A stretch of 64,000 bases of DNA, taken from Candidatus Onthocola gallistercoris. GTDB lineage: Bacteria > Bacillota > Clostridia > Lachnospirales > Lachnospiraceae. Below the pieces are notes generated by a model. It was not told where the DNA came from and did no database searches. It was given only the letters and a program-made list of their open reading frames with translations. The DNA is taken from contig DVLT01000004.1 of NCBI GenBank assembly GCA_018715345.1, positions 1 through 64,000 of the forward strand. Direction: 5' to 3'. The position numbers were made by a program, and so were the translations under genes. This document shows positions 1 to 64,000 of the stretch, one piece after another; the first letter of the stretch is position 1; each line of letters starts with the position of its first letter.

Positions 1-579
1 GACGTTTTTCTCATCCTGGGCCACATCCACCTTTTCATCCAGCTGTTCCACATCCTCTTCCACTTCCGCAAATCCATGATCCTTTGCCTGCCGGATGACC
101 TCCTCAGCCTTCTCCTCCTGACCTTGTCTCAAATAGACATCCGCCAATCCCACATAGCTGTCACTCTTGTACGGATCGATCTGCATGGCCTTATTGTAAG
201 CCAGTTCAGCCGCTTCATAATCTTCTGCCTCCAGATACTTCTCTCCCAGGCTCAACTGCTGTCTGTATTGCATGGCATATACGGCTTCCTGTCCCATACC
301 GGAACCCCAAATGGCCGCCACAGCCACTGCAATGACCACAGTCCCAAAGATCAGCGGTATCCGTTTATAGCTTCTGTTCTTCGGGTTCATCTCATACTGG
401 AGCGGTCCCTCCTGCAAAAATTCATCTTCTTCAATACACTGGGAAAACGCCAGATCTTCTTCCTGCCCAAAATCCTGGACAGCTTCTGTCTCCATCGGTC
501 TGGCATCCAATTTCTGCCCGCAGTTTCTGCAAAAACGGGCATGCTCGCTATTCTCACATCCACAACCAGAACACTTCAT
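1..579 (-). CDS. Zinc-ribbon, TPR-containing membrane protein (truncated by window edge)
   Basis: Reverse-strand reading from ATG at 577-579: MKCSGCGCENSEHARFCRNCGQKLD..., a single TM, then TPR-like EKYLEAEDYEAAELAYNKAMQIDPYKSDSYVGLADVYLRQG; no stop before window start. Confidence 0.75.
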   Translation of the reverse strand, partial: MKCSGCGCENSEHARFCRNCGQKLDARPMETEAVQDFGQEEDLAFSQCIEEDEFLQEGPLQYEMNPKNRSYKRIPLIFGTVVIAVAVAAIWGSGMGQEAVYAMQYRQQLSLGEKYLEAEDYEAAELAYNKAMQIDPYKSDSYVGLADVYLRQGQEEKAEEVIRQAKDHGFAEVEEDVEQLDEKVDVAQDEKNV

Positions 580-768
580 CCATTATCCCCTTCTATCTTC
601 CCTGTTCATATTCCGTCTGCCTGAAATGTCCTTGCCGTTGGCCCCGAGGACTTCTTTACCTGGACATTTCTTTATAATATTTATTATAATGGGAAGTTTT
701 TTCAAATGCAATAGTGACAAAACCTGTGACAGTAAAAAATGCCGCGTTATCCATATCTCTTTAATCAC

Positions 769-805
769 ATACAGGCCCTCCGAAAATCATTCGGAGAGCC
801 TGTAT
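769..805 (-). terminator. Hairpin downstream of rnfB
   Basis: Inverted repeat ATACAGGC-CTCCGAA...TTCGGAG-GCCTGTAT just after the rnfB stop. Confidence 0.55.
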
Positions 806-826
806 ATCTTACTTATGTATGCGAAA

Positions 827-1594
827 TCACTGAATGGCATGTACCGGACATACAGCCTTACATTTTCCACAATTTTTACATTTATCGTAATCTATCGATG
901 CATGGAAATCCTTTACTGTAATGGCGCCGAAGGGGCATTCCTTCTGGCATTTCATACAGCCAATGCAGCCCGTCTTGCACACCTTTCGGGTTTCCGCGCC
1001 CTTATCTTTATTTATACAGCGCACATGCTGGCGAAACTTGGCCGGCGCCACAGTGATCACCTGTTTGGGGCAGGTTTTTGCGCAAATACCGCAGCCTGTA
1101 CAAAGATCCGCATCCACTGTTGCCAGTCCGTTGCAGATGGTAATGGCATGTTCAGGACAGGCCGCCGCGCAGTCCCCGTAACCCAGACAACCATACTGGC
1201 AGGCGGAGTCGCCGCCAAACAGCTGGCTGGCGGCCAGACAGGTGTCTATCCCTTTGTATTCCAGTTTAGAATCCACATTATCACAATGGCCGCCGCAGCG
1301 GATGACCGCCACTTTTTTCTCCACATTACCGGCTGAAACACCTAACACTTCTGCACACTCTTCCGCCACATCCGGACCGCCGGGAGCGCATAAGCCTACT
1401 TTTGCTTCACCCTTTGCCAAAGCTGCCGCATAACCGGAACATCCGGAAAAACCGCAGGCACCGCAATTGGCTCCCGGAAGCACTTCCAGCAGAGCTTCTT
1501 CTTTTTCATCCACCGGTACGTTGAACACGATGGACGCCACAGACAAGATCAGTCCGGCGACCAGTCCAACGACCGCAACAATCACTATACCCAT
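827..1594 (-). CDS. rnfB: Rnf electron transport complex subunit B (Fe-S)
   Basis: N-terminal TM, GANCGACGFSGCSGYA motif, several CxxCxxCxxxCP ferredoxin motifs; operon context. Confidence 0.96.
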   Translation of the reverse strand: MGIVIVAVVGLVAGLILSVASIVFNVPVDEKEEALLEVLPGANCGACGFSGCSGYAAALAKGEAKVGLCAPGGPDVAEECAEVLGVSAGNVEKKVAVIRCGGHCDNVDSKLEYKGIDTCLAASQLFGGDSACQYGCLGYGDCAAACPEHAITICNGLATVDADLCTGCGICAKTCPKQVITVAPAKFRQHVRCINKDKGAETRKVCKTGCIGCMKCQKECPFGAITVKDFHASIDYDKCKNCGKCKAVCPVHAIQ

Positions 1595-1606
1595 AGTTTA
1601 ACCTCC

Positions 1607-2203
1607 TTAACCGAACAGTCCGTCGACCAATCCCTGGAAACCAAGGAAGGAACAGGCTGTGATGGACGCCGCTACCAGTACGATCGGAAGTCCCTGGAGG
1701 AACTTGGGAACATCGCTCGTCTCCATTCTTCCCCTTATACCGGAAAAGATGACAAGCGCCAGCATAAAGCCAAGGCCGCCGCCGGCTGCATTGACGATGG
1801 ACTCGATAAAATTATAGCCTTCATCAATGTTCAGGATGGTCACACCGAGAACCGCACAGTTTGTTGTGATCAGCGGCAGATAGATACCCAACGCTTTATA
1901 CAATGAAACCATGTACTTTTTAAGTACGATCTCCACGAACTGTACCAGAGCCGCGATGATCAGTATGAATATGATGGTCTGCAGATATCCCAGTCCATAG
2001 GGATTCAACAAGTACATCTGGATCGGCCATGTCACCGCCGTGGCCAGGACCATGACGAAGATGACCGCCACACTCATACCAAGGGCCGTATCCAACTTTT
2101 TGGACACGCCCAGGAAAGGACAGATCCCGAGGAATTTGGATAAAACAAAATTGTTTGTCAGAATCGCCGCCAATAAGATCGATACTAAACCTGTCACTGA
2201 CAT
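1607..2203 (-). CDS. rnfA: Rnf complex subunit A
   Basis: Multi-TM NNFVLSKFLGICPFLGVSKK and TTNCAVLG motifs; operon position. Confidence 0.96.
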   Translation of the reverse strand: MSVTGLVSILLAAILTNNFVLSKFLGICPFLGVSKKLDTALGMSVAVIFVMVLATAVTWPIQMYLLNPYGLGYLQTIIFILIIAALVQFVEIVLKKYMVSLYKALGIYLPLITTNCAVLGVTILNIDEGYNFIESIVNAAGGGLGFMLALVIFSGIRGRMETSDVPKFLQGLPIVLVAASITACSFLGFQGLVDGLFG

Positions 2204-2889
2204 TATTCACATCCTCCTTCCGTTGCTTTTGAACAGCTTGAAGCCGCCGGGCATGCGGCGCATCCAAGTGTTGCCGGTTTTTTGCCTTTCTTGCCTGCCA
2301 ACCAGTTGGCGCAGGCCATCAGCATTCCGAATACGAAGAATCCGCCGGGAGCAAGTATGAAGATGAGCATGGGATCCACCGCCGAAGGCAGGATCTGGAT
2401 GCCAAACCATGTGCCGCTTCCCAAAATCTCACGAATGCTTCCCATGCAGATCAGGGCAATGGTAAATCCGAGTCCCATGCCAAGACCGTCCAGTATGGAC
2501 GGAAGCACCTTATTCTTGCCGGCAAAGCCTTCTGCCCGTCCAAGGATGATACAGTTTACAACGATCAGCGGCAGATAAACGCCCAGCGCCGCATCCAGTG
2601 CCGGCGCATATGCCTGCACGATCATCTGGACAACGGACACGAATGCCGCGATGATGGTAATGTATACCGGAATATGTATTTTATCCGGGATGAATTTGCG
2701 CAGCGCCGAAATCACCGCATTGGAACAAACAAGTACGGCTGTCGCTGCCAGTCCCATGCCCACGCCGTTGGAAGCCATGGTTGTGACCGCCAATGTGGGA
2801 CATGTACCGATAACCAGTCTCAAAACCGGATTTTCTTTTATAAAACCTGCTGTAAAAACTTCTTTCAGGCTTTTTTCTTTTTTAGCCAT
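2203..2889 (-). CDS. rnfE: Rnf complex subunit E
   Basis: ENPVLRLVIGTCPTLAVT and VVNCIILGRAE motifs; operon position. Confidence 0.96.
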   Translation of the reverse strand: MAKKEKSLKEVFTAGFIKENPVLRLVIGTCPTLAVTTMASNGVGMGLAATAVLVCSNAVISALRKFIPDKIHIPVYITIIAAFVSVVQMIVQAYAPALDAALGVYLPLIVVNCIILGRAEGFAGKNKVLPSILDGLGMGLGFTIALICMGSIREILGSGTWFGIQILPSAVDPMLIFILAPGGFFVFGMLMACANWLAGKKGKKPATLGCAACPAASSCSKATEGGCE

Positions 2890-3488
2890 TAATTCCCACC
2901 TCCTGTGATCTGCTGGTAGATGGCGATCGCATCATTGACGGAAGTTGTCACGGAATTGGAAGTGATGGTCGCTCCTGCAATGGCTTCGATCTCATTGTCC
3001 GCGCTTTTTCCCATCTTTGTCACTGTCAGCTTATCTTCCGGTATCGCCATCTTGTACTGGTCGGTAAAAGAAGCGTCCAGGGCTTTCTGTCCCAGTCCGG
3101 CTGTCTCATCGTCAGCGGAAACCACTTTGACAGCGGCAATCTGACCGTCTGAAGTGATGCCGGTCATCACGCTGACCTGTCCGCCGTAGCCCCGATTGGA
3201 TGTGGAAATGACATATCCCGCATCATTGGTTGCCTTAAAAGCGGAAACAAAGGAAAGATCTTCCGCCACTCCCGCAGCATCCAGCAATTCCTGGGTGACT
3301 TCGATCTCTTCAAATCCGTCTGCCTCCGGGAGCACTTCCCGTTTGGCTTCTTCGATCTCCTGGGCCGCCAGTTCACTGATCCGGGTGGCTGTCAACGCAT
3401 TTGTACCCACGACTGCCGCTGAAGTCACCAGGCATACGATCAGCAAAAGACAAGTGGGATATAAGATATCCTTTGGATTGATTTTCAT
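2889..3488 (-). CDS. rnfG: Rnf complex subunit G (flavinylated)
   Basis: FMN-binding-type protein with AIAGATITSNSV near the C-terminus; N-terminal TM. Confidence 0.94.
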   Translation of the reverse strand: MKINPKDILYPTCLLLIVCLVTSAAVVGTNALTATRISELAAQEIEEAKREVLPEADGFEEIEVTQELLDAAGVAEDLSFVSAFKATNDAGYVISTSNRGYGGQVSVMTGITSDGQIAAVKVVSADDETAGLGQKALDASFTDQYKMAIPEDKLTVTKMGKSADNEIEAIAGATITSNSVTTSVNDAIAIYQQITGGGN

Positions 3489-4447
3489 TATTTTGCCGCC
3501 TCCTTTACTGTACCGAAAGGCTTGGTAGCCGTCAGGTTTTCAATATGAGGTGTCAGTATATTCATAAGCAGTATGGAGAAGGACACGCCTTCCGGCAAGG
3601 ATCCGAACAAACGGATCAATGTGGTGATGATGCCGCAGCCAACGGCGTAGATCACCTTTCCCTTTGTTGTCAGAGGGCTTGTCACATAATCGGTAGCCAT
3701 GAAGATGGCGCCTAAAAACAGGCCGCCGGAAAGGATCTGCATCAGAGGATCCTGTCCAAGTATGGCCATCAGGATGAACACCGTGCCAATAAATACCACT
3801 GGTATAGTGGGCGCGATGACTTTTCTGATGATCAGGTAAATGCCACCGATGATCAGAGCAAGGATACAGGTCTCGCCCAGACAGCCGGCCCGCTCTCCCA
3901 AAAACATCTGCATATATGTGGGCAGTCCGGCCACATTGCCGCTTTCCATCAGTGCCAGCGGCGAAGCGGTGGACGTGGTGTCCAAAGTGATATAAGAATA
4001 GGGAGCCACCCAGGTGGTCATCCGTACCGGGAAAGAAGTCATCAGGATGATCCGGGCCGTAATGGCCGGATTGGCGAAATTATGTCCCAATCCTCCAAAC
4101 ATCTGTTTCACCACAACAATGGCGACCACACCGCCAATGGCTGCGATCCACAGCGGGATGCCCACCGGCATATTGAATGCCAGCAGTATGCCGGTTACGA
4201 TGGCGCTGTAATCACCAATGGTCACCGGCCGTTTCATGACTTTTCGGCATATGTATTCTGCGATCACACATGACGCCACCGTGACGCACACCACGATCAA
4301 CGCCCGGATGCCAAAATACACAACAGAGGCGATCAAAGCCGGAATAAGGGCAATGATCACGTCCAGCATAATATTTCTTGTCTTCACCGTACCTGAAAGA
4401 TGGGGAGATGAAGAAACGATCAATTTATTTTCCATGATGACTTTCAC
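3488..4447 (-). CDS. rnfD: Rnf complex subunit D
   Basis: Multi-TM NqrB/RnfD-type sequence; operon position. First Met may be a few codons downstream (MENKLIVSSSPH). Confidence 0.94.
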   Translation of the reverse strand: MKVIMENKLIVSSSPHLSGTVKTRNIMLDVIIALIPALIASVVYFGIRALIVVCVTVASCVIAEYICRKVMKRPVTIGDYSAIVTGILLAFNMPVGIPLWIAAIGGVVAIVVVKQMFGGLGHNFANPAITARIILMTSFPVRMTTWVAPYSYITLDTTSTASPLALMESGNVAGLPTYMQMFLGERAGCLGETCILALIIGGIYLIIRKVIAPTIPVVFIGTVFILMAILGQDPLMQILSGGLFLGAIFMATDYVTSPLTTKGKVIYAVGCGIITTLIRLFGSLPEGVSFSILLMNILTPHIENLTATKPFGTVKEAAK

Positions 4448-5805
4448 CTGCTTTCCTGATTTGCATTTCTTACGATGGTCTTACCCAACCGTATGGACTG
4501 GACAAGCCTTCGGTTAGCCGGACAGACAAACGCGCAGCTGCCGCATTCCATGCAGTTCATGATGCTCAGTTTCTGGAGCATTTCCACACTGGCGATCTTT
4601 GTATAAGCTTCCAGTTTCGTGGGCATGAGGTTCATCGGGCAAGCTTCCACGCAGCGTCCGCAGCGGATGCAGTTTGTGGGTTCCATCATTTCCGCTTCCT
4701 TCCTGTCAAAGAACAGGAAGCCGTTGTTTTGCTTTAACACCGGAAAGGCATCGTCCATCAACGCTGTACCCATCATGGGACCGCCGCACAGGATCTTCGC
4801 CGGAGTATCTTTATACCCACCGCAGAAATCCACGATGTCCTTGATCGGGGTTCCTATGGGAACCCGTACGTTCATGGCGTTCTGGATGGCAGAGCCATCC
4901 ACCGTCACCCTCTTTGTCACTAAAGGCATGCCGGTTTTTATGTATCTGGCGAGTACGCCGATGGATGTCACGTTCATGACCACCACGCCGATATCCGCCG
5001 GAAGTTTACCCATGGGGACAGTCCTTCCGGTACACTGATGGATCAATACCTTTTCAGCGCCCTGGGGATATCTTGACGGCAGTACTTCCACCCGGGCCGT
5101 GATGCCCTCTTTTGAAAGGTCTGCCAAAGCTTTTGTCATGATCTCAATGGCATCCGGCTTATTATCCTCAATGCCGATGATCGTCTGATTCACTTTCAAA
5201 AGCTTGCTCACATATCGGATCCCCTCTGTTATGTCCTGGGAATTTTCCAGCATTTCCCGCACATCCGATGTCAAGTAAGGCTCACATTCCGCTCCATTTA
5301 TGAGCAGCGTGTCCACTTTTTCCTTCACTTCCGGAGCCGGATTTAACTTAATGTGGGTGGGAAAACCGGCGCCGCCAAGGCCCACAAGTCCAGATGCCCG
5401 CACTGCGGCGATCAAATCCTCATCCGAACGGATCACCGGCGGTTTGATCTGGGGATCTGGCGTCTGCTGACCATCGCTGTTGATGACGACTGTCTGAACC
5501 TTTGCCCCGTTGGGCATGATGACAGAATCAATCTTGGCAACTGTACCGGATACGCTGGAATGCACCGGCGCCGAAAAGGGAGCCGGACTGTCGCCCACCA
5601 CCGTGCCCACATAAACCGTATCTCCGGCTTTTACCGTCGGTGTGCAGGGAGCGCCTATATGCTGCTGCATAACCATTATGACCTTTTCCGGAACGGGCAG
5701 TTCCACAGTCGCACAGTCTTTGGTATTCTTTCTGTGCGGTACCGCTGCTCCCGGGTTCCTGACAATGCCCAGCCTGCTAAGAAGTCCATTTACATTTCTG
5801 GCCAT
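4444..5805 (-). CDS. rnfC: Rnf complex subunit C
   Basis: LGGAGFPTHIKL motif and two CxxCxxCxxxCP clusters; AGGAGG upstream of ATG. Confidence 0.96.
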   Translation of the reverse strand: MARNVNGLLSRLGIVRNPGAAVPHRKNTKDCATVELPVPEKVIMVMQQHIGAPCTPTVKAGDTVYVGTVVGDSPAPFSAPVHSSVSGTVAKIDSVIMPNGAKVQTVVINSDGQQTPDPQIKPPVIRSDEDLIAAVRASGLVGLGGAGFPTHIKLNPAPEVKEKVDTLLINGAECEPYLTSDVREMLENSQDITEGIRYVSKLLKVNQTIIGIEDNKPDAIEIMTKALADLSKEGITARVEVLPSRYPQGAEKVLIHQCTGRTVPMGKLPADIGVVVMNVTSIGVLARYIKTGMPLVTKRVTVDGSAIQNAMNVRVPIGTPIKDIVDFCGGYKDTPAKILCGGPMMGTALMDDAFPVLKQNNGFLFFDRKEAEMMEPTNCIRCGRCVEACPMNLMPTKLEAYTKIASVEMLQKLSIMNCMECGSCAFVCPANRRLVQSIRLGKTIVRNANQESR

Positions 5806-5859
5806 TTGAATCCTCCTCTTAAATATAACAGATCGCTCTGTTTTATTTTTATATCTACT

Positions 5860-5891
5860 ATATCATTAAAGATCTTGATCTTTAATGATAT
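5860..5891. promoter_or_regulatory. Perfect 15-bp-arm palindrome between apbE and rnfC
   Basis: ATATCATTAAAGATC-tt-GATCTTTAATGATAT; overlaps the apbE stop codon, about 55 bp upstream of the rnfC ATG. Confidence 0.6.
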
Positions 5892-6934
5892 TGTATCAAA
5901 GTATAACCTTCCCCGCTCCCCTGGAAATCGAGGAAGTCCATGATCGTTTCATCATTATAATATACATTTTTATCTGTATCAATAAATATGGCCATGGCAT
6001 CATAGGTATCCATCAAATCCATACCTTCCTCCAGGCCAAGAATAAAACCTGCTGTGGACAAAGCATCGCACAGCGTGCCGTTTTCATGGATCACACTTAC
6101 AGACATCAGACCGCTGTCTGCCGGATATCCGGTCCGTCCATCCAGGATATGATGATATCGGACGCCGTCTTCTATAAAATAACGTTCGTAATCTCCAGAT
6201 GTGGCAATGGACAGATCCGTCACCGTCAGCACACCGATCAGATCATCCGCCTCCCCCCTGGGATCGCGCAGGCCGACTCGAAAGCCGTCCTGTCCGGGCC
6301 GTTCGCCAAAAGTGGTGATGGAACTGCCCGCCGATAGAAGTGCCGATGGGATCCTATCCCGGTCAAGCATATCGGCCGCCTCCATGATGGCATAGCCTTT
6401 ACCCACGGCTCCCAGTTCCAGCTGCACATCTGTGTCGGTCGTGGATAAGATACCGTCAGAAAATGTCAGCTTCGTGTGATCCACATGGGAAAGCGCCGTC
6501 TGTATCTCCTCATCGGAAGGCCGCCTCTGGTTGTCACCGCCAAAATCCCACAGCTTGGATACGGATAATATGGTCGGGTCAAAGGCGCCATTGCTTTTTT
6601 CAGCCACATCAAGAATGGTTTCGATCATATCCGCAAACTCTGAAAAGTCCGCCTGATGTTCTGTATTGAACGTTTCTGTCAGGGATCCTTCCACCCTCCA
6701 GTCCAATTTCTGTCCAAGATCTGTCAGATATCGGTCCGTATCTGACAGATCCTCTTCTGTCCCACCATACAAGGTGGTGGTTATGGCCGTGTCCATGGCA
6801 AAGGTCGTCCCCTGTACCGAACGGCTGCTTTCCGTCTCTTTCCGGCTGCATGATATGTATACGACCACTACCAGCACCATCACCACGGTCAGTACAAATG
6901 TTTTCCACGGTTTTTCTGGATAATTTTTTTTCAT
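5882..6934 (-). CDS. apbE: FAD:protein FMN transferase
   Basis: ApbE-family sequence (GAVGKGYA, HHILDGRTGYPADSG), lipoprotein-like N-terminus; start set at MKKNYPEK. Confidence 0.92.
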   Translation of the reverse strand: MKKNYPEKPWKTFVLTVVMVLVVVVYISCSRKETESSRSVQGTTFAMDTAITTTLYGGTEEDLSDTDRYLTDLGQKLDWRVEGSLTETFNTEHQADFSEFADMIETILDVAEKSNGAFDPTILSVSKLWDFGGDNQRRPSDEEIQTALSHVDHTKLTFSDGILSTTDTDVQLELGAVGKGYAIMEAADMLDRDRIPSALLSAGSSITTFGERPGQDGFRVGLRDPRGEADDLIGVLTVTDLSIATSGDYERYFIEDGVRYHHILDGRTGYPADSGLMSVSVIHENGTLCDALSTAGFILGLEEGMDLMDTYDAMAIFIDTDKNVYYNDETIMDFLDFQGSGEGYTLIQYH

Positions 6935-7074
6935 TGCAATTGTCCTATGGCGATTTTCAGAAAACATTTCCTGAAACATCCACCGTTTCCTTCAAATCAT
7001 TATTTTATTTTACACAATTTGCGTTTTTTTTCAAGCAATAAATCCAATCGGCGCCGTTCATATAATAAACGACC

Positions 7075-8367
7075 TTACTGGATCACCGAACGGAGAAGTT
7101 CCAACTTTTCTTCGATCTCTTTTCTTCCCATCCTGTCTGTGATCGACAGATCCGTGATCATCTGGGCATTCCTGCGGCCGCCGTCTAAAAAGCAGCATTG
7201 AATACCGTCCATGTCCCGCAAGCGCTTCTTATCCTTCACATTCTTTGGAAAACAAATACCAGCCAACGGTACGATGGCATATCCATCTTCACTCATGGAT
7301 TCCAAAAAATCCATATAAAATATTTTTACTTTTTCATTCAGATAGGCATATTTTTTGGAATACACATCGGATACTTCGATAAATCCCGGTTTCTCCGCCT
7401 TACGGTAATGGGGAAAACTTCCCCGCCACTTGTACTCAGTAAACAACTGGTTCAGTTCTTCCCGGACCAAAGACCTTAAATTACTCATATTCATCTGATA
7501 ATCCGATAATCCCTGGTAATGTTTTGTTCCCTGATAGATCAACGTCTGGATCGCCTGATAAAGCCGTTCGCCCTGTACGGTGCGCATACAGAAAAACAGA
7601 TCCTGGATAAATTCCCTGGAATGGACATTTCCTTTGCTGACCTGATAGCCCAGGCTGTTGTATCCTTGGCTGATCAGTAATTCTGCCATGGCTTTGCAGC
7701 TTTCCCCGTCCGGCATATCCGTAAAATGATCCTTGTCATACAAGACAGTGGACTTTCCAAATCCGATATGGGTCATCGGATCCAGATAGCAGAACAGATA
7801 GGGCTTTAAAAAGCGATACAGACACAGGCAACGCTGTTCGCCTTCATTCAAAAAGCCATCGCCCAATATCTCTGCTTTTTCTTCCATGGCCGCCAACGTG
7901 TCATTGACAAGCAGCCACGGCAGCCTCTCCATGTCATTCTCAAACTTTAACTGATGGATCTGATAATCCCACAGTTTGACCCGTGCCCGCACCCGATCAA
8001 AGGAAAAGGCATTCTCCCTTGGGGGCTGTCCTTCCTCCGTCTGTCCGTTCAGAAAACGCAGGATATAACGCCCGCCTTCAAGCACGTCTCCCTGGAGTCC
8101 CAGCATCAACACTTCCTTTGGATGCCTTCCGTTCTCGATCAGAACATTCTCAAACTCCACTGACATGGAAAAAGCCTGTGTACACAGGATGGGGATCACA
8201 AAATTTCTGTCTTTAAACTTATATGGAATGACTTTTTTCCCCACAATATGCGTATATAAAGATATCAGCACTTTCTGTTCTGTATCCGGAAAATGCTGAA
8301 TAAACTTTTTAAATGATATCTTTTTCTCAGTCGCCGGCATACTCTGTCCCAAACTCCTTTTTAACAC
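7075..8367 (-). CDS. Uncharacterised protein (about 430 aa)
   Basis: Long ORF with no overlapping alternative; family not assigned with confidence. Confidence 0.75.
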   Translation of the reverse strand: MLKRSLGQSMPATEKKISFKKFIQHFPDTEQKVLISLYTHIVGKKVIPYKFKDRNFVIPILCTQAFSMSVEFENVLIENGRHPKEVLMLGLQGDVLEGGRYILRFLNGQTEEGQPPRENAFSFDRVRARVKLWDYQIHQLKFENDMERLPWLLVNDTLAAMEEKAEILGDGFLNEGEQRCLCLYRFLKPYLFCYLDPMTHIGFGKSTVLYDKDHFTDMPDGESCKAMAELLISQGYNSLGYQVSKGNVHSREFIQDLFFCMRTVQGERLYQAIQTLIYQGTKHYQGLSDYQMNMSNLRSLVREELNQLFTEYKWRGSFPHYRKAEKPGFIEVSDVYSKKYAYLNEKVKIFYMDFLESMSEDGYAIVPLAGICFPKNVKDKKRLRDMDGIQCCFLDGGRRNAQMITDLSITDRMGRKEIEEKLELLRSVIQ

Positions 8368-8993
8368 TGCCCCTTGGCATCATCCGTAGACAGGCCGTTT
8401 GCTGTCCTGCTTTCACCGGCCAGCCGCATCTCTCCATGGGCAGCCATCATATGCCATACCCGGGCAAGGGGAAGTCCCACCACATTGTTATAATCGCCTC
8501 GGATCCCCCGGATCAGTACGGCGCCCATCCCCTGTATGCCATAAGCTCCCGCCTTATCCATCGGTTCTCCTGTCCGTATATAATCCTGTATCTGTTCATC
8601 CGAAAGTTCGTACATGGTCACATCTGTCTTTTCACAGAATATCCGTGTGATATCTCCCATCTTCAGGCATACTCCGGTAAACACCTGATGGGTCCGGCCC
8701 TGAAGTCTTTGCAGCATCTTAAAGGCTTCCGTCTCATCCGCCGGCTTGCCAAATATCTCGCCGTCCAAAGAAACCACCGTGTCGGCGCCCAAGATCCACC
8801 GTTCATCATCGGATCCCAACTTTTCGTAGACGTCCGTTGTCTTTAGCATGGCCAGATTCATGACCAACTGTTCCGGCGTATGCCACAGATTTCTCTCTTC
8901 CTGGTCACTTACGCAAACCTCATAATCGATCCCAGCCTGGGAAAGCAGTTCCCGGCGTCTTGGAGAAGCGGATGCTAAAACAAGTCTTTTCAT
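8361..8993 (-). CDS. maf: Maf family nucleotide pyrophosphatase
   Basis: LASASPRRRELLSQAG, ILGADTVV, AGAYGIQGMG motifs. Confidence 0.95.
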   Translation of the reverse strand: MKRLVLASASPRRRELLSQAGIDYEVCVSDQEERNLWHTPEQLVMNLAMLKTTDVYEKLGSDDERWILGADTVVSLDGEIFGKPADETEAFKMLQRLQGRTHQVFTGVCLKMGDITRIFCEKTDVTMYELSDEQIQDYIRTGEPMDKAGAYGIQGMGAVLIRGIRGDYNNVVGLPLARVWHMMAAHGEMRLAGESRTANGLSTDDAKGQC

Positions 8994-9026
8994 TATGTCT
9001 TTTCTCCTTTTATCCTGTCAGACTTT

Positions 9027-9060
9027 TCCGCCTGCCGTACGCTATGTCTGGGCAGGCGGA
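9027..9060. terminator. Hairpin between maf and the SPL-related gene
   Basis: Perfect 10-bp inverted repeat TCCGCCTGCC...GGCAGGCGGA. Confidence 0.45.
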
Positions 9061-9110
9061 GTCATTTACACCGTATTATACCACTTCCTTCTGAAATCGT
9101 TAAGGGGCTA

Positions 9111-9887
9111 TCAACAATTTTTCTGCCACAGCTCCGGCATATTCTTCCAATACATTTTCGGCATCATCCGCATCCGGCACGCTTCATTACGTCTTTCCAA
9201 TATACCGGTCGTTTTATAAAAGTTCTGCCACAATTTTTCAAACATGGCTTCATCTTCCGATATTTCTTCTAATTTCCAGGCTTCTGCCGTCACATGGGAT
9301 ATCAAGACCGGCGGTTTATTCCGTTCGTGGATGCAGACTTCCCTCCGTTTAGCGTCCCAGATCATGAAATTCTCTTCCGGGAACCGGTCGGCAAAATGCT
9401 CCGCCAACAACGGAACTTGGTGATGCTTTGGCTCGATCTTTGCAAAAAGCACGCCACTTTTCAACTCTCTGAAACGGACAAAGCCGTACATATGATCCGT
9501 CTCCCTCCAAACCTGCCGGTACAGGTGAAGGACCGGATTCACATAAGTGTGGCTCATATGGTCTGTAACCTTGCGCCCTATGGAAAATCCAAGAATGAGA
9601 AAGCGGTAAACCGCGTCCGCCTTTCCCGGTACCGCCGCCATGGAAGCGTATCGGATCATCTGATACGCTTCCTGGGAAATCTTCCGGCGGACAGCTTCCG
9701 CTACACGGATGGCCTTATCCATATCCGTGGCCACAGGGATCGTTTCCGCAAACAGATTGCCTTCCGTATACTCTCCCGCTTCAATGATCTGGAACTGATG
9801 GCCGTATCGGCTCACATACGCCTCATGGATGGCGGTGAGTATCCCTTCAAAACTGTCTTCACATAAATATATGCGCTGATGTTTCAT
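9111..9887 (-). CDS. Putative DNA metabolism/repair protein, TIGR03915 (SPL-related) type
   Basis: YLCEDSFEGILTAIHEAY N-terminus and overlapping pairing with the radical SAM gene. Confidence 0.87.
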   Translation of the reverse strand: MKHQRIYLCEDSFEGILTAIHEAYVSRYGHQFQIIEAGEYTEGNLFAETIPVATDMDKAIRVAEAVRRKISQEAYQMIRYASMAAVPGKADAVYRFLILGFSIGRKVTDHMSHTYVNPVLHLYRQVWRETDHMYGFVRFRELKSGVLFAKIEPKHHQVPLLAEHFADRFPEENFMIWDAKRREVCIHERNKPPVLISHVTAEAWKLEEISEDEAMFEKLWQNFYKTTGILERRNEACRMRMMPKMYWKNMPELWQKNC

Positions 9888-11188
9888 CTTCCAACCCCCA
9901 TATCTTCAAAAAGTGATAACTGATGCCAGCTGCCCTTCTGAAATCGTATATCCGCCGGCATCTGTCTTGGAGTATCCAAAAGGCCTTCTTCAATGCACTT
10001 CTCCGTCAGTTGCATCGGATACATCATCCGTCCGGAACAAGTGATAAAATACACCGCCCGCTTCAGCACTACACCAAGCTTTTTCAAATGGTCAAAGTTC
10101 AGAGCCGCCATCTTCCGTGCCCGGCAGATACGCCTGGCGGATGTCACTCCGATCCCGGGTACCCGCAGCAAAGTCTCATAGGAAACCTTGTTTACCTCCA
10201 CCGGAAAAAGTTCCAGGTGACGCAGCGCCCAGTCACACTTGGGATCCATCCGGATATCCAAGCTGCTGTGGGACGGGCTTAACAGTTCATCAGCTCGAAA
10301 TCCATAATATCGCAGCAGCCAGTCTGCCTGGTAAAGTCGATGTTCCCGAAGCAGCGGCGGCGGGGTACAGATCGCCGGCAGCCGTTCGTCTTGATTGACC
10401 GGGATATAGGCGGAATAAAAGACTCGTTTCAGAGAAAATCGGCGATACAAAGATTCGGCCACAGATAGTATCTGATAATCCGTATCCTGAGTGGCCCCCA
10501 CCATCACCTGGGTGCTTTGACCTGCAGGGACAAATCTGGGGGCATGCCGATACAAGGCCAGTTCTTCTTTATTCTCCCGGATGTGGGTCTGTATCTGACG
10601 GATGGGCTTTAAGATCATCTCCCGGGTCTTATTGGGAGCCAACGTCCTTAAACTGTCTCCGGTGGAGAGTTCCAGATTACAGCTCATCCGGTCCGCGTAA
10701 AAGCCGCAACGCCGGATCAGTTCTTCATCCGCCCCAGGTATGGCCTTCACATGGATATAGCCATTAAAATGCCAACGTTCTCTGAGTAAATACAAGGTGG
10801 TGTAGATCCTCTCCATGGTATATCCCGGATCCTTCAGAACACCGGAACTTAAAAAAAGTCCTTCTATATAATTGCGCCGGTAAAATTCCGTGGTGATCAG
10901 ACAGATTTCTTCCGGCGTAAAGGTTGCTCGGGCCACGTCGTTACTCCTGCGGCTTTTACAGTACAGGCAATCATAGGCACAATCATTGGACAACAGTATC
11001 TTCAGCAAAGATATGCAGCGTCCGTCGGATGCAAAGCTGTGACATATGCCGGCTGCCGCTGCGTTCCCCAACGCTCCCTTCTTCCCTTTCCGATCCGCCC
11101 CGGAGGATGTACAGGCCACATCATACTTTGCCGCATCTGCAAGGATGGACAGCTTTCTAAAAATCCCCTGACCGGATAGTTCTTCCAT
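9884..11188 (-). CDS. Putative DNA modification/repair radical SAM protein, TIGR03916 type
   Basis: LLSNDCAYDCLYCKSRRSND (CxxxCxxC-type), C-terminal HhH-like VPGIGVTSARRI. Confidence 0.9.
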   Translation of the reverse strand: MEELSGQGIFRKLSILADAAKYDVACTSSGADRKGKKGALGNAAAAGICHSFASDGRCISLLKILLSNDCAYDCLYCKSRRSNDVARATFTPEEICLITTEFYRRNYIEGLFLSSGVLKDPGYTMERIYTTLYLLRERWHFNGYIHVKAIPGADEELIRRCGFYADRMSCNLELSTGDSLRTLAPNKTREMILKPIRQIQTHIRENKEELALYRHAPRFVPAGQSTQVMVGATQDTDYQILSVAESLYRRFSLKRVFYSAYIPVNQDERLPAICTPPPLLREHRLYQADWLLRYYGFRADELLSPSHSSLDIRMDPKCDWALRHLELFPVEVNKVSYETLLRVPGIGVTSARRICRARKMAALNFDHLKKLGVVLKRAVYFITCSGRMMYPMQLTEKCIEEGLLDTPRQMPADIRFQKGSWHQLSLFEDMGVGR

Positions 11189-11219
11189 ATCGATCCCTCC
11201 ATATCATTGTACTATCCTT

Positions 11220-11248
11220 ATTATATCAGAACATACGTTCCCTTTCAA
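11220..11248 (-). promoter_or_regulatory. Sigma-A promoter of the radical SAM repair operon
   Basis: Minus strand TTGAAA-N17-TATAAT. Confidence 0.8.
11229..11240. promoter_or_regulatory. LexA (SOS) box 1
   Basis: GAACATACGTTC, matches Gram-positive LexA consensus GAACN4GTTC; inside the promoter spacer. Confidence 0.87.
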
Positions 11249-11257
11249 TGGCAAAAA

Positions 11258-11269
11258 GAACATACGTTC
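11258..11269. promoter_or_regulatory. LexA (SOS) box 2
   Basis: Second GAACATACGTTC, 29 bp from box 1. Confidence 0.87.
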
Positions 11270-11336
11270 TGCTTTTATCTGGAAATTTTTATGCTATACT
11301 GGATATACCTTAACTGTAAATCAAGAGGAGAAAATT

Positions 11337-11972
11337 ATGAAAAAAGGAATTATTTTTGATCTGGACGGTACTTTATGGGATTCCATCCCTTCTGTCACCC
11401 ACGGATGGAACATTGCTCTGCGCAGACATCCGGAGTTAAACTGTATTTTGACAGAAAAAGATATGCGGGGATTTATGGGAAAGACCAATCCGGTCATTGC
11501 CCAGCTCATGCTTCCTTCCCTCACCCCGGAAGCGGCCTATGATATTGTAAAAGAATGCAATATAGAAGAACTGGCCTATCTGAAAGACCATCCTGGCACT
11601 TTGTATCCCGGAGTACCCGAACTGCTGGATCGTCTGAGTCAGGAGTATCCACTGTATATTGTCAGCAACTGTGATGATGGCTATGTGCAGACCTTCCTGG
11701 ACGTGTGCGGCTTCTGGAAATACTTTGAAGATATCGAGATGTCTGGCCGAACCCGCAAAGAAAAAGGTGAAAACATCCGTCTTATCATAGAAAGAAATCA
11801 TCTGGATAAAGCTGTTTACATCGGTGACACCCAGGGGGATCTGGATGCTTCCCATGTTGCCGGCATTCCTTTCATCTATGCGGCTTATGGATTTGGAACA
11901 GTAGACGAGGACGTCCCAGTCATCCAGACCCCATCGGAACTGACCGCACATCTTTCTGGATTTTTGGACTGA
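11337..11972 (+). CDS. HAD family hydrolase (phosphoglycolate phosphatase-like)
   Basis: IFDLDGTLWDS, VSNCDDG, YIGDTQGDLDAS motifs; AAGAGGAGAAAATT upstream. Confidence 0.9.
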   Translation: MKKGIIFDLDGTLWDSIPSVTHGWNIALRRHPELNCILTEKDMRGFMGKTNPVIAQLMLPSLTPEAAYDIVKECNIEELAYLKDHPGTLYPGVPELLDRLSQEYPLYIVSNCDDGYVQTFLDVCGFWKYFEDIEMSGRTRKEKGENIRLIIERNHLDKAVYIGDTQGDLDASHVAGIPFIYAAYGFGTVDEDVPVIQTPSELTAHLSGFLD

Positions 11973-12028
11973 TCACCGGAAACGCGGGTGACAAAACGAA
12001 ACACCTATAGAGCTGCCTATCCGTGTAA

Positions 12029-12069
12029 AAAAGGAGCTGCCGCACTAATTTTAGCGCGGCAACTCCTTT
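12029..12069. terminator. Bidirectional terminator
   Basis: AAAGGAGcTGCCGC...GCGGCAaCTCCTTT between convergent genes. Confidence 0.8.
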
Positions 12070-12077
12070 GCCATATA

Positions 12078-13052
12078 TCACGTCCTATTTTCTTGGGTCC
12101 CAAAATATTCCATTGTACGGGCTTTATCCCGAAAAATCTGGTTCTTAAGCGCATCCAGATCTTTAAACTTCATTTCCGGCCGCTCAAACCGGAACAGTTG
12201 CACTTCGATCTCCTGTCCATACAGACTGCCGGAAAAATCATAGACATAGGTTTCCATACGCTTGCTGTTATCATCCGCGACAGTGGGATTCAAGCCAATG
12301 TTTGTAATGGAATGATACTCATAGGGCCCCGTCAGTGTACAAGATGAGTAAACACCATTGGGAGGCATGATCTTGTGGGCCGGCGGGACCACATTGGCCG
12401 TGGGCATTCCCAGCTTTCGTCCAAGCTGCCGGCCTTTGATCACTGTCCCCGACACGGAAAAAGGTACGCCAAGCATCTTCGCCGCTTCTTCCATATCGCC
12501 TCTGCGGATACATTCCCGGATCAGCGTGCTGCTGATGTCCCGCATCATCTTTTTCCCTGTCGGCCTCCCGTCCTCATACACTTCTGTCTCGATCTGCAGC
12601 TTTTTACACACATCCACCCGAAAATCCAGATCTGCGCCCATCTTTTTCAGCAAAGGAACATCGCCTTTACGCTGATGGCCAAAATGGAAATCCTCTCCCG
12701 CCACGATCACCTTGGCGTCCATGTCCCGTACAAGAATATCCCGCACAAAGTCTTCCGCTTCCATGGCCGATGTCTCTTCTGTAAATGGAAATTCCACCAA
12801 TACGTCGATTCCCCGTTTTTCCGCCCAAGCTCTCCGTTCCTCCCGGGTAAAGATCAGCTCCACCGGTCTGTGCCTGAGCAAAGCCATGGGATGGAAATCA
12901 AAGGTGAACATGACCGCTTTCAGGCCTTCACTTTTATACTGTTTTATCTTTTCTATCAGGATCTGGTGCCCTCTGTGAAGTCCGTCAAACTTTCCCAGAG
13001 CGATCGCCGTACGTTCTAATTTTATATCCTTTGTTCCGGTAATACAGATCAT
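12078..13052 (-). CDS. ribF: Bifunctional riboflavin kinase/FAD synthetase
   Basis: ALGKFDGLHRGHQ, GEDFHFGHQRKG, SSTLIRE, GMPTANV motifs. Confidence 0.95.
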   Translation of the reverse strand: MICITGTKDIKLERTAIALGKFDGLHRGHQILIEKIKQYKSEGLKAVMFTFDFHPMALLRHRPVELIFTREERRAWAEKRGIDVLVEFPFTEETSAMEAEDFVRDILVRDMDAKVIVAGEDFHFGHQRKGDVPLLKKMGADLDFRVDVCKKLQIETEVYEDGRPTGKKMMRDISSTLIRECIRRGDMEEAAKMLGVPFSVSGTVIKGRQLGRKLGMPTANVVPPAHKIMPPNGVYSSCTLTGPYEYHSITNIGLNPTVADDNSKRMETYVYDFSGSLYGQEIEVQLFRFERPEMKFKDLDALKNQIFRDKARTMEYFGTQENRT

Positions 13053-13069
13053 GTCATAAGCTCCTGTCG

Positions 13070-14005
13070 TTATAGAAACATTTTTTCACTTTTATATAGT
13101 GCTTTATCTCCATCAAAACGGTAAACTGCCCGGAATACCCCTTTGGAATCATAAACGCGTACCCGCATATCCGCAACCGGCGGGATCGGTTCCCCATTAA
13201 GTTCCGGAACACGGCGAAGTTTTAAGGGATTGCCGTTATAGAGCAGTTTATCCATACTTTCCGGAATTTTTTGTGCCGGACAGTCGGCAAACATCCGATC
13301 CACCGGGATCAATAGATCACCGATGGCTCCTGCCTCCACCCGGGCTTCGATCTGGTCCAGTCTCAGCGCATCCTCCAACCGGAACACACCAACTCTTGTT
13401 CGGACAAGTCCGGCCATACAGCCCCCGCAGCCGATCCGCTGTCCCATGTCATAACATAGCGTACGTATGTAGGTTCCCTTTGAACAATGGACCTGAAAAG
13501 CCGCCTCATCATTTCCCACCGGTCTGTCCACCGGCGTTATGGAATAGACGGTCACCTTCCGGGCTTTCCGCTCCACGGTCTTTCCTTCCCTGGCCAGTTC
13601 ATACAGCTTCTTTCCGTTTACTTTAAGTGCCGAATACATGGGCGGTATCTGATCATAGGTCCCTGTAAAGTATTCCATCGCCTCTTCCAATGCCTGGCGC
13701 AGTTGGGGATCGGACAGATCGGCCGGTGACTCTTTTAATATCTTCCCGGTCGTATCCTGGGTATCCGTCTCCATACCAAGCCGCAGGACGGCCTCATAAA
13801 CCTTGTCTTTATCTGTCAAAAGATCGCATACCCGGGTGGCATTGCCCAGACATACCGGAAGCACCCCTTCCGCATCTGGATCCAGCGTTCCCGTATGTCC
13901 GATCTTTTTCTGCTTAAATATGCCCCGCAGCTTTGCCACCACATCATGGGATGTGAAACCTTTCTCTTTATAAACATTGATGATTCCGTTATACATTTCC
14001 ATCAA
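13070..14005 (-). CDS. truB: tRNA pseudouridine(55) synthase
   Basis: GHTGTLDPDAEGVLPVCLG, CSKGTYIRTL; context. Confidence 0.96.
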   Translation of the reverse strand: MMEMYNGIINVYKEKGFTSHDVVAKLRGIFKQKKIGHTGTLDPDAEGVLPVCLGNATRVCDLLTDKDKVYEAVLRLGMETDTQDTTGKILKESPADLSDPQLRQALEEAMEYFTGTYDQIPPMYSALKVNGKKLYELAREGKTVERKARKVTVYSITPVDRPVGNDEAAFQVHCSKGTYIRTLCYDMGQRIGCGGCMAGLVRTRVGVFRLEDALRLDQIEARVEAGAIGDLLIPVDRMFADCPAQKIPESMDKLLYNGNPLKLRRVPELNGEPIPPVADMRVRVYDSKGVFRAVYRFDGDKALYKSEKMFL

Positions 14006-14966
14006 GCTGCTCCTTAACCGCTTTTATCATGGTTTCAGCTGTTGTCTCCCAATCGCCAGTCACTGTCGCGCCGGCCGCCAGCTTATGGCCGCCGCCTCCA
14101 AACATCCCGGCGATCCGGTTCACATCCACCCGTTCTTTGGAACGGAGACTGAACTTGTAGGTATCATCATCGGTCTGGGAGATCAGTATGGCCACTTCCA
14201 CGCCTTTCGTCAGCCGCATCTGCTCCACGATGCCTTCCAAGTCATTCCGATCCGCCCCATATTCTTCAAAGATTTCCCGGGTGATGCAGCTTGATATGCA
14301 GGTTCCGTCCTCTGTAAGCCGACTTTCCAACAACGCCCGGCCCATGAGCCGATTTTGAGTGTAGGTTTTTTCATAAAAAACCCCATCGATCCATCTTCGG
14401 CTGTCCACTCCTTTGGAAAGGAGAACGCCAGCTGCGTTCATGGTCTTTTCACTGGTCTGACTGTATTTGAAAACACCGGAATCACAGATCATGCCCATGT
14501 ACAGACTTTCTGCACAAGCTTTCTGTATATATTCTTTTCTCAGAAGATAAAAAACCACTTCGCTGGCCGAACTGGCATCGGCGGCCACATGATTTTCCTG
14601 GGCATATCCGGTATTGCTGATGTGATGATCGATGTTCAGTGTCCAATGGGCCTTTTCAAAACATGTCTCCATCCCTTCCGTCATCCGTTCCTTACTGCTG
14701 CAATCCAGCACGATAAACAGATCATATACTTGGGACGGATCCACCTGTTCCGGATTTTTTATCTGATCGGATTTTTGGATCATACGATAACAGTCACTGA
14801 AATCTTCCAAAAAGATGTCCGTTTTCTTTTCCGGATAATTATCCCGAATATAGTGGTAGAGGCCCATGCAGGACCCCACACAGTCCCCATCGGGCCGTGT
14901 ATGTCCTGTAATGGCGATGGTCCGCGCCTCTTTCAAAGCGTCTAAAAGGAGATTATTCATCCGCAT
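13989..14966 (-). CDS. nrnA: DHH-family nanoRNase/pAp phosphatase
   Basis: GHTRPDGDCVGS, NIDHHISN, GGGGHKLAAGA motifs. Confidence 0.92.
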   Translation of the reverse strand: MRMNNLLLDALKEARTIAITGHTRPDGDCVGSCMGLYHYIRDNYPEKKTDIFLEDFSDCYRMIQKSDQIKNPEQVDPSQVYDLFIVLDCSSKERMTEGMETCFEKAHWTLNIDHHISNTGYAQENHVAADASSASEVVFYLLRKEYIQKACAESLYMGMICDSGVFKYSQTSEKTMNAAGVLLSKGVDSRRWIDGVFYEKTYTQNRLMGRALLESRLTEDGTCISSCITREIFEEYGADRNDLEGIVEQMRLTKGVEVAILISQTDDDTYKFSLRSKERVDVNRIAGMFGGGGHKLAAGATVTGDWETTAETMIKAVKEQLDGNV

Positions 14967-15330
14967 CCTCTTCCTTCAAATCTTTGTTGACTTCCTGTAT
15001 GAGATGAGCCATATGCACACCGTACTCAATGGATTGATCCATCACGAACACGATCTCAGGGGTGTTTCTCAGATTCACAGAAGATGCCAAAGCTCTTCTT
15101 ATATATCCCTCTGCGCTTTTCAGTCCTGCCAGCGTATTGGCTCTGGCCTCTTCGTCCCCCAGGACACTGATATAGGCCTTGGCTGTCTTGAGATCCGGCG
15201 CCACTTCCACCGATACCACAGACGTCATGGGGGCAATACGGGGATCCTTGATCTCACGGCTGATGATCCGGCTCAGTTCTTTAAGTACCTCACCGTTGAT
15301 CCGGGTATTTTTTATACTGTTCTTTCTCAT
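14953..15330 (-). CDS. rbfA: 30S ribosome-binding factor A
   Basis: RbfA-like sequence between infB and nrnA. Confidence 0.94.
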   Translation of the reverse strand: MRKNSIKNTRINGEVLKELSRIISREIKDPRIAPMTSVVSVEVAPDLKTAKAYISVLGDEEARANTLAGLKSAEGYIRRALASSVNLRNTPEIVFVMDQSIEYGVHMAHLIQEVNKDLKEEDADE

Positions 15331-15347
15331 GCTATCCTTCCTTTTGT

Positions 15348-18038
15348 CTATCTGGGAATCTCTTCCATCACAAAGGCTTCGATCTTATCGCCTTCTTTAA
15401 TGTCGTTATACTTTTCCAGAGACATGCCGCATTCATAACCTGCAGCCACTTCCTTCACATCGTCTTTGAAACGTTTCAGAGAAGCCAGGTTTCCTTCATA
15501 CATGACCACATTATCCCTGAGCAGACGGACTTTACAGTTTCTTTCCACCTTTCCGTCAAGCACATAGCCGCCGATGATCGTACCCACTCCAGATACTTTG
15601 TAGGTCTGGCGTACTTCCGCATGTCCGATGATCTTTTCCTGGAATTCCGGATCCAGCATACCTTTCATGGCTGCTTCGATATCTTCAATGGCATTATAGA
15701 TAACACGATACAGACGCATATCCACTTTCTCCGATTCAGCCAATGTCTTTGCCATGTTGTCCGGACGTACGTTAAAACCGATGATGATGGCGTTGGAGGT
15801 GGAGGCCAAAGTCACGTCGGATTCATTAATGGCGCCCACGGCTCCATGGATGATCTTAATGGCCACCTCGTCATTGGACAATTTCAAAAGACTTTGTTTC
15901 ACTGCTTCCACAGAACCTTGAACGTCTGCTTTTACGATGATGTTCAGTTCTTTGATCTGTCCGGCCTGGATCTGATCGAACAGTCCGTCCAAAGACAGTC
16001 TGGACTTGGTTTCCGCCAGCAGTTTTTCCCGTTTAGTGGCGATGAATGTTTCGGCGATGGAACGGGCCTGCTTTTCACTGTCTGTGGCGATGAATGTCTC
16101 GCCGGCTTCCGGCACGTCGTTTAAGCCAAGGATCTCCACCGGAATGGATGGTCCGGCCTTTTTCACTCTGCGGCCCTGATCGTCGATCATGGCCCGGACT
16201 CTTCCGAAGGCTGTGCCCACCGCCAGATTGTCGCCCACATGAAGCGTACCCTTCTGAACGAGCACGGTGGCCACCGGTCCCCGTCCCTTATCCAACTGGG
16301 CTTCCAATACAAGACCTCTGGCATTTCTGTTGGGATTGGCCTTCAGCTCGCACATCTCTGCCTGGAGCAGGATCGTCTCCAGCAGTTCATCCAGTCCTTC
16401 TCCTGTATGGGCAGAAACAGGAACGAAAAGGGTTGTGCCGCCCCAGTCTTCGGGAACCAGTTCATACTCGGTCAGTTCCTGTTTGACCCGTTCCACGTTG
16501 GCGCTGGGTTTGTCGATCTTATTGATGGCCACGATCACTTCAATGCCCGCCGCTTTTGCATGGCTGATGGCCTCGATCGTCTGGGGCATGACCCCATCAT
16601 CCGCCGCAACGACCAGAATGGCGATATCTGTGGACTGGGCGCCTCGTAAACGCATGGCTGTAAACGCTTCATGTCCCGGTGTATCCAAAAATGTGATCTT
16701 CTGTCCGTTAAATTCCACCACATAAGCGCCGATATGCTGGGTGATGCCTCCGGCTTCACCTCTGGTGACATGGGTATCCCGGATCTTATCCAAGATCGAT
16801 GTTTTACCATGGTCAACGTGACCCATGACACAGACCACCGGTGGACGGGGCTGGAGAAGGGATTCATCTTCCTCCTCATCCTTCAGGATCTCTTCAATGG
16901 GGTCGATCACGACTTCGTGTTCGCAGAGGATGTCGTAATCCAGAGCGATCTCTTCGGCCTCTTCATAGGTGATCTCCGTATTCAGGCTGACCATTTTGCC
17001 TGCCATGAACAGTTTTTTGACGATCTCCGCACCGGAAATCTTCATCTTATCACCCAGTTCTTTTAATGTGATCACTTCCGGCAGGACGATGTTGGTCACT
17101 TTTTCAACCGCCTGCTTCGGTTTCTGTACCGGCGGATGGGGCGCATTTTTCTTAGAAAGTTGCTTTCCGCCAAAGCCTTTCCGATTGGAACGGCCGTCGG
17201 TCACATTTTTCGCTTTATCTCTATCCCGGTTATCTTTATAGTTTCTCCGGTTTTCCCGCGTTGTATCCTTGGATACCACAACCTCTTTGCTGATGGCGCT
17301 GTCCAAGTTGAACTTTCTCTCTCCGCCAAAGCTGCGGCCTCCCCGATTATTGTTGTAACCGCCCTGACGCTGGTTATTGTCCCGGTTATAGGGGCGGCGT
17401 TCTCCGTTATTGTCCCGGTTGCCCTGACGCTGACTGTTATCCCGGTTAAACGGACGACGTTCTCCGTTGTTGTCCCGATTAAACGGACGACGCTCCCCAT
17501 TGTTGTCCCGATTATAGGGGCGGCGTTCTCCATTATTGTCCCGGTTGCCCTGACGCTGGCTGTTATCCCGGTTAAACGGACGACGTTCCCCGTTGTTGTC
17601 CCGATTAAACGGACGACGCTCCCCATTGTTATCCCGATTATAGGGACGGCGTTCTCCGTTATTGTCCCGGTTGCCCTGACGCTGATTGTTATCCCGGTTA
17701 AATGGCCGGCGTTCCCCGTTGTTGTCCCGGTTACCCTGACGGCGTTCCCCGCCGGCATATCCCGGACGTCCGTCGAAACTCTGGGTTCTGGCCGAAAACG
17801 GCTGTCTTTCCTGATTCCTAGGCGTTTTTTCCTCCCGCCTTGGAGCTGTCTCCTGCTGCTGGTTTCTAGCCGGTCTTGACGGCTGTGTGAAATATTTACG
17901 TATCTTATCCGCTGTGTCGTCCGTGATCGTACTCATATGACTTTCCACCACGATCCCATGACCCTTCAGCGCATAGATAACATCCTTACTGCTCTTACCC
18001 AATTCTTTGGCAAGTTCATGTACTCTGATTTTGGACAT
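15348..18038 (-). CDS. infB: Translation initiation factor IF-2
   Basis: [32 protein letters not shown]; repeat-rich N-terminus. Confidence 0.98.
17345..17750 (-). repeat. In-frame tandem repeats in infB (unit [11 protein letters not shown]; higher-order unit about 126 bp)
   Basis: Repeated [42 protein letters not shown] blocks, near-identical in DNA. Confidence 0.9.
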
Positions 18039-18051
18039 ATATCTACCTCCG

Positions 18052-18366
18052 TTACATCTGTTCTGAATCCATCTGTTTCTTTATCGCTTTATAAAAGCCG
18101 ACATCCTCTATGGCCAAAGAAGCGCGGTATTCTTTTCCAATCGAATGTCCAAGTGTCTCTCGTGTTCCATATTCCATAAATGGTACTTCGTAAAAAGCAC
18201 ACATATCTTTAAATTTTTTCCGTGTATTTTGGGATGCGTCATTGGCCAGGATGACCACTGCCGCCCGTCCGGATTTGACAGATTTCTCTGTGGCAAACTC
18301 TCCGCTTTTGACCTTGCCAGCCTGCATGGCCAGTCCGATATACGATCCGATCCGATCATTTTTCAA
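18052..18366 (-). CDS. ylxQ: L7Ae/L30e-like ribosomal protein (YlxQ)
   Basis: [22 protein letters not shown] start overlapping the ylxR stop with AAAAGGAG upstream. Confidence 0.85.
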
Positions 18367-18628
18367 TCGCTGCCATCTCCTTTTCAAGCTCTTCATAGAC
18401 AGAAGCCGGGATCTCTGTTTTAAGAGAACGTTCCAAGCCCCTATTTTTCACCGCTTTGCGGAAACACTCCATATTTTTACATATATAAGCGCCCCGGCCA
18501 TTTTTCCTTCCGGTGGCATCGATGGAGATCTCTCCTTCCCCGGTCTTGATCACCCGGATCAGTTCTTTTTTATTTTTCATCTCTCTGCATCCGGTACACT
18601 GACGCATGGGTACTTTTTTTACGCTCAT
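18356..18628 (-). CDS. ylxR: YlxR family RNA-binding protein
   Basis: PMRQCTGCREMKNKKELIRV, GRGAYICKN; context. Confidence 0.94.
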   Translation of the reverse strand: MSVKKVPMRQCTGCREMKNKKELIRVIKTGEGEISIDATGRKNGRGAYICKNMECFRKAVKNRGLERSLKTEIPASVYEELEKEMAAIEK

Positions 18629-19761
18629 TCTTCCGACACATCCTCGTCCAGATCAAAGTTATCAAAAAGTGTCTCTTCTTCTTCACCGGCTGCCAGACGG
18701 GCTTCCGCCAGTTCTCTTGCCTGGGTCTCGCTCTTGATATCGATCTTATATCCGGTCAGACGGGCTGCCAGACGGGCATTCTGTCCCTCCTTGCCGATGG
18801 CCAGGGATAACTGATAATCCGGCACGATCACTTCTGCCGTCTTTTCTTCTTCATCCACATCCACAGAGATAACTTTTGCCGGACTCAGTGCGTTTTCGAT
18901 AAATACTGCCGGATCCTCATCCCAATGGACGATGTCGATCTTCTCTCCCCGGAGTTCATCCACCACAGCGCCGACACGGGCGCCATTAAGGCCGACACAG
19001 GCGCCCACCGGATCCACATCCGGATGGTTGGAGCGTACAGCGATCTTTGTCCGGGATCCGGCCTCCCTTGAGATGCTGCAGATCTCCACAGTGCCATCCC
19101 GCACTTCTGCCACTTCATATTCAAACAGCCGTTTGACCAGTTCCGGATGGGTACGGGACACGGTGATCTTCGGGCCTTTTGTCGTATCTTTGACTTCCAC
19201 CACATACAGTTTGATCCGTTCTGTGGGCTGGAAATATTCGCCTTTGACCTGTTCGCTTTCCAGAAGGACCGTATCCACCTTACCCAGGTTGATGCTGATA
19301 TTCCGGCCATTGTAACGCTGCACGATACCTGTGACGATATCCCGTTCTTTGCTGTAATACTGCTCATACAGGGACTTTCTTTCTTCCTCACGGATCTTCT
19401 GAACGACCACCTGTTTTGCCTTCTGGGCAGCGATCCGTCCAAAGTTCCTCGGCGTCACTTCCACATGGACGATGTCGCCCAGTTCACATTTCACATCTTT
19501 TAGCCGGGCATTGGCCAGGCTGATCTGGGTCAGATCATCTTCCACATCTTCCACCACTTCTTTTTCCGCGTAAACGATCACATTACCCGTTTCTCTGTTG
19601 ATATTGACCCGGATATTATCCGCTCTTCCGTATTCGTTCTTGCAGGCGGCCACCAGAGAATTTTCCATTGCTTCCAGCAGGATGTCTTTGCTGATACCTT
19701 TTTCCTTTTCGATCTGATCCAATGCTTCGATCAGTTCACGTCCGTTATCCATTTTTTTCAT
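18625..19761 (-). CDS. nusA: Transcription termination/antitermination factor NusA
   Basis: NusA/S1/KH sequence; SRTHPELVKRLFEYEVAEV, DPVGACVGLNGARV. Confidence 0.97.
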   Translation of the reverse strand: MKKMDNGRELIEALDQIEKEKGISKDILLEAMENSLVAACKNEYGRADNIRVNINRETGNVIVYAEKEVVEDVEDDLTQISLANARLKDVKCELGDIVHVEVTPRNFGRIAAQKAKQVVVQKIREEERKSLYEQYYSKERDIVTGIVQRYNGRNISINLGKVDTVLLESEQVKGEYFQPTERIKLYVVEVKDTTKGPKITVSRTHPELVKRLFEYEVAEVRDGTVEICSISREAGSRTKIAVRSNHPDVDPVGACVGLNGARVGAVVDELRGEKIDIVHWDEDPAVFIENALSPAKVISVDVDEEEKTAEVIVPDYQLSLAIGKEGQNARLAARLTGYKIDIKSETQARELAEARLAAGEEEETLFDNFDLDEDVSEE

Positions 19762-19772
19762 TCCTCCATTGA

Positions 19773-20237
19773 TCAGTAAAAAAATGCCAGACGGATCAGG
19801 GCAATGTCCGCCCTCTTAAATGTCATCTCCGTCCCATCTTCCAGTTCTACAGTTACTGTATCCTTATCATAATCTGTCAGTACACCGGTAAATTCTTTCA
19901 CCTTATCCACCGGCCGGTACAGTTTGATCTCCACATCTTTTCCGATGCTCCGCTCAAAATCCTTTTCTTTTTTCAAAGGCCGGTCAAGACCCGGGGAACT
20001 GACTTCAAAGATATAATTTTCCGATATATAATCTTCCCGGTCTAAAATCTCCTCAAACCCACGGCTGATCAATTCACAGTCATCCACTGTGATACCGCCT
20101 TCCTTGTCAATGTAAACCCTGAGATACCAGTTATGTCCTTCTTTGACCCACTCCACATCCACCAGTTCAAAATGATTGGCATCGATCAACGGTTGGATCA
20201 AAGTCTCTGTCTTGCTTTCATAATCCTTTTTGGCCAA
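19773..20237 (-). CDS. rimP: Ribosome maturation factor RimP
   Basis: YISENYIFEVSSPGLDRPLK; context. Confidence 0.95.
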   Translation of the reverse strand: MAKKDYESKTETLIQPLIDANHFELVDVEWVKEGHNWYLRVYIDKEGGITVDDCELISRGFEEILDREDYISENYIFEVSSPGLDRPLKKEKDFERSIGKDVEIKLYRPVDKVKEFTGVLTDYDKDTVTVELEDGTEMTFKRADIALIRLAFFY

Positions 20238-20274
20238 CGGATATCACTTCCTTCCCAAAATTATCCAAACACAT

Positions 20275-20304
20275 ATAAAGAGTGGACTTTCGCCCACTCT
20301 TTAT
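20275..20304 (-). terminator. Terminator between the lipid kinase gene and rimP
   Basis: Perfect 11-bp stem ATAAAGAGTGG...CCACTCTTTAT. Confidence 0.7.
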
Positions 20305-20387
20305 GCTTCATCGTAATCTGTTATCCCATATATACTACCACTATATTTCGTTAATTGCAAGACCTTTTTTCCATTATCCGCGCCGGA

Positions 20388-21317
20388 TCAGCAGATCATC
20401 TGGACAGGCATGCTTTCCGTCTCTATCCGCACCCTGTCGGTCGTTTCCGGCACTTCACCATCCATATGCACCGGCCATTGTCCGGATATGGCCATTTCCA
20501 ACTTCCGGCATTTGAACACATCCACACCTTTAAACTGCACATGCTTTCCCCAAAAAGCCAAAGGCAGGATCATCAAGCATTTTATCCGCGGGATCCGGCT
20601 GACAACGCACACACTCAGCGCCTCTTCCCGAAGATCGCCATCCGGACAAAATTTAAAACCGCCGCCTTCATAAGCGCCTTTCAAAGCGCAGACAAATAAA
20701 ACTTTTTTATAGATCCGTCTTTCCTTACCGTCGATACGCATACGGACAGTCCGCTCCGGCATAGTGAACATCCTGCTTACGGCAATGGCGGTATAAGCCA
20801 GCTTTCCCAGTCCCAGCTGATTCAGCCAGGGTTTCACCCGGGAATGATTGACGCCGTGACATACTGCCGCATCAAACCCGATGCCGGAACTGCCTGCCGC
20901 CCGACGGACGCATACCTTCCCTTCAGTATTTTTATACGTCAGGCGCATGGGCCATACCCAGGCTGTCCTGTGTTCCCCCAAGATCCGGTCCAACGCCGTT
21001 TTCCAGTTGAAGGAGATGCCTAAGCCTCTGGCAAAGTCATTACCAGAACCGATGGGAATATAACCGAAGATCACCTCCGGATGCCCTGTCAGCCCTTCGA
21101 TCACTTCATTGACCGTACCATCGCCTCCCATGGCCACCACTGTTTTAAAGGATCCTTCATCGGCCAACATTTTTGCGATTTCCATGGCATGTCCCACATG
21201 TTCTGTAAAATGGACCTGGAACACAATGCCCCTTTCATGAAGCCGTGTCTTAACCCGCCGCCACACTTTCCGGCCTCTGCCGGACCGGGCATTGGGATTT
21301 ACAATAAAATAGTACAC
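20388..21317 (-). CDS. Diacylglycerol kinase/YegS-family lipid kinase
   Basis: NPNARSGRG, GGDGTVNEVIEGL, PIGSGNDFARGLGI motifs. Confidence 0.93.
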   Translation of the reverse strand: MYYFIVNPNARSGRGRKVWRRVKTRLHERGIVFQVHFTEHVGHAMEIAKMLADEGSFKTVVAMGGDGTVNEVIEGLTGHPEVIFGYIPIGSGNDFARGLGISFNWKTALDRILGEHRTAWVWPMRLTYKNTEGKVCVRRAAGSSGIGFDAAVCHGVNHSRVKPWLNQLGLGKLAYTAIAVSRMFTMPERTVRMRIDGKERRIYKKVLFVCALKGAYEGGGFKFCPDGDLREEALSVCVVSRIPRIKCLMILPLAFWGKHVQFKGVDVFKCRKLEMAISGQWPVHMDGEVPETTDRVRIETESMPVQMIC

Positions 21318-21335
21318 AATATTCTCCCCTTATCC

Positions 21336-24300
21336 TTAAAATGTCAGATCAAAGATGGAAAGCTGATTGCTCTCCGGAAGATCCCCTAAAAGGCCCAACT
21401 CGCCCATGGTATCCAAGGTGGAACCGCTGACTTTTGCCCGCTGCTTGATGTCATCCTTTGATATGAATGGTCCATCCTTGGCCGCCAGAGCCAATGCTTC
21501 AGCCGCAATGCCGCCCATGCCGCCAATGCAGGAAAATGGCGGCAGCAATTTACCGTCCACGATGGTGAACTTGACCGCTTCCGACCGATACAGATCGATG
21601 GGAAGGAACTCAAAGCCCCGGGCATAAAATTCCTGAACGATCTTCAGATCCCGCAGAGTATCCTTATCCTTTGCCGTAGGATTGGGATTCGCTTTGCACT
21701 CCTTGATATGACGTTCCAGTTTCTCTTTTCCCTGGCACATCATCTCATAGTCAAAAGCTGTCGCTCTGATGGTGAAGAAAGCCGCATAATAGGCCAGCGG
21801 ATAATGGATCTTAAACCAGGCTACCCGGAAGCCCATCATAACGTAGGCCACCGCATGGGCCTTCGGGAACATATATTTGATCTTTTTGCAGGACCAGATA
21901 TACCAGTCGGGTACTCCGTGTTCCAACATGATCTTCTCCCATTCCGGCGTCAGTCCCTTTCCTTTTCGCACGCTTTCCATGATCTTAAAGGAAAGCTCCG
22001 AATCCATCCCCTTGTTGATCAGATAGATCATGATATCATCCCGTGTACAGATGGCCGTGGAAATCTCCGCCTTACCTTCCTGGATCAGCGTCTGGGCATT
22101 GTTCAGCCACACATCGGTCCCATGGGACAGTCCGGATATACGCACCAGGTCGGAAAATGCCTTCGGCTTGGTATCCCGGAGCATCTGCATGACGAAATCT
22201 GTACCGAACTCGGGGATACCTAAAGATCCCAGATCCGTACCGCCGATATCCTCCGGTTTGATGCCTAAAGCATCCAGTCCATGAAATAAAGACAGTACCT
22301 CCTGATCGTCCAGCCGTATGGATGTGGGATCCACGCCGGTGATATCCTGGAGCATACGGATCATGGTTGGATCATCGTGTCCCAGTATGTCCAGCTTCAG
22401 CAGGTTGTGGTCAATGGAATGGTAATCAAAGTGGGTGGTGATCGTCTTTGTCGTCTGGTCATTGGCCGGATGCTGGACCGGCGTAAAGGAATAGATTTCC
22501 TCTCCCAGGGGCAGGACGATGATACCGCCGGGATGCTGTCCCGTGGTCCGCCGCACCCCCACACAGCCGGAAGCCAATCTGGCCAGTTCGCAGCTCCGTT
22601 TATGTATCTGCCTGTCCTCAAAATAGCCTCTGGCATATCCAAAGGCCGTCTTTTCCGCCAGCGTGCCAATGGTCCCCGCCCGAAATGTCTGTCCTTTTCC
22701 AAAGATCACTTCCGTATAATCATGGGCTTTACTTTGGTATTCACCGGAAAAATTCAGGTCAATATCCGGCTCTTTATTCCCTTTAAATCCAAGGAAAGTC
22801 TCAAAGGGAATATCGTGCCCCTCTTTATTCAGCGGATGACCGCACACTGGACAGATCTTATCCTCCATATCGCAGCCGGACCGGCCGGAAAAACTCTTCA
22901 CATAATCCGAATCAAAATCCACATATTTGCAGTTGGGGCACAAGTAATGGGCCGGCAGTGAGTTTACTTCCGTGATGCCCGCCATGAACGCCACAAAAGA
23001 AGAACCGACCGAACCTCTGGAACCTACCAGATAGCCATCGGACAGGGATTTCCATACCAGCTTCTGGGCAATGATATACATCACGGCAAAACCGTTGCCG
23101 ATGATGGAGTTTAATTCCCTTTCCAGACGTTCCGTCACGATCTCCGGCAAGTTTTCCCCGTAAAGCTCATGGGCCTTATCATAACAGATCTGTCGCAAAG
23201 TCTTATCCGAATCTTCGATGACCGGCGGACACTTATCCGGCCTTACCGGGGATATGTTTTCGATCTGATCCGCGATCCGGTTGGTATTGGTGATGACCAC
23301 CTCTTCCGCCTTGTCGCTTCCCAGATACTGGAACTCGGCGAGCATCTCCTCCGTGGTCCGGAAATAGAGGGGCGGCTGGTTTTCCGCATCGTCGAACCCT
23401 TTCCCCGCCATGATGATCCTCCGGTATACTTCGTCCTCCGGTTCCAAAAAATGGACGTCGCAAGTGGCACAGACCGGTTTGTTAAATTTTTCTCCCAGCT
23501 TAACGATCTTCCGGTTCATCTCCTGAAGATCTTCTTCAGAATGGATATTCTTTATCTTTTCGCTGTCGATCATGAAACGGTTATTGCCAATGGGTTGGAT
23601 CTCCAGATAATCATAGAAATCCACGATCCTTGCGATCTCCGATTCCGGCCGCTCCGAAAGCAGGGCCTGATACAGTTCCCCGGCTTCGCAGGCGGAACCG
23701 ATGATCAGTCCCTCCCGGTATTTGACCAGTTCGCTCTTGGGTATCCGGGGCCGTCTCTGGTAATAATCCAAATGGGACATGGAAACCAGCCGGTACAGAT
23801 TGATCCGGCCCAGATCATTTTTAGCCAAAATGATGATATGATACGTCCTTAGCTTTTTGATCGTACCAACTGACATATGACTCAGATCGTTGAGGGCGTC
23901 CAGATCTTCCACTTTATCCTGTTTTAACCGGGCCACCAGTTTCACAAAAATATCTGCGGTGGATTCCGCATCTTCCACTGCCCGGTGATGGTTTTCCAGG
24001 GAACCGCCCACCGCTTCCACCACCGTATCCAGTTTATAGTTTTTTAGATCCGGCAAAAGACTTCTTGCCATGCCCAGCGTATCCACAATGGTATATTCCC
24101 GTTCCATTCCCAGTCTGCGGCCGTTTTCTTTTATGAAACTCATGTCAAATTCCGCATTATGGGCCACCATGATACTATCTTTGCAAAACTCCATAAACTC
24201 TGGAAAAACGGACTCGATCGTTGGCGCATCTATGACCATGCTGTCATTGATATGGGTCAGTTTTTCGATCTCAAATGGGATGGGCCGTTCCGGATTGACA

Positions 24301-25730
24301 AAAGTACTGTACCGATCCACGATCTCCCCGTTTTTTACTTTCACCGCGCCGATCTCGATGATCCGGTCACTGACCGCGCTGAATCCGGTGGTTTCAATAT
24401 CGAACACACAAAATTCAGAGTCCAGGCTCTGGCCTTTAGGATCCAATACGATGGGCGACAGGTCGTTGACCAGATAGCCTTCTACGCCATATATGGGTTT
24501 AAAATCCGTCCCCTCCACACAATGATTCGCATCGGTGAATGCCTGGACCACCCCATGGTCTGTGATGGCCATGGCCTTATGCCCCCAGGACATGGCAGTC
24601 TTTAACATGGTCTTGCAATCCGCCACACTGTCCATGTCGCTCATGGTCGTATGGGCATGCAGTTCCACCCGCTTCACCGGACTGTTATCCATCCTCTTTT
24701 TTGTAAAATCCGGTATGGTCTTGATGCCTGTGATGGATCCCAGTGCAATATCATGATCGAACTTATCCGCCATGGCCACCGCCTTCATCCGGATAAACAC
24801 ACCCTTTTTCAGATGTTCCAGTACTTCCGGCAGCCGTTCATTTTTTGTAAAAAGCTTGGCCTGGATCGTGTCGGTAAAGTCGGTCACCGCAAAGATGACG
24901 ATGGTCTTTTCATTCCGTATTTCCCGGGTTTCCAGTTCGATCACCTTACCCCGGACGATCACTTCACCGATCTCCTCCACGATCTCTTCAATAGGCGTTT
25001 CATCCCCTTCAAAAGGCTTTCCGTAAAAAATATCCGGATCCTCGATCTTTTTCCGGATGAATGTATTTTCCTTATTATATTTTTTCTCCGGCGCCTTTTT
25101 CTGCGTTTCTAATTTGGCCTGTTTTTCCTTTTCCGCCTTTTCATTGGCTTCATATTCCTGGACGATCTGAGCCACTTCCCTCTGGAAAGTTTCTTCCGCG
25201 TATTCGGCTCTTTTGCTCCGTTCTTCCGCTTCATATTTGATCCGGATATCCACATCAAACGTAAACCGCTCTTTAAAAATACGCAGCAGCTTGTCCCGTA
25301 TCACCTCAATCTTGGAGACTGTGATAAAATTATCGGGAACCGTCAACACCAATGTGCTGGCGTCCAGAAATTCCTTTCCGGCGCTCCTGAAAATATTGGC
25401 CTCCAGATCGCTGTCCGCCCTCAATTCCGCTTCAAAGCTGTCAAAATAAATACTCATCAACCGTTCCGGTGTATACTGTTCTGACAATTCATACTTTTCG
25501 ATCACTTGAATGCGGATGCCTGCTGTGTCAAACAGCTGCTGGCCGATCGCTTCTTCCATTTTTCGGATGTTCATATAATGGATCAGCCGGGGACTTTTTA
25601 TATAAACCCGCAGCCGGTTTTTGGAACGGCTGGCGGTGACCTTTTCGACCACCGCATCTTTTAAAAGTTCTGCCAGTCCCTTTTCCAGCTTTAAATCCGG
25701 AAACACACTAAAAAATGCTGTCAATTTCAC
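21336..25730 (-). CDS. polC: DNA polymerase III PolC-type alpha subunit
   Basis: 1464 aa; PHP, DEDDh exonuclease (FDIETTGFS) and polymerase (DIDLNFSGEYQ) motifs. Confidence 0.98.
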   Translation of the reverse strand: MKLTAFFSVFPDLKLEKGLAELLKDAVVEKVTASRSKNRLRVYIKSPRLIHYMNIRKMEEAIGQQLFDTAGIRIQVIEKYELSEQYTPERLMSIYFDSFEAELRADSDLEANIFRSAGKEFLDASTLVLTVPDNFITVSKIEVIRDKLLRIFKERFTFDVDIRIKYEAEERSKRAEYAEETFQREVAQIVQEYEANEKAEKEKQAKLETQKKAPEKKYNKENTFIRKKIEDPDIFYGKPFEGDETPIEEIVEEIGEVIVRGKVIELETREIRNEKTIVIFAVTDFTDTIQAKLFTKNERLPEVLEHLKKGVFIRMKAVAMADKFDHDIALGSITGIKTIPDFTKKRMDNSPVKRVELHAHTTMSDMDSVADCKTMLKTAMSWGHKAMAITDHGVVQAFTDANHCVEGTDFKPIYGVEGYLVNDLSPIVLDPKGQSLDSEFCVFDIETTGFSAVSDRIIEIGAVKVKNGEIVDRYSTFVNPERPIPFEIEKLTHINDSMVIDAPTIESVFPEFMEFCKDSIMVAHNAEFDMSFIKENGRRLGMEREYTIVDTLGMARSLLPDLKNYKLDTVVEAVGGSLENHHRAVEDAESTADIFVKLVARLKQDKVEDLDALNDLSHMSVGTIKKLRTYHIIILAKNDLGRINLYRLVSMSHLDYYQRRPRIPKSELVKYREGLIIGSACEAGELYQALLSERPESEIARIVDFYDYLEIQPIGNNRFMIDSEKIKNIHSEEDLQEMNRKIVKLGEKFNKPVCATCDVHFLEPEDEVYRRIIMAGKGFDDAENQPPLYFRTTEEMLAEFQYLGSDKAEEVVITNTNRIADQIENISPVRPDKCPPVIEDSDKTLRQICYDKAHELYGENLPEIVTERLERELNSIIGNGFAVMYIIAQKLVWKSLSDGYLVGSRGSVGSSFVAFMAGITEVNSLPAHYLCPNCKYVDFDSDYVKSFSGRSGCDMEDKICPVCGHPLNKEGHDIPFETFLGFKGNKEPDIDLNFSGEYQSKAHDYTEVIFGKGQTFRAGTIGTLAEKTAFGYARGYFEDRQIHKRSCELARLASGCVGVRRTTGQHPGGIIVLPLGEEIYSFTPVQHPANDQTTKTITTHFDYHSIDHNLLKLDILGHDDPTMIRMLQDITGVDPTSIRLDDQEVLSLFHGLDALGIKPEDIGGTDLGSLGIPEFGTDFVMQMLRDTKPKAFSDLVRISGLSHGTDVWLNNAQTLIQEGKAEISTAICTRDDIMIYLINKGMDSELSFKIMESVRKGKGLTPEWEKIMLEHGVPDWYIWSCKKIKYMFPKAHAVAYVMMGFRVAWFKIHYPLAYYAAFFTIRATAFDYEMMCQGKEKLERHIKECKANPNPTAKDKDTLRDLKIVQEFYARGFEFLPIDLYRSEAVKFTIVDGKLLPPFSCIGGMGGIAAEALALAAKDGPFISKDDIKQRAKVSGSTLDTMGELGLLGDLPESNQLSIFDLTF

Positions 25731-26782
25731 TCACCCCAGTGTTTCAGCTCATTGTAAAGCACGTCAAGCAGCTGATCTTCCGGTACTTTCCGCAGGATCT
25801 CGCCTTTTTTGATCAAAAGGCCTTCCCCTTTGCCGCCGGCAATGCCGATATCCGCCTCTTTAGCTTCTCCCGGGCCATTGACCACACATCCCATGACAGC
25901 CACTTTGATATCCAGATCAAATTGCTGGACCATGGTCTCCACCCGATTTGCCAGACCGATCAGATCGATGGACGTCCGGCCGCAGGTTGGACAGGATACC
26001 ACTTCGATACCGCCCTTTCTCAATCCCAGCGTACGCAGGATAAGCTTGGCCGACTTGATCTCCTCCAGCGGATCCCCGGTCAAAGATACACGGATCGTAT
26101 CTCCGATACCCTGGCCCAGTATGAGAGCCAGACCGATGGAAGATTTGATATTGCCGGAAATGAGGGTGCCCGCCTCTGTGATACCCACATGGAGGGGATG
26201 ATCCGTCTCTCTGGCGATCAGTTCATGGGCTCGGACGCACATCATCACATCTGAAGATTTGATGCTGATGACCAGATTGTCATAGCCCATGGATTCGATG
26301 AGCCGCACTTTGTCCAGCGCGCTTTCCACGATCCCCTCAGCCGTCACATGGCCATACTTCTCGATGATGGGTTTTTCCAAAGAGCCGCTGTTGACACCCA
26401 CACGGATGGGTATCCCCCGCTCCTTTGCCGCGTCCACAACGGCCTGCACCCGATCCCGGCTGCCGATATTTCCCGGATTGATGCGGATCTTATCCGCTCC
26501 GTTTTCAATGGCGCCGATGGCCAGCCGGTAATCGAAATGGATATCCGCCACCAGCGGAATGTGGATCTGCTTTTTGATCTCTTTCAGAGCCTTTGCCGCT
26601 TCCATGGTGGGTACAGCCACCCGTATGATATCACAGCCGGCCGCTTCCAGTGCAAGGATCTGGGCTACAGTGGCCTGCACATCTTCTGTTTTTGTATTGC
26701 ACATGGACTGGATGGCAATGGGATGACCGCCGCCGATCTTCACGCCCCCGATGTCCACTGTCTTTGTATGATCTCTGAACAT
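25727..26782 (-). CDS. ispG: 4-hydroxy-3-methylbut-2-enyl diphosphate synthase
   Basis: IQSMCNTKTEDV, GCVVNGPGEAKEADIGIAGG. Confidence 0.97.
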   Translation of the reverse strand: MFRDHTKTVDIGGVKIGGGHPIAIQSMCNTKTEDVQATVAQILALEAAGCDIIRVAVPTMEAAKALKEIKKQIHIPLVADIHFDYRLAIGAIENGADKIRINPGNIGSRDRVQAVVDAAKERGIPIRVGVNSGSLEKPIIEKYGHVTAEGIVESALDKVRLIESMGYDNLVISIKSSDVMMCVRAHELIARETDHPLHVGITEAGTLISGNIKSSIGLALILGQGIGDTIRVSLTGDPLEEIKSAKLILRTLGLRKGGIEVVSCPTCGRTSIDLIGLANRVETMVQQFDLDIKVAVMGCVVNGPGEAKEADIGIAGGKGEGLLIKKGEILRKVPEDQLLDVLYNELKHWGE

Positions 26783-26791
26783 AACAGCCTC

Positions 26792-27844
26792 CTAGAATAA
26801 CTTTCGTACATCATTAAACATGATAAACACCATCAATGCCATCAAAAGCATCAGGCCGACGGTATGTACCATACCTTCCTTTTCCCGTGAAACCGGCTTG
26901 CGCCGTATCGCTTCAAGCAGCAAAAATACAAGCCTTCCGCCATCCAAAGCCGGTATGGGCAGCAAGTTCATGACCCCCAGATTGGCGCTGAGGAGGATGG
27001 AAATATTGGCCAGATTCAACGCCACATCCAGGGCTCCATACTCTCTGGCCGCCTGATAGGTTTCCCCGATCATGCTGACGATACCCACCGGGCCGGATAC
27101 ATCGTCTGCCGTCACCTGTCCCTGTACCAACATGCCCAGACTTTGTATCGTGGTGGTGATCCAGTATTTCACCTCGTAAAAACTATATTTGAGAACGCCA
27201 AAGAAATCCGTCTTTTCATATTCTCCGCCGCTCAGTAAAATCTGATAGGCGCCGCTGCCGTTATCCACCGGCGTCACATACGTCGTATGTTCCACCCCAT
27301 CCCGCTCATAAACGATCTCAAAGCTGGTATGTTCGCTTCCCTCAAATAAAATGTAGGCGCGAAATTCCTTATACATATGGATGTCATGACCATTGATGGA
27401 CTTGATCACATCCCCTTTTCTCAGCCCAGCTTCATAGGCCGGTCCGCCTTCCTGGGTATCGTATACGACCGGCGTATCATATCCGATCACGGATACGATG
27501 AACATGGCAAATATGAAGGCCAGTATGAAGTTAAAGATGGGGCCTGCCGCCACAACGGAAATCCTCTGCCAGACGCCCTTGGCATTAAAGGTCCTGTCTT
27601 TATCCCCTTCCGGAACCTCTTCATCGCTTGCCGCATCCTCCCCCAACATGGCACAATAACCGCCAAAAGGCAGCAGCCTGATGGAATAAAGGGTCTCCCC
27701 TTTTTGTATCCCGATCAACTTCGGTCCCATACCCAGCGCAAATTCTGTCACCTTGATGCCATTTCGTTTGGCCAGGACAAAATGCCCAAATTCATGGAAC
27801 AGAATGATGATACTGAATATGAGGATCGCGATAATGATTGTCAA
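26792..27844 (-). CDS. rseP: RIP metalloprotease RseP
   Basis: HEFGHFVLAKRNG, PDZ, NLLPIPALDGGR. Confidence 0.96.
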   Translation of the reverse strand: MTIIIAILIFSIIILFHEFGHFVLAKRNGIKVTEFALGMGPKLIGIQKGETLYSIRLLPFGGYCAMLGEDAASDEEVPEGDKDRTFNAKGVWQRISVVAAGPIFNFILAFIFAMFIVSVIGYDTPVVYDTQEGGPAYEAGLRKGDVIKSINGHDIHMYKEFRAYILFEGSEHTSFEIVYERDGVEHTTYVTPVDNGSGAYQILLSGGEYEKTDFFGVLKYSFYEVKYWITTTIQSLGMLVQGQVTADDVSGPVGIVSMIGETYQAAREYGALDVALNLANISILLSANLGVMNLLPIPALDGGRLVFLLLEAIRRKPVSREKEGMVHTVGLMLLMALMVFIMFNDVRKLF

Positions 27845-27845
27845 T

Positions 27846-28994
27846 CTACCACCTGCTTTCGATAAATTCGTAAGTTGTTTTTTCCACAGACAGTATCTCT
27901 TCCACTGACGGCGACGCCACCGGCGTATGGACCGCCATGGATTCTCCTATGATCTCCGGTATATCTAAAAATCGGATCTTTCTGTCTAAAAATTTGGCAA
28001 CCGCCCGTTCATTGGCCGCATTAAAGACTGTGGTCATGGATCCGCCCTGAGCCATGGCCTCATAAGCCAGTTTCAATCCGGTAAATGTCTCCAGATCCGG
28101 TTTCTCAAAATGAAGAGAGGCCAGCGCAAACAGATCCAGTCTCGCACCGCCGATCAGCGGTTTCCTGTCCGGATAAAACAGGGCATACTGGATGGGCAGA
28201 CGCATATCCGGTGTGCCCAGCTGTCCGATCACCGCCGTATCTTCAAATTCCACCATGGAGTGGATCACGCTCTCCGGATGGACCACCACCTGGATCCGTT
28301 CCGGCTCCACATCAAACAGCCACCGGGCTTCCATCACTTCCAGTCCTTTATTGACCATTGTGGCTGAATCGATGGTGATCTTGTGTCCCATGACCCAGTT
28401 GGGATGTTTCAGCGCATCTTCCACCTGAATACTTTCAAGGTCTTTCCGCTTCCTGCCCCGAAACGGTCCGCCCGATGCAGTCAGCAGTATTTTGTGTATA
28501 CTTCCCCGATCCTCTCCATTGAGCGATTGGAAAATAGCCGAATGCTCACTGTCCACCGGCAGTATGCGCACGCCCTTTTCCCGGGCCAAAGGCATGATGA
28601 TATGACCTGCTGTGACCAGGGTTTCCTTGTTGGCCAGGGCAATATCCTTGCCGGCCTGTATGGCGGCGATGGTGGGCCGTATACCGATCATGCCTACTAC
28701 GGCCGTCAGCGTGATATCCGCTTCCTCCATGGCCGCAACGGCGCACAGACCTTCCATGCCGTCTAAGATCTGTATATCCATATCCGATACGTTTTCTTTC
28801 AGTTGTTTCGCTTTATCCTTATCCCATACTGCTGCCATTTTGGGCTTAAAGCAGCGGATCTGTTCTTCTAATTTTTTTATATTGGAACCTGCGGCCAGAC
28901 CCACGACCTGAAAATCATCCGGATAGTGGCTTGCCACATCCAAAGTCTGGGTACCGATGGAACCGGTGGATCCCAATAAGGCAATATGTTTCAT
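27846..28994 (-). CDS. dxr: 1-deoxy-D-xylulose-5-phosphate reductoisomerase
   Basis: LGSTGSIGTQTLDV, PVDSEHSAIFQ, MVNKGLEVMEA. Confidence 0.97.
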   Translation of the reverse strand: MKHIALLGSTGSIGTQTLDVASHYPDDFQVVGLAAGSNIKKLEEQIRCFKPKMAAVWDKDKAKQLKENVSDMDIQILDGMEGLCAVAAMEEADITLTAVVGMIGIRPTIAAIQAGKDIALANKETLVTAGHIIMPLAREKGVRILPVDSEHSAIFQSLNGEDRGSIHKILLTASGGPFRGRKRKDLESIQVEDALKHPNWVMGHKITIDSATMVNKGLEVMEARWLFDVEPERIQVVVHPESVIHSMVEFEDTAVIGQLGTPDMRLPIQYALFYPDRKPLIGGARLDLFALASLHFEKPDLETFTGLKLAYEAMAQGGSMTTVFNAANERAVAKFLDRKIRFLDIPEIIGESMAVHTPVASPSVEEILSVEKTTYEFIESRW

Positions 28995-29006
28995 ATGTTT
29001 TCTCCT

Positions 29007-29813
29007 TCAGACCGCGCCCAGACAAACCGCCAAAAAGTAAACCATGGGCGCTGTAAATAATACACTGTCAAACCGATCCAGTACACCCCCGTGTCCAGGG
29101 ATCAGTTTGCCATAATCTTTTATACCCGTATCTCTTTTGATAGCCGAAGCCGCCAGATCGCCCACGACGGCGATCAGCGCGCCGCCGCCGCATAAGATGC
29201 CGCAGAAAGCTGTGGGGTAGTAAAGGCTTGGGATCTGCTCGCCCAACAGTCTGCCATAAAGCATGCCCAAAAGCACGGCTCCGATGATGCCGCCAAAAAA
29301 TCCTTCTACACTTTTCTTCGGACTCAACTTTGGCGACATTTTATGTTTTCCGATGAGCATTCCCACACAGTAGGCACACGTATCATTGCCCCATGCGCTG
29401 ACAAAGACCAGCGGCAGCAAATACAGACCGTCTGACATACGGCGTATCTGGTACATATGGGTCATCAACACCGGAACATACAAAATCCCCATCAGGGCAA
29501 AGCTGATCTGATCCAGTTTATAGCGTGGAAATGTGAAAACATAAATGGCAAAAAACACCATGACTGACAGGACAATGACCATGGGCTGGCCTTCCTCTAT
29601 CCACAGATAGGTCACAGTCAGGTAGATAGCGGTCAGAAAATATCCTGCCATCCCCAGAAGCGATTTTTCCAACTTCATGGTCCGGTAAAGTTCAAATAAT
29701 CCGATAAAGGACAGGGCAGCCACCACGGCAAACCATACGCCGCCCCCGATGATGATCGTTACCGCGGCGATCGCAATAAGAACGATCCCACTGATCAATC
29801 GTGTGACAAACAT
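29007..29813 (-). CDS. cdsA: Phosphatidate cytidylyltransferase
   Basis: SPKKSVEGFFGG, KDYGKLIPGHGGVLDRFDS. Confidence 0.96.
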   Translation of the reverse strand: MFVTRLISGIVLIAIAAVTIIIGGGVWFAVVAALSFIGLFELYRTMKLEKSLLGMAGYFLTAIYLTVTYLWIEEGQPMVIVLSVMVFFAIYVFTFPRYKLDQISFALMGILYVPVLMTHMYQIRRMSDGLYLLPLVFVSAWGNDTCAYCVGMLIGKHKMSPKLSPKKSVEGFFGGIIGAVLLGMLYGRLLGEQIPSLYYPTAFCGILCGGGALIAVVGDLAASAIKRDTGIKDYGKLIPGHGGVLDRFDSVLFTAPMVYFLAVCLGAV

Positions 29814-29825
29814 GTGATCGCCTCC

Positions 29826-30578
29826 TTAAATGCCGCCGTACCGCCGTTCTCTTCCATTATACTGACGAATGGCACGGATTAATTCATTTCTATTGAAATC
29901 CGGCCATAAAACTTCCATAAAGCAAAATTCCGTATAAGCCAGTTGCCAGAGCAGGAAATTGGACAGCCGCTGTTCCCCGCTTGTCCGGATCAGAAGATCC
30001 GGATCCGGCAGCCCTGCCGTATCCAGATAGGAGGCAAACCGCTCTTCAGTGACCGCCTCCGGATCCAGGGTCCCCTCAGCCACATCCCTTGCCATGGCTG
30101 TCATGGCCCGACGCATCTCATCCCGACTTCCATAATTTATGGCGATCGTAAAGTTCAGGCCCGTATTGGCAGCAGAAACCCGCTCCAACTCTTCGATCGA
30201 CTGTCGGATATCCTCACTGAGGCCGGTCTTATCTCCGATCACCCGTACCTTCATATTGTTCTTTGTCGTCCGCTTGATACAGTCTTTCAGATAAGAACGT
30301 AAAAGCCTCATCAGCGCATTGACTTCACTTTCCGGCCGCTTCCAGTTTTCTGTGGAAAAGGCATACACTGTCAGATACTTTATCCCCAGATCCCAGGCCT
30401 CTTCACAGATCTTTTCCACCGTCTTGCTTCCCTGTGTATGTCCGTAGTTCCGGGGCATCATACGCTTTTTTGCCCACCGGCCATTTCCATCCAAAATGAT
30501 GGCCACATGTTCCGGCACATCCAGTATCTCTCCATCAATCTCTCTTTGCATTCTTTTTCTCCCTTCGCCCATAAGCAA
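29826..30578 (-). CDS. uppS: Isoprenyl transferase (UPP synthase)
   Basis: HVAIILDGNGRWAKKR, RTSGEQRLSNFLLWQLAYTE; start possibly at internal MQREIDGE. Confidence 0.96.
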   Translation of the reverse strand: MLMGEGRKRMQREIDGEILDVPEHVAIILDGNGRWAKKRMMPRNYGHTQGSKTVEKICEEAWDLGIKYLTVYAFSTENWKRPESEVNALMRLLRSYLKDCIKRTTKNNMKVRVIGDKTGLSEDIRQSIEELERVSAANTGLNFTIAINYGSRDEMRRAMTAMARDVAEGTLDPEAVTEERFASYLDTAGLPDPDLLIRTSGEQRLSNFLLWQLAYTEFCFMEVLWPDFNRNELIRAIRQYNGRERRYGGI

Positions 30579-30580
30579 CA

Positions 30581-30605
30581 GAGGCTGCCCCGCAAAGGCA
30601 GCCTC
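30581..30605 (-). terminator. Hairpin between frr and uppS
   Basis: Perfect 9-bp stem GAGGCTGCC...GGCAGCCTC; T-tract weak. Confidence 0.5.
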
Positions 30606-30640
30606 CCCACTTTCTTTTGTATAACTGATCCCGATGCCGA

Positions 30641-31195
30641 TTATACGGTCATAACTTCCTTCGTCTTGGCATCCACAGCCGCATCGACTTTTTTGATATA
30701 CTTATCTGTCAGCTTCTGGATATCGTCTTCCAGATTACCCAGATCATCCTCGGAAATCTCTTTGGACTTATTCATCTTCTTAAATGCTTCATTGGCATCC
30801 CTGCGGATATTGCGGACAGCGACTTTGGCAGCTTCACCCTTCTTCTTCACGTCCTTTGCCAGTTCCTTACGCCGTTCCTCTGTCAACTCCGGAAATACCA
30901 GGCGGATCGCCCGACCGTCATTGCTGGGCGTGATCCCCAGATCCGATGCCATGATCTCTTTTTCGATGGCCTTGATCATCTTGGATTCCCAAGGCTGGAT
31001 CATGATCACCCGGGCTTCTGGTACTGTGATATTGCCCACCTGCTGAAGCGGCGTCGGCGTTCCATAATAGTCTACCACGATCTTATCCAAAAGATGCGGG
31101 TTTGCACGTCCAGCACGGATACCCGAATACTCTCTATCCAGGTTATCCAATGTCTTCGTCATCCTATCCTCATACACTTTGATTCTTTCGTCCAT
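30641..31195 (-). CDS. frr: Ribosome recycling factor
   Basis: RRF sequence (SGIRAGRANPHLLDKI, LTEERRKELAK). Confidence 0.98.
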   Translation of the reverse strand: MDERIKVYEDRMTKTLDNLDREYSGIRAGRANPHLLDKIVVDYYGTPTPLQQVGNITVPEARVIMIQPWESKMIKAIEKEIMASDLGITPSNDGRAIRLVFPELTEERRKELAKDVKKKGEAAKVAVRNIRRDANEAFKKMNKSKEISEDDLGNLEDDIQKLTDKYIKKVDAAVDAKTKEVMTV

Positions 31196-31216
31196 AAGAT
31201 TTCCTCCAAATCTTTT

Positions 31217-31927
31217 TTATTCCACGGTAACATAAGTACCGCTGAAATTCCCATATAATGTTTCTATGATACTGTCCTTCTCATTCAATCCAAATACGAC
31301 CATGGGCATATGATTCTCCAGACACATGATCGTCGCCGTCAGATCCACCACCTGCAGCCGCCGATCCACCACTTCCTGAATACTGATCTGTGAAAACTTC
31401 TTCGCATCAGGATTCGTCTTGGGATCGCTGTCATAAACACCGTCAACAGCCTTGGCAAGAAGGATCGCATCTGCCTCGATCTCCACCGCCCTCAGCGTGG
31501 TGCCTGTATCCGTGGAAAAATACGGATGTCCGGTGCCTCCGGCAAAAAATACCACCTTGCCCTCATCCAATGATTTCAACGCGCCGTCCTTGGAAAACAG
31601 CGTGGTAAACGCACCGCACACAAAAGGTGTAAACACTTCCGTGGACATTCCCAATGTGCGAAAGATTTCTGACACATAAATACAGTTCATCAATGTTCCC
31701 AACATACCGATCTGATCGGACTTGGTCCGTTCAATGATCTTGCTGCTGTTCCGACCGCGCCAGAAATTACCGCCGCCAATGACGATGGCCACCTGTGTTC
31801 CTCTGTCGGTGACTTCCTTTACCTGACGGGCAACTTCCAAACAAGTCGCTTCGTCAAAACCGAACCCTTTATCTCCGGAAAGCGCTTCTCCGCTTAATTT
31901 TAATAATATCCGCTTCATGTTTTTCAT
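31217..31927 (-). CDS. pyrH: UMP kinase
   Basis: KLSGEALSG, VIGGGNFWRGR, TVEADAILLAKAVDGVYDSDP-like. Confidence 0.97.
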   Translation of the reverse strand: MKNMKRILLKLSGEALSGDKGFGFDEATCLEVARQVKEVTDRGTQVAIVIGGGNFWRGRNSSKIIERTKSDQIGMLGTLMNCIYVSEIFRTLGMSTEVFTPFVCGAFTTLFSKDGALKSLDEGKVVFFAGGTGHPYFSTDTGTTLRAVEIEADAILLAKAVDGVYDSDPKTNPDAKKFSQISIQEVVDRRLQVVDLTATIMCLENHMPMVVFGLNEKDSIIETLYGNFSGTYVTVE

Positions 31928-32090
31928 CTATAAACACCTCATAAATAATCTACCATAAAAGGCCCAAATTTTCTACTACAAATTTGGCAAATGATTGCAT
32001 TTGGAATGGTTTTCTGCTATTATAGAGGTGAAATGTTCTGATAATTCTGCAATGTCAGCAACTAATGAACGACTATAGGAGGGGTTTCTC

Positions 32091-34073
32091 ATGAGTGATG
32101 TGTTTATTATCATTCCCTTTGTGGGAATTATCAGTTTTCTTTTGGCTGTTTTAACATCTGCCCAGATCGGAAAACGGGATGCGGGTACGGCAAAGATGCG
32201 GGAAATTGCTCAAGCCATCTCCGAAGGGGCCCATGCTTTTCTAAAAGCTGAATACCGGGTACTTATCATCTTTGCCATTGCCATGTTCTTTATCATTGGC
32301 ATCGGTCTTGGCAGTTTTGTCACAGCTATATGCTTTCTGATCGGTGGTCTCTTTTCCACGGCAGCCGGCTATCTGGGTATGACTTCCGCCACAAAAGCCA
32401 ATGTCCGCACAGCTCAGGCGGCACGGGAAGGCGGCATGAGCAAGGCGCTGTCCATCGCTTTTGCCGGAGGCAGCGTTATGGGGCTTGCCGTTGTCGGACT
32501 GGGACTCTTTGGCGTCAGTCTGATCTATGTCCTCACAGGCAATGTGGAGATCCTTTCCGGCTTCAGTTTCGGGGCCTCCTCCATCGCTTTATTTGCCCGT
32601 GTGGGGGGCGGTATATATACGAAAGCCGCCGATGTGGGCGCCGATCTGGTGGGCAAAGTGGAAGCCGGGATCCCGGAAGATGATCCGAGAAATCCGGCGG
32701 TTATCGCCGATAACGTGGGGGACAATGTGGGCGATGTGGCCGGAATGGGCGCCGACTTGTTTGAATCCTATGTGGGCGCCATCGTCTCTGCCTTGACACT
32801 GGGTGTGGTTTACCATGAAAGCAACGGCGTCCTATTTCCGCTCGTACTGACCGCTGTCGGCGTCATCGCCTCCATCATCGGTACATGGATCGTCCGGGGA
32901 AGTCGCCGTTCGGATCCAAGCGCTGCGCTCAAAACAGGACAATACGCCGCATCCGGCATCGTTATCGTGGCTGCTTTCATTGCCAGTCGTCTGATCTTTA
33001 ATGCTTTCAATGCCGCGCTGGCGATCATCGCCGGTCTGATCGTGGGCGTTTTGATCGGTTCTGTTACAGAGATCTATACTTCTGATAAATATGCTTCTGT
33101 CAAAAAAATCGCCGCTCAGTCGGAAACCAGCGCCGGCACGACCATCATCAGCGGCCTGGCCACCGGTATGCTTTCCACCGTGGCGCCGATGATCCTCGTA
33201 TGTTTGGGCATTTTTATCGCCAATCAGCTGATGGGTCTATATGGTATCGCCCTGGCAGCTGTGGGCATGCTTTCCACCACCGGTATCACCGTTGCCATCG
33301 ATGCCTATGGGCCGATCGCCGATAATGCCGGCGGCATTGCTGAAATGGCCGGACTGGACGAATCGATCCGGGATATCACAGATAAACTGGATTCTGTAGG
33401 CAATACGACCGCCGCCATCGGTAAAGGTTTCGCCATCGGCTCCGCGGCGCTGACCGCCCTGGCCTTGTTTGTTTCCTACGCTGAAGCAGTCGATCTGGAA
33501 GCCATCGATCTGATGGATGCCCGTGTCATCATCGGCGCTTTCATCGGCGGCACGCTCACCTTCCTCTTCTCAGCCATGACCATGGAATCCGTTTCCAAGG
33601 CCGCTTATAAGATGATCGAAGAAGTCCGCCGCCAATTCCGAGAATTTCCCGGGATCCTAAAAGGCACGGCCAAGCCGGATTACGCCTCTTGCGTATCCAT
33701 ATCCACCAAAGCGGCTTTACACGAAATGTATATCCCCGGTATCCTGGCCGTTGTCGTACCATTGGCCACGGGGCTCATCCTTGGCACACAGGCTCTTGGC
33801 GGTCTGCTGGCAGGCTCACTGATCACCGGTGTACTCATGGCCATCTTCATGTCTAATGCCGGCGGCGCCTGGGATAATGCAAAGAAGTATATCGAAAGCG
33901 GGCATTATGGCGGAAAAGGCAGTGAGGCCCATAAGGCTGCCGTTGTCGGCGACACAGTGGGCGATCCATTCAAAGATACTTCCGGTCCCTCCATCAATAT
34001 ACTGATCAAACTGATGACGATCGTTTCTCTAGTCTTTGCACCGCTTTTCCTGAGTATCGGAAGTCTGTTCTGA
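32091..34073 (+). CDS. hppA: Membrane-bound ion-translocating pyrophosphatase, K+-dependent type
   Basis: [45 protein letters not shown]. Confidence 0.97.
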
Positions 34074-34105
34074 TATTCCTAAAATCTGTTTTGGTATACA
34101 TGAAG

Positions 34106-34150
34106 ATACCGCTGATCCTACTGGCTTCAGATGATCAGCGGTATTTTTCC
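34106..34150 (+). terminator. hppA terminator
   Basis: 12-bp stem ATACCGCTGATC...GATCAGCGGTAT followed by a T run. Confidence 0.85.
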
Positions 34151-34156
34151 ATAATA

Positions 34157-34185
34157 AAAAGACATTGGACAATCCAATGTCTTTT
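34157..34185 (-). terminator. Terminator of the short minus-strand ORF
   Basis: AAAAGACATTGG-acaat-CCAATGTCTTTT; T run on minus strand. Confidence 0.75.
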
Positions 34186-34203
34186 CTGGATCCGGGCAGT
34201 ATC

Positions 34204-34560
34204 TCATTCGATGATCCATTCATTTCTTTGCTCTAGTTCTTTTTTTAGCACATTGATCCACACCTGTTCTTTTTTGGCGGCCCGCCGCTCCCATGGCCAC
34301 ACGGACCGGTTGTGCCTGTCCACAATGTTCTTCCGCACCAACAGATCCACGATCAGTTCTTCCCGTGTCGCCAGAGCCAGCGACCGTTCATCCCACTGTC
34401 TCGGTTTATCGATCGTCTTAGAATACATGATCCATTCCTGCCAACCTTCCTGTGATGCTCCTGCCCTTAAACATTCTTTCCAAAGCTGTCTCTTCCATTA
34501 TATGCCGCTTCCTTAGTAAAAATCACCAAATATTTCCCCTGCTCCTCTTTTAATTCGAGC
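34204..34560 (-). pseudogene. Possible frameshifted small protein gene
   Basis: 74-aa ORF 34204-34428 stays open upstream without ATG to a stop near 34500; coding-like text LELKEEQGKYLVIFTKEAAYNGRDSFGKNV continues upstream in another frame. Confidence 0.4.
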
Positions 34561-34606
34561 TTATTTAGTATATCATAGATATATCAAATAACAAAGGGGA
34601 ATTCTT

Positions 34607-35278
34607 ATGAATGACATCAGTATTTTTGATATTATCGGCCCAAATATGATCGGCCCTTCCAGTTCCCATACTGCCGGTGCGCTGCGCATTGCTCATCTGG
34701 CCGGGAAACTGGTCCGCGGCAAGATCGTCCGGGCAATTTTTACCCTATATGGTTCCTTTGCCTGGACTTATCATGGACATGGTACCGATCGGGCTCTGGT
34801 TGGCGGTATCCTTGGTTTCACCACAGACGATGAGCGTATCCGCGATTCTTTTGCATTGGCTGAAGAAGCCGGTATTGATTTTCAATTCGTTGAAAACAAG
34901 ACAGAAAAGGATGTCCATCCAAATACAGTGGATATCCATCTGGAAACAGATGAAGGTTACAGCGTGGATCTGCGGGGTGAATCCATCGGCGGCGGCAATG
35001 CTCTGATCCGTCGTCTGAATGGCATTGATGTGGAACTGACCGGCGCCTATCCTACTTTGATCATCAAGCATATCGACGCCAAAGGAGTTCTGGCCTACAT
35101 CACCACCATGTGCAGCGGCATTGACCTGAATATTGCTTTTATGAAAGTATACAGAGAATCCAAAGGAAAAAATGCCTATACGATCATTGAAACCGATTCA
35201 CCTATCAATCCGTCCATCATCCATGCGCTGGAATGTCACGAGTCCATTCTTGCCGCATCCATCGTACCGGCAATATAA
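34607..35278 (+). CDS. sdaAB: L-serine dehydratase, iron-sulfur-dependent, beta subunit
   Basis: DIIGPNMIGPSSSHTAGA, ESIGGGNALI. Confidence 0.96.
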   Translation: MNDISIFDIIGPNMIGPSSSHTAGALRIAHLAGKLVRGKIVRAIFTLYGSFAWTYHGHGTDRALVGGILGFTTDDERIRDSFALAEEAGIDFQFVENKTEKDVHPNTVDIHLETDEGYSVDLRGESIGGGNALIRRLNGIDVELTGAYPTLIIKHIDAKGVLAYITTMCSGIDLNIAFMKVYRESKGKNAYTIIETDSPINPSIIHALECHESILAASIVPAI

Positions 35279-35290
35279 GGAGGGCAAGTT

Positions 35291-36172
35291 ATGAACTTTA
35301 CAACTGCACGCGAATTATTGGATTACTGTGATAAAGAAAAGAAAAAGATTTCGGAAGCCATGTTCATCCGAGAAACAACGGATCTGGAGCAAAGTCCCGA
35401 GGAAACCTCCAAAAAAATGCAGCGGGCCTATGAAATTATGAAGCAATCGATCGAACGGGCTTTGACTGAAGAAATATATGGAATGGGCGGGATGATCGGT
35501 GGTGAAAGCCGTCTGCTGAACACATTGCGTGAGGATGGGAAAAACCTATGCGGTCCCCTGGTCTCCAAAGCTATCGCTTACGCCATGGGGGTTTTGGAAG
35601 TCAATGCTTCCATGGGACTGATCGTTGCCGCTCCCACAGCCGGTTCTTCCGGTGTGCTTCCCGGCGTTTTGCGGGCTGTCCAGGAAGAAATGGATTTTAC
35701 AGATGAGCAGATCATCCAATCCATTTATACCGCCGCCGCAGTTGGCTATCTGATCACCCGGAATGCGACCACTGCAGGAGCAGAAGGCGGCTGTCAGGCG
35801 GAAGTGGGATCTGCCAGCGCCATGGCGGCAGCCGCGGTTGTGGAACTGATGGGGGGCACGCCTTCCCAGTGTCTGGATGCCGCCGTTTTTGCTCTTATCA
35901 ATATCCTTGGTCTCGTGTGCGATCCCGTAGGCGGTCTGGTGGAAATCCCCTGTCAGAATCGAAATGCCATGGGGGCTTCCAATGCTCTGATCAGCGCTGA
36001 GATTGCTTTAAGCGGCGTGAAAAGTGTCACCCCGCTGGATGAAGCGATCGCCATCATGTACAGCGTGGGCCGTTCCCTTCCTTCCGCCCTTCGTGAAACA
36101 GCCCGGGGCGGCATGGCCACCTCGCCCAGTGCCTGCGAAGCTTGTAAGATCAAATGGAAGCTTCCCCACTGA
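35291..36172 (+). CDS. sdaAA: L-serine dehydratase, iron-sulfur-dependent, alpha subunit
   Basis: APTAGSSGVLPGVL, GAEGGCQAEVGSA, GLVCDPVGGLVEIPC. Confidence 0.97.
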   Translation: MNFTTARELLDYCDKEKKKISEAMFIRETTDLEQSPEETSKKMQRAYEIMKQSIERALTEEIYGMGGMIGGESRLLNTLREDGKNLCGPLVSKAIAYAMGVLEVNASMGLIVAAPTAGSSGVLPGVLRAVQEEMDFTDEQIIQSIYTAAAVGYLITRNATTAGAEGGCQAEVGSASAMAAAAVVELMGGTPSQCLDAAVFALINILGLVCDPVGGLVEIPCQNRNAMGASNALISAEIALSGVKSVTPLDEAIAIMYSVGRSLPSALRETARGGMATSPSACEACKIKWKLPH

Positions 36173-36195
36173 TCTTCATGATGCGGACAGATCTA

Positions 36196-36243
36196 AAAAC
36201 CCTGATATTTATACAGCCCACCGCTTATAAATATCAGGGTTTT
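36196..36243. terminator. Bidirectional terminator between sdaAA and trxB
   Basis: Perfect 18-bp stem AAAACCCTGATATTTATA-N12-TATAAATATCAGGGTTTT. Confidence 0.93.
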
Positions 36244-36261
36244 CTTATGGTTTATATATGA

Positions 36262-37179
36262 TTACCGTCCGGCTTTTTCATTGATATACTGGCAAGCCGC
36301 CAAAGCTGCCACCGCGCCGTCTGCTGCTGCCGTTGCCAACTGTCTGACTGTCTTTGTCCGGCAGTCGCCCGCAGCAAAAATCCCCTCGCAACTGGTCTTA
36401 CAATCTTCGCCTGCCCGGATATAACCGCCTTCGTCCAGAGAAACAAGGGATGCAAAACGCCTGTTATCCGGCATCTGGCCAATGGCAACAAACAGTCCGT
36501 CCACTGCCAGTTCGCTGGTCTGTCCGGTCTTTTTGTTCCGTATGCGGATACCTGTCAATCCGTTTTCTCCCAAAAGTTCTTCCACCACACTGTCCAGGAT
36601 AAAGGAAACATTTTCCTTGGCCTGCAGACTGCGGACCATCCAGTCCTCACCCCGGAATGTGTCCCTTCGGTGGATAACATACACCTTTTTACAATAACTG
36701 CTGAGAAATTCCGCATCCTCCAGCGCCGTATTGCCGCCGCCCACAACCGCTGTCACCCGATCCCTAAAAAAGGCGCCATCACAGGTGGCACAGTAGGACA
36801 GGCCTGCACCCACCATCCGTTCTTCCCGTTCCACGCCCAAGGGCCGGTTCTTAGCACCCGTAGCTAAAATAACAGCGCCGCATTCCACGGTTCCGCTTTC
36901 TGTTGTTACCTTAAAGGTTTCCCCGTCTTTTTCCACGGAAAGCACATCTGAAAAATCCACCTGCGCTCCCAGTGACTTTGCCTGTTCATACAGACCTGTG
37001 GCAAACTCAAAACCGGAAATCCGGGCGATCCCCGGATAATTCTCCACTTCAGCGGAACTGACGATCTGTCCGCCGTAAGTCATCGCTTCCAGGACAAGCA
37101 CACTTTTCCCGGCGCGGACGCCATATATGGCAGCAGATAATCCGGCGGTCCCTGCCCCCACGATCACAATATCGTACAT
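36262..37179 (-). CDS. trxB: Thioredoxin-disulfide reductase
   Basis: GAGTAGLSAAIYGVRAG, CATCDGAFF. Confidence 0.95.
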   Translation of the reverse strand: MYDIVIVGAGTAGLSAAIYGVRAGKSVLVLEAMTYGGQIVSSAEVENYPGIARISGFEFATGLYEQAKSLGAQVDFSDVLSVEKDGETFKVTTESGTVECGAVILATGAKNRPLGVEREERMVGAGLSYCATCDGAFFRDRVTAVVGGGNTALEDAEFLSSYCKKVYVIHRRDTFRGEDWMVRSLQAKENVSFILDSVVEELLGENGLTGIRIRNKKTGQTSELAVDGLFVAIGQMPDNRRFASLVSLDEGGYIRAGEDCKTSCEGIFAAGDCRTKTVRQLATAAADGAVAALAACQYINEKAGR

Positions 37180-37236
37180 CTTTTATCTCCTTCCCGACCG
37201 GAAACCCTTCGTCCCGATTTCCGGTCCCTTACAGGA

Positions 37237-37422
37237 TCACATCTGCTTCCGTACGATACGATATTCATCTCCGTACTGGAAATAAGGACAGTCATGAAAA
37301 GAACCGGTTATAAAACGGGCCATCTCATCTTCATCCAGATCCATATCGCAGGTATAGCATCCGTAATCCTCATCATATATATAATTCCCACAAAATTCAC
37401 AGTTTATTTTCCCGTTCATTCT
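37237..37422 (-). CDS. Small cysteine-rich protein (DUF6472-like)
   Basis: CEFCGNYIYDEDYGCYTCDMDLDEDEMARFITGSFHDCPYFQYGDEY; start at an internal Met, approximate. Confidence 0.75.
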   Translation of the reverse strand, partial: RMNGKINCEFCGNYIYDEDYGCYTCDMDLDEDEMARFITGSFHDCPYFQYGDEYRIVRKQM

Positions 37423-37475
37423 GCTGCGTCCTTTCATCCTATTGTATCATCAGCCCTGGGATCCGTCCATGCCTT

Positions 37476-38879
37476 TTATGAGGCAATCTGGAGGATCTGG
37501 ATCAGCATCAGCCAGGCCAGTCCGTAATAAGTGATAACCGCCACAAGATCATTCACTGTTGTGATCAGCGGTCCTGAAGCAACTGCCGGATCCACGTGGA
37601 TCTTATTGAAAAACAGCGGGATTGCTGTGCCCACAAAACTAGAGATGGCCATGGCGACCACCAGCGCCACCCCTACACAGCCGGAAACTGCAAGCGCATA
37701 TGTCACACCTCTGTCTTTGAAAAATACGATATAGGCTCCAATGGCCACTACCGCTATAATCCCCAACAAAATGCCATTGGCAAATCCAACTCGCACTTCC
37801 TTACTGATCAGTTTCAGACGCATCTTCAAGTTCATTTTTTCATCCATCAGCACACGGATGGTAACAGCCAAAGACTGGGTCCCCACATTGCCGGCCATAT
37901 CCAGTATAAGAGACTGGAAGCTTACCAGCAATGCAACCTGAGCCACCACATCTTCAAACATTCCCACAACAGTGGATACACCCATGCCCAGCACCAGGAG
38001 AACGATCAGCCAAGGCATCCTTTTTTTCATGCTCTGCACCAGCGTCTCCTTCATATCCTCATTGTCGCTTTCTTGGATACCTGCCAGTTTGTTGTAGACT
38101 TCTTTTGTATTCTCGTCCATAAATTCCACAACATCCTGTACAGTTATGGCCCCGATCAAATATCCCTTTTTATCCAGGACCGGAATGGAATCTTCTTCAT
38201 ATTCCTTCAGCCATTGGATAGATTCGGCCACGTTGTCATTATCGTGTACAAACGGATATGATGTACTGATGATGCTCTGGAGCGGCGTCTCTGCCCGGGC
38301 AAGGATCAGATCCTTCAGATCGATGGCGCCCTCGAAAAAGCCATTGGCATCCACCACATACAAAGTGGCAATATTGTCATTATCCTTTGTCTGACGGATC
38401 AGAGCTTTCATGGCTTCCTTGACTGTGTAATCTTTTTCGATCTCCACATAATTGGTGGTCATGTAACTGCCGATCTCATCTTCATCATAGGAATCCAGCA
38501 GCCGGATCTCGCTTTTCGTCTCTTCACTCAGATAACCGCCCAGTTCCTTCCGCCGTTCGGTATCCACTTCTTTTAGTATCTCTGCTGCTTCATCGGAGTC
38601 CATCTCTTCAATGATCATGGCCGCGTATTCCGGCTTTAATTCCATCAAAAGCTGTTCCGGCTCTTCCAAGTACGGGAAGATTTCAGACACCCAGTCCGTT
38701 CCCAGCTTCCGGTAAAGTTTCAGCCGTTCTTCCATGGTCAGGCTGGGCAATGCCTGAGCAATATCATAATCATGATAGTCGTCCAACCGCTGCAGAAAAT
38801 CTTTTTTGTCCAGATTTTCATGGATCAGTTTTGCGATCTCTTCTGCAACCTGTGTGTTGATAAATTCTTGTCTCTTCAT
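37476..38879 (-). CDS. mgtE: Magnesium transporter MgtE
   Basis: MgtE N domain, CBS pair, 5 TM with DMAGNVGTQSLAV motif. Confidence 0.96.
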   Translation of the reverse strand: MKRQEFINTQVAEEIAKLIHENLDKKDFLQRLDDYHDYDIAQALPSLTMEERLKLYRKLGTDWVSEIFPYLEEPEQLLMELKPEYAAMIIEEMDSDEAAEILKEVDTERRKELGGYLSEETKSEIRLLDSYDEDEIGSYMTTNYVEIEKDYTVKEAMKALIRQTKDNDNIATLYVVDANGFFEGAIDLKDLILARAETPLQSIISTSYPFVHDNDNVAESIQWLKEYEEDSIPVLDKKGYLIGAITVQDVVEFMDENTKEVYNKLAGIQESDNEDMKETLVQSMKKRMPWLIVLLVLGMGVSTVVGMFEDVVAQVALLVSFQSLILDMAGNVGTQSLAVTIRVLMDEKMNLKMRLKLISKEVRVGFANGILLGIIAVVAIGAYIVFFKDRGVTYALAVSGCVGVALVVAMAISSFVGTAIPLFFNKIHVDPAVASGPLITTVNDLVAVITYYGLAWLMLIQILQIAS

Positions 38880-38945
38880 CTGTATCCTCTCCCATCGTTG
38901 TCGAACAGGACAGTCAACCAGATGGACCTTGCGATCTTCGAGCGT

Positions 38946-39044
38946 TTAATCTTGCCAACTCCCGGGAGGCCACAAGGCATCTGGATCGCTGTCTCTGTAT
39001 GTTTCATGTTTTGCTTTCCTGTGACTTCGCCCGTCACTTGCCAT
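38946..39044 (-). CDS. Candidate 32-aa leader peptide upstream of mgtE
   Basis: AAGGGAGGTGG then ATG; MASDGRSHRKAKHETYRDSDPDALWPPGSWQD*; lies between riboswitch terminator and mgtE. Confidence 0.45.
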   Translation of the reverse strand: MASDGRSHRKAKHETYRDSDPDALWPPGSWQD

Positions 39045-39086
39045 TGACTTCCACCTCCCTTGACGCAAATCGTCCATACGAAAAAA

Positions 39087-39119
39087 ATCCATATCACAGC
39101 CCAAACTATGATATGGATC
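39087..39119 (-). terminator. Riboswitch-associated terminator
   Basis: Minus strand ATCCATATCAT...GTGATATGGATTTTTTT. Confidence 0.85.
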
Positions 39120-39133
39120 AATCATTCGTATCA

Positions 39134-39275
39134 TTCGTTCAAGCTTTAGCTTCACAGGGCCTGAAATTACATTATTCTACGCCTTATCAGCGACGAAGAC
39201 TGTTGACCTGATTAGAAGTGTCTCCACTTTTAACCGGCAGCAACCCGTATCCCTGTGGTAGCCTCACCTACCGAT
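39134..39275 (-). ncRNA. M-box (ykoK) Mg2+ riboswitch
   Basis: Minus strand GGTAGGTGAGGCTACCACAGGGATACGGGTTGCTGCCGG...GGTCAACAG...GATAAGGCG...CCCTGTGAAGCTAAAGC, conserved M-box segments, upstream of mgtE. Confidence 0.94.
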
Positions 39276-39351
39276 CATATTTACTTTACATACTACTTCT
39301 ATCACAAATTATATGCAGAGTCAAGTCTTTTGATGACGACTTACCCAAATT

Positions 39352-40257
39352 TTACATTTTTCCAGGCGTATAACGCTTCAGCCATCCCACGCCGATGGGC
39401 GATGGTCCGGTGTGCACACCTATGGTAACCCCCACCCGGCTCACTTCCCATGCGGATCTGGGATATCCCAACGCTTCCATCATGGAAAACGCCTTTTCTT
39501 TAAATGGATCAAATTCCTGTTCATCCCATCCATAAGCAATTCCCATATGATACCGGCTCATATCCAAATGTTTCTCTTTTACATAATTGACCATCCGTTC
39601 CAATACCTGCTCCAGGGAATGCTTTCTCCCACGGCACAACCCTGCGGAATAAAGATCCCGTTCCTTATACCGGATCAAAGGCTTGATCTTCAGAACGGTC
39701 CCGATGGAACTGGCAGCATGGCCGATCCGACCGCCGTGGCGCAGGTAAGCCAGATCATTGGTGGTAAAAAATATCTGTCCGGTTGCTCTGAGCGGTTCCA
39801 AAAGAGAAATGGTCTTGTCCAGATCGTAATCCAAATCCCGCATCTTCACCGCTTCCTCCACAAGAAGTCCCTGGAGTACCGTTGCCAGCTGGGAATCCAT
39901 GACCTCGATACGTGTATCCGGATATCGTTCCAGAAGTTCCTCCCGTACACTGTAGGCTGTCTGATAAGAACCGCTGAAAATGGCATTCAGGCAGATACAC
40001 AAAACCGGCTGACCAGCAGCCGCGTATTTTTCCATCACATCTCTGTAGTCATTATAAGAAGGCATGGATGTCTTTGGAAAAATGTCCGGATGTTCCACCA
40101 TATGCCGATAAAACTCCTGTATCTTTATATCTTTTCCTTCCCTGAAATACTGGGAACCGTCAAAAGACACATAAAAAGGAACAACTTCGATTCCCATCTT
40201 TTGGACAGTCTCTTCCGGCAAATCCAACGAGCTGTCGCTGACAATCTGAAACTTCAT
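39352..40257 (-). CDS. DegV family fatty acid-binding protein
   Basis: IVSDSSLDLPEE, KTSMPSYNDY, HTGPSPIGVGW motifs. Confidence 0.93.
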   Translation of the reverse strand: MKFQIVSDSSLDLPEETVQKMGIEVVPFYVSFDGSQYFREGKDIKIQEFYRHMVEHPDIFPKTSMPSYNDYRDVMEKYAAAGQPVLCICLNAIFSGSYQTAYSVREELLERYPDTRIEVMDSQLATVLQGLLVEEAVKMRDLDYDLDKTISLLEPLRATGQIFFTTNDLAYLRHGGRIGHAASSIGTVLKIKPLIRYKERDLYSAGLCRGRKHSLEQVLERMVNYVKEKHLDMSRYHMGIAYGWDEQEFDPFKEKAFSMMEALGYPRSAWEVSRVGVTIGVHTGPSPIGVGWLKRYTPGKM

Positions 40258-40381
40258 AAAACCCCTGCTTTCATGGATATGATCCTTATATATCTAATAG
40301 AACATATTATATCAATTATTCCCATTTTTTCATATAGACAAACCGGCGGGTATGTCATAATGAAAAATCTTCCAAGTAAAA

Positions 40382-40413
40382 AGGGAGCCGCTGTAAAACA
40401 GCGGCCCCTCTGT
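40382..40413 (-). terminator. Terminator of the MucBP-like gene
   Basis: GGGGCCGCTG-TTTTA-CAGCGGCTCCC-TTTTT on minus strand. Confidence 0.9.
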
Positions 40414-40427
40414 ACATTATCCGTCAA

Positions 40428-42521
40428 TTATTTTGTTCTTCTTCTTGCATACCATATAATGCCTGCCGCGGCGATCACAACGACTGCCGCGATGCCTATC
40501 CACAATACGTAAGAAGGTCCATTGGCTTCATCCAGATTCTGATTTGCCAGCGGTACACTCTCGTCTTCCAGCTGGGCGGTTTCGCCTGTGCTTTCAGCGG
40601 CTGCGTTGGTTTCATCTGCCACGCTGTCGGCATCTGTTCCATCATCCAGATTCTGGTCTGCCAGTGGAACACCTTCATCGGTCAAGGTTGTCACATCGCC
40701 TGTTTCTTCATTGGCAAGTACCGTCGTCGTACCCTCTGTTGTTCCGGCGGCTGCCGTGCCCTCTTCTGCTTCTGTCACATCCACAACTTCATCCACATAT
40801 ACCGGTTCAACTGTTGTCACGATCTCTTCCTGAGTTACTACGGTATCCGCATTCTGGATGTCATTCGCATCTCTATAGTAGATCGTATAGGTTCTCTGGG
40901 GTGAATAAAACTCATGGCTGATATTATCCTGCCCCTGGAGTTTCACATATTCCACATCATCCACACTGTAGGTCTCCGGAGCGTCGATAACGCTTGCTCC
41001 CGATACGGTAGCAGTCTGAGTAGTTTCATAGATCACTTCATCTGTCGTTACGCTGCGGTAGCGGATCGTCAAGTCGTAATCCTGCAATGCCGGGCTGCCT
41101 TCCTCATTGTAATATACATAGAGGATACGGCTGGCGTCTGAATAAGCATGCTCATAGCGATTACTCATACCCGGATCCAGAACATAATCCACATCATCCA
41201 CAGTGATCTGTGTTTCCGGCTCAAAAGTTACGCTTGTTCCCGGTTCCACGGTCTGATCGATCGTCTGAAGTATGTTTCCTGTCGCTGTGTCGATCAGACG
41301 GATGGACCATGTATAAGCGGTTTCTTCATCGATCAATGTATAGGAAACCTGATAAATAGATGTCTGATAATCCGATGCAGCATGGTCGATAACGGTCTCT
41401 TCGCCGTCTGCTAATCTGTAATATGAAACAGCGCCATTATCGGTGATCTGTAACTCTGCCGGTACTGCAAACTGCAAAGTGGCATCCGTACTGATATCAT
41501 CGGCTGTCACTGTCAGGAAATCTTCCCCGAGAACGCTTCCTGTATTACTGTCCACATATTGGATCCGTACGGAATAGGGATCGGTGTTCACTTCATCGTC
41601 TGCCCGGTAAACAACCGTATAATTTAATGTGGGGCTGTCATAATTCACTGTGATCTGATTCACAAGATCCAGTTTTGTATACGTCCTGTTATTCACTTCC
41701 AGCGTATCCGGAAGGGAGAAAACCACATCTCCATCATAAAATCCGACAATACCTGTCATCGTATCCAAAACATTGCCTTTTTCATCTACTAAAGTAACCG
41801 TAGCCGTTCTGGCATCCGGATCGTATTCTTCATAGGTAAAAACATATCGGGATACACCATATTCAATACGATACGTGTCGGAACCGTGCAGCTGATAGAT
41901 CTTGCCTTCCACCTCAAGTTGGGTAGGAGCTGTGTATGTGGCCGTTTCACCGGAGATGATCGTTCCATTAGCCTCCTCTGTCTCTGTGCCATTGATCGAA
42001 TAAAATACAGAATAGTAATGGGCCTGTACAGATGTGGCGCTGGAAAGGATCATCCCGCCCTGGCCAATAACATATACATTATAATAGTTATTTGTATCCA
42101 AAATACTCAATGTGGTTCCGTCAAATTCGTACTGGACATCGTTCTGTATAGTGGATCCGATGTAAAAGTTAAAGCTCACATCACCATTGCTGGTCACTGT
42201 AAACTGTTGAGCATCCACCCTGTCGGATGTGATGCTGTAAATAGATGCGCTGGTTGCCATATTGCTGTTTCCAGCGGAAGAAGGATCCGAATATGTTTTT
42301 GACTCATACAGGGTCCCATCCTCATAAGTATTGGTGATCGGCGCATAGGATTCGGAGCCGCTCTGACTTCCGTCTTCAATAATATAGCCTTCATCGTCCA
42401 TATAGTACCCGCCGCCGGGATATGTTGAATCTTCCACCCATGTTGCTGCGCTGACCGGCAGGATCTGGGTCATCATGATCGCCGCGGCTGCAAAGACTGT
42501 GAATAATCTCTTCCTCAACAT
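40428..42521 (-). CDS. Surface protein with MucBP-like repeats and C-terminal TM anchor
   Basis: Signal peptide, about 5 repeats of the type YxVxYxDxxTGxxL...VDDVxYxL...YxVYY, C-terminal TM and RRRTK; no canonical LPXTG. Confidence 0.85.
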   Translation of the reverse strand: MLRKRLFTVFAAAAIMMTQILPVSAATWVEDSTYPGGGYYMDDEGYIIEDGSQSGSESYAPITNTYEDGTLYESKTYSDPSSAGNSNMATSASIYSITSDRVDAQQFTVTSNGDVSFNFYIGSTIQNDVQYEFDGTTLSILDTNNYYNVYVIGQGGMILSSATSVQAHYYSVFYSINGTETEEANGTIISGETATYTAPTQLEVEGKIYQLHGSDTYRIEYGVSRYVFTYEEYDPDARTATVTLVDEKGNVLDTMTGIVGFYDGDVVFSLPDTLEVNNRTYTKLDLVNQITVNYDSPTLNYTVVYRADDEVNTDPYSVRIQYVDSNTGSVLGEDFLTVTADDISTDATLQFAVPAELQITDNGAVSYYRLADGEETVIDHAASDYQTSIYQVSYTLIDEETAYTWSIRLIDTATGNILQTIDQTVEPGTSVTFEPETQITVDDVDYVLDPGMSNRYEHAYSDASRILYVYYNEEGSPALQDYDLTIRYRSVTTDEVIYETTQTATVSGASVIDAPETYSVDDVEYVKLQGQDNISHEFYSPQRTYTIYYRDANDIQNADTVVTQEEIVTTVEPVYVDEVVDVTEAEEGTAAAGTTEGTTTVLANEETGDVTTLTDEGVPLADQNLDDGTDADSVADETNAAAESTGETAQLEDESVPLANQNLDEANGPSYVLWIGIAAVVVIAAAGIIWYARRRTK

Positions 42522-42581
42522 CTGTCGTTTCCTCCCTTTTCATTCTTTATATAAAATATACGCTTTTTGTTTTACATCCAT

Positions 42582-42616
42582 ATCATACAATACAGGAATC
42601 ACACGATAGTCACAAA
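42582..42616 (-). promoter_or_regulatory. Putative regulated promoter of the MucBP-like gene
   Basis: Minus strand TTTGTGAC-TATC-GTGTGA-N11-TATGAT; matches the giant gene promoter. Confidence 0.65.
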
Positions 42617-42672
42617 ACGTATGCTTTTTTTCATTTCCATCTGATTTTATCCAGCTTACATTTTGTAAAACG

Positions 42673-42696
42673 AGGGGAGTCGCTAAGGCTCCCCTC
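42673..42696 (-). terminator. Terminator of the giant adhesin gene
   Basis: GAGGGGAG...CTCCCCTC followed by GTTTT on minus strand. Confidence 0.8.
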
Positions 42697-42704
42697 TGAT
42701 CATC

Positions 42705-45700
42705 TTATGACTGTTTTCCTGCTCTGCGGCGTCTGTATGTGATCCATGCGATAACGCCAGCGGATGTAAACATCACAGCGAAAGCAAGAGGCAGATGTGT
42801 ATGATCACCCGTCTGCACTGTCCGAACTCGGCGGACGGTCCTTGTTATGGTCGGTCGGTCTACCCGGTGGATGATCTCTGTCTCGATCCGGTGCCGCGGT
42901 CTATAAAGTCCCGCATCCCAAGTCAGATCCGTCACGCCGGCTTCCAGGTAGAAACTGCGGCTGTAGAACCAGCGTTCCACTGCCTGGATCACAGCATCCG
43001 AATCGGCAGCCGTGTCTTCTGTCTGGTCATAACGGGTTGCCGTGTAACCATCCGGAACCTGGAACCGAACACGATAGTGGCCAGGGATCAGATTCTCGAA
43101 AAGATACAGACCATTTTCATCCGTGAGCATTTCATCTACGATGGCCCAACCGGTTTCATCATCCGGATCGCCGTTGATATTTCTTTCCAGGATGACCGGA
43201 ATGCCGGCTGCCGGCTGCTCGCCCTCATTCTGAATGCCATTGTAGTCATTATCGTACCACACGAAGTCGCCTACTGCCGAAAGTTCTACAATGATACCGG
43301 CATCCCAGGTCAGATCGGTTGTTCCATATGCCGGCTTGATCGTCCGGGTAACAAAACCGCCGTCCACATCATTTCCGGATACAGCAGGTACGATACCTTG
43401 CTGGTAAGTTGCGATGGCATCTGAGTTTTGATCATCTCCCACGCCATCAGCCTGACAAGTGGTGATCTGTGTCTGGGGATCCATGGAGAATACCACCCGG
43501 TATTCTGTATCGATATAATCACTGCTTTCCAGATCTTCAAAGATATAGAAGCCGCTTTCATCGGTTGTTGTTTCGGCATAATATTCCCATCCTGCGGAAG
43601 CATTATCCCGTTTTTGAAGTATGACTCTTATGCCGCTGATACCGGTTTCTTCCGGATCCTGAGCGCCATTCTTGTTTTCATCGAACCATACGTAATCTCC
43701 AATGGCCGCATATTTTCTTGCGCCTGCATCCCAGGTGGTGTCCACCGTATCTTTGTACAGTGTGATCGTCTCCGTATAACCTTCGCTTCTGTCCGAACCT
43801 TCTGCGAAGATCACATCCGAATCCAGTGTATCATCTGTACCCACGTTGGAATCCACACCTGTATAGCCTTCCGGGAATACAAAGTGTACTTTATAAGTCT
43901 GGCTGTTGCCGGCAAATACCAGATGATCAAAGTAATATGTGCCGTCATTGCCAACCACCGTCTGAGCCACCGGCGTTTCCATCGTGGTGCCATCCATCCG
44001 TACTTCATACAGTTCCACTGTCGTTCCCGGGAGCGGGATGTACAAACTCTGTACATCATCATAATCCATGTCCTCAAATACGAAGCCGCCTATGGCACTG
44101 TATACGACCAATCCGGCATCCCATCTCGGATCCCTCGGATCATTCTGATCATAGATACCATCTGCAGACAATGCATCTTTAGAAAGATGGATAACTTCCG
44201 TTCTCCGGATCCTTCCGTCTGCATCCACGTTATAGCGGGCATCCGAATCGGTGCCTACCCTGCTGCCATCGTCCGTGATACATTGTGTAAAATCATACTG
44301 ATACGTATAGCCGTCGTCTTTTCTGATCTCACTGATATCAAATTCAACTACATAATAACCTTCCAGCAAACTTGTAAATTCATAGTAGCCGTTTCCATCG
44401 GTGGTCGTGCGGGCATAATATCTGTCATTTTCATCGATCGTATCATCCGGTCCCTCCAGACGATAAAGGAATACGGAAACCCCTTCCACACCTTTCTCAT
44501 CTGCACCCTGGATACCATCGTTATTGCTGTCAAGCCATACATAATTGCCAAGGGCATATGGACTTACAAAGCCGGCATCGATCGTCATATCCGAGCTGCC
44601 ATATAATGTACCATTCTCTTCATAGACCGTCAACATGATCGGATCCGTGGAACCATCCGGATTTATATTGGAATCTACTGCCCGGTCAGTTCCAGCTTCT
44701 TTATCCGTAGCGGAAAAACCGTCCGGAATAGTAAACTGTACCCGATAAGTGTAATACTCTTCGCCCACGTAATCGGAAGGATCAGTCGAACCTTCTGCCG
44801 CTCCTGCCTTTAGATAGTTGCATGCCAGATCATCAAACTGATACCATCCATCCTGGTTCGTGGTCATGGTACCAACACGTTCTTCCGTGGAAAGCGTTCT
44901 GCCGCCGACAATATAATATGTCGTCCGATAAAGTTCCACTGTCACTCCTTCAGCAGGCTGTTCCCCATTGTCCTGGATACCATTGTTATTTTCATCGTAC
45001 CAGGTAAAGTCACCGATACTTCCCGTTGGAAGATTCAGTGTGGCTTCTACTTTATTCGGTTCCACCCGGTCAACTTCACCGATCGTGTCCGTTGTATCCG
45101 GCTGGTCATTATTGGTGATCCGTGTCACAGACGCCATAGCGGAGTTTGCGATGATCTTATTATAATAATCCTCGATCTGATCGGCCGTATATCCCGGTGT
45201 CCGCATACTGATATAAATATCATAGGTTTCACCCGGTTTCAAACCATCATTCCCGAAATCGATCTGTACGCCCACCGCGCTGCTGTCTCCACTGTATCCA
45301 GAACTCCAGTTTCCATTGTTAAAACTGTCATCTCTGTGGTACATCATACCAAGCACACCACCAATGTCGTTTTCGGCCGTGGATCTGCTGGAGAAATCAT
45401 AAGCTGTGGAATAGATCTGCGCATTGTCCTCCTGGGTAGAAACCGTAAGCAAAGTTACATCCTCAAATCCTTCGCCGCTTGGTATAGTCGTTCCTCTGTC
45501 GGTATAGGCTCCGCCGTTGGTGGCCACGTAAGTATCCCCATTAAACGGCAGGATATCCACCACTCTGGCGCTTGCGATCGTCTCTGCGGAGTTATTATAT
45601 AACGTCAGTTTGTAGTAAATATTTTCTCCCGGATTCACCGAAGCCCGTTCACCCAGATTCAGATATTCCACGTCGCCGTTTTCATTTTCCACACCAATAT

Positions 45701-48700
45701 ATTTTACCATACGCAGAACTGTGGAATCCGTTACCGGCGCTTTGTTGGTGGAATTGAGGTATTCCAGATTATCTCTCACTGCGTTATCTGTGATCGTATT
45801 ATCGGTAAACGGCTGACGGTTATTATAGGATATAAAGCTGGTTCCCAATGGATTTTCCGCGGAAACCGGAACTTTTGCCGTGCTGCCCAGATAAGCGGGG
45901 CATACCAGCGTATCCACGCCATTACCGCTCTTGGATCCATAGGATATGATGCCGTTAAAGCGGATGACGAGCTGTTCACCTTCCTGAAGGACCACATTAT
46001 CTGTAAAATTGAATACATACTGGGTTGTTGTCAGGGTCTGACTTTCCTCGTATTTGTCCTCTCCAGTGCTGTCCAACGGAGCTGAAGTTGTCTCTGTCGT
46101 GATCGTATAATCATGGGAATCCACGATCACTCCGGCCGGATTATCCGCTGTTACCTTATATACTTCAAACCCGCCTGTAAACATACTGGCATCCACTGTT
46201 GTCATAGCCGGCATCCTAAATGATACGACGGGACTTGCAAAGTCTGCTTCCTGATCCGCCACATCGTGATTGGTCACGGTGATCTGATATTGGATCGTAT
46301 CGCCAGAATGGAAGTTGCCATCATTGTTCAGTATCTCGTTCACGATACTTACCTGCGGCAGTTCAGCCGTATAAGTGGGCAGAAGCATTTCGACCGGATT
46401 GGAATCCACACTGATCGTATTGCCTGTGGACTGTCCGTTTTCATCCAGACGGCTTTCTGTCCAGTCAAGATGGGCTGTATTGGTGATCCGCCGGACTTCA
46501 TGATCCGTTTCGCCAGACCAGCTGCTCCGATCCAGGAAATTCACATCCAACAACAGACCGTCACAGGTGAATTTGGCGCCCACATTGATGTATTCCACTT
46601 TCACACCGACCACACTGTTTCCGAATGTGATGTCCGTTCCAGATGTCACATCTTCTATCCTCTGGTATTCATGCCATGTTTCGGCAGCTTTTTCGGCCAA
46701 AGTATTTTGGGTATAGACAACTGCTCCCACTTTCTGGGCCGTATCTCCATTTTTAGCCGGGAGAACGTGCAGGCCTGTTATGGTGTAATCTCTGGATGTG
46801 CCGGTATTACCACCGTTTTCGTCCGTCTGATCCACGCTTCCGGTATTGCCATCGGAGGTTTGATAGTACATTTGGATATTATTATCTGTGATGGAGAAAC
46901 TGCTCGCTCCCACCTCATTTTGTCCGTCCGCATATCCATCCACCTTGAACTGAACCTGGTAGTCTCCCTCCAACAGGCTGTCGGAAGCCGTCACAGAATC
47001 TTTGTAGACATCTGTTTCATCATCGGCTGCTCCTATCTCTTTGACCCCTTTGTGGATCGTATTCAAAAGCCCGGTGATGTCATCTACAGCAATGTTGGCA
47101 AACGTGATCACGTTATCCTGATCCCCAGCTTCCACGGTCACCGGTGTATGGATCGGATAAACTTTTACAACCTGTTCCAATGTGGCCAGCGAAGCATCCA
47201 ATGTATAATCATCCGGCGCTTTTATTTCCACAACCTTGTATTCGGTTCCGTTAGCTTCTGCCGGGAGCAGATCCGATAAAGTACCGTTTGCACTGTCAAC
47301 GGTTACCGTATCTATGGGCTTTGTTTCCCAGCCGGTGCCGTCCGGTGTATGGGCATAAATATCAAATACTGCCCCTGCCAGCGCTGCCGTTCCGTCCTCA
47401 TTTGTTTTCTTGATGCGCAGACGGCCTGCATTGGCCTCATCGTACATGGTCGCATATTTTGTAAAGGCCGTGATATCTTCCTCAAAATCCTTCACCAACA
47501 TACCATCTGAAATGGTTACCGGAATGATCTCATCGCTGATGGCATAGCCGGCGTCCAAAACATCCTGACTTTCCACCTCTTTGATATAATATGTTCCCGG
47601 TTTCAGGCCATTCCAGCTGCAAACACCTTTTGCATCGGTTGTCCGTAAAGGATCTTCCACCGCATTTTCACAGTTTTCATCCGTATAAAGCATAAACTGC
47701 GCGCCTTCCAGGGGTTCTGTATTATTTGCCGTATCCCGACCTTGCTTTGTAAGCTGGATGGAGCCAAGGGGACTGTTGTGGACCACAATGTCTCCAACGG
47801 TTCCATTGATCAGCGCTCCTGTTACACCGGCCTGGATCGAGAAATAAATGGGTGTATCATCCAGTTCAAAGGAAATATTATATTCATGTCCTCCAGACGT
47901 CACCACATGGGTCGGAGCCTGGATCTCCACCAATTTGTAGTCACCGGGTTCCAGATAACCGGACGTATAACCTGCAGGATCTGTTACGGTAAATGAAGGC
48001 GTATCTTCATTATAATATACCCAGTTGCCCTCTTCATTTTTATGGTACAGTTCAAATACCGCGCCTGTCAAACCAGTCAGATCATCCGCCGCCGCAGAAT
48101 CCGATCCGTCATACTTCTTCAGTACAAACCGGCCTTCATTGGCCACATTCTCAATGGGCGTATCATACCATGTGGTATCTGTCTTATTGTTCTCAACTGT
48201 TACTTCATAAGTCTTGTCATTTGAAGCGAAGCCATCCGGCGCCTTTGTTTCTTTTAAGATATAAGTACCGGCATCCAGCCCTCCGCTTATGGCTGTACCA
48301 TCCTCTCCGGTCACAAGTGTTGTCACCAGAGTATCCGGATCGTCCTTCCTGTATACGCCAAACTCAGCGCCTTCCAAAGGCACTTCATCGGTCGTTCCGC
48401 CAACAGTCCAGTCACCCACTTTCAGGATCTGGATCTTACCTTTTTCATCATTGACCAGATTACTAGCCGTGATGAGCGGATTGCCGTTGTTTGCCGCATA
48501 GGAAATGGTTATCTCATGCACTGTATCATCCAGCACATAGGCATCGGGTACGGAAACTTCTTTATAATAGAAGGTTTTCGTTCCGGTGGAACCCACGGTA
48601 AGTTCACGGAACGTCACACGACCGTCACTGCCTGTGGTGGCTTCTGCAATATGATTATCTGTACCCGCTGCGGTATCTGCATCCGCTTTACCCCGATCAT

Positions 48701-51700
48701 CGTACAAACGGATCACTGCTCCCTGAACTGTCAGGCTGTCATCCCGCCCGTTGACCTTTGTGATCTGAATACTGAATAGCAATTCATTCTCAAAGGGCTC
48801 GGCCGTTATATCCGTCACTTTATTGGATTCAACGGTGACCGATTTCGTCTCTTCGCTGATCTTATATCCGGAAGGCGGCGTGATCTCTTTTACATAATAG
48901 TCTCCTGCCGGGATCAAAGAAGATTCGGCGATACCGTCTGTGCCCGTGGTCATACGGGTCACTTCCACCTCTTTGCCGTCCACTGTCTGATAAACGCCAA
49001 ATATGGCTCCGGAAAGAACTTTGTCAGGGTCATTAGCATCCACCTTTTTGATCCGTATCGTACCAAGAGTGGTAGCATTTTCGATCTGGTCATCCCCCGT
49101 CAGTGAAACACTCTGACCCGCCGTTATCACAATGGTTCGCACCGTATCATCAACAGCATATTTGCCATCAGCTTCACTTCCGCTTACGATACCGGTTTCC
49201 TTCAGATAATAAGTCCCCGCGTCCAGATTCGTCCATCTGGCCTGACCATTTGCATCCGTGGTCTGGGTTGAAACAGCCTGGGTACATCCCGGATCTGTAT
49301 AGAGGGTAAACTGTATGCCTTGAAGATTGCTTTCGATAACTTTGCCTTCAAATACACCGACTTTCTGCAGAGTCAATGTTCCCTGTTTGGTGTTGGTCAG
49401 GACAAGCGGCTGTTCGATCGTCGCATCTGTGGATGGCGTATCATTGCTGTTCGATAAACCGGTGATCTTTCCACCCTCAATGGTAAATATGAGCGGATTG
49501 TCCTGTGTATACTTGATCGTATAACCGGGCGCGGATGTCTCCACTAGTTTATATGTTCCGGCCGGAAGCAAACCAGACTTATATATGCCGTCTCCGGAAC
49601 TCGGCGCTGTGATCTCATCTCCCACTTCTTCCCATGTGTTATCTGATGTCTGACGGTATAACTGGAAGGTGATCGTCGCATCTGTGATCAGATCGCCGTT
49701 TTGATCCACCTTTTTGAAGATGAATTGGCCATAAACTGCCGGGTTATTAAATGTTTTTGCGATCGTTGTGCCATTGTCTCCATCTTTGATCTGGATCACC
49801 GCAGATTTGGAATCGATATCATTTGGCAGTCTGACCGGGCTGTTCTGAGGCACGCCTGTTTCTTCAATGATATAGAAACCGGCTTCCAACAGGACGGTTG
49901 TATAAAGGCCATCGGCGCCGCTGCTTCCAGAAGCAACCGGCGTCTCCGATGCTTTGCTGTACTTAACGCCGTTTAATTCATAGGATCCATTTTCATCCTG
50001 TACGGCTTCATAGACAGAGAAGGTAACCCCTTCCACCGTATATTCTGTGCCGTTCAACTGGGTAACTTTCTTTACCGAAAAACGTCCCAGAAGGTAATCC
50101 ACAACTTTCAATGTTTCCGTGAAGCCGGTGCCATCGTTCTTGACTGTCCTTGTAAATACGCCTGTATTCAAGGCATAGCCATCCGGTGGGATCGCTTCCA
50201 CGATATGATATGTTCCGCCGGGTTTAAGCGCGTCAAATTCGAAAGAACCGTCTGCTGCCAGAGAAGGAGAGGACACGTCCACGATACCGTACTGTTCCAA
50301 AAATGCGGTATCCTTCAGCTTCTCCTCTAAAGCCGCTTTGTTCGTGTAATTGCCATTGGCATCCTGGTCGCCCACATTGAGAGTTTTTAAATAGGATACG
50401 AAATCGCTTGCTTTTGCCGTATCCTCAAAGGCAACAAAGATCGCTCCCTCAAGCGGCTGACCTGCTTTATTCTCCTTCGTGCCCGGGCCGGTCATCTTAA
50501 AGTTGTAGAAATTCTGAATGGATTCCGAACCTTTCTCCACCGTGATGGGATCGCTCCATTCGCCATTGTATGGATACCAGGATGGACCATAATGTTGGTT
50601 CACTTTGTCCACACTGACCTCCCGGATCCAATAGGTCCCCGGCTCAATGTCAATGGACAAAGCCGACCCTGGACCATTGGTTCCGGATTCCATGATCTCT
50701 CCGCCCGCATCTGTGGAGGAAGAGATGTACACCTTTTTAACTTTTACACCGGTGGGAGTAGTCACATCACCGTTTTCATCTTCAATATAAACTTCAAACT
50801 GGGCGCCGTCCAGCAGCCTGTCGGTGCCATACTCCAGCTTATTGATCCGCAGCTTACCTTTGTCTGTATAGTTCGTAATATCAACGGTGGAATCATTGGC
50901 CTGCTGCCCCGGCCGGATCGTCAGTGACCCTAAAACGGTAATGTCTTTTCCATCCACAGTGATCGTGGTGGAACCTTCACCCGCTTTATAGTCCTCCGGG
51001 AACTGCCATTCCACGATCCAGTAATCGCCGGCATCCAGATATTTTGTCGTACCGGTCGCAGAGGACTCCATGTTGATCTCATCTGCAAAAGCATCCAGAT
51101 CTGTAATGTCCTCCGCCGCCGTTGACGTGGCTGATGATTTCTTATAAAGCCGGATCACAGAACCTGTCAGATCGTATTCCGCTGTCTGACCGGCTGAGCC
51201 GGATATCTTAAAGGAAGCCACCTTATGCAAGCGCACCTGACCCTTGGCCACATTGGTAAGCGCATGTTCGCCTGTCAACTGTGTCGTCTGACCAGCTGTC
51301 ACAGTGAAAAGGATGGGGTCCGTATCCATGGTATAATTGCCTGTGACAGACGTTTCGACCAAAGCATACTGGCCCGGATCCAGCCAGCCGCTGGTCACAG
51401 GTGTATTGGCCCGGCCGCTGGTGGTGATCGTTCCCACCACTTCATCACTTATGGTGCCGTCACCATTGACCTTATGGATCTCAAAAACAGCCTGAACCGG
51501 TGTATCTGTATCGATCGTCACGTCGTCTGTTTCCGTTGCGTATTTCTCTACGGCAACTTTGCCCTGATCCGCTCTATTTAAAACGGAGGGCAGTTCCTGT
51601 TGTGTACCGTCAATATAGACTTTACCGTCGTTCCCAATGGTGATGATCTGATCTGCCGCAGTGGTATACCCATCCGGCGTAACGGTCTCCCGAAGAACAT

Positions 51701-54700
51701 ACTTGGCGTCTGTCCATCTTTGGCCGTCCCATACTTTCGCGTCCACATTGGTAAAGCTGACCTGACCGCTGGTATCGGATGTGGCCTTTGCCACTTCCAT
51801 ACCAATATGATCTTGGGCATCTGTGTCATATCTGTATAAAGTAAATTCAGCTCCTGCCAAAGGTGTACTGCCAGTCGGATCATCCATATCGGAATACTTT
51901 GTAAAGCTGAAATCCACCTGTTTATAGTTTTCCACCGGTCCCACGGAAACCGACTGGGTCGTGCTGCTGCCCGCCGGCGTTGTCACGGTAAATGTCCGGT
52001 AGATGATCTTGGTGGGATCGGAAGGATCCGTATATGCAGCTTCCGTATATCCAGACGGTGCCTCAATCTCTACTATCGTATAGACTGTTCCCGGCTTCAA
52101 TCCCACAAATGTACACGTGCCATCGCTTCCTGTAGTCTCCTGTAGGGGTATGCCGCTGACATCTGTGCCTTCATAAATGGCAAACTTGGCACCGGCAAGT
52201 CCAGTATTATTCTCATCCACTTTTGTGACAATGACCGATTTCTTCGGATCATTGGTGATCGTTATCTCCGACTGACTGCCCTGGGTCACTTTGATCACAG
52301 ATGACCAGAGGCTGGTCACGCCATAACCTGCCGGCGCCGACACCTCTTTCAGAATGTAAGATCCCACCGGGATCAGTCCGGATACGCCGTAGCCGTCCGT
52401 TCCAGTTACGATCGTCCCCACCGGAGCAGATCCGGTAGACTGACCATTGTCGTCCGCATTCCAGATCTCAAACTTGGCGCCTTCCAGGACCACATTATTA
52501 TCCGAGGCATCCACTTTCTTTACCCGGATACGTCCATATTCGGAATAGTTATAAACGGTCACGACCCACTGATTGCTGCTGTTTCTCTTCACTGTAAAAG
52601 CATGCCTGCCATCCAGTTCCTGATAATCGCCGCCCGGGCCGGTCACTTCTTCATAATAATAAGTCCCCGGAAGCAGCTCTATGGGATCTGAAGTGGAAAT
52701 ACCCGTTCCATCCAGATATGTTTTCACTGTTGCGATAGACTCTTCTGCGTCCTCGCTGGCGTAGATCGCCAGTTCCACATCCGCCAGTTCTTCCACCACA
52801 ATGGTCTCACCATTCTGTCTGACTGCGCCTTTCTTACTGAAAGTCACGTCAACTGTGGGCTCATTCTTAATGACGATCGGCTGATCGCTTATCTGGTTCG
52901 CCTTAACCTGAACGACTGTATATCTGGAGCTGTCGGTGATCGCGTGATCCGCCGGCGCTTTTGTCTCTTCCAGGATGTACCACCCGGCTGGAAGGGCTTT
53001 GGATACAGCCGTACCGTTCTCCCCGGTGGTCAACGTATAGTCCGCCACCAGATCTCCTTCAGACGGAGTGTCCGGCGCCGCGTCCTCTGAAGCATATGGG
53101 CCATATACTTTAAACTCCGCGCCGCTTAAAGTGGCCTGGGATATGGAGTCCTCTTTCCGTATCTGGAACTTGCCCTTCGGCGATACATTCAGGAAGCCGT
53201 GAACCTGGGTGCCGTCATCGAGGGTGATCTCATCCAGCCTATCATTTAGTTCTATGATCTGGTTTGCCAAAACCTCTACTGTGATCGTCTTGCTGGAAAT
53301 CTCATACTCATCGCTGGGTACACCAGTCTCTTCCAATGTGTATGTACCTGCCGGGACGGCCGCAAAATAAACGGTTCCGTCACTGCCTGATACAGCCGTA
53401 TAAGTTTTGGAAGAATCGCTCTGATCCGTCAGGGTAAAGGTGGCGCCTTCCTGAACCGCTGTATGGCCTTCCGGATCTGTGGCATATTTGGTAAAACGGA
53501 CGCCGCCCACCCTGTCGGCCACATTCACAACAGAAACAACGCCATTTTCAACGGATACATTTGCAGTATCCCCTGCATCCTCCGCTTCAGCTGTGATCGT
53601 TCCATCTCCGCTGATCTCGATCTTGATCTGACCATTTCCCAAAAAGCCTTCCGGAACCTTTGTCTCCTTCAAGTAATACGTTCCGCGGCGTAAGCCTTCA
53701 AATGCCACTCGGCCGCTATCATCCGTGGTCTTTTCTGCCCCGACACCTACAACTGTTCCATCTGCGTTGTTGGCCAATGTCTTGCCGTCATCTCCATAGA
53801 GCTCAAAGGCCGCTTCCTTTCCGCTTCCGGCGATGCTGTATTCCTCGCCGTCTATGGACAGCAGTTTGTCCACCACGATATCAAAATCGTCGGTTGTCGT
53901 TTCTTTATATCCAACTTCGATCGTTGCCTCGGCTGTCTTGGTCTGCGTATCCTTACCCAGCAGCTTGTATTCCAAACTGGCCGTATTGGTCAGCTGATAC
54001 ATCACAGCATCCGGAATATTAGATGGCGTCTCATAAGCTTCTCTCGGATAACGGACCGTCACCGTATATGTAGTTGTGATCGGTTTTCCTTCTTCTATCG
54101 TACTCTGCTTTGAATCTGATACGGAATATTTATGGATGACGATCGACTCGACCGATCCGTCATCTGCTCTGACAATGTCATAGCCATCGGATCCTTCAGA
54201 AAGTTCTTCCTGTCCCATCTTGACGGATATCTTGACGGATACGATCTCGCTGACACCGCCGCCTTCCGGATAACCGGTGGGCATGATGTCTGTCAGGGCA
54301 AAGCTTTCCACATCCAGACGTCCATCGTGATCCCCCTGGGAATCTGCGCCATTCCACAGATTCTGCGCGATGATCGTGTAGGCAACTTCATAATATTCCT
54401 TCCCGTCTCCGCCTGTGACCACATTCACATCACCGGCGCTCTTTTTAACGGTCCAGTCATCCTGCGTACGGACTGTTACTTTAGCAGCTTCAATCTCTTC
54501 TGCAGTAAGACTGCCTTCCACCCGGTCAGTGGCCGTTGTGGCGGAAAAAGTCGGATTTAATGTGATCTCGGTGCCATCAGGCGTCTCAAAGTTATCCGTT
54601 GTCAGATTCAGGACGATACTTGAGGCGCCGCCTATACCCATACCAGACGGATTCATATTGATGGTCACATATGTCGTCCCGTTTGACTGCTCAATCGCTG

Positions 54701-55316
54701 TTACGCTTGTAACCTCACTGCCTTCATAGGACAGCGTGCCATCCGCGTTTTTCCTAAAAGATACATGTTCCGGCAAAATCAGCGTGAAACTGGCGGAATT
54801 ATACGTTCCGCCGGAAGCTGTCGGAAGCGCTGTATACTCGATGGTATAATTGAAATCACCTCCGGCAAGTATCTCGGAATCATTCACCCGCGCCGAAAAA
54901 TCAAACTGGGCAGCCCCATCCCTGGGCTCCAACGAATTGGATGCCGCCGCCGGCTCTGTGGAAGTTTCCACCGCCGTCTCAGTTGGCTCCCCATCCGTCT
55001 GATCCGCCGTTTCGGTTGTTGTCTCGGTGCTTTCCTGCGTGGTCTCTGCCGTTGTTTCACTACTGCTTTCGGAAACCGGTGTACTCTCTTCTGAATACGT
55101 ATCCGATTCCAGCGAATCAGTAGTATCTTCCACAGGATCATCAACAGATACGCCAGTGGTATCTTCAAGCGACTCTGTCTGGATCATTTCTCCACTTGAT
55201 TCTGTTTCATCAGCAAAAACATAAGTTGCCGATGAAAAAGCATTGGAAGATACAACCATGGCCACGGTTAAAATCAATGCCGTCAACCGTTTTAACTTCG
55301 TATTGATCCTCTCCAT
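42705..55316 (-). CDS. Giant (4203 aa) SpaA/Cna-B and SdrD-B-type repeat surface protein
   Basis: Signal peptide, Ser/Thr/Glu-rich N-terminus, about 20 'LxGAxFxlY' units with YxLxETxxPxGY motifs, about 5 'GDxVWxDxNxNGIQ' units, C-terminal VQTGDHTHLPLAFAVMFTSAGVIAWITYRRRRAGKQS. Confidence 0.95.
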   Translation of the reverse strand: MERINTKLKRLTALILTVAMVVSSNAFSSATYVFADETESSGEMIQTESLEDTTGVSVDDPVEDTTDSLESDTYSEESTPVSESSSETTAETTQESTETTTETADQTDGEPTETAVETSTEPAAASNSLEPRDGAAQFDFSARVNDSEILAGGDFNYTIEYTALPTASGGTYNSASFTLILPEHVSFRKNADGTLSYEGSEVTSVTAIEQSNGTTYVTINMNPSGMGIGGASSIVLNLTTDNFETPDGTEITLNPTFSATTATDRVEGSLTAEEIEAAKVTVRTQDDWTVKKSAGDVNVVTGGDGKEYYEVAYTIIAQNLWNGADSQGDHDGRLDVESFALTDIMPTGYPEGGGVSEIVSVKISVKMGQEELSEGSDGYDIVRADDGSVESIVIHKYSVSDSKQSTIEEGKPITTTYTVTVRYPREAYETPSNIPDAVMYQLTNTASLEYKLLGKDTQTKTAEATIEVGYKETTTDDFDIVVDKLLSIDGEEYSIAGSGKEAAFELYGDDGKTLANNADGTVVGVGAEKTTDDSGRVAFEGLRRGTYYLKETKVPEGFLGNGQIKIEISGDGTITAEAEDAGDTANVSVENGVVSVVNVADRVGGVRFTKYATDPEGHTAVQEGATFTLTDQSDSSKTYTAVSGSDGTVYFAAVPAGTYTLEETGVPSDEYEISSKTITVEVLANQIIELNDRLDEITLDDGTQVHGFLNVSPKGKFQIRKEDSISQATLSGAEFKVYGPYASEDAAPDTPSEGDLVADYTLTTGENGTAVSKALPAGWYILEETKAPADHAITDSSRYTVVQVKANQISDQPIVIKNEPTVDVTFSKKGAVRQNGETIVVEELADVELAIYASEDAEESIATVKTYLDGTGISTSDPIELLPGTYYYEEVTGPGGDYQELDGRHAFTVKRNSSNQWVVTVYNYSEYGRIRVKKVDASDNNVVLEGAKFEIWNADDNGQSTGSAPVGTIVTGTDGYGVSGLIPVGSYILKEVSAPAGYGVTSLWSSVIKVTQGSQSEITITNDPKKSVIVTKVDENNTGLAGAKFAIYEGTDVSGIPLQETTGSDGTCTFVGLKPGTVYTIVEIEAPSGYTEAAYTDPSDPTKIIYRTFTVTTPAGSSTTQSVSVGPVENYKQVDFSFTKYSDMDDPTGSTPLAGAEFTLYRYDTDAQDHIGMEVAKATSDTSGQVSFTNVDAKVWDGQRWTDAKYVLRETVTPDGYTTAADQIITIGNDGKVYIDGTQQELPSVLNRADQGKVAVEKYATETDDVTIDTDTPVQAVFEIHKVNGDGTISDEVVGTITTSGRANTPVTSGWLDPGQYALVETSVTGNYTMDTDPILFTVTAGQTTQLTGEHALTNVAKGQVRLHKVASFKISGSAGQTAEYDLTGSVIRLYKKSSATSTAAEDITDLDAFADEINMESSATGTTKYLDAGDYWIVEWQFPEDYKAGEGSTTITVDGKDITVLGSLTIRPGQQANDSTVDITNYTDKGKLRINKLEYGTDRLLDGAQFEVYIEDENGDVTTPTGVKVKKVYISSSTDAGGEIMESGTNGPGSALSIDIEPGTYWIREVSVDKVNQHYGPSWYPYNGEWSDPITVEKGSESIQNFYNFKMTGPGTKENKAGQPLEGAIFVAFEDTAKASDFVSYLKTLNVGDQDANGNYTNKAALEEKLKDTAFLEQYGIVDVSSPSLAADGSFEFDALKPGGTYHIVEAIPPDGYALNTGVFTRTVKNDGTGFTETLKVVDYLLGRFSVKKVTQLNGTEYTVEGVTFSVYEAVQDENGSYELNGVKYSKASETPVASGSSGADGLYTTVLLEAGFYIIEETGVPQNSPVRLPNDIDSKSAVIQIKDGDNGTTIAKTFNNPAVYGQFIFKKVDQNGDLITDATITFQLYRQTSDNTWEEVGDEITAPSSGDGIYKSGLLPAGTYKLVETSAPGYTIKYTQDNPLIFTIEGGKITGLSNSNDTPSTDATIEQPLVLTNTKQGTLTLQKVGVFEGKVIESNLQGIQFTLYTDPGCTQAVSTQTTDANGQARWTNLDAGTYYLKETGIVSGSEADGKYAVDDTVRTIVITAGQSVSLTGDDQIENATTLGTIRIKKVDANDPDKVLSGAIFGVYQTVDGKEVEVTRMTTGTDGIAESSLIPAGDYYVKEITPPSGYKISEETKSVTVESNKVTDITAEPFENELLFSIQITKVNGRDDSLTVQGAVIRLYDDRGKADADTAAGTDNHIAEATTGSDGRVTFRELTVGSTGTKTFYYKEVSVPDAYVLDDTVHEITISYAANNGNPLITASNLVNDEKGKIQILKVGDWTVGGTTDEVPLEGAEFGVYRKDDPDTLVTTLVTGEDGTAISGGLDAGTYILKETKAPDGFASNDKTYEVTVENNKTDTTWYDTPIENVANEGRFVLKKYDGSDSAAADDLTGLTGAVFELYHKNEEGNWVYYNEDTPSFTVTDPAGYTSGYLEPGDYKLVEIQAPTHVVTSGGHEYNISFELDDTPIYFSIQAGVTGALINGTVGDIVVHNSPLGSIQLTKQGRDTANNTEPLEGAQFMLYTDENCENAVEDPLRTTDAKGVCSWNGLKPGTYYIKEVESQDVLDAGYAISDEIIPVTISDGMLVKDFEEDITAFTKYATMYDEANAGRLRIKKTNEDGTAALAGAVFDIYAHTPDGTGWETKPIDTVTVDSANGTLSDLLPAEANGTEYKVVEIKAPDDYTLDASLATLEQVVKVYPIHTPVTVEAGDQDNVITFANIAVDDITGLLNTIHKGVKEIGAADDETDVYKDSVTASDSLLEGDYQVQFKVDGYADGQNEVGASSFSITDNNIQMYYQTSDGNTGSVDQTDENGGNTGTSRDYTITGLHVLPAKNGDTAQKVGAVVYTQNTLAEKAAETWHEYQRIEDVTSGTDITFGNSVVGVKVEYINVGAKFTCDGLLLDVNFLDRSSWSGETDHEVRRITNTAHLDWTESRLDENGQSTGNTISVDSNPVEMLLPTYTAELPQVSIVNEILNNDGNFHSGDTIQYQITVTNHDVADQEADFASPVVSFRMPAMTTVDASMFTGGFEVYKVTADNPAGVIVDSHDYTITTETTSAPLDSTGEDKYEESQTLTTTQYVFNFTDNVVLQEGEQLVIRFNGIISYGSKSGNGVDTLVCPAYLGSTAKVPVSAENPLGTSFISYNNRQPFTDNTITDNAVRDNLEYLNSTNKAPVTDSTVLRMVKYIGVENENGDVEYLNLGERASVNPGENIYYKLTLYNNSAETIASARVVDILPFNGDTYVATNGGAYTDRGTTIPSGEGFEDVTLLTVSTQEDNAQIYSTAYDFSSRSTAENDIGGVLGMMYHRDDSFNNGNWSSGYSGDSSAVGVQIDFGNDGLKPGETYDIYISMRTPGYTADQIEDYYNKIIANSAMASVTRITNNDQPDTTDTIGEVDRVEPNKVEATLNLPTGSIGDFTWYDENNNGIQDNGEQPAEGVTVELYRTTYYIVGGRTLSTEERVGTMTTNQDGWYQFDDLACNYLKAGAAEGSTDPSDYVGEEYYTYRVQFTIPDGFSATDKEAGTDRAVDSNINPDGSTDPIMLTVYEENGTLYGSSDMTIDAGFVSPYALGNYVWLDSNNDGIQGADEKGVEGVSVFLYRLEGPDDTIDENDRYYARTTTDGNGYYEFTSLLEGYYVVEFDISEIRKDDGYTYQYDFTQCITDDGSRVGTDSDARYNVDADGRIRRTEVIHLSKDALSADGIYDQNDPRDPRWDAGLVVYSAIGGFVFEDMDYDDVQSLYIPLPGTTVELYEVRMDGTTMETPVAQTVVGNDGTYYFDHLVFAGNSQTYKVHFVFPEGYTGVDSNVGTDDTLDSDVIFAEGSDRSEGYTETITLYKDTVDTTWDAGARKYAAIGDYVWFDENKNGAQDPEETGISGIRVILQKRDNASAGWEYYAETTTDESGFYIFEDLESSDYIDTEYRVVFSMDPQTQITTCQADGVGDDQNSDAIATYQQGIVPAVSGNDVDGGFVTRTIKPAYGTTDLTWDAGIIVELSAVGDFVWYDNDYNGIQNEGEQPAAGIPVILERNINGDPDDETGWAIVDEMLTDENGLYLFENLIPGHYRVRFQVPDGYTATRYDQTEDTAADSDAVIQAVERWFYSRSFYLEAGVTDLTWDAGLYRPRHRIETEIIHRVDRPTITRTVRRVRTVQTGDHTHLPLAFAVMFTSAGVIAWITYRRRRAGKQS

Positions 55317-55382
55317 ATTCCCTTCCTCCTACTTTTTTCAGATTCAAATCAGTCTTTATGATAAAGCCAATTTTACTTGTAC

Positions 55383-55417
55383 ACTATAACATATCCCTGT
55401 CACACAAACGTCACAAA
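55383..55417 (-). promoter_or_regulatory. Putative regulated promoter of the giant adhesin gene
   Basis: Minus strand TTTGTGAC-GTTT-GTGTGA-N11-TATAGT. Confidence 0.65.
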
Positions 55418-55457
55418 TGCAAAAAAATCAACTTGCCCTTTCCCTTTCTTTTTTGTA

Positions 55458-55466
55458 TGGTATAAT
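55458..55466 (+). promoter_or_regulatory. Putative extended -10 of the regulator/pilus-like operon
   Basis: TGGTATAAT (TGnTATAAT). Confidence 0.55.
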
Positions 55467-55573
55467 ATCCATAAAGCACCGAGCCGTGCGCCAATACTAC
55501 CCAGACATTCCGGACGCTTGCGTCCAGGTCAGGCTGGGTTGTATGGGCATATGGCGAATGCCATGAACGGGGG

Positions 55574-55650
55574 CGAGCCGTGCGAGGCACCGTTCCCGCG
55601 GCGGTACGAGCCGTGCGAGGCACCGTTCCAACGGCGGGGCGAGCCGTGCA
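55574..55650 (+). repeat. 33-bp tandem repeat (2 full plus 1 partial copy)
   Basis: cgagccgtgcgaggcaccgttcccgcggcggta / cgagccgtgcgaggcaccgttccaacggcgggg / cgagccgtgca, starts at 55574, 55607, 55640. Confidence 0.9.
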
Positions 55651-55679
55651 AACATCTATTTTGGAGGAGGGGATTTACA

Positions 55680-56867
55680 TTGCAGTCTTCAAAATTATCC
55701 ATTCGTCTTTTTGGCGAATTTTCCATTAAAAGTCCATATTATGAGTTCCGTACAGCGGCTTCCAACAGTTCCCAACTTACACTTCTTATTTCTTATCTTG
55801 TTGTCAATCAGGGAATTGAAATATCCAAAGACAAACTGGCTGAAATACTCTGGCCGGACGAGAATATAAAAAACTATACCGGCTCCTTGCGAAATCTCGT
55901 TTATCGGGCACGTAAGGAACTGAAAAAACTGTTTCCCGATGAGGACCGGGAATATATCTTATTCACCCACAACAGTTATCTGTGGAATCCGAATATTTCC
56001 TGTCATGTGGATGTACTGGAATTTGAAAGGCTGAATCGGGAAGCCAAGTCGGAACCTAACGATGAAAGCAGATATAAGCTCCTATCGGATATGCATGCGC
56101 TGTATCAGGGGGAATTTCTCCCCGCATTCACTTCCATAGAATGGGTGTTGTATGAGAATATTTACTATCGCAACTTGTATATTGACTGTACCCTAAATAT
56201 GTGTTCCTTCCTATATAAAAGGAAACGTTACGATGACATCATCGCATTGTGCGATCAGTCCTGTCTGATGTATCAGGAGGAGGAACGCTTCCACCGTTAC
56301 AAGCTGATGGCTTATCTTGGTCTGGATCTGCCCTCTGCGGCATTGGATTATTATCGATCGACTGTAAATTTCTTTTCCCAGAAATTTGGTATAGATATCA
56401 ATCCCACACTGAATGATATCTATCAGGAAATTCTGTCCAGACTCCCCAGTATGCGTCTGGACATAAACAGTTTGGAAGAGGACTTAAAAGAAGAGCAGGA
56501 TTCCAATCACACATTTTATTGCAATTTTGATATATTCAGAAATTTTTACCAGTTAAATCGCCGGTCTGTCCGAAGATCCCACAGCAAACATTATCTGCTT
56601 TTACTCACTTTGGACTCTCTGGACGGTTATCCCATGGATGTGGAAACAACGAAAGAAGAAATGCAGATCTTATATCAGCTGCTTTCGACACAGCTTCGTA
56701 AAAATGACATTTTTACCCGTTCCAGTCATTCCCAGTACTCTGTCATTCTGACCGTTCCCAATGAATACGGCAGTGAAGTGGCTGAACGGCGGATCCTGCA
56801 GAAATACGACCAGGTGAAGCAACACGACAATATGGGGCTGACCGTGGAAAGGAAACTGATCGAATAG
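55680..56867 (+). CDS. SARP/BTAD-type transcriptional regulator, possible degenerate GGDEF-like C-terminus
   Basis: wHTH (LSIRLFGEFSI...ISKDKLAEILWPDENIKNYTGSLRNLVYRARKEL) plus BTAD-like TPR region; TTG start with GGAGGAGG upstream. Confidence 0.82.
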   Translation: MQSSKLSIRLFGEFSIKSPYYEFRTAASNSSQLTLLISYLVVNQGIEISKDKLAEILWPDENIKNYTGSLRNLVYRARKELKKLFPDEDREYILFTHNSYLWNPNISCHVDVLEFERLNREAKSEPNDESRYKLLSDMHALYQGEFLPAFTSIEWVLYENIYYRNLYIDCTLNMCSFLYKRKRYDDIIALCDQSCLMYQEEERFHRYKLMAYLGLDLPSAALDYYRSTVNFFSQKFGIDINPTLNDIYQEILSRLPSMRLDINSLEEDLKEEQDSNHTFYCNFDIFRNFYQLNRRSVRRSHSKHYLLLLTLDSLDGYPMDVETTKEEMQILYQLLSTQLRKNDIFTRSSHSQYSVILTVPNEYGSEVAERRILQKYDQVKQHDNMGLTVERKLIE

Positions 56868-56891
56868 TCTTTATCAAAGGAGGACTTGTCT

Positions 56892-57836
56892 ATGAACCGA
56901 TGGCTTATCATCCGCGCGCTCTGTCTGACATTACTGATAAGCCTTTTTCCTTCCGGCTGTTCTTCCGGCGGCGCTCCTGATATCCCCAATACACAAAGTA
57001 CCGCTTCTTCTCCGGAAAGTGTGCGTGACAATACGCCTCAAGTGCTTGTACCTGAGGCATCCGGGGATATCGTCTATGGATCAGGCACTGTCTCCATCGA
57101 TGCTTCCAATACAGCTGAGGGCTATGTTATGGTCCGGTATACGGGCACAAATCCAAAAGTCAAATTACTTATCGCCACTCCGGCGGATGTGACCTATACC
57201 TATCTGCTGCGTGGAGGAGATTATGAAACATTTCCTCTGACCGGCGGAGACGGAACGTACCAACTGACAATATATGAAAATATAACCGGCGACAGTTACG
57301 CTGCTGCTTTTTCCCAATCTGTCGATGTGGAAGGCTCAGATCCTTTCAAGCCTTATCTGTATCCCAACCAATACATCACATTTACAGCAGATAGTAAGGC
57401 AGTGGCTCTGGCTGCAGATCTGGCTGAAAATGCTTCCGGAGATTTGGATGTGGTGGCCTCTGTTTATGATTACGTCATCAAAAACATCTCTTATGATACG
57501 GATCTGGCTGAAAATGTATCTTATGGTTATCTGCCGGACGTGGATGTCACACTGGACTCCGGAAAGGGGATATGTTTTGACTACGCGGCATTGATGACAG
57601 CCATGCTCCGTTCGCAACGGATCCCCACACGTCTGGAAGTCGGCTATTCGGATGATCTGTATCACGCCTGGATCAGTACTTATGTGAAAGAAATCGGATG
57701 GGTGGATAATGTTATTGAATTTGACGGCAAATCCTGGTCCTTGATGGATCCCACCCTTGCGGCCAACAACTCTGCTGAAAGCGTCCGAGAATATGTTGGC
57801 AGCGGCAGTCACTATACTGTAAAGTATACATACTGA
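56892..57836 (+). CDS. Transglutaminase-like domain lipoprotein
   Basis: Lipobox FPSGC; GKGICFDYAALMTAMLRSQRIPTRL...YHAWI...LMDPT (Cys/His/Asp). Confidence 0.88.
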   Translation: MNRWLIIRALCLTLLISLFPSGCSSGGAPDIPNTQSTASSPESVRDNTPQVLVPEASGDIVYGSGTVSIDASNTAEGYVMVRYTGTNPKVKLLIATPADVTYTYLLRGGDYETFPLTGGDGTYQLTIYENITGDSYAAAFSQSVDVEGSDPFKPYLYPNQYITFTADSKAVALAADLAENASGDLDVVASVYDYVIKNISYDTDLAENVSYGYLPDVDVTLDSGKGICFDYAALMTAMLRSQRIPTRLEVGYSDDLYHAWISTYVKEIGWVDNVIEFDGKSWSLMDPTLAANNSAESVREYVGSGSHYTVKYTY

Positions 57837-57881
57837 TCCTCGTTATCCATTTGACATATTGTTACACGAAAGGAGTTTATC

Positions 57882-58934
57882 ATGAAAGAAAATGCGGCGG
57901 CACGTCCGCTTTCCAATACAGAGCTTTCTTCCTTCTGCAGACAGATGTCCATGATCCTTTCAGCCGGCATCTCTCCATTGGAAGGGCTTTCCCTTATGGA
58001 AGAAGAATCTGCCTCCCCGGAGGAAAAACAACTGCTGAAAGCCATGGAGGAGGAATATCTGCAATCTGCCAGTTTATACCGATCGTTCCAGACAGTGGGG
58101 ATCTTCCCCGATTATATGCTCCACATGATCCACATCGGAGAACAATCCGGACGTCTGGATGAGGTGATGGTTTCCCTCGCCTCCCATTATGACCGGGAAG
58201 CCGGTATTGCGGCTTCTTTGAAAAATGCGGTCATTTACCCTTTTGTCATGATCCTGATGATGATCGCTGTTATTTTCATACTGATCATCAAAGTGCTTCC
58301 CATCTTCCAACAGGTATTTGAACAACTTGGACAGGAGATGAGCGGATTTTCCAGGAGCGTGGTTGATTTCGGCATTGCCCTAAACCGCTATTCCACAGTA
58401 TGTATCGCTGTCTTTGCCGTCATTGCCGTACTTTTTGTGCTGACCATCTATACAAAACAAGGGCGAAAGATCGCAGGAGACCTGGCTGCCAAGCTGGGAA
58501 TGTTCCGAAATTTCCGTTACAAAACTGCAGCTTGCCGTTTTGCCAGCGCCATGGCGCTGACCTTAAGCAGTGGGCTGGATGTGGATCAAAGTTTTGATCT
58601 GGCCGCAGCGCTGATCGATGACCATGATTTTCAGGAAAAGATACGGGTGTGCCGTGAAAAGATCCATGAGGGAAATGCGTTTCCTAAAGCCCTGTCCCAA
58701 TCCGGTATATTCACTGGTATTTATGCCCGTATGCTGACTATTGGCTTTCACACCGGTTCCACCGAAAAAATGCTGACGGATATATCCCATCGCTATGAAG
58801 ATGAGGTGGACGCCGCCATCAGCCGGAATATTTCTATCCTGGAGCCCACCCTTGTGGCCATTTTGTCGATCATCGTGGGAATACTCCTGCTTTCTGTCAT
58901 GTTGCCTCTGATCGGCATCTTGTCAGGTTTTTAA
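57882..58934 (+). CDS. Type II secretion/type IV pilus inner membrane protein (GspF/PilC family)
   Basis: Two repeated GspF-like domains, 3 TM, FCRQMSMILSAGISPLEGL, LEPTLVAILSIIVGILLLSVMLPL. Confidence 0.92.
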   Translation: MKENAAARPLSNTELSSFCRQMSMILSAGISPLEGLSLMEEESASPEEKQLLKAMEEEYLQSASLYRSFQTVGIFPDYMLHMIHIGEQSGRLDEVMVSLASHYDREAGIAASLKNAVIYPFVMILMMIAVIFILIIKVLPIFQQVFEQLGQEMSGFSRSVVDFGIALNRYSTVCIAVFAVIAVLFVLTIYTKQGRKIAGDLAAKLGMFRNFRYKTAACRFASAMALTLSSGLDVDQSFDLAAALIDDHDFQEKIRVCREKIHEGNAFPKALSQSGIFTGIYARMLTIGFHTGSTEKMLTDISHRYEDEVDAAISRNISILEPTLVAILSIIVGILLLSVMLPLIGILSGF

Positions 58935-58950
58935 AAAGGGGGGATTCTCA

Positions 58951-59286
58951 TTGCATCGATTTATTCCCGGCAAAAGATCCCGGCTGCCAGGACATCTCTC
59001 CAGGCTAGTCATTTTTTGCGCGATACTCATAGCTGTCATTTATTTCAGCACATCTGCGCTTTCCAGACGCACAGATGAAGAACAGATCCAAACACTCCAG
59101 ACCCAGTTATGGCAAAGCATTGTCCACTGCTACTGCGTGGAGGGCTTTTATCCGGAAAGTTTAGACTATCTAAAGGAAAATTATGACATTACCTACGATG
59201 AGGACCGTTTTTTTGTGGATTATCAGCCCATGGGATCCAATATGGTCCCTGACGTGACCATCATTTTCCGCGATGGGGATTCTTAG
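58951..59286 (+). CDS. Small single-TM protein, pilin-like
   Basis: TTG start with GGGGGG upstream; N-terminal TM, small ectodomain; operon. Confidence 0.7.
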   Translation: MHRFIPGKRSRLPGHLSRLVIFCAILIAVIYFSTSALSRRTDEEQIQTLQTQLWQSIVHCYCVEGFYPESLDYLKENYDITYDEDRFFVDYQPMGSNMVPDVTIIFRDGDS

Positions 59287-59311
59287 ATCGGGCCTTTAAA
59301 AGGAGGAATAC

Positions 59312-59815
59312 ATGAAATTCAGAACATCAAGAGAGCATCTGTGTGAATTGCTTTTTATCTTTGCTCTCTTTTTTGTCTTTGCTGTCTGTGCCGTCACTGT
59401 GCTTCTGGTATCCGCAAGCAGTTATGAAAGTACGGTCCGGCGTACGGGTGAAAACTATGATATACGTACCACGTTGACTTATCTGTCCCAAAAAATCCGG
59501 CAAAATGACGAATATGGCGCCATCCATGCGGGTACATTTGAGGATTATCCTGCGTTGATCCTGCATCAAAAAACAGAAAACAGCAGTTATACCACCTATA
59601 TTTATCTCATGGACGGGCAATTGAAGGAGCTGGTGGCGCTGGATGGCAGCAATGCAGCTCCCGAAAGCGGTCAGACGATCCTTGAAAACACTTCCGTATC
59701 CATTGAGGAAACAGACAGTGGACTGATCCGCTTCACTCTCACTGACAGCAACGGCATATCTTATGAGTTGACTGTTTCTCCAAAAAGTTCAGAAGGGAGT
59801 GATCCGGATGTCTGA
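59312..59815 (+). CDS. Single-TM protein (DUF4860-like)
   Basis: AAGGAGG upstream; N-terminal TM; operon. Confidence 0.72.
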   Translation: MKFRTSREHLCELLFIFALFFVFAVCAVTVLLVSASSYESTVRRTGENYDIRTTLTYLSQKIRQNDEYGAIHAGTFEDYPALILHQKTENSSYTTYIYLMDGQLKELVALDGSNAAPESGQTILENTSVSIEETDSGLIRFTLTDSNGISYELTVSPKSSEGSDPDV

Positions 59816-60260
59816 AAAAAACCGGCCTCACAGAAATCTTTTTCTGGCCGAACTGATGATCGCCATTTTGTTTTTTGCCCTCTGCAGCGTCATCTGTCTC
59901 CAGCTTTTCAGTCATTCACGCATGGATAGTCGGCAAATGCAGCTGGAAAACGCAGCGGCCAGCCGTGCAGAAAGCGCTGCCGGCATCTTTCAAAGCCAAG
60001 GGATCCAGGGTCTTGCAGATGCCCTTGATCATTCCTCGGACACGGATCCGGAGCAAATGGTCGTGTACTATGACAGTCTGTGGAACACGACCGGGGCTGA
60101 TACAGGAATATATGCCATGTCCATCACTTTGAGTACAGAAGATCATATGGAATCGGCCCATATTTCCGTCTATGATATGGCTGAGCATACATCTTTATAC
60201 GAATTAAACGCGGCACATCATATACCCTATACATTGGGGGACAGGGAGGTGTACGAATGA
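59808..60260 (+). CDS. Pseudopilin-like single-TM protein
   Basis: NLFLAELMIAILFFALCSVICLQLF resembles a type IV prepilin helix with Glu at +5; start at internal Met (MSEKNRPH), approximate. Confidence 0.68.
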   Translation: MSEKNRPHRNLFLAELMIAILFFALCSVICLQLFSHSRMDSRQMQLENAAASRAESAAGIFQSQGIQGLADALDHSSDTDPEQMVVYYDSLWNTTGADTGIYAMSITLSTEDHMESAHISVYDMAEHTSLYELNAAHHIPYTLGDREVYE

Positions 60261-60736
60261 ACACAAAAAAACCTGCCGTCAATCATGTGGGAACATCCTT
60301 GATACTGGTCGTTCTGATCATCCTGGCTCTGGTCACTTTTGCTGTGCTATCCCTTGTCCAGACAAATCGGGACAGACTGTACAGCGATCAGATCCGTTCT
60401 GTCAGCACGGCCTATCATGAAGCTTGCCATACTGCCGAAAATATATTGGCAGATATCGATACGGTACTGCTGCAAAACTGGAGTGAAAATACAGAGGAAT
60501 GGTACGATGATGTGGCGTCTGTGCTCGCCGAAAACGAAGATCTGTCTTTGGATTTTTCATCGGACCCGCCTTTAGTCCGCTATCAAGTGGCTTTTGGAGA
60601 TGAGCGTGCATTAGATGTGGTTTTGGAGATCACACCCCCTTCCGATACGGATGATCCATTTTACCGTATCATACGCTGGGAAGAAATATCGACCCATTCA
60701 TGGCAAGGGGACAATTCATTAAATTTAATGCAATAG
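60257..60736 (+). CDS. Single-TM pilin-like protein
   Basis: GTSLILVVLIILALVTFAVLSLVQTNRDRLYSDQ; overlaps the previous ORF (ATGA). Confidence 0.7.
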   Translation: MNTKKPAVNHVGTSLILVVLIILALVTFAVLSLVQTNRDRLYSDQIRSVSTAYHEACHTAENILADIDTVLLQNWSENTEEWYDDVASVLAENEDLSLDFSSDPPLVRYQVAFGDERALDVVLEITPPSDTDDPFYRIIRWEEISTHSWQGDNSLNLMQ

Positions 60737-60751
60737 GAGGTTGGACCATTT

Positions 60752-61810
60752 ATGAATATCATTGAATTATTGACGAAAGCAGCGCAGGATAAAGCCTCCG
60801 ACGTATTCCTCATCGCCGGGCTTCCGCTTACCTGTCGTATCGGCGGCATTCTCCGGCGGGAGAATGAGACAAAACTTTTACCGGATGATACCCGTGATCT
60901 GATCCGCCAGATCTATAAACTGGCCGGAGGACGATCCATGGATACCTTGGAACAATATGGGGATGATGATTTTTCCTTTGCCATCAACGGGGTATCCCGT
61001 TTTCGTGTCAACACCTATCGTCAGAGGGGGTCTTTGGCTGCTGTTATCCGTATCATCCAATTTCAGCTTCCAGACCCGGCTACTTTGGGTATTCCAGACA
61101 GTATCATCGAGCTGGGGCAGCTTAACAAGGGGCTTGTCCTTGTCACCGGACCGGCCGGCAGCGGCAAATCCACAACTTTAGCCTGTATCGTCAACGCCAT
61201 CAACTCTTCATGCAAAAAACATATCATCACCTTGGAAGATCCGTTGGAATACCTGCACCCCCATAAACAGTCTATTGTCAGCCAGAGGGAAATACACATC
61301 GATACCGGCAGTTATGCCAACGCTTTACGGGCTTCTCTGCGGCAAAGTCCGGATGTGATCCTTTTGGGCGAAATGCGGGATCAGGAGACCACTACAGTGG
61401 CCATGACTGCGGCGGAAACCGGTCATCTGATCTTTTCCACCTTACACACCATCGGCGCTGCCAACACCATTGACCGTATCATTGATGTTTTTCCGCCTAA
61501 TCAGCAGCGGCAGATCACCGTTCAGCTTTCCATGACGCTCCAGGCTGTCATATCCCAGCAACTCGTTCCGGATACAACAGGCAATCTGATCCCTGCATTT
61601 GAGATCATGACAGTCACACCGGCGATCCGCAATATGATCCGGGAAAATAAAATCCCCCAGATCAGCGGTATCTTATATGGCGCTTCCAGTCGGGATATGA
61701 TCTCAATGGACAGCAGTCTTTTTAATCTCTATCGTTCCGGACGTATATCCAAGGAGACGGCTCTGACATATGCCTCCAATCCGGATATGCTGAGCAAAAA
61801 GCTGTTATAG
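60752..61810 (+). CDS. PilT-like twitching motility ATPase
   Basis: Walker A GPAGSGKST, ITLEDPLEY, RQSPDVILLGEMRD, GHLIFSTLHT, PAIRNMIRENKIPQI. Confidence 0.94.
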   Translation: MNIIELLTKAAQDKASDVFLIAGLPLTCRIGGILRRENETKLLPDDTRDLIRQIYKLAGGRSMDTLEQYGDDDFSFAINGVSRFRVNTYRQRGSLAAVIRIIQFQLPDPATLGIPDSIIELGQLNKGLVLVTGPAGSGKSTTLACIVNAINSSCKKHIITLEDPLEYLHPHKQSIVSQREIHIDTGSYANALRASLRQSPDVILLGEMRDQETTTVAMTAAETGHLIFSTLHTIGAANTIDRIIDVFPPNQQRQITVQLSMTLQAVISQQLVPDTTGNLIPAFEIMTVTPAIRNMIRENKIPQISGILYGASSRDMISMDSSLFNLYRSGRISKETALTYASNPDMLSKKLL

Positions 61811-61860
61811 ATCACTTTTTTCTGTGTAAATCTTATAATCTACTATCGCTCCGAATAAAA

Positions 61861-61894
61861 TATATGCCGGCTGCAGATCCGCAGCCGGCATATA
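61861..61894. terminator. Bidirectional terminator
   Basis: Perfect 14-bp stem TATATGCCGGCTGC-agatcc-GCAGCCGGCATATA between convergent genes. Confidence 0.85.
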
Positions 61895-61910
61895 TTGATA
61901 AAAACCCTTT

Positions 61911-63059
61911 TTATTTCATGATCTTTCGGAACAGTGTCTTGAAATCTTCCACAGAAGCATCCTTCGGATTGCCCGGCGCGCAAGCGTCTGCAGCGGCAGA
62001 TTCTGCCAAAAACTGAAGATCTTCTTCCTTTACCGCGTCAAGCTTAGACGGGATACCAACATCCTCAGAAAGCTGACGGACCGCATCGATGGCTGCTTTT
62101 CTGTATTCTTCCACACTCATATCGTCCACACCTTTTACACCCATGGCTCTGGCGATCTCACGGTATTTTTCGCCGGTACACTCCTGATTGTATTCCATAA
62201 CGATGGGAAGCATCATGGCGCAGGCCACTCCGTGGGGCGTATCATAAACGGCGCCCAGCGTATGAGCCATGGAATGGGCGATTCCCAATCCCACATTGGA
62301 AAATCCCATGCCGGCGATATACTGTCCAAGAGCCATGCCTTCCCGGCCTTCCTTTGTATTGGCCACAGCGCCCCTTAAAGATCTGGAAATGATCTCAATG
62401 GCTTTCAGATGGAACATATCGGTCATCTCCCATGCTGCTTTTGTGGTATAGCCTTCAATGGCATGGGTCAAAGCATCCATTCCGGTGGATGCAGTCAGCC
62501 CCTTTGGCATGGTGGACATCATATCCGGATCCACGATGGCGATGATCGGCATATCGTGGGGATCCACACAGACAAATTTGCGTTTTCTTTCCACATCTGT
62601 AATGACATAGTTGATGGTTACTTCTGCCGCAGTTCCCGCAGTCGTTGGTACGGCGATGATCGGCACGCATGGTTTCTTTGTGGCTGCCGTTCCCTCCAAG
62701 CTTCTCACGTCCTCAAATTCCGGATTGGCGATGATGATGCCGATGGCTTTTGCCGTATCCATGGATGATCCGCCGCCGATGGCGATGATATAATCCGATT
62801 TTGAATCCTTGAAAGCCTGTACACCATTTTTTACATTTTCGATCGTTGGGTTTGCTTTAATATCCGAATAGATCTCATAGGCAAGGCCTTCTTTTTCCAG
62901 AAGGTCTGTCACCTTTGACGTCACATTGAACTTGATCAGATCCGGGTCTGAACATACAAAAGCTTTTTTGAAATCATGGGCCTTTGCCTCATTGGCGATT
63001 TCGGCGATGGCGCCGGCGCCGTGATAAGATGTTTCATTGAGCATGATTCGATTTGCCAT
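61911..63059 (-). CDS. Iron-containing alcohol dehydrogenase
   Basis: GGGSSMDTAKAIG, GMDALTHAIEGY, GLGIAHSMAHTLGAVYDTPHG; start at MANRIMLNE. Confidence 0.95.
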   Translation of the reverse strand: MANRIMLNETSYHGAGAIAEIANEAKAHDFKKAFVCSDPDLIKFNVTSKVTDLLEKEGLAYEIYSDIKANPTIENVKNGVQAFKDSKSDYIIAIGGGSSMDTAKAIGIIIANPEFEDVRSLEGTAATKKPCVPIIAVPTTAGTAAEVTINYVITDVERKRKFVCVDPHDMPIIAIVDPDMMSTMPKGLTASTGMDALTHAIEGYTTKAAWEMTDMFHLKAIEIISRSLRGAVANTKEGREGMALGQYIAGMGFSNVGLGIAHSMAHTLGAVYDTPHGVACAMMLPIVMEYNQECTGEKYREIARAMGVKGVDDMSVEEYRKAAIDAVRQLSEDVGIPSKLDAVKEEDLQFLAESAAADACAPGNPKDASVEDFKTLFRKIMK

Positions 63060-63125
63060 GATCAATTTCTCCTTTCCGTTTATATATTCTGCTATAAGCT
63101 TAACAATTTTCTCTGAAAAAAGAAA

Positions 63126-63149
63126 GTGACAAAACATCCGATCTGTCAC
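63126..63149. promoter_or_regulatory. Inverted repeat upstream of the alcohol dehydrogenase gene
   Basis: GTGACA-N12-TGTCAC. Confidence 0.45.
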
Positions 63150-63174
63150 GCTTTTATTGATTTTTCGCTATTTT

Positions 63175-63771
63175 TTAACGTAACAGTCCCATCTGATCAG
63201 CCAATTTAAAAAGGGGGACCGGAAGCGCTTTGACCAACGCCTGGGCCAGATATTCCGGAGATTCTTTCATGCCGCAAAGCACCCATTTCACAGTCATATC
63301 CACGGATCCTCTACAATAAAATTCCAGCAGAAACGCCATTTCTTTGCTTAAACTGCGTCCGCTCTTCTCTTCCAGAAGATGTATGTAAAATTGAAATATC
63401 AGTTCAAAGTCATGCTCTTTAAGAGAATTTCTGTCATCCGAGCGAAAACCTGCAGCAAAAAATGCCCTCTCTTGCCGGATGTATCCAAACTTCCGTTCCA
63501 ATCCTTCGTTGATCGTTTTCCCCTGTCCCATATGTTCAAAAGAACGATGGAGAAGTTTATCAAAATACCAGTTGACCAGATCGTATTTATCCTGGAAATT
63601 CCGATAAAAGGTCTGGCGGGTCACGCCGCACTGTTCCACGATATTTTTTACTGTGATATCATCCACAGACTTTTTCTGCATACAGATCTTCATGGCTTGA
63701 GCCAGCCGGTATCGGGTACTTTCATTCCGGACAGCGGCCCTTCTGCCCGACGCATCATCATATAAAGCCAT
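63175..63771 (-). CDS. TetR/AcrR family transcriptional regulator
   Basis: HTH KKSVDDITVKNIVEQCGVTRQTFYRNFQDKYDLVNWYF; GGAGG before MALYDDASG. Confidence 0.9.
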   Translation of the reverse strand: MALYDDASGRRAAVRNESTRYRLAQAMKICMQKKSVDDITVKNIVEQCGVTRQTFYRNFQDKYDLVNWYFDKLLHRSFEHMGQGKTINEGLERKFGYIRQERAFFAAGFRSDDRNSLKEHDFELIFQFYIHLLEEKSGRSLSKEMAFLLEFYCRGSVDMTVKWVLCGMKESPEYLAQALVKALPVPLFKLADQMGLLR

Positions 63772-63840
63772 AAAAAACCTCCTTCGTTTTTCTGTCTCCA
63801 TTATAAATGAAAAATCCAGAAAAAACTACGGAGGTTTTTT

Positions 63841-64000
63841 TTAAGGTTCTTTTGCTTTCGGATAAATCCGGCTCATCACCGAATCATCATAGTATTCATC
63901 CATCAGTACTTCCCACTGGGCGGCGGCTTCCTTTCCCTTTGCACGGCTGTCGTAACGTATCAGCGCCATCGAAGATACAAGCATATTGGCCGCCATAAAA
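63841..64000 (-). CDS. C-terminal fragment of an unidentified protein (truncated by window edge)
   Basis: Open minus frame ...MAANMLVSSMALIRYDSRAKGKEAAAQWEVLMDEYYDDSVMSRIYPKAKEP* to the window end. Confidence 0.5.
   Translation of the reverse strand, partial: FMAANMLVSSMALIRYDSRAKGKEAAAQWEVLMDEYYDDSVMSRIYPKAKEP

Follow-up and report, generated by a model that had tools for sequence, protein, structure and literature searches.

The window analysed here is the whole stretch of 64,000 nucleotides from Candidatus Onthocola gallistercoris. A regulator, a transglutaminase-like lipoprotein, a PilC/GspF platform, four one-helix proteins (g4 to g7) and a PilT-family ATPase were all found in it, close-packed on the + strand, as a sequence-only reading had described them (Table 1). 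Gene-by-gene matches to Pfam and NCBIfam models also bore out the absence of PilB, prepilin peptidase and secretin genes from the operon, as well as that of a conventional major pilin, with 0 of the 4 small window proteins matching a pilin model. Taken singly, the window proteins g4, g6 and g7 matched no Pfam or NCBIfam model. The regulator likely starts at a TTG (55680) preceded by GGAGGAGG, and its C terminus is GGDEF-like and degenerate (E 0.19, not significant). The giant neighbour carries 17 SpaA and 5 SdrD_B domain matches and a VQTGD-type sorting signal at its C terminus. Direct repeats lie between the two genes and are possibly an operator. A search of the operon region against Rfam gave no match, and a promoter scan of the region returned no more sites than shuffled sequences did.

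Table 1. Coordinates of the operon and associated features in the window
Feature	Position	Strand	Details
Giant surface protein, 4203 aa	42705..55316	-	Divergent neighbour, associated, outside the core
Direct repeats GRNNCGAGCCGTGC, 14 nt, spacing 33	55570..55649	.	Between giant gene and regulator gene; putative operator
BTAD/SARP-type regulator	55680..56867	+	BTAD domain, 3.7e-14
Transglutaminase-like (Transglut_core) secreted lipoprotein	56886..57836	+	Transglut_core, 1.8e-19; lipobox FPSGC
PilC/GspF platform, 350 aa	57882..58934	+	T2SSF, 1.9e-43, two copies
g4, 111 aa, one-helix protein	58951..59286	+	
g5, minor-pilin-like	59312..59815	+	DUF4860, 2.2e-29
g6, pilin homologue by sequence (NLFLAELMIAILFF)	59808..60260	+	
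g7, GspK/PilX-position pilin-like protein (G-TSLILVV)	60257..60736	+	
PilT-family ATPase	60752..61810	+	NCBIfam pilT_fam match

By its sequence, the ATPase of the operon can be taken as a true PilT. It scored 410.7 bits on the NCBIfam pilT_fam model (cut-off 319.1) and fell far under the cut-off on the PilB, GspE (132.6 bits versus 630) and ComGA (137.6 bits versus 300) models. Its nearest solved structures were those of PilT (E ~1e-97), with PilB reaching only ~1e-25, and the PilT motifs (Walker A, GEMRD, LHT box, and AIRNxIRE) are intact. In a quickly built tree with several long end branches, the PilTs of this and similar operons formed one clade (SH-aLRT 97) nested among clostridial PilTs; two further PilTs, from loci L060 and L067, fell inside the clade with no such operon around them. 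The platform was best matched by the GspF model, of which it lacks the first ~50 residues, and scored 112 bits on the ComGB model against a cut-off of 240. These scores bear on the possibility of a Com-like pseudopilus for DNA uptake in which PilT stands in place of ComGA. The number of genes and the logic of their order (ATPase, platform, and a small pilin-like set) recall comG, the platform has the length of ComGB, and no PilM, PilN or PilO gene was seen in the operon or in the gene maps around its counterparts in other genomes. However, ATPase and platform both fail the Com models, a ComC-type peptidase is missing, and the genes nearby encode surface proteins, sortases and a transglutaminase rather than Com proteins, which makes this an improbable reading.

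The window belongs to a 2.39 Mb draft genome (94.9% complete), on contig C32. A genome-wide search for PilB found none. The sole other strong T2SSE gene encodes a CpaF-type ATPase on contig C33, in a Tad locus that also holds TadB/TadC-like genes and two A24 peptidases; this genome holds both a Tad system and the operon. The proposal that PilT is the only ATPase therefore stands for the operon and fails for the genome, and the lack of a peptidase likewise applies to the operon, with the two A24 enzymes lying in the Tad locus. Since the Tad system supplies a peptidase and CpaF, cross-talk with both may occur in this genome. No conventional type IV pilus locus to which these genes could be accessory was found there.

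A PilT-based scan retrieved 80 loci, about 60 of which share the order PilC-g4-g5(DUF4860)-g6-g7-PilT (hereafter, the module), with a transglutaminase-like gene directly upstream in most of them. The synteny anticipated from the window is thus a recurrent one, and its repetition in ~60 loci places the arrangement far beyond chance. Sixty regions were fetched again, and the core order was present in the 55 used (5 that could not be oriented automatically were left out). The hosts belong to Lachnospiraceae, Oscillospiraceae, Eubacteriaceae, Clostridiaceae-like MAGs and Eggerthellaceae (Actinomycetota). With DUF4860 as the marker, 34 of 100 Lachnospiraceae genera carry the module, as do 41 of the 151 genomes sampled from the Oscillibacter family, for which at least 90% completeness was requested and per-genome completeness is unreported. 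The module, a compact machine related to the type IV pilus, is therefore widespread in clostridia. A PilB hidden upstream of PilC was ruled out by reading the large adjoining genes at other loci, which encode Rho, glutamyl/glutaminyl-tRNA synthetase, an M3-type peptidase, and MrcB-like or FHA proteins.

Among the small proteins, g6 gave the clearest link to pilins. In six outlying modules (L059, L071, L072, L074, L078, and L080) it carries a canonical class III signal, e.g., G|FTLIEMI; in the same six, g5 has G-R-A-L-I-E and g7 a Gly preceding the helix. The N_methyl model matched 6 of 32 g6 members (best 4.9e-8) and 1 of 32 g5 members, and a g6 profile could be aligned to type IV pilins of solved structure, beginning at mature residue 1 (best E 7.6e-4). 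On this sequence evidence g6 is best read as a pilin homologue, and PilC, PilT and pilin homology together place the module in the superfamily. The intramembrane Glu+5 of g6 was kept in 60/60 derived members, in which Gly-1 is mostly swapped for Ser, Asn, Pro or Arg. Gly-1 of g6 was retained in none of 16 peptidase-less genomes versus 8 of 31 genomes with a peptidase. An acidic residue occupies pilin position 5 in most g5 members. In the window, g6 combines Asn at the Gly-1 position with the invariant Glu+5, g5 has an acidic residue at position 5 and is without Gly-1, and g7 has the Gly, in agreement with the earlier remark that only some of the small proteins keep either residue. The Gly that precedes the g7 helix never varies, even where no peptidase was found, and is unexplained by a model of uncut pilins. 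In g4, residues C60, G65, Y67 and P68 are invariant. AlphaFold2 models consist of a long helix with a small two-stranded domain for g4 (mean pLDDT 90) and of a 67-residue helix with a four-stranded sheet for g7 (mean pLDDT 92). Foldseek returned zero significant matches to either model, pilin or other (g4 had weak pilin matches at TM ~0.45, g7 none), and sequence profiles of g4, g5 and g7 had no meaningful match in the PDB. With a pilin-like topology in the models and no significant Foldseek match, pilin homology of g4 and g7 is only likely.

Next we consider how far the module depends on PilB and on a prepilin peptidase. By hand count, full-length PilB occurs in 50 of 100 Lachnospiraceae genera, namely 15 of 34 genomes with the module versus 35 of 66 without it, and it is never near the module (on another contig, or more than 1.6 Mb off in the finished genome). 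The presence of PilB is uncorrelated with that of the module. Searching 40 module genomes, reached via their loci, for T2SSE, T2SSF and Peptidase_A24 yielded eight in which the only T2SSE and T2SSF genes were the single ones of the module and Peptidase_A24 was absent. Within the Oscillibacter family, 19 of the 41 module genomes were without A24, of which 17 had a single T2SSE gene and two had a second, PilT-like one; all 22 A24-bearing module genomes had two or more T2SSE genes. Altogether, the module PilT was the only PilB/PilT/CpaF-type ATPase in 24 genomes, where neither PilB nor a Peptidase_A24 was found, an absence that is drawn from draft genomes and the Peptidase_A24 profile, which a non-homologous peptidase would escape. 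These genomes come from no fewer than three distinct regions of the PilT tree, and two of them are isolates (Oscillibacter sp. 1-3 and Pseudoflavonifractor sp. 60), so chance genome incompleteness cannot account for the pattern. Autonomy of the module and its independence of the peptidase are well supported. The sequence-only suggestion of a non-canonical, PilT-powered device gains from both sides, as the window genome is without PilB and the module is the only machine of the superfamily in 24 other genomes.

The module could instead serve a Tad or canonical type IV pilus as an accessory that adds a retraction motor and minor pilins. All sampled Lachnospiraceae genomes have another ATPase of the superfamily, A24 is missing from only one of them, which is 60% complete, and in one genome (G052) CpaF lies ~8 kb from the module. 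Such a role is contradicted as a general function by the 24 genomes that have the module and no other machine of this kind; moreover, the module comes with a PilC of its own and its occurrence is uncorrelated with that of PilB, and we consider an accessory function quite unlikely.

Comparison of the 55 module regions (up to 20 kb) with 60 control regions of the same genomes revealed the company that the module keeps. Of the module regions, 50/55 contained the transglutaminase-like family, 20 a SARP homologue (p 4e-8) and 7 a member of one sortase family (p 0.005); none of the three occurred in any of the 60 controls. The profiles for these three were built from neighbours of the module, and the counts therefore measure the association of those particular families. 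Secreted proteins of at least 900 aa were present in 11 module regions versus 2 controls (p 0.007). Among the giant neighbours are, like that of the window, LPXTG proteins carrying SpaA or Cna_B domains, and others with VWA or List_Bact repeats; giant surface proteins stand beside only a fifth of the modules. Several Oscillospiraceae have the arrangement SARP, sortase, transglutaminase, PilC, g4 to g7, and PilT. A tie of the module to the giant surface protein and the SARP regulator is supported, as a genomic association only. One might also take the module for the decaying remnant of an operon for a type IV pilus. That PilB, the peptidase and the cleavage sites have been lost would fit decay, but the six-gene order, the motor motifs and Glu+5 are preserved across families and two phyla, and the association with the transglutaminase is preserved as well in those 50 regions; decay is thus a highly improbable explanation.

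In known systems, rotation of the platform by a PilB-type motor pushes pilins out, and PilT rotates the platform the opposite way (PMC6916266). We favour, with modest confidence, a reading of the whole module as a reduced but autonomous machine derived from the type IV filament superfamily: a PilT-driven, membrane-anchored piston at the cell wall. A PilT hexamer beneath the PilC platform would be the sole motor. The four single-helix pilin-like proteins would remain membrane-bound, with the leader kept on in derived lineages, as we infer from the lost cleavage sites, and conserved intramembrane acidic residues of g5 and g6 would bind the subunits together and to PilC. ATP hydrolysis by PilT would turn and displace PilC, and the small pilin-like complex would thereby be driven to and fro within the cell-wall zone like a short piston, with no long fibre; the motion itself is a proposal. 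A long polymer is unlikely because PilT acts alone and the leaders probably stay on, and a small complex anchored in the membrane and worked by PilC and PilT would be the simplest device. Its targets might be proteins that are secreted or bound to the wall, with the transglutaminase-like protein as the likeliest candidate, together with the giant sortase-anchored neighbour where there is one. The conserved gene partners are the reason for placing the work of the machine at surface proteins, a role that, taken alone, we put forward as tentative and rather doubtful.

The main competitor is a true short pilus or pseudopilus, in which PilT would drive both directions and an unrecognised peptidase would mature the four pilin-like proteins. 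Single motors with both functions have a precedent in CpaF of the Tad pilus (PMC12019362), and in the MSHA pilus extension is promoted by PilT (PMC9815625); moreover, Glu+5 of g6 and Gly-1 of g7 are both invariant. However, the MSHA PilT works jointly with MshE and not alone, most derived members and every peptidase-less genome have lost Gly-1 of g6, and 24 module genomes are without an A24 homologue. We regard a short pilus as unlikely, and return to the membrane-anchored piston. As the module is the sole machine of its kind in some species and no known pilin-cutting enzyme was found there, it probably works unlike any described pilus. Whether it amounts to a distinct class of machine is a more demanding claim, which we think somewhat unlikely: here PilT would be the sole motor, uncut pilin-like proteins would be permanent membrane subunits, and a reciprocating piston would help giant or wall-bound surface proteins to cross the Gram-positive wall or enter it.

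Within open-access papers (subscription papers and preprints being outside the scope), no description of a PilT-only or peptidase-free system was found and DUF4860 had no match, so that the cluster appears not to have been functionally described in that literature. Textbooks define such machines in part by the processing of their pilins by an A24 peptidase. In surveys of the superfamily, no family is held to manage without the extension ATPase, whereas the retraction motor counts as dispensable (PMC6668835). The module is a conserved machine that keeps the supposedly dispensable motor and from which PilB and the peptidase are both missing. Such modules may have been overlooked because surveys key on PilB-type ATPases; compare the listing of Ruminococcus gnavus and Eubacterium ventriosum as having a tad operon and no pil operon (Imam et al. 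2011). The module opens direct tests of whether PilT is useful alone, whether uncut pilins are functional, and what role machines of this kind have for the surface proteins of gut clostridia.

With the monoderm type IVa pilus of Streptococcus sanguinis and Clostridium perfringens, the module shares PilC, a PilT with all motifs, and pilin-like small proteins, and its PilTs are nested beside the clostridial ones of that system. The S. sanguinis pilus requires ten proteins, including an extension ATPase, PilM/N/O, a major pilin and a peptidase (PMC6916266), whereas the module has no extension ATPase, no PilM/N/O in its operon and no conventional major pilin, and does not need the peptidase. The Com pilus (ComGA-ComGG and ComC) offers the same compact set of ATPase, platform and small pilins in a monoderm cell, but the ATPase of the module is a PilT, the ComC peptidase is missing, and the pilins of derived lineages would be uncleavable. 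The Tad (type IVc) pilus likewise has one motor per machine, although CpaF and TadB/TadC are of other subfamilies and Tad has the TadV peptidase and the Flp pilin. Finally, g5, g6 and g7 resemble, by their N-terminal features, the minor pseudopilin set of the type II secretion pseudopilus (GspG-K), and GspF is the best platform model; in contrast to that system, the module has neither GspE, secretin nor GspO, and its hosts are monoderm. The module therefore shares features with the type IVa, Com, Tad and type II secretion machines and departs from each of them in at least one defining feature.

The gene order SARP-sortase-transglutaminase-PilC-g4 to g7-PilT was found at five of the fetched loci (L158, L159, L161, L172, and L173). 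At two of these operons a giant LPQTG protein is encoded divergently (2454 aa at L172 and 2114 aa at L173). Here the transglutaminase-like protein carries a plain signal peptide without a lipobox. Sortase-like genes also accompany two early-branching modules, both of which retained canonical pilin signals.

Two PilTs of the module clade were found outside of modules, possibly representing the module motor used again. The genome of the window also encodes a Tad locus comprising an FHA-domain protein, TadE-like genes, a Flp-like gene, TadB/TadC, CpaF, and two A24 peptidases that differ from each other.

Features and their coordinates
Feature	Locus	Coordinates	Remarks
Sortase-like gene	L072	360-1163	directly upstream of early-branching module
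Sortase-like gene and adhesin-like LPKTG gene	L078	1132-3517	directly upstream of early-branching module
Module-clade PilT without module	L060	1949-9337	T4P-like cluster with PilD
Module-clade PilT without module	L067	8776-10056	stands alone
Tad locus	L007	3633-13334	same genome as window
14-nt direct repeat GRNNCGAGCCGTGC	window	55476-55649	four copies, two within 33-nt units

The C terminus of the SARP regulator (window 55680-56867) resembles a degenerate GGDEF domain (E 0.19). At L118 and L124, the neighbours of the modules include an ECF sigma factor as well as a protein with a GGDEF domain. All four repeat copies lie in the interval that separates the SARP regulator gene from the divergently transcribed gene of the giant adhesin. 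The 22-nt core had no further occurrence in the 64,000-nt window. Direct repeats are frequent binding sites of SARPs.
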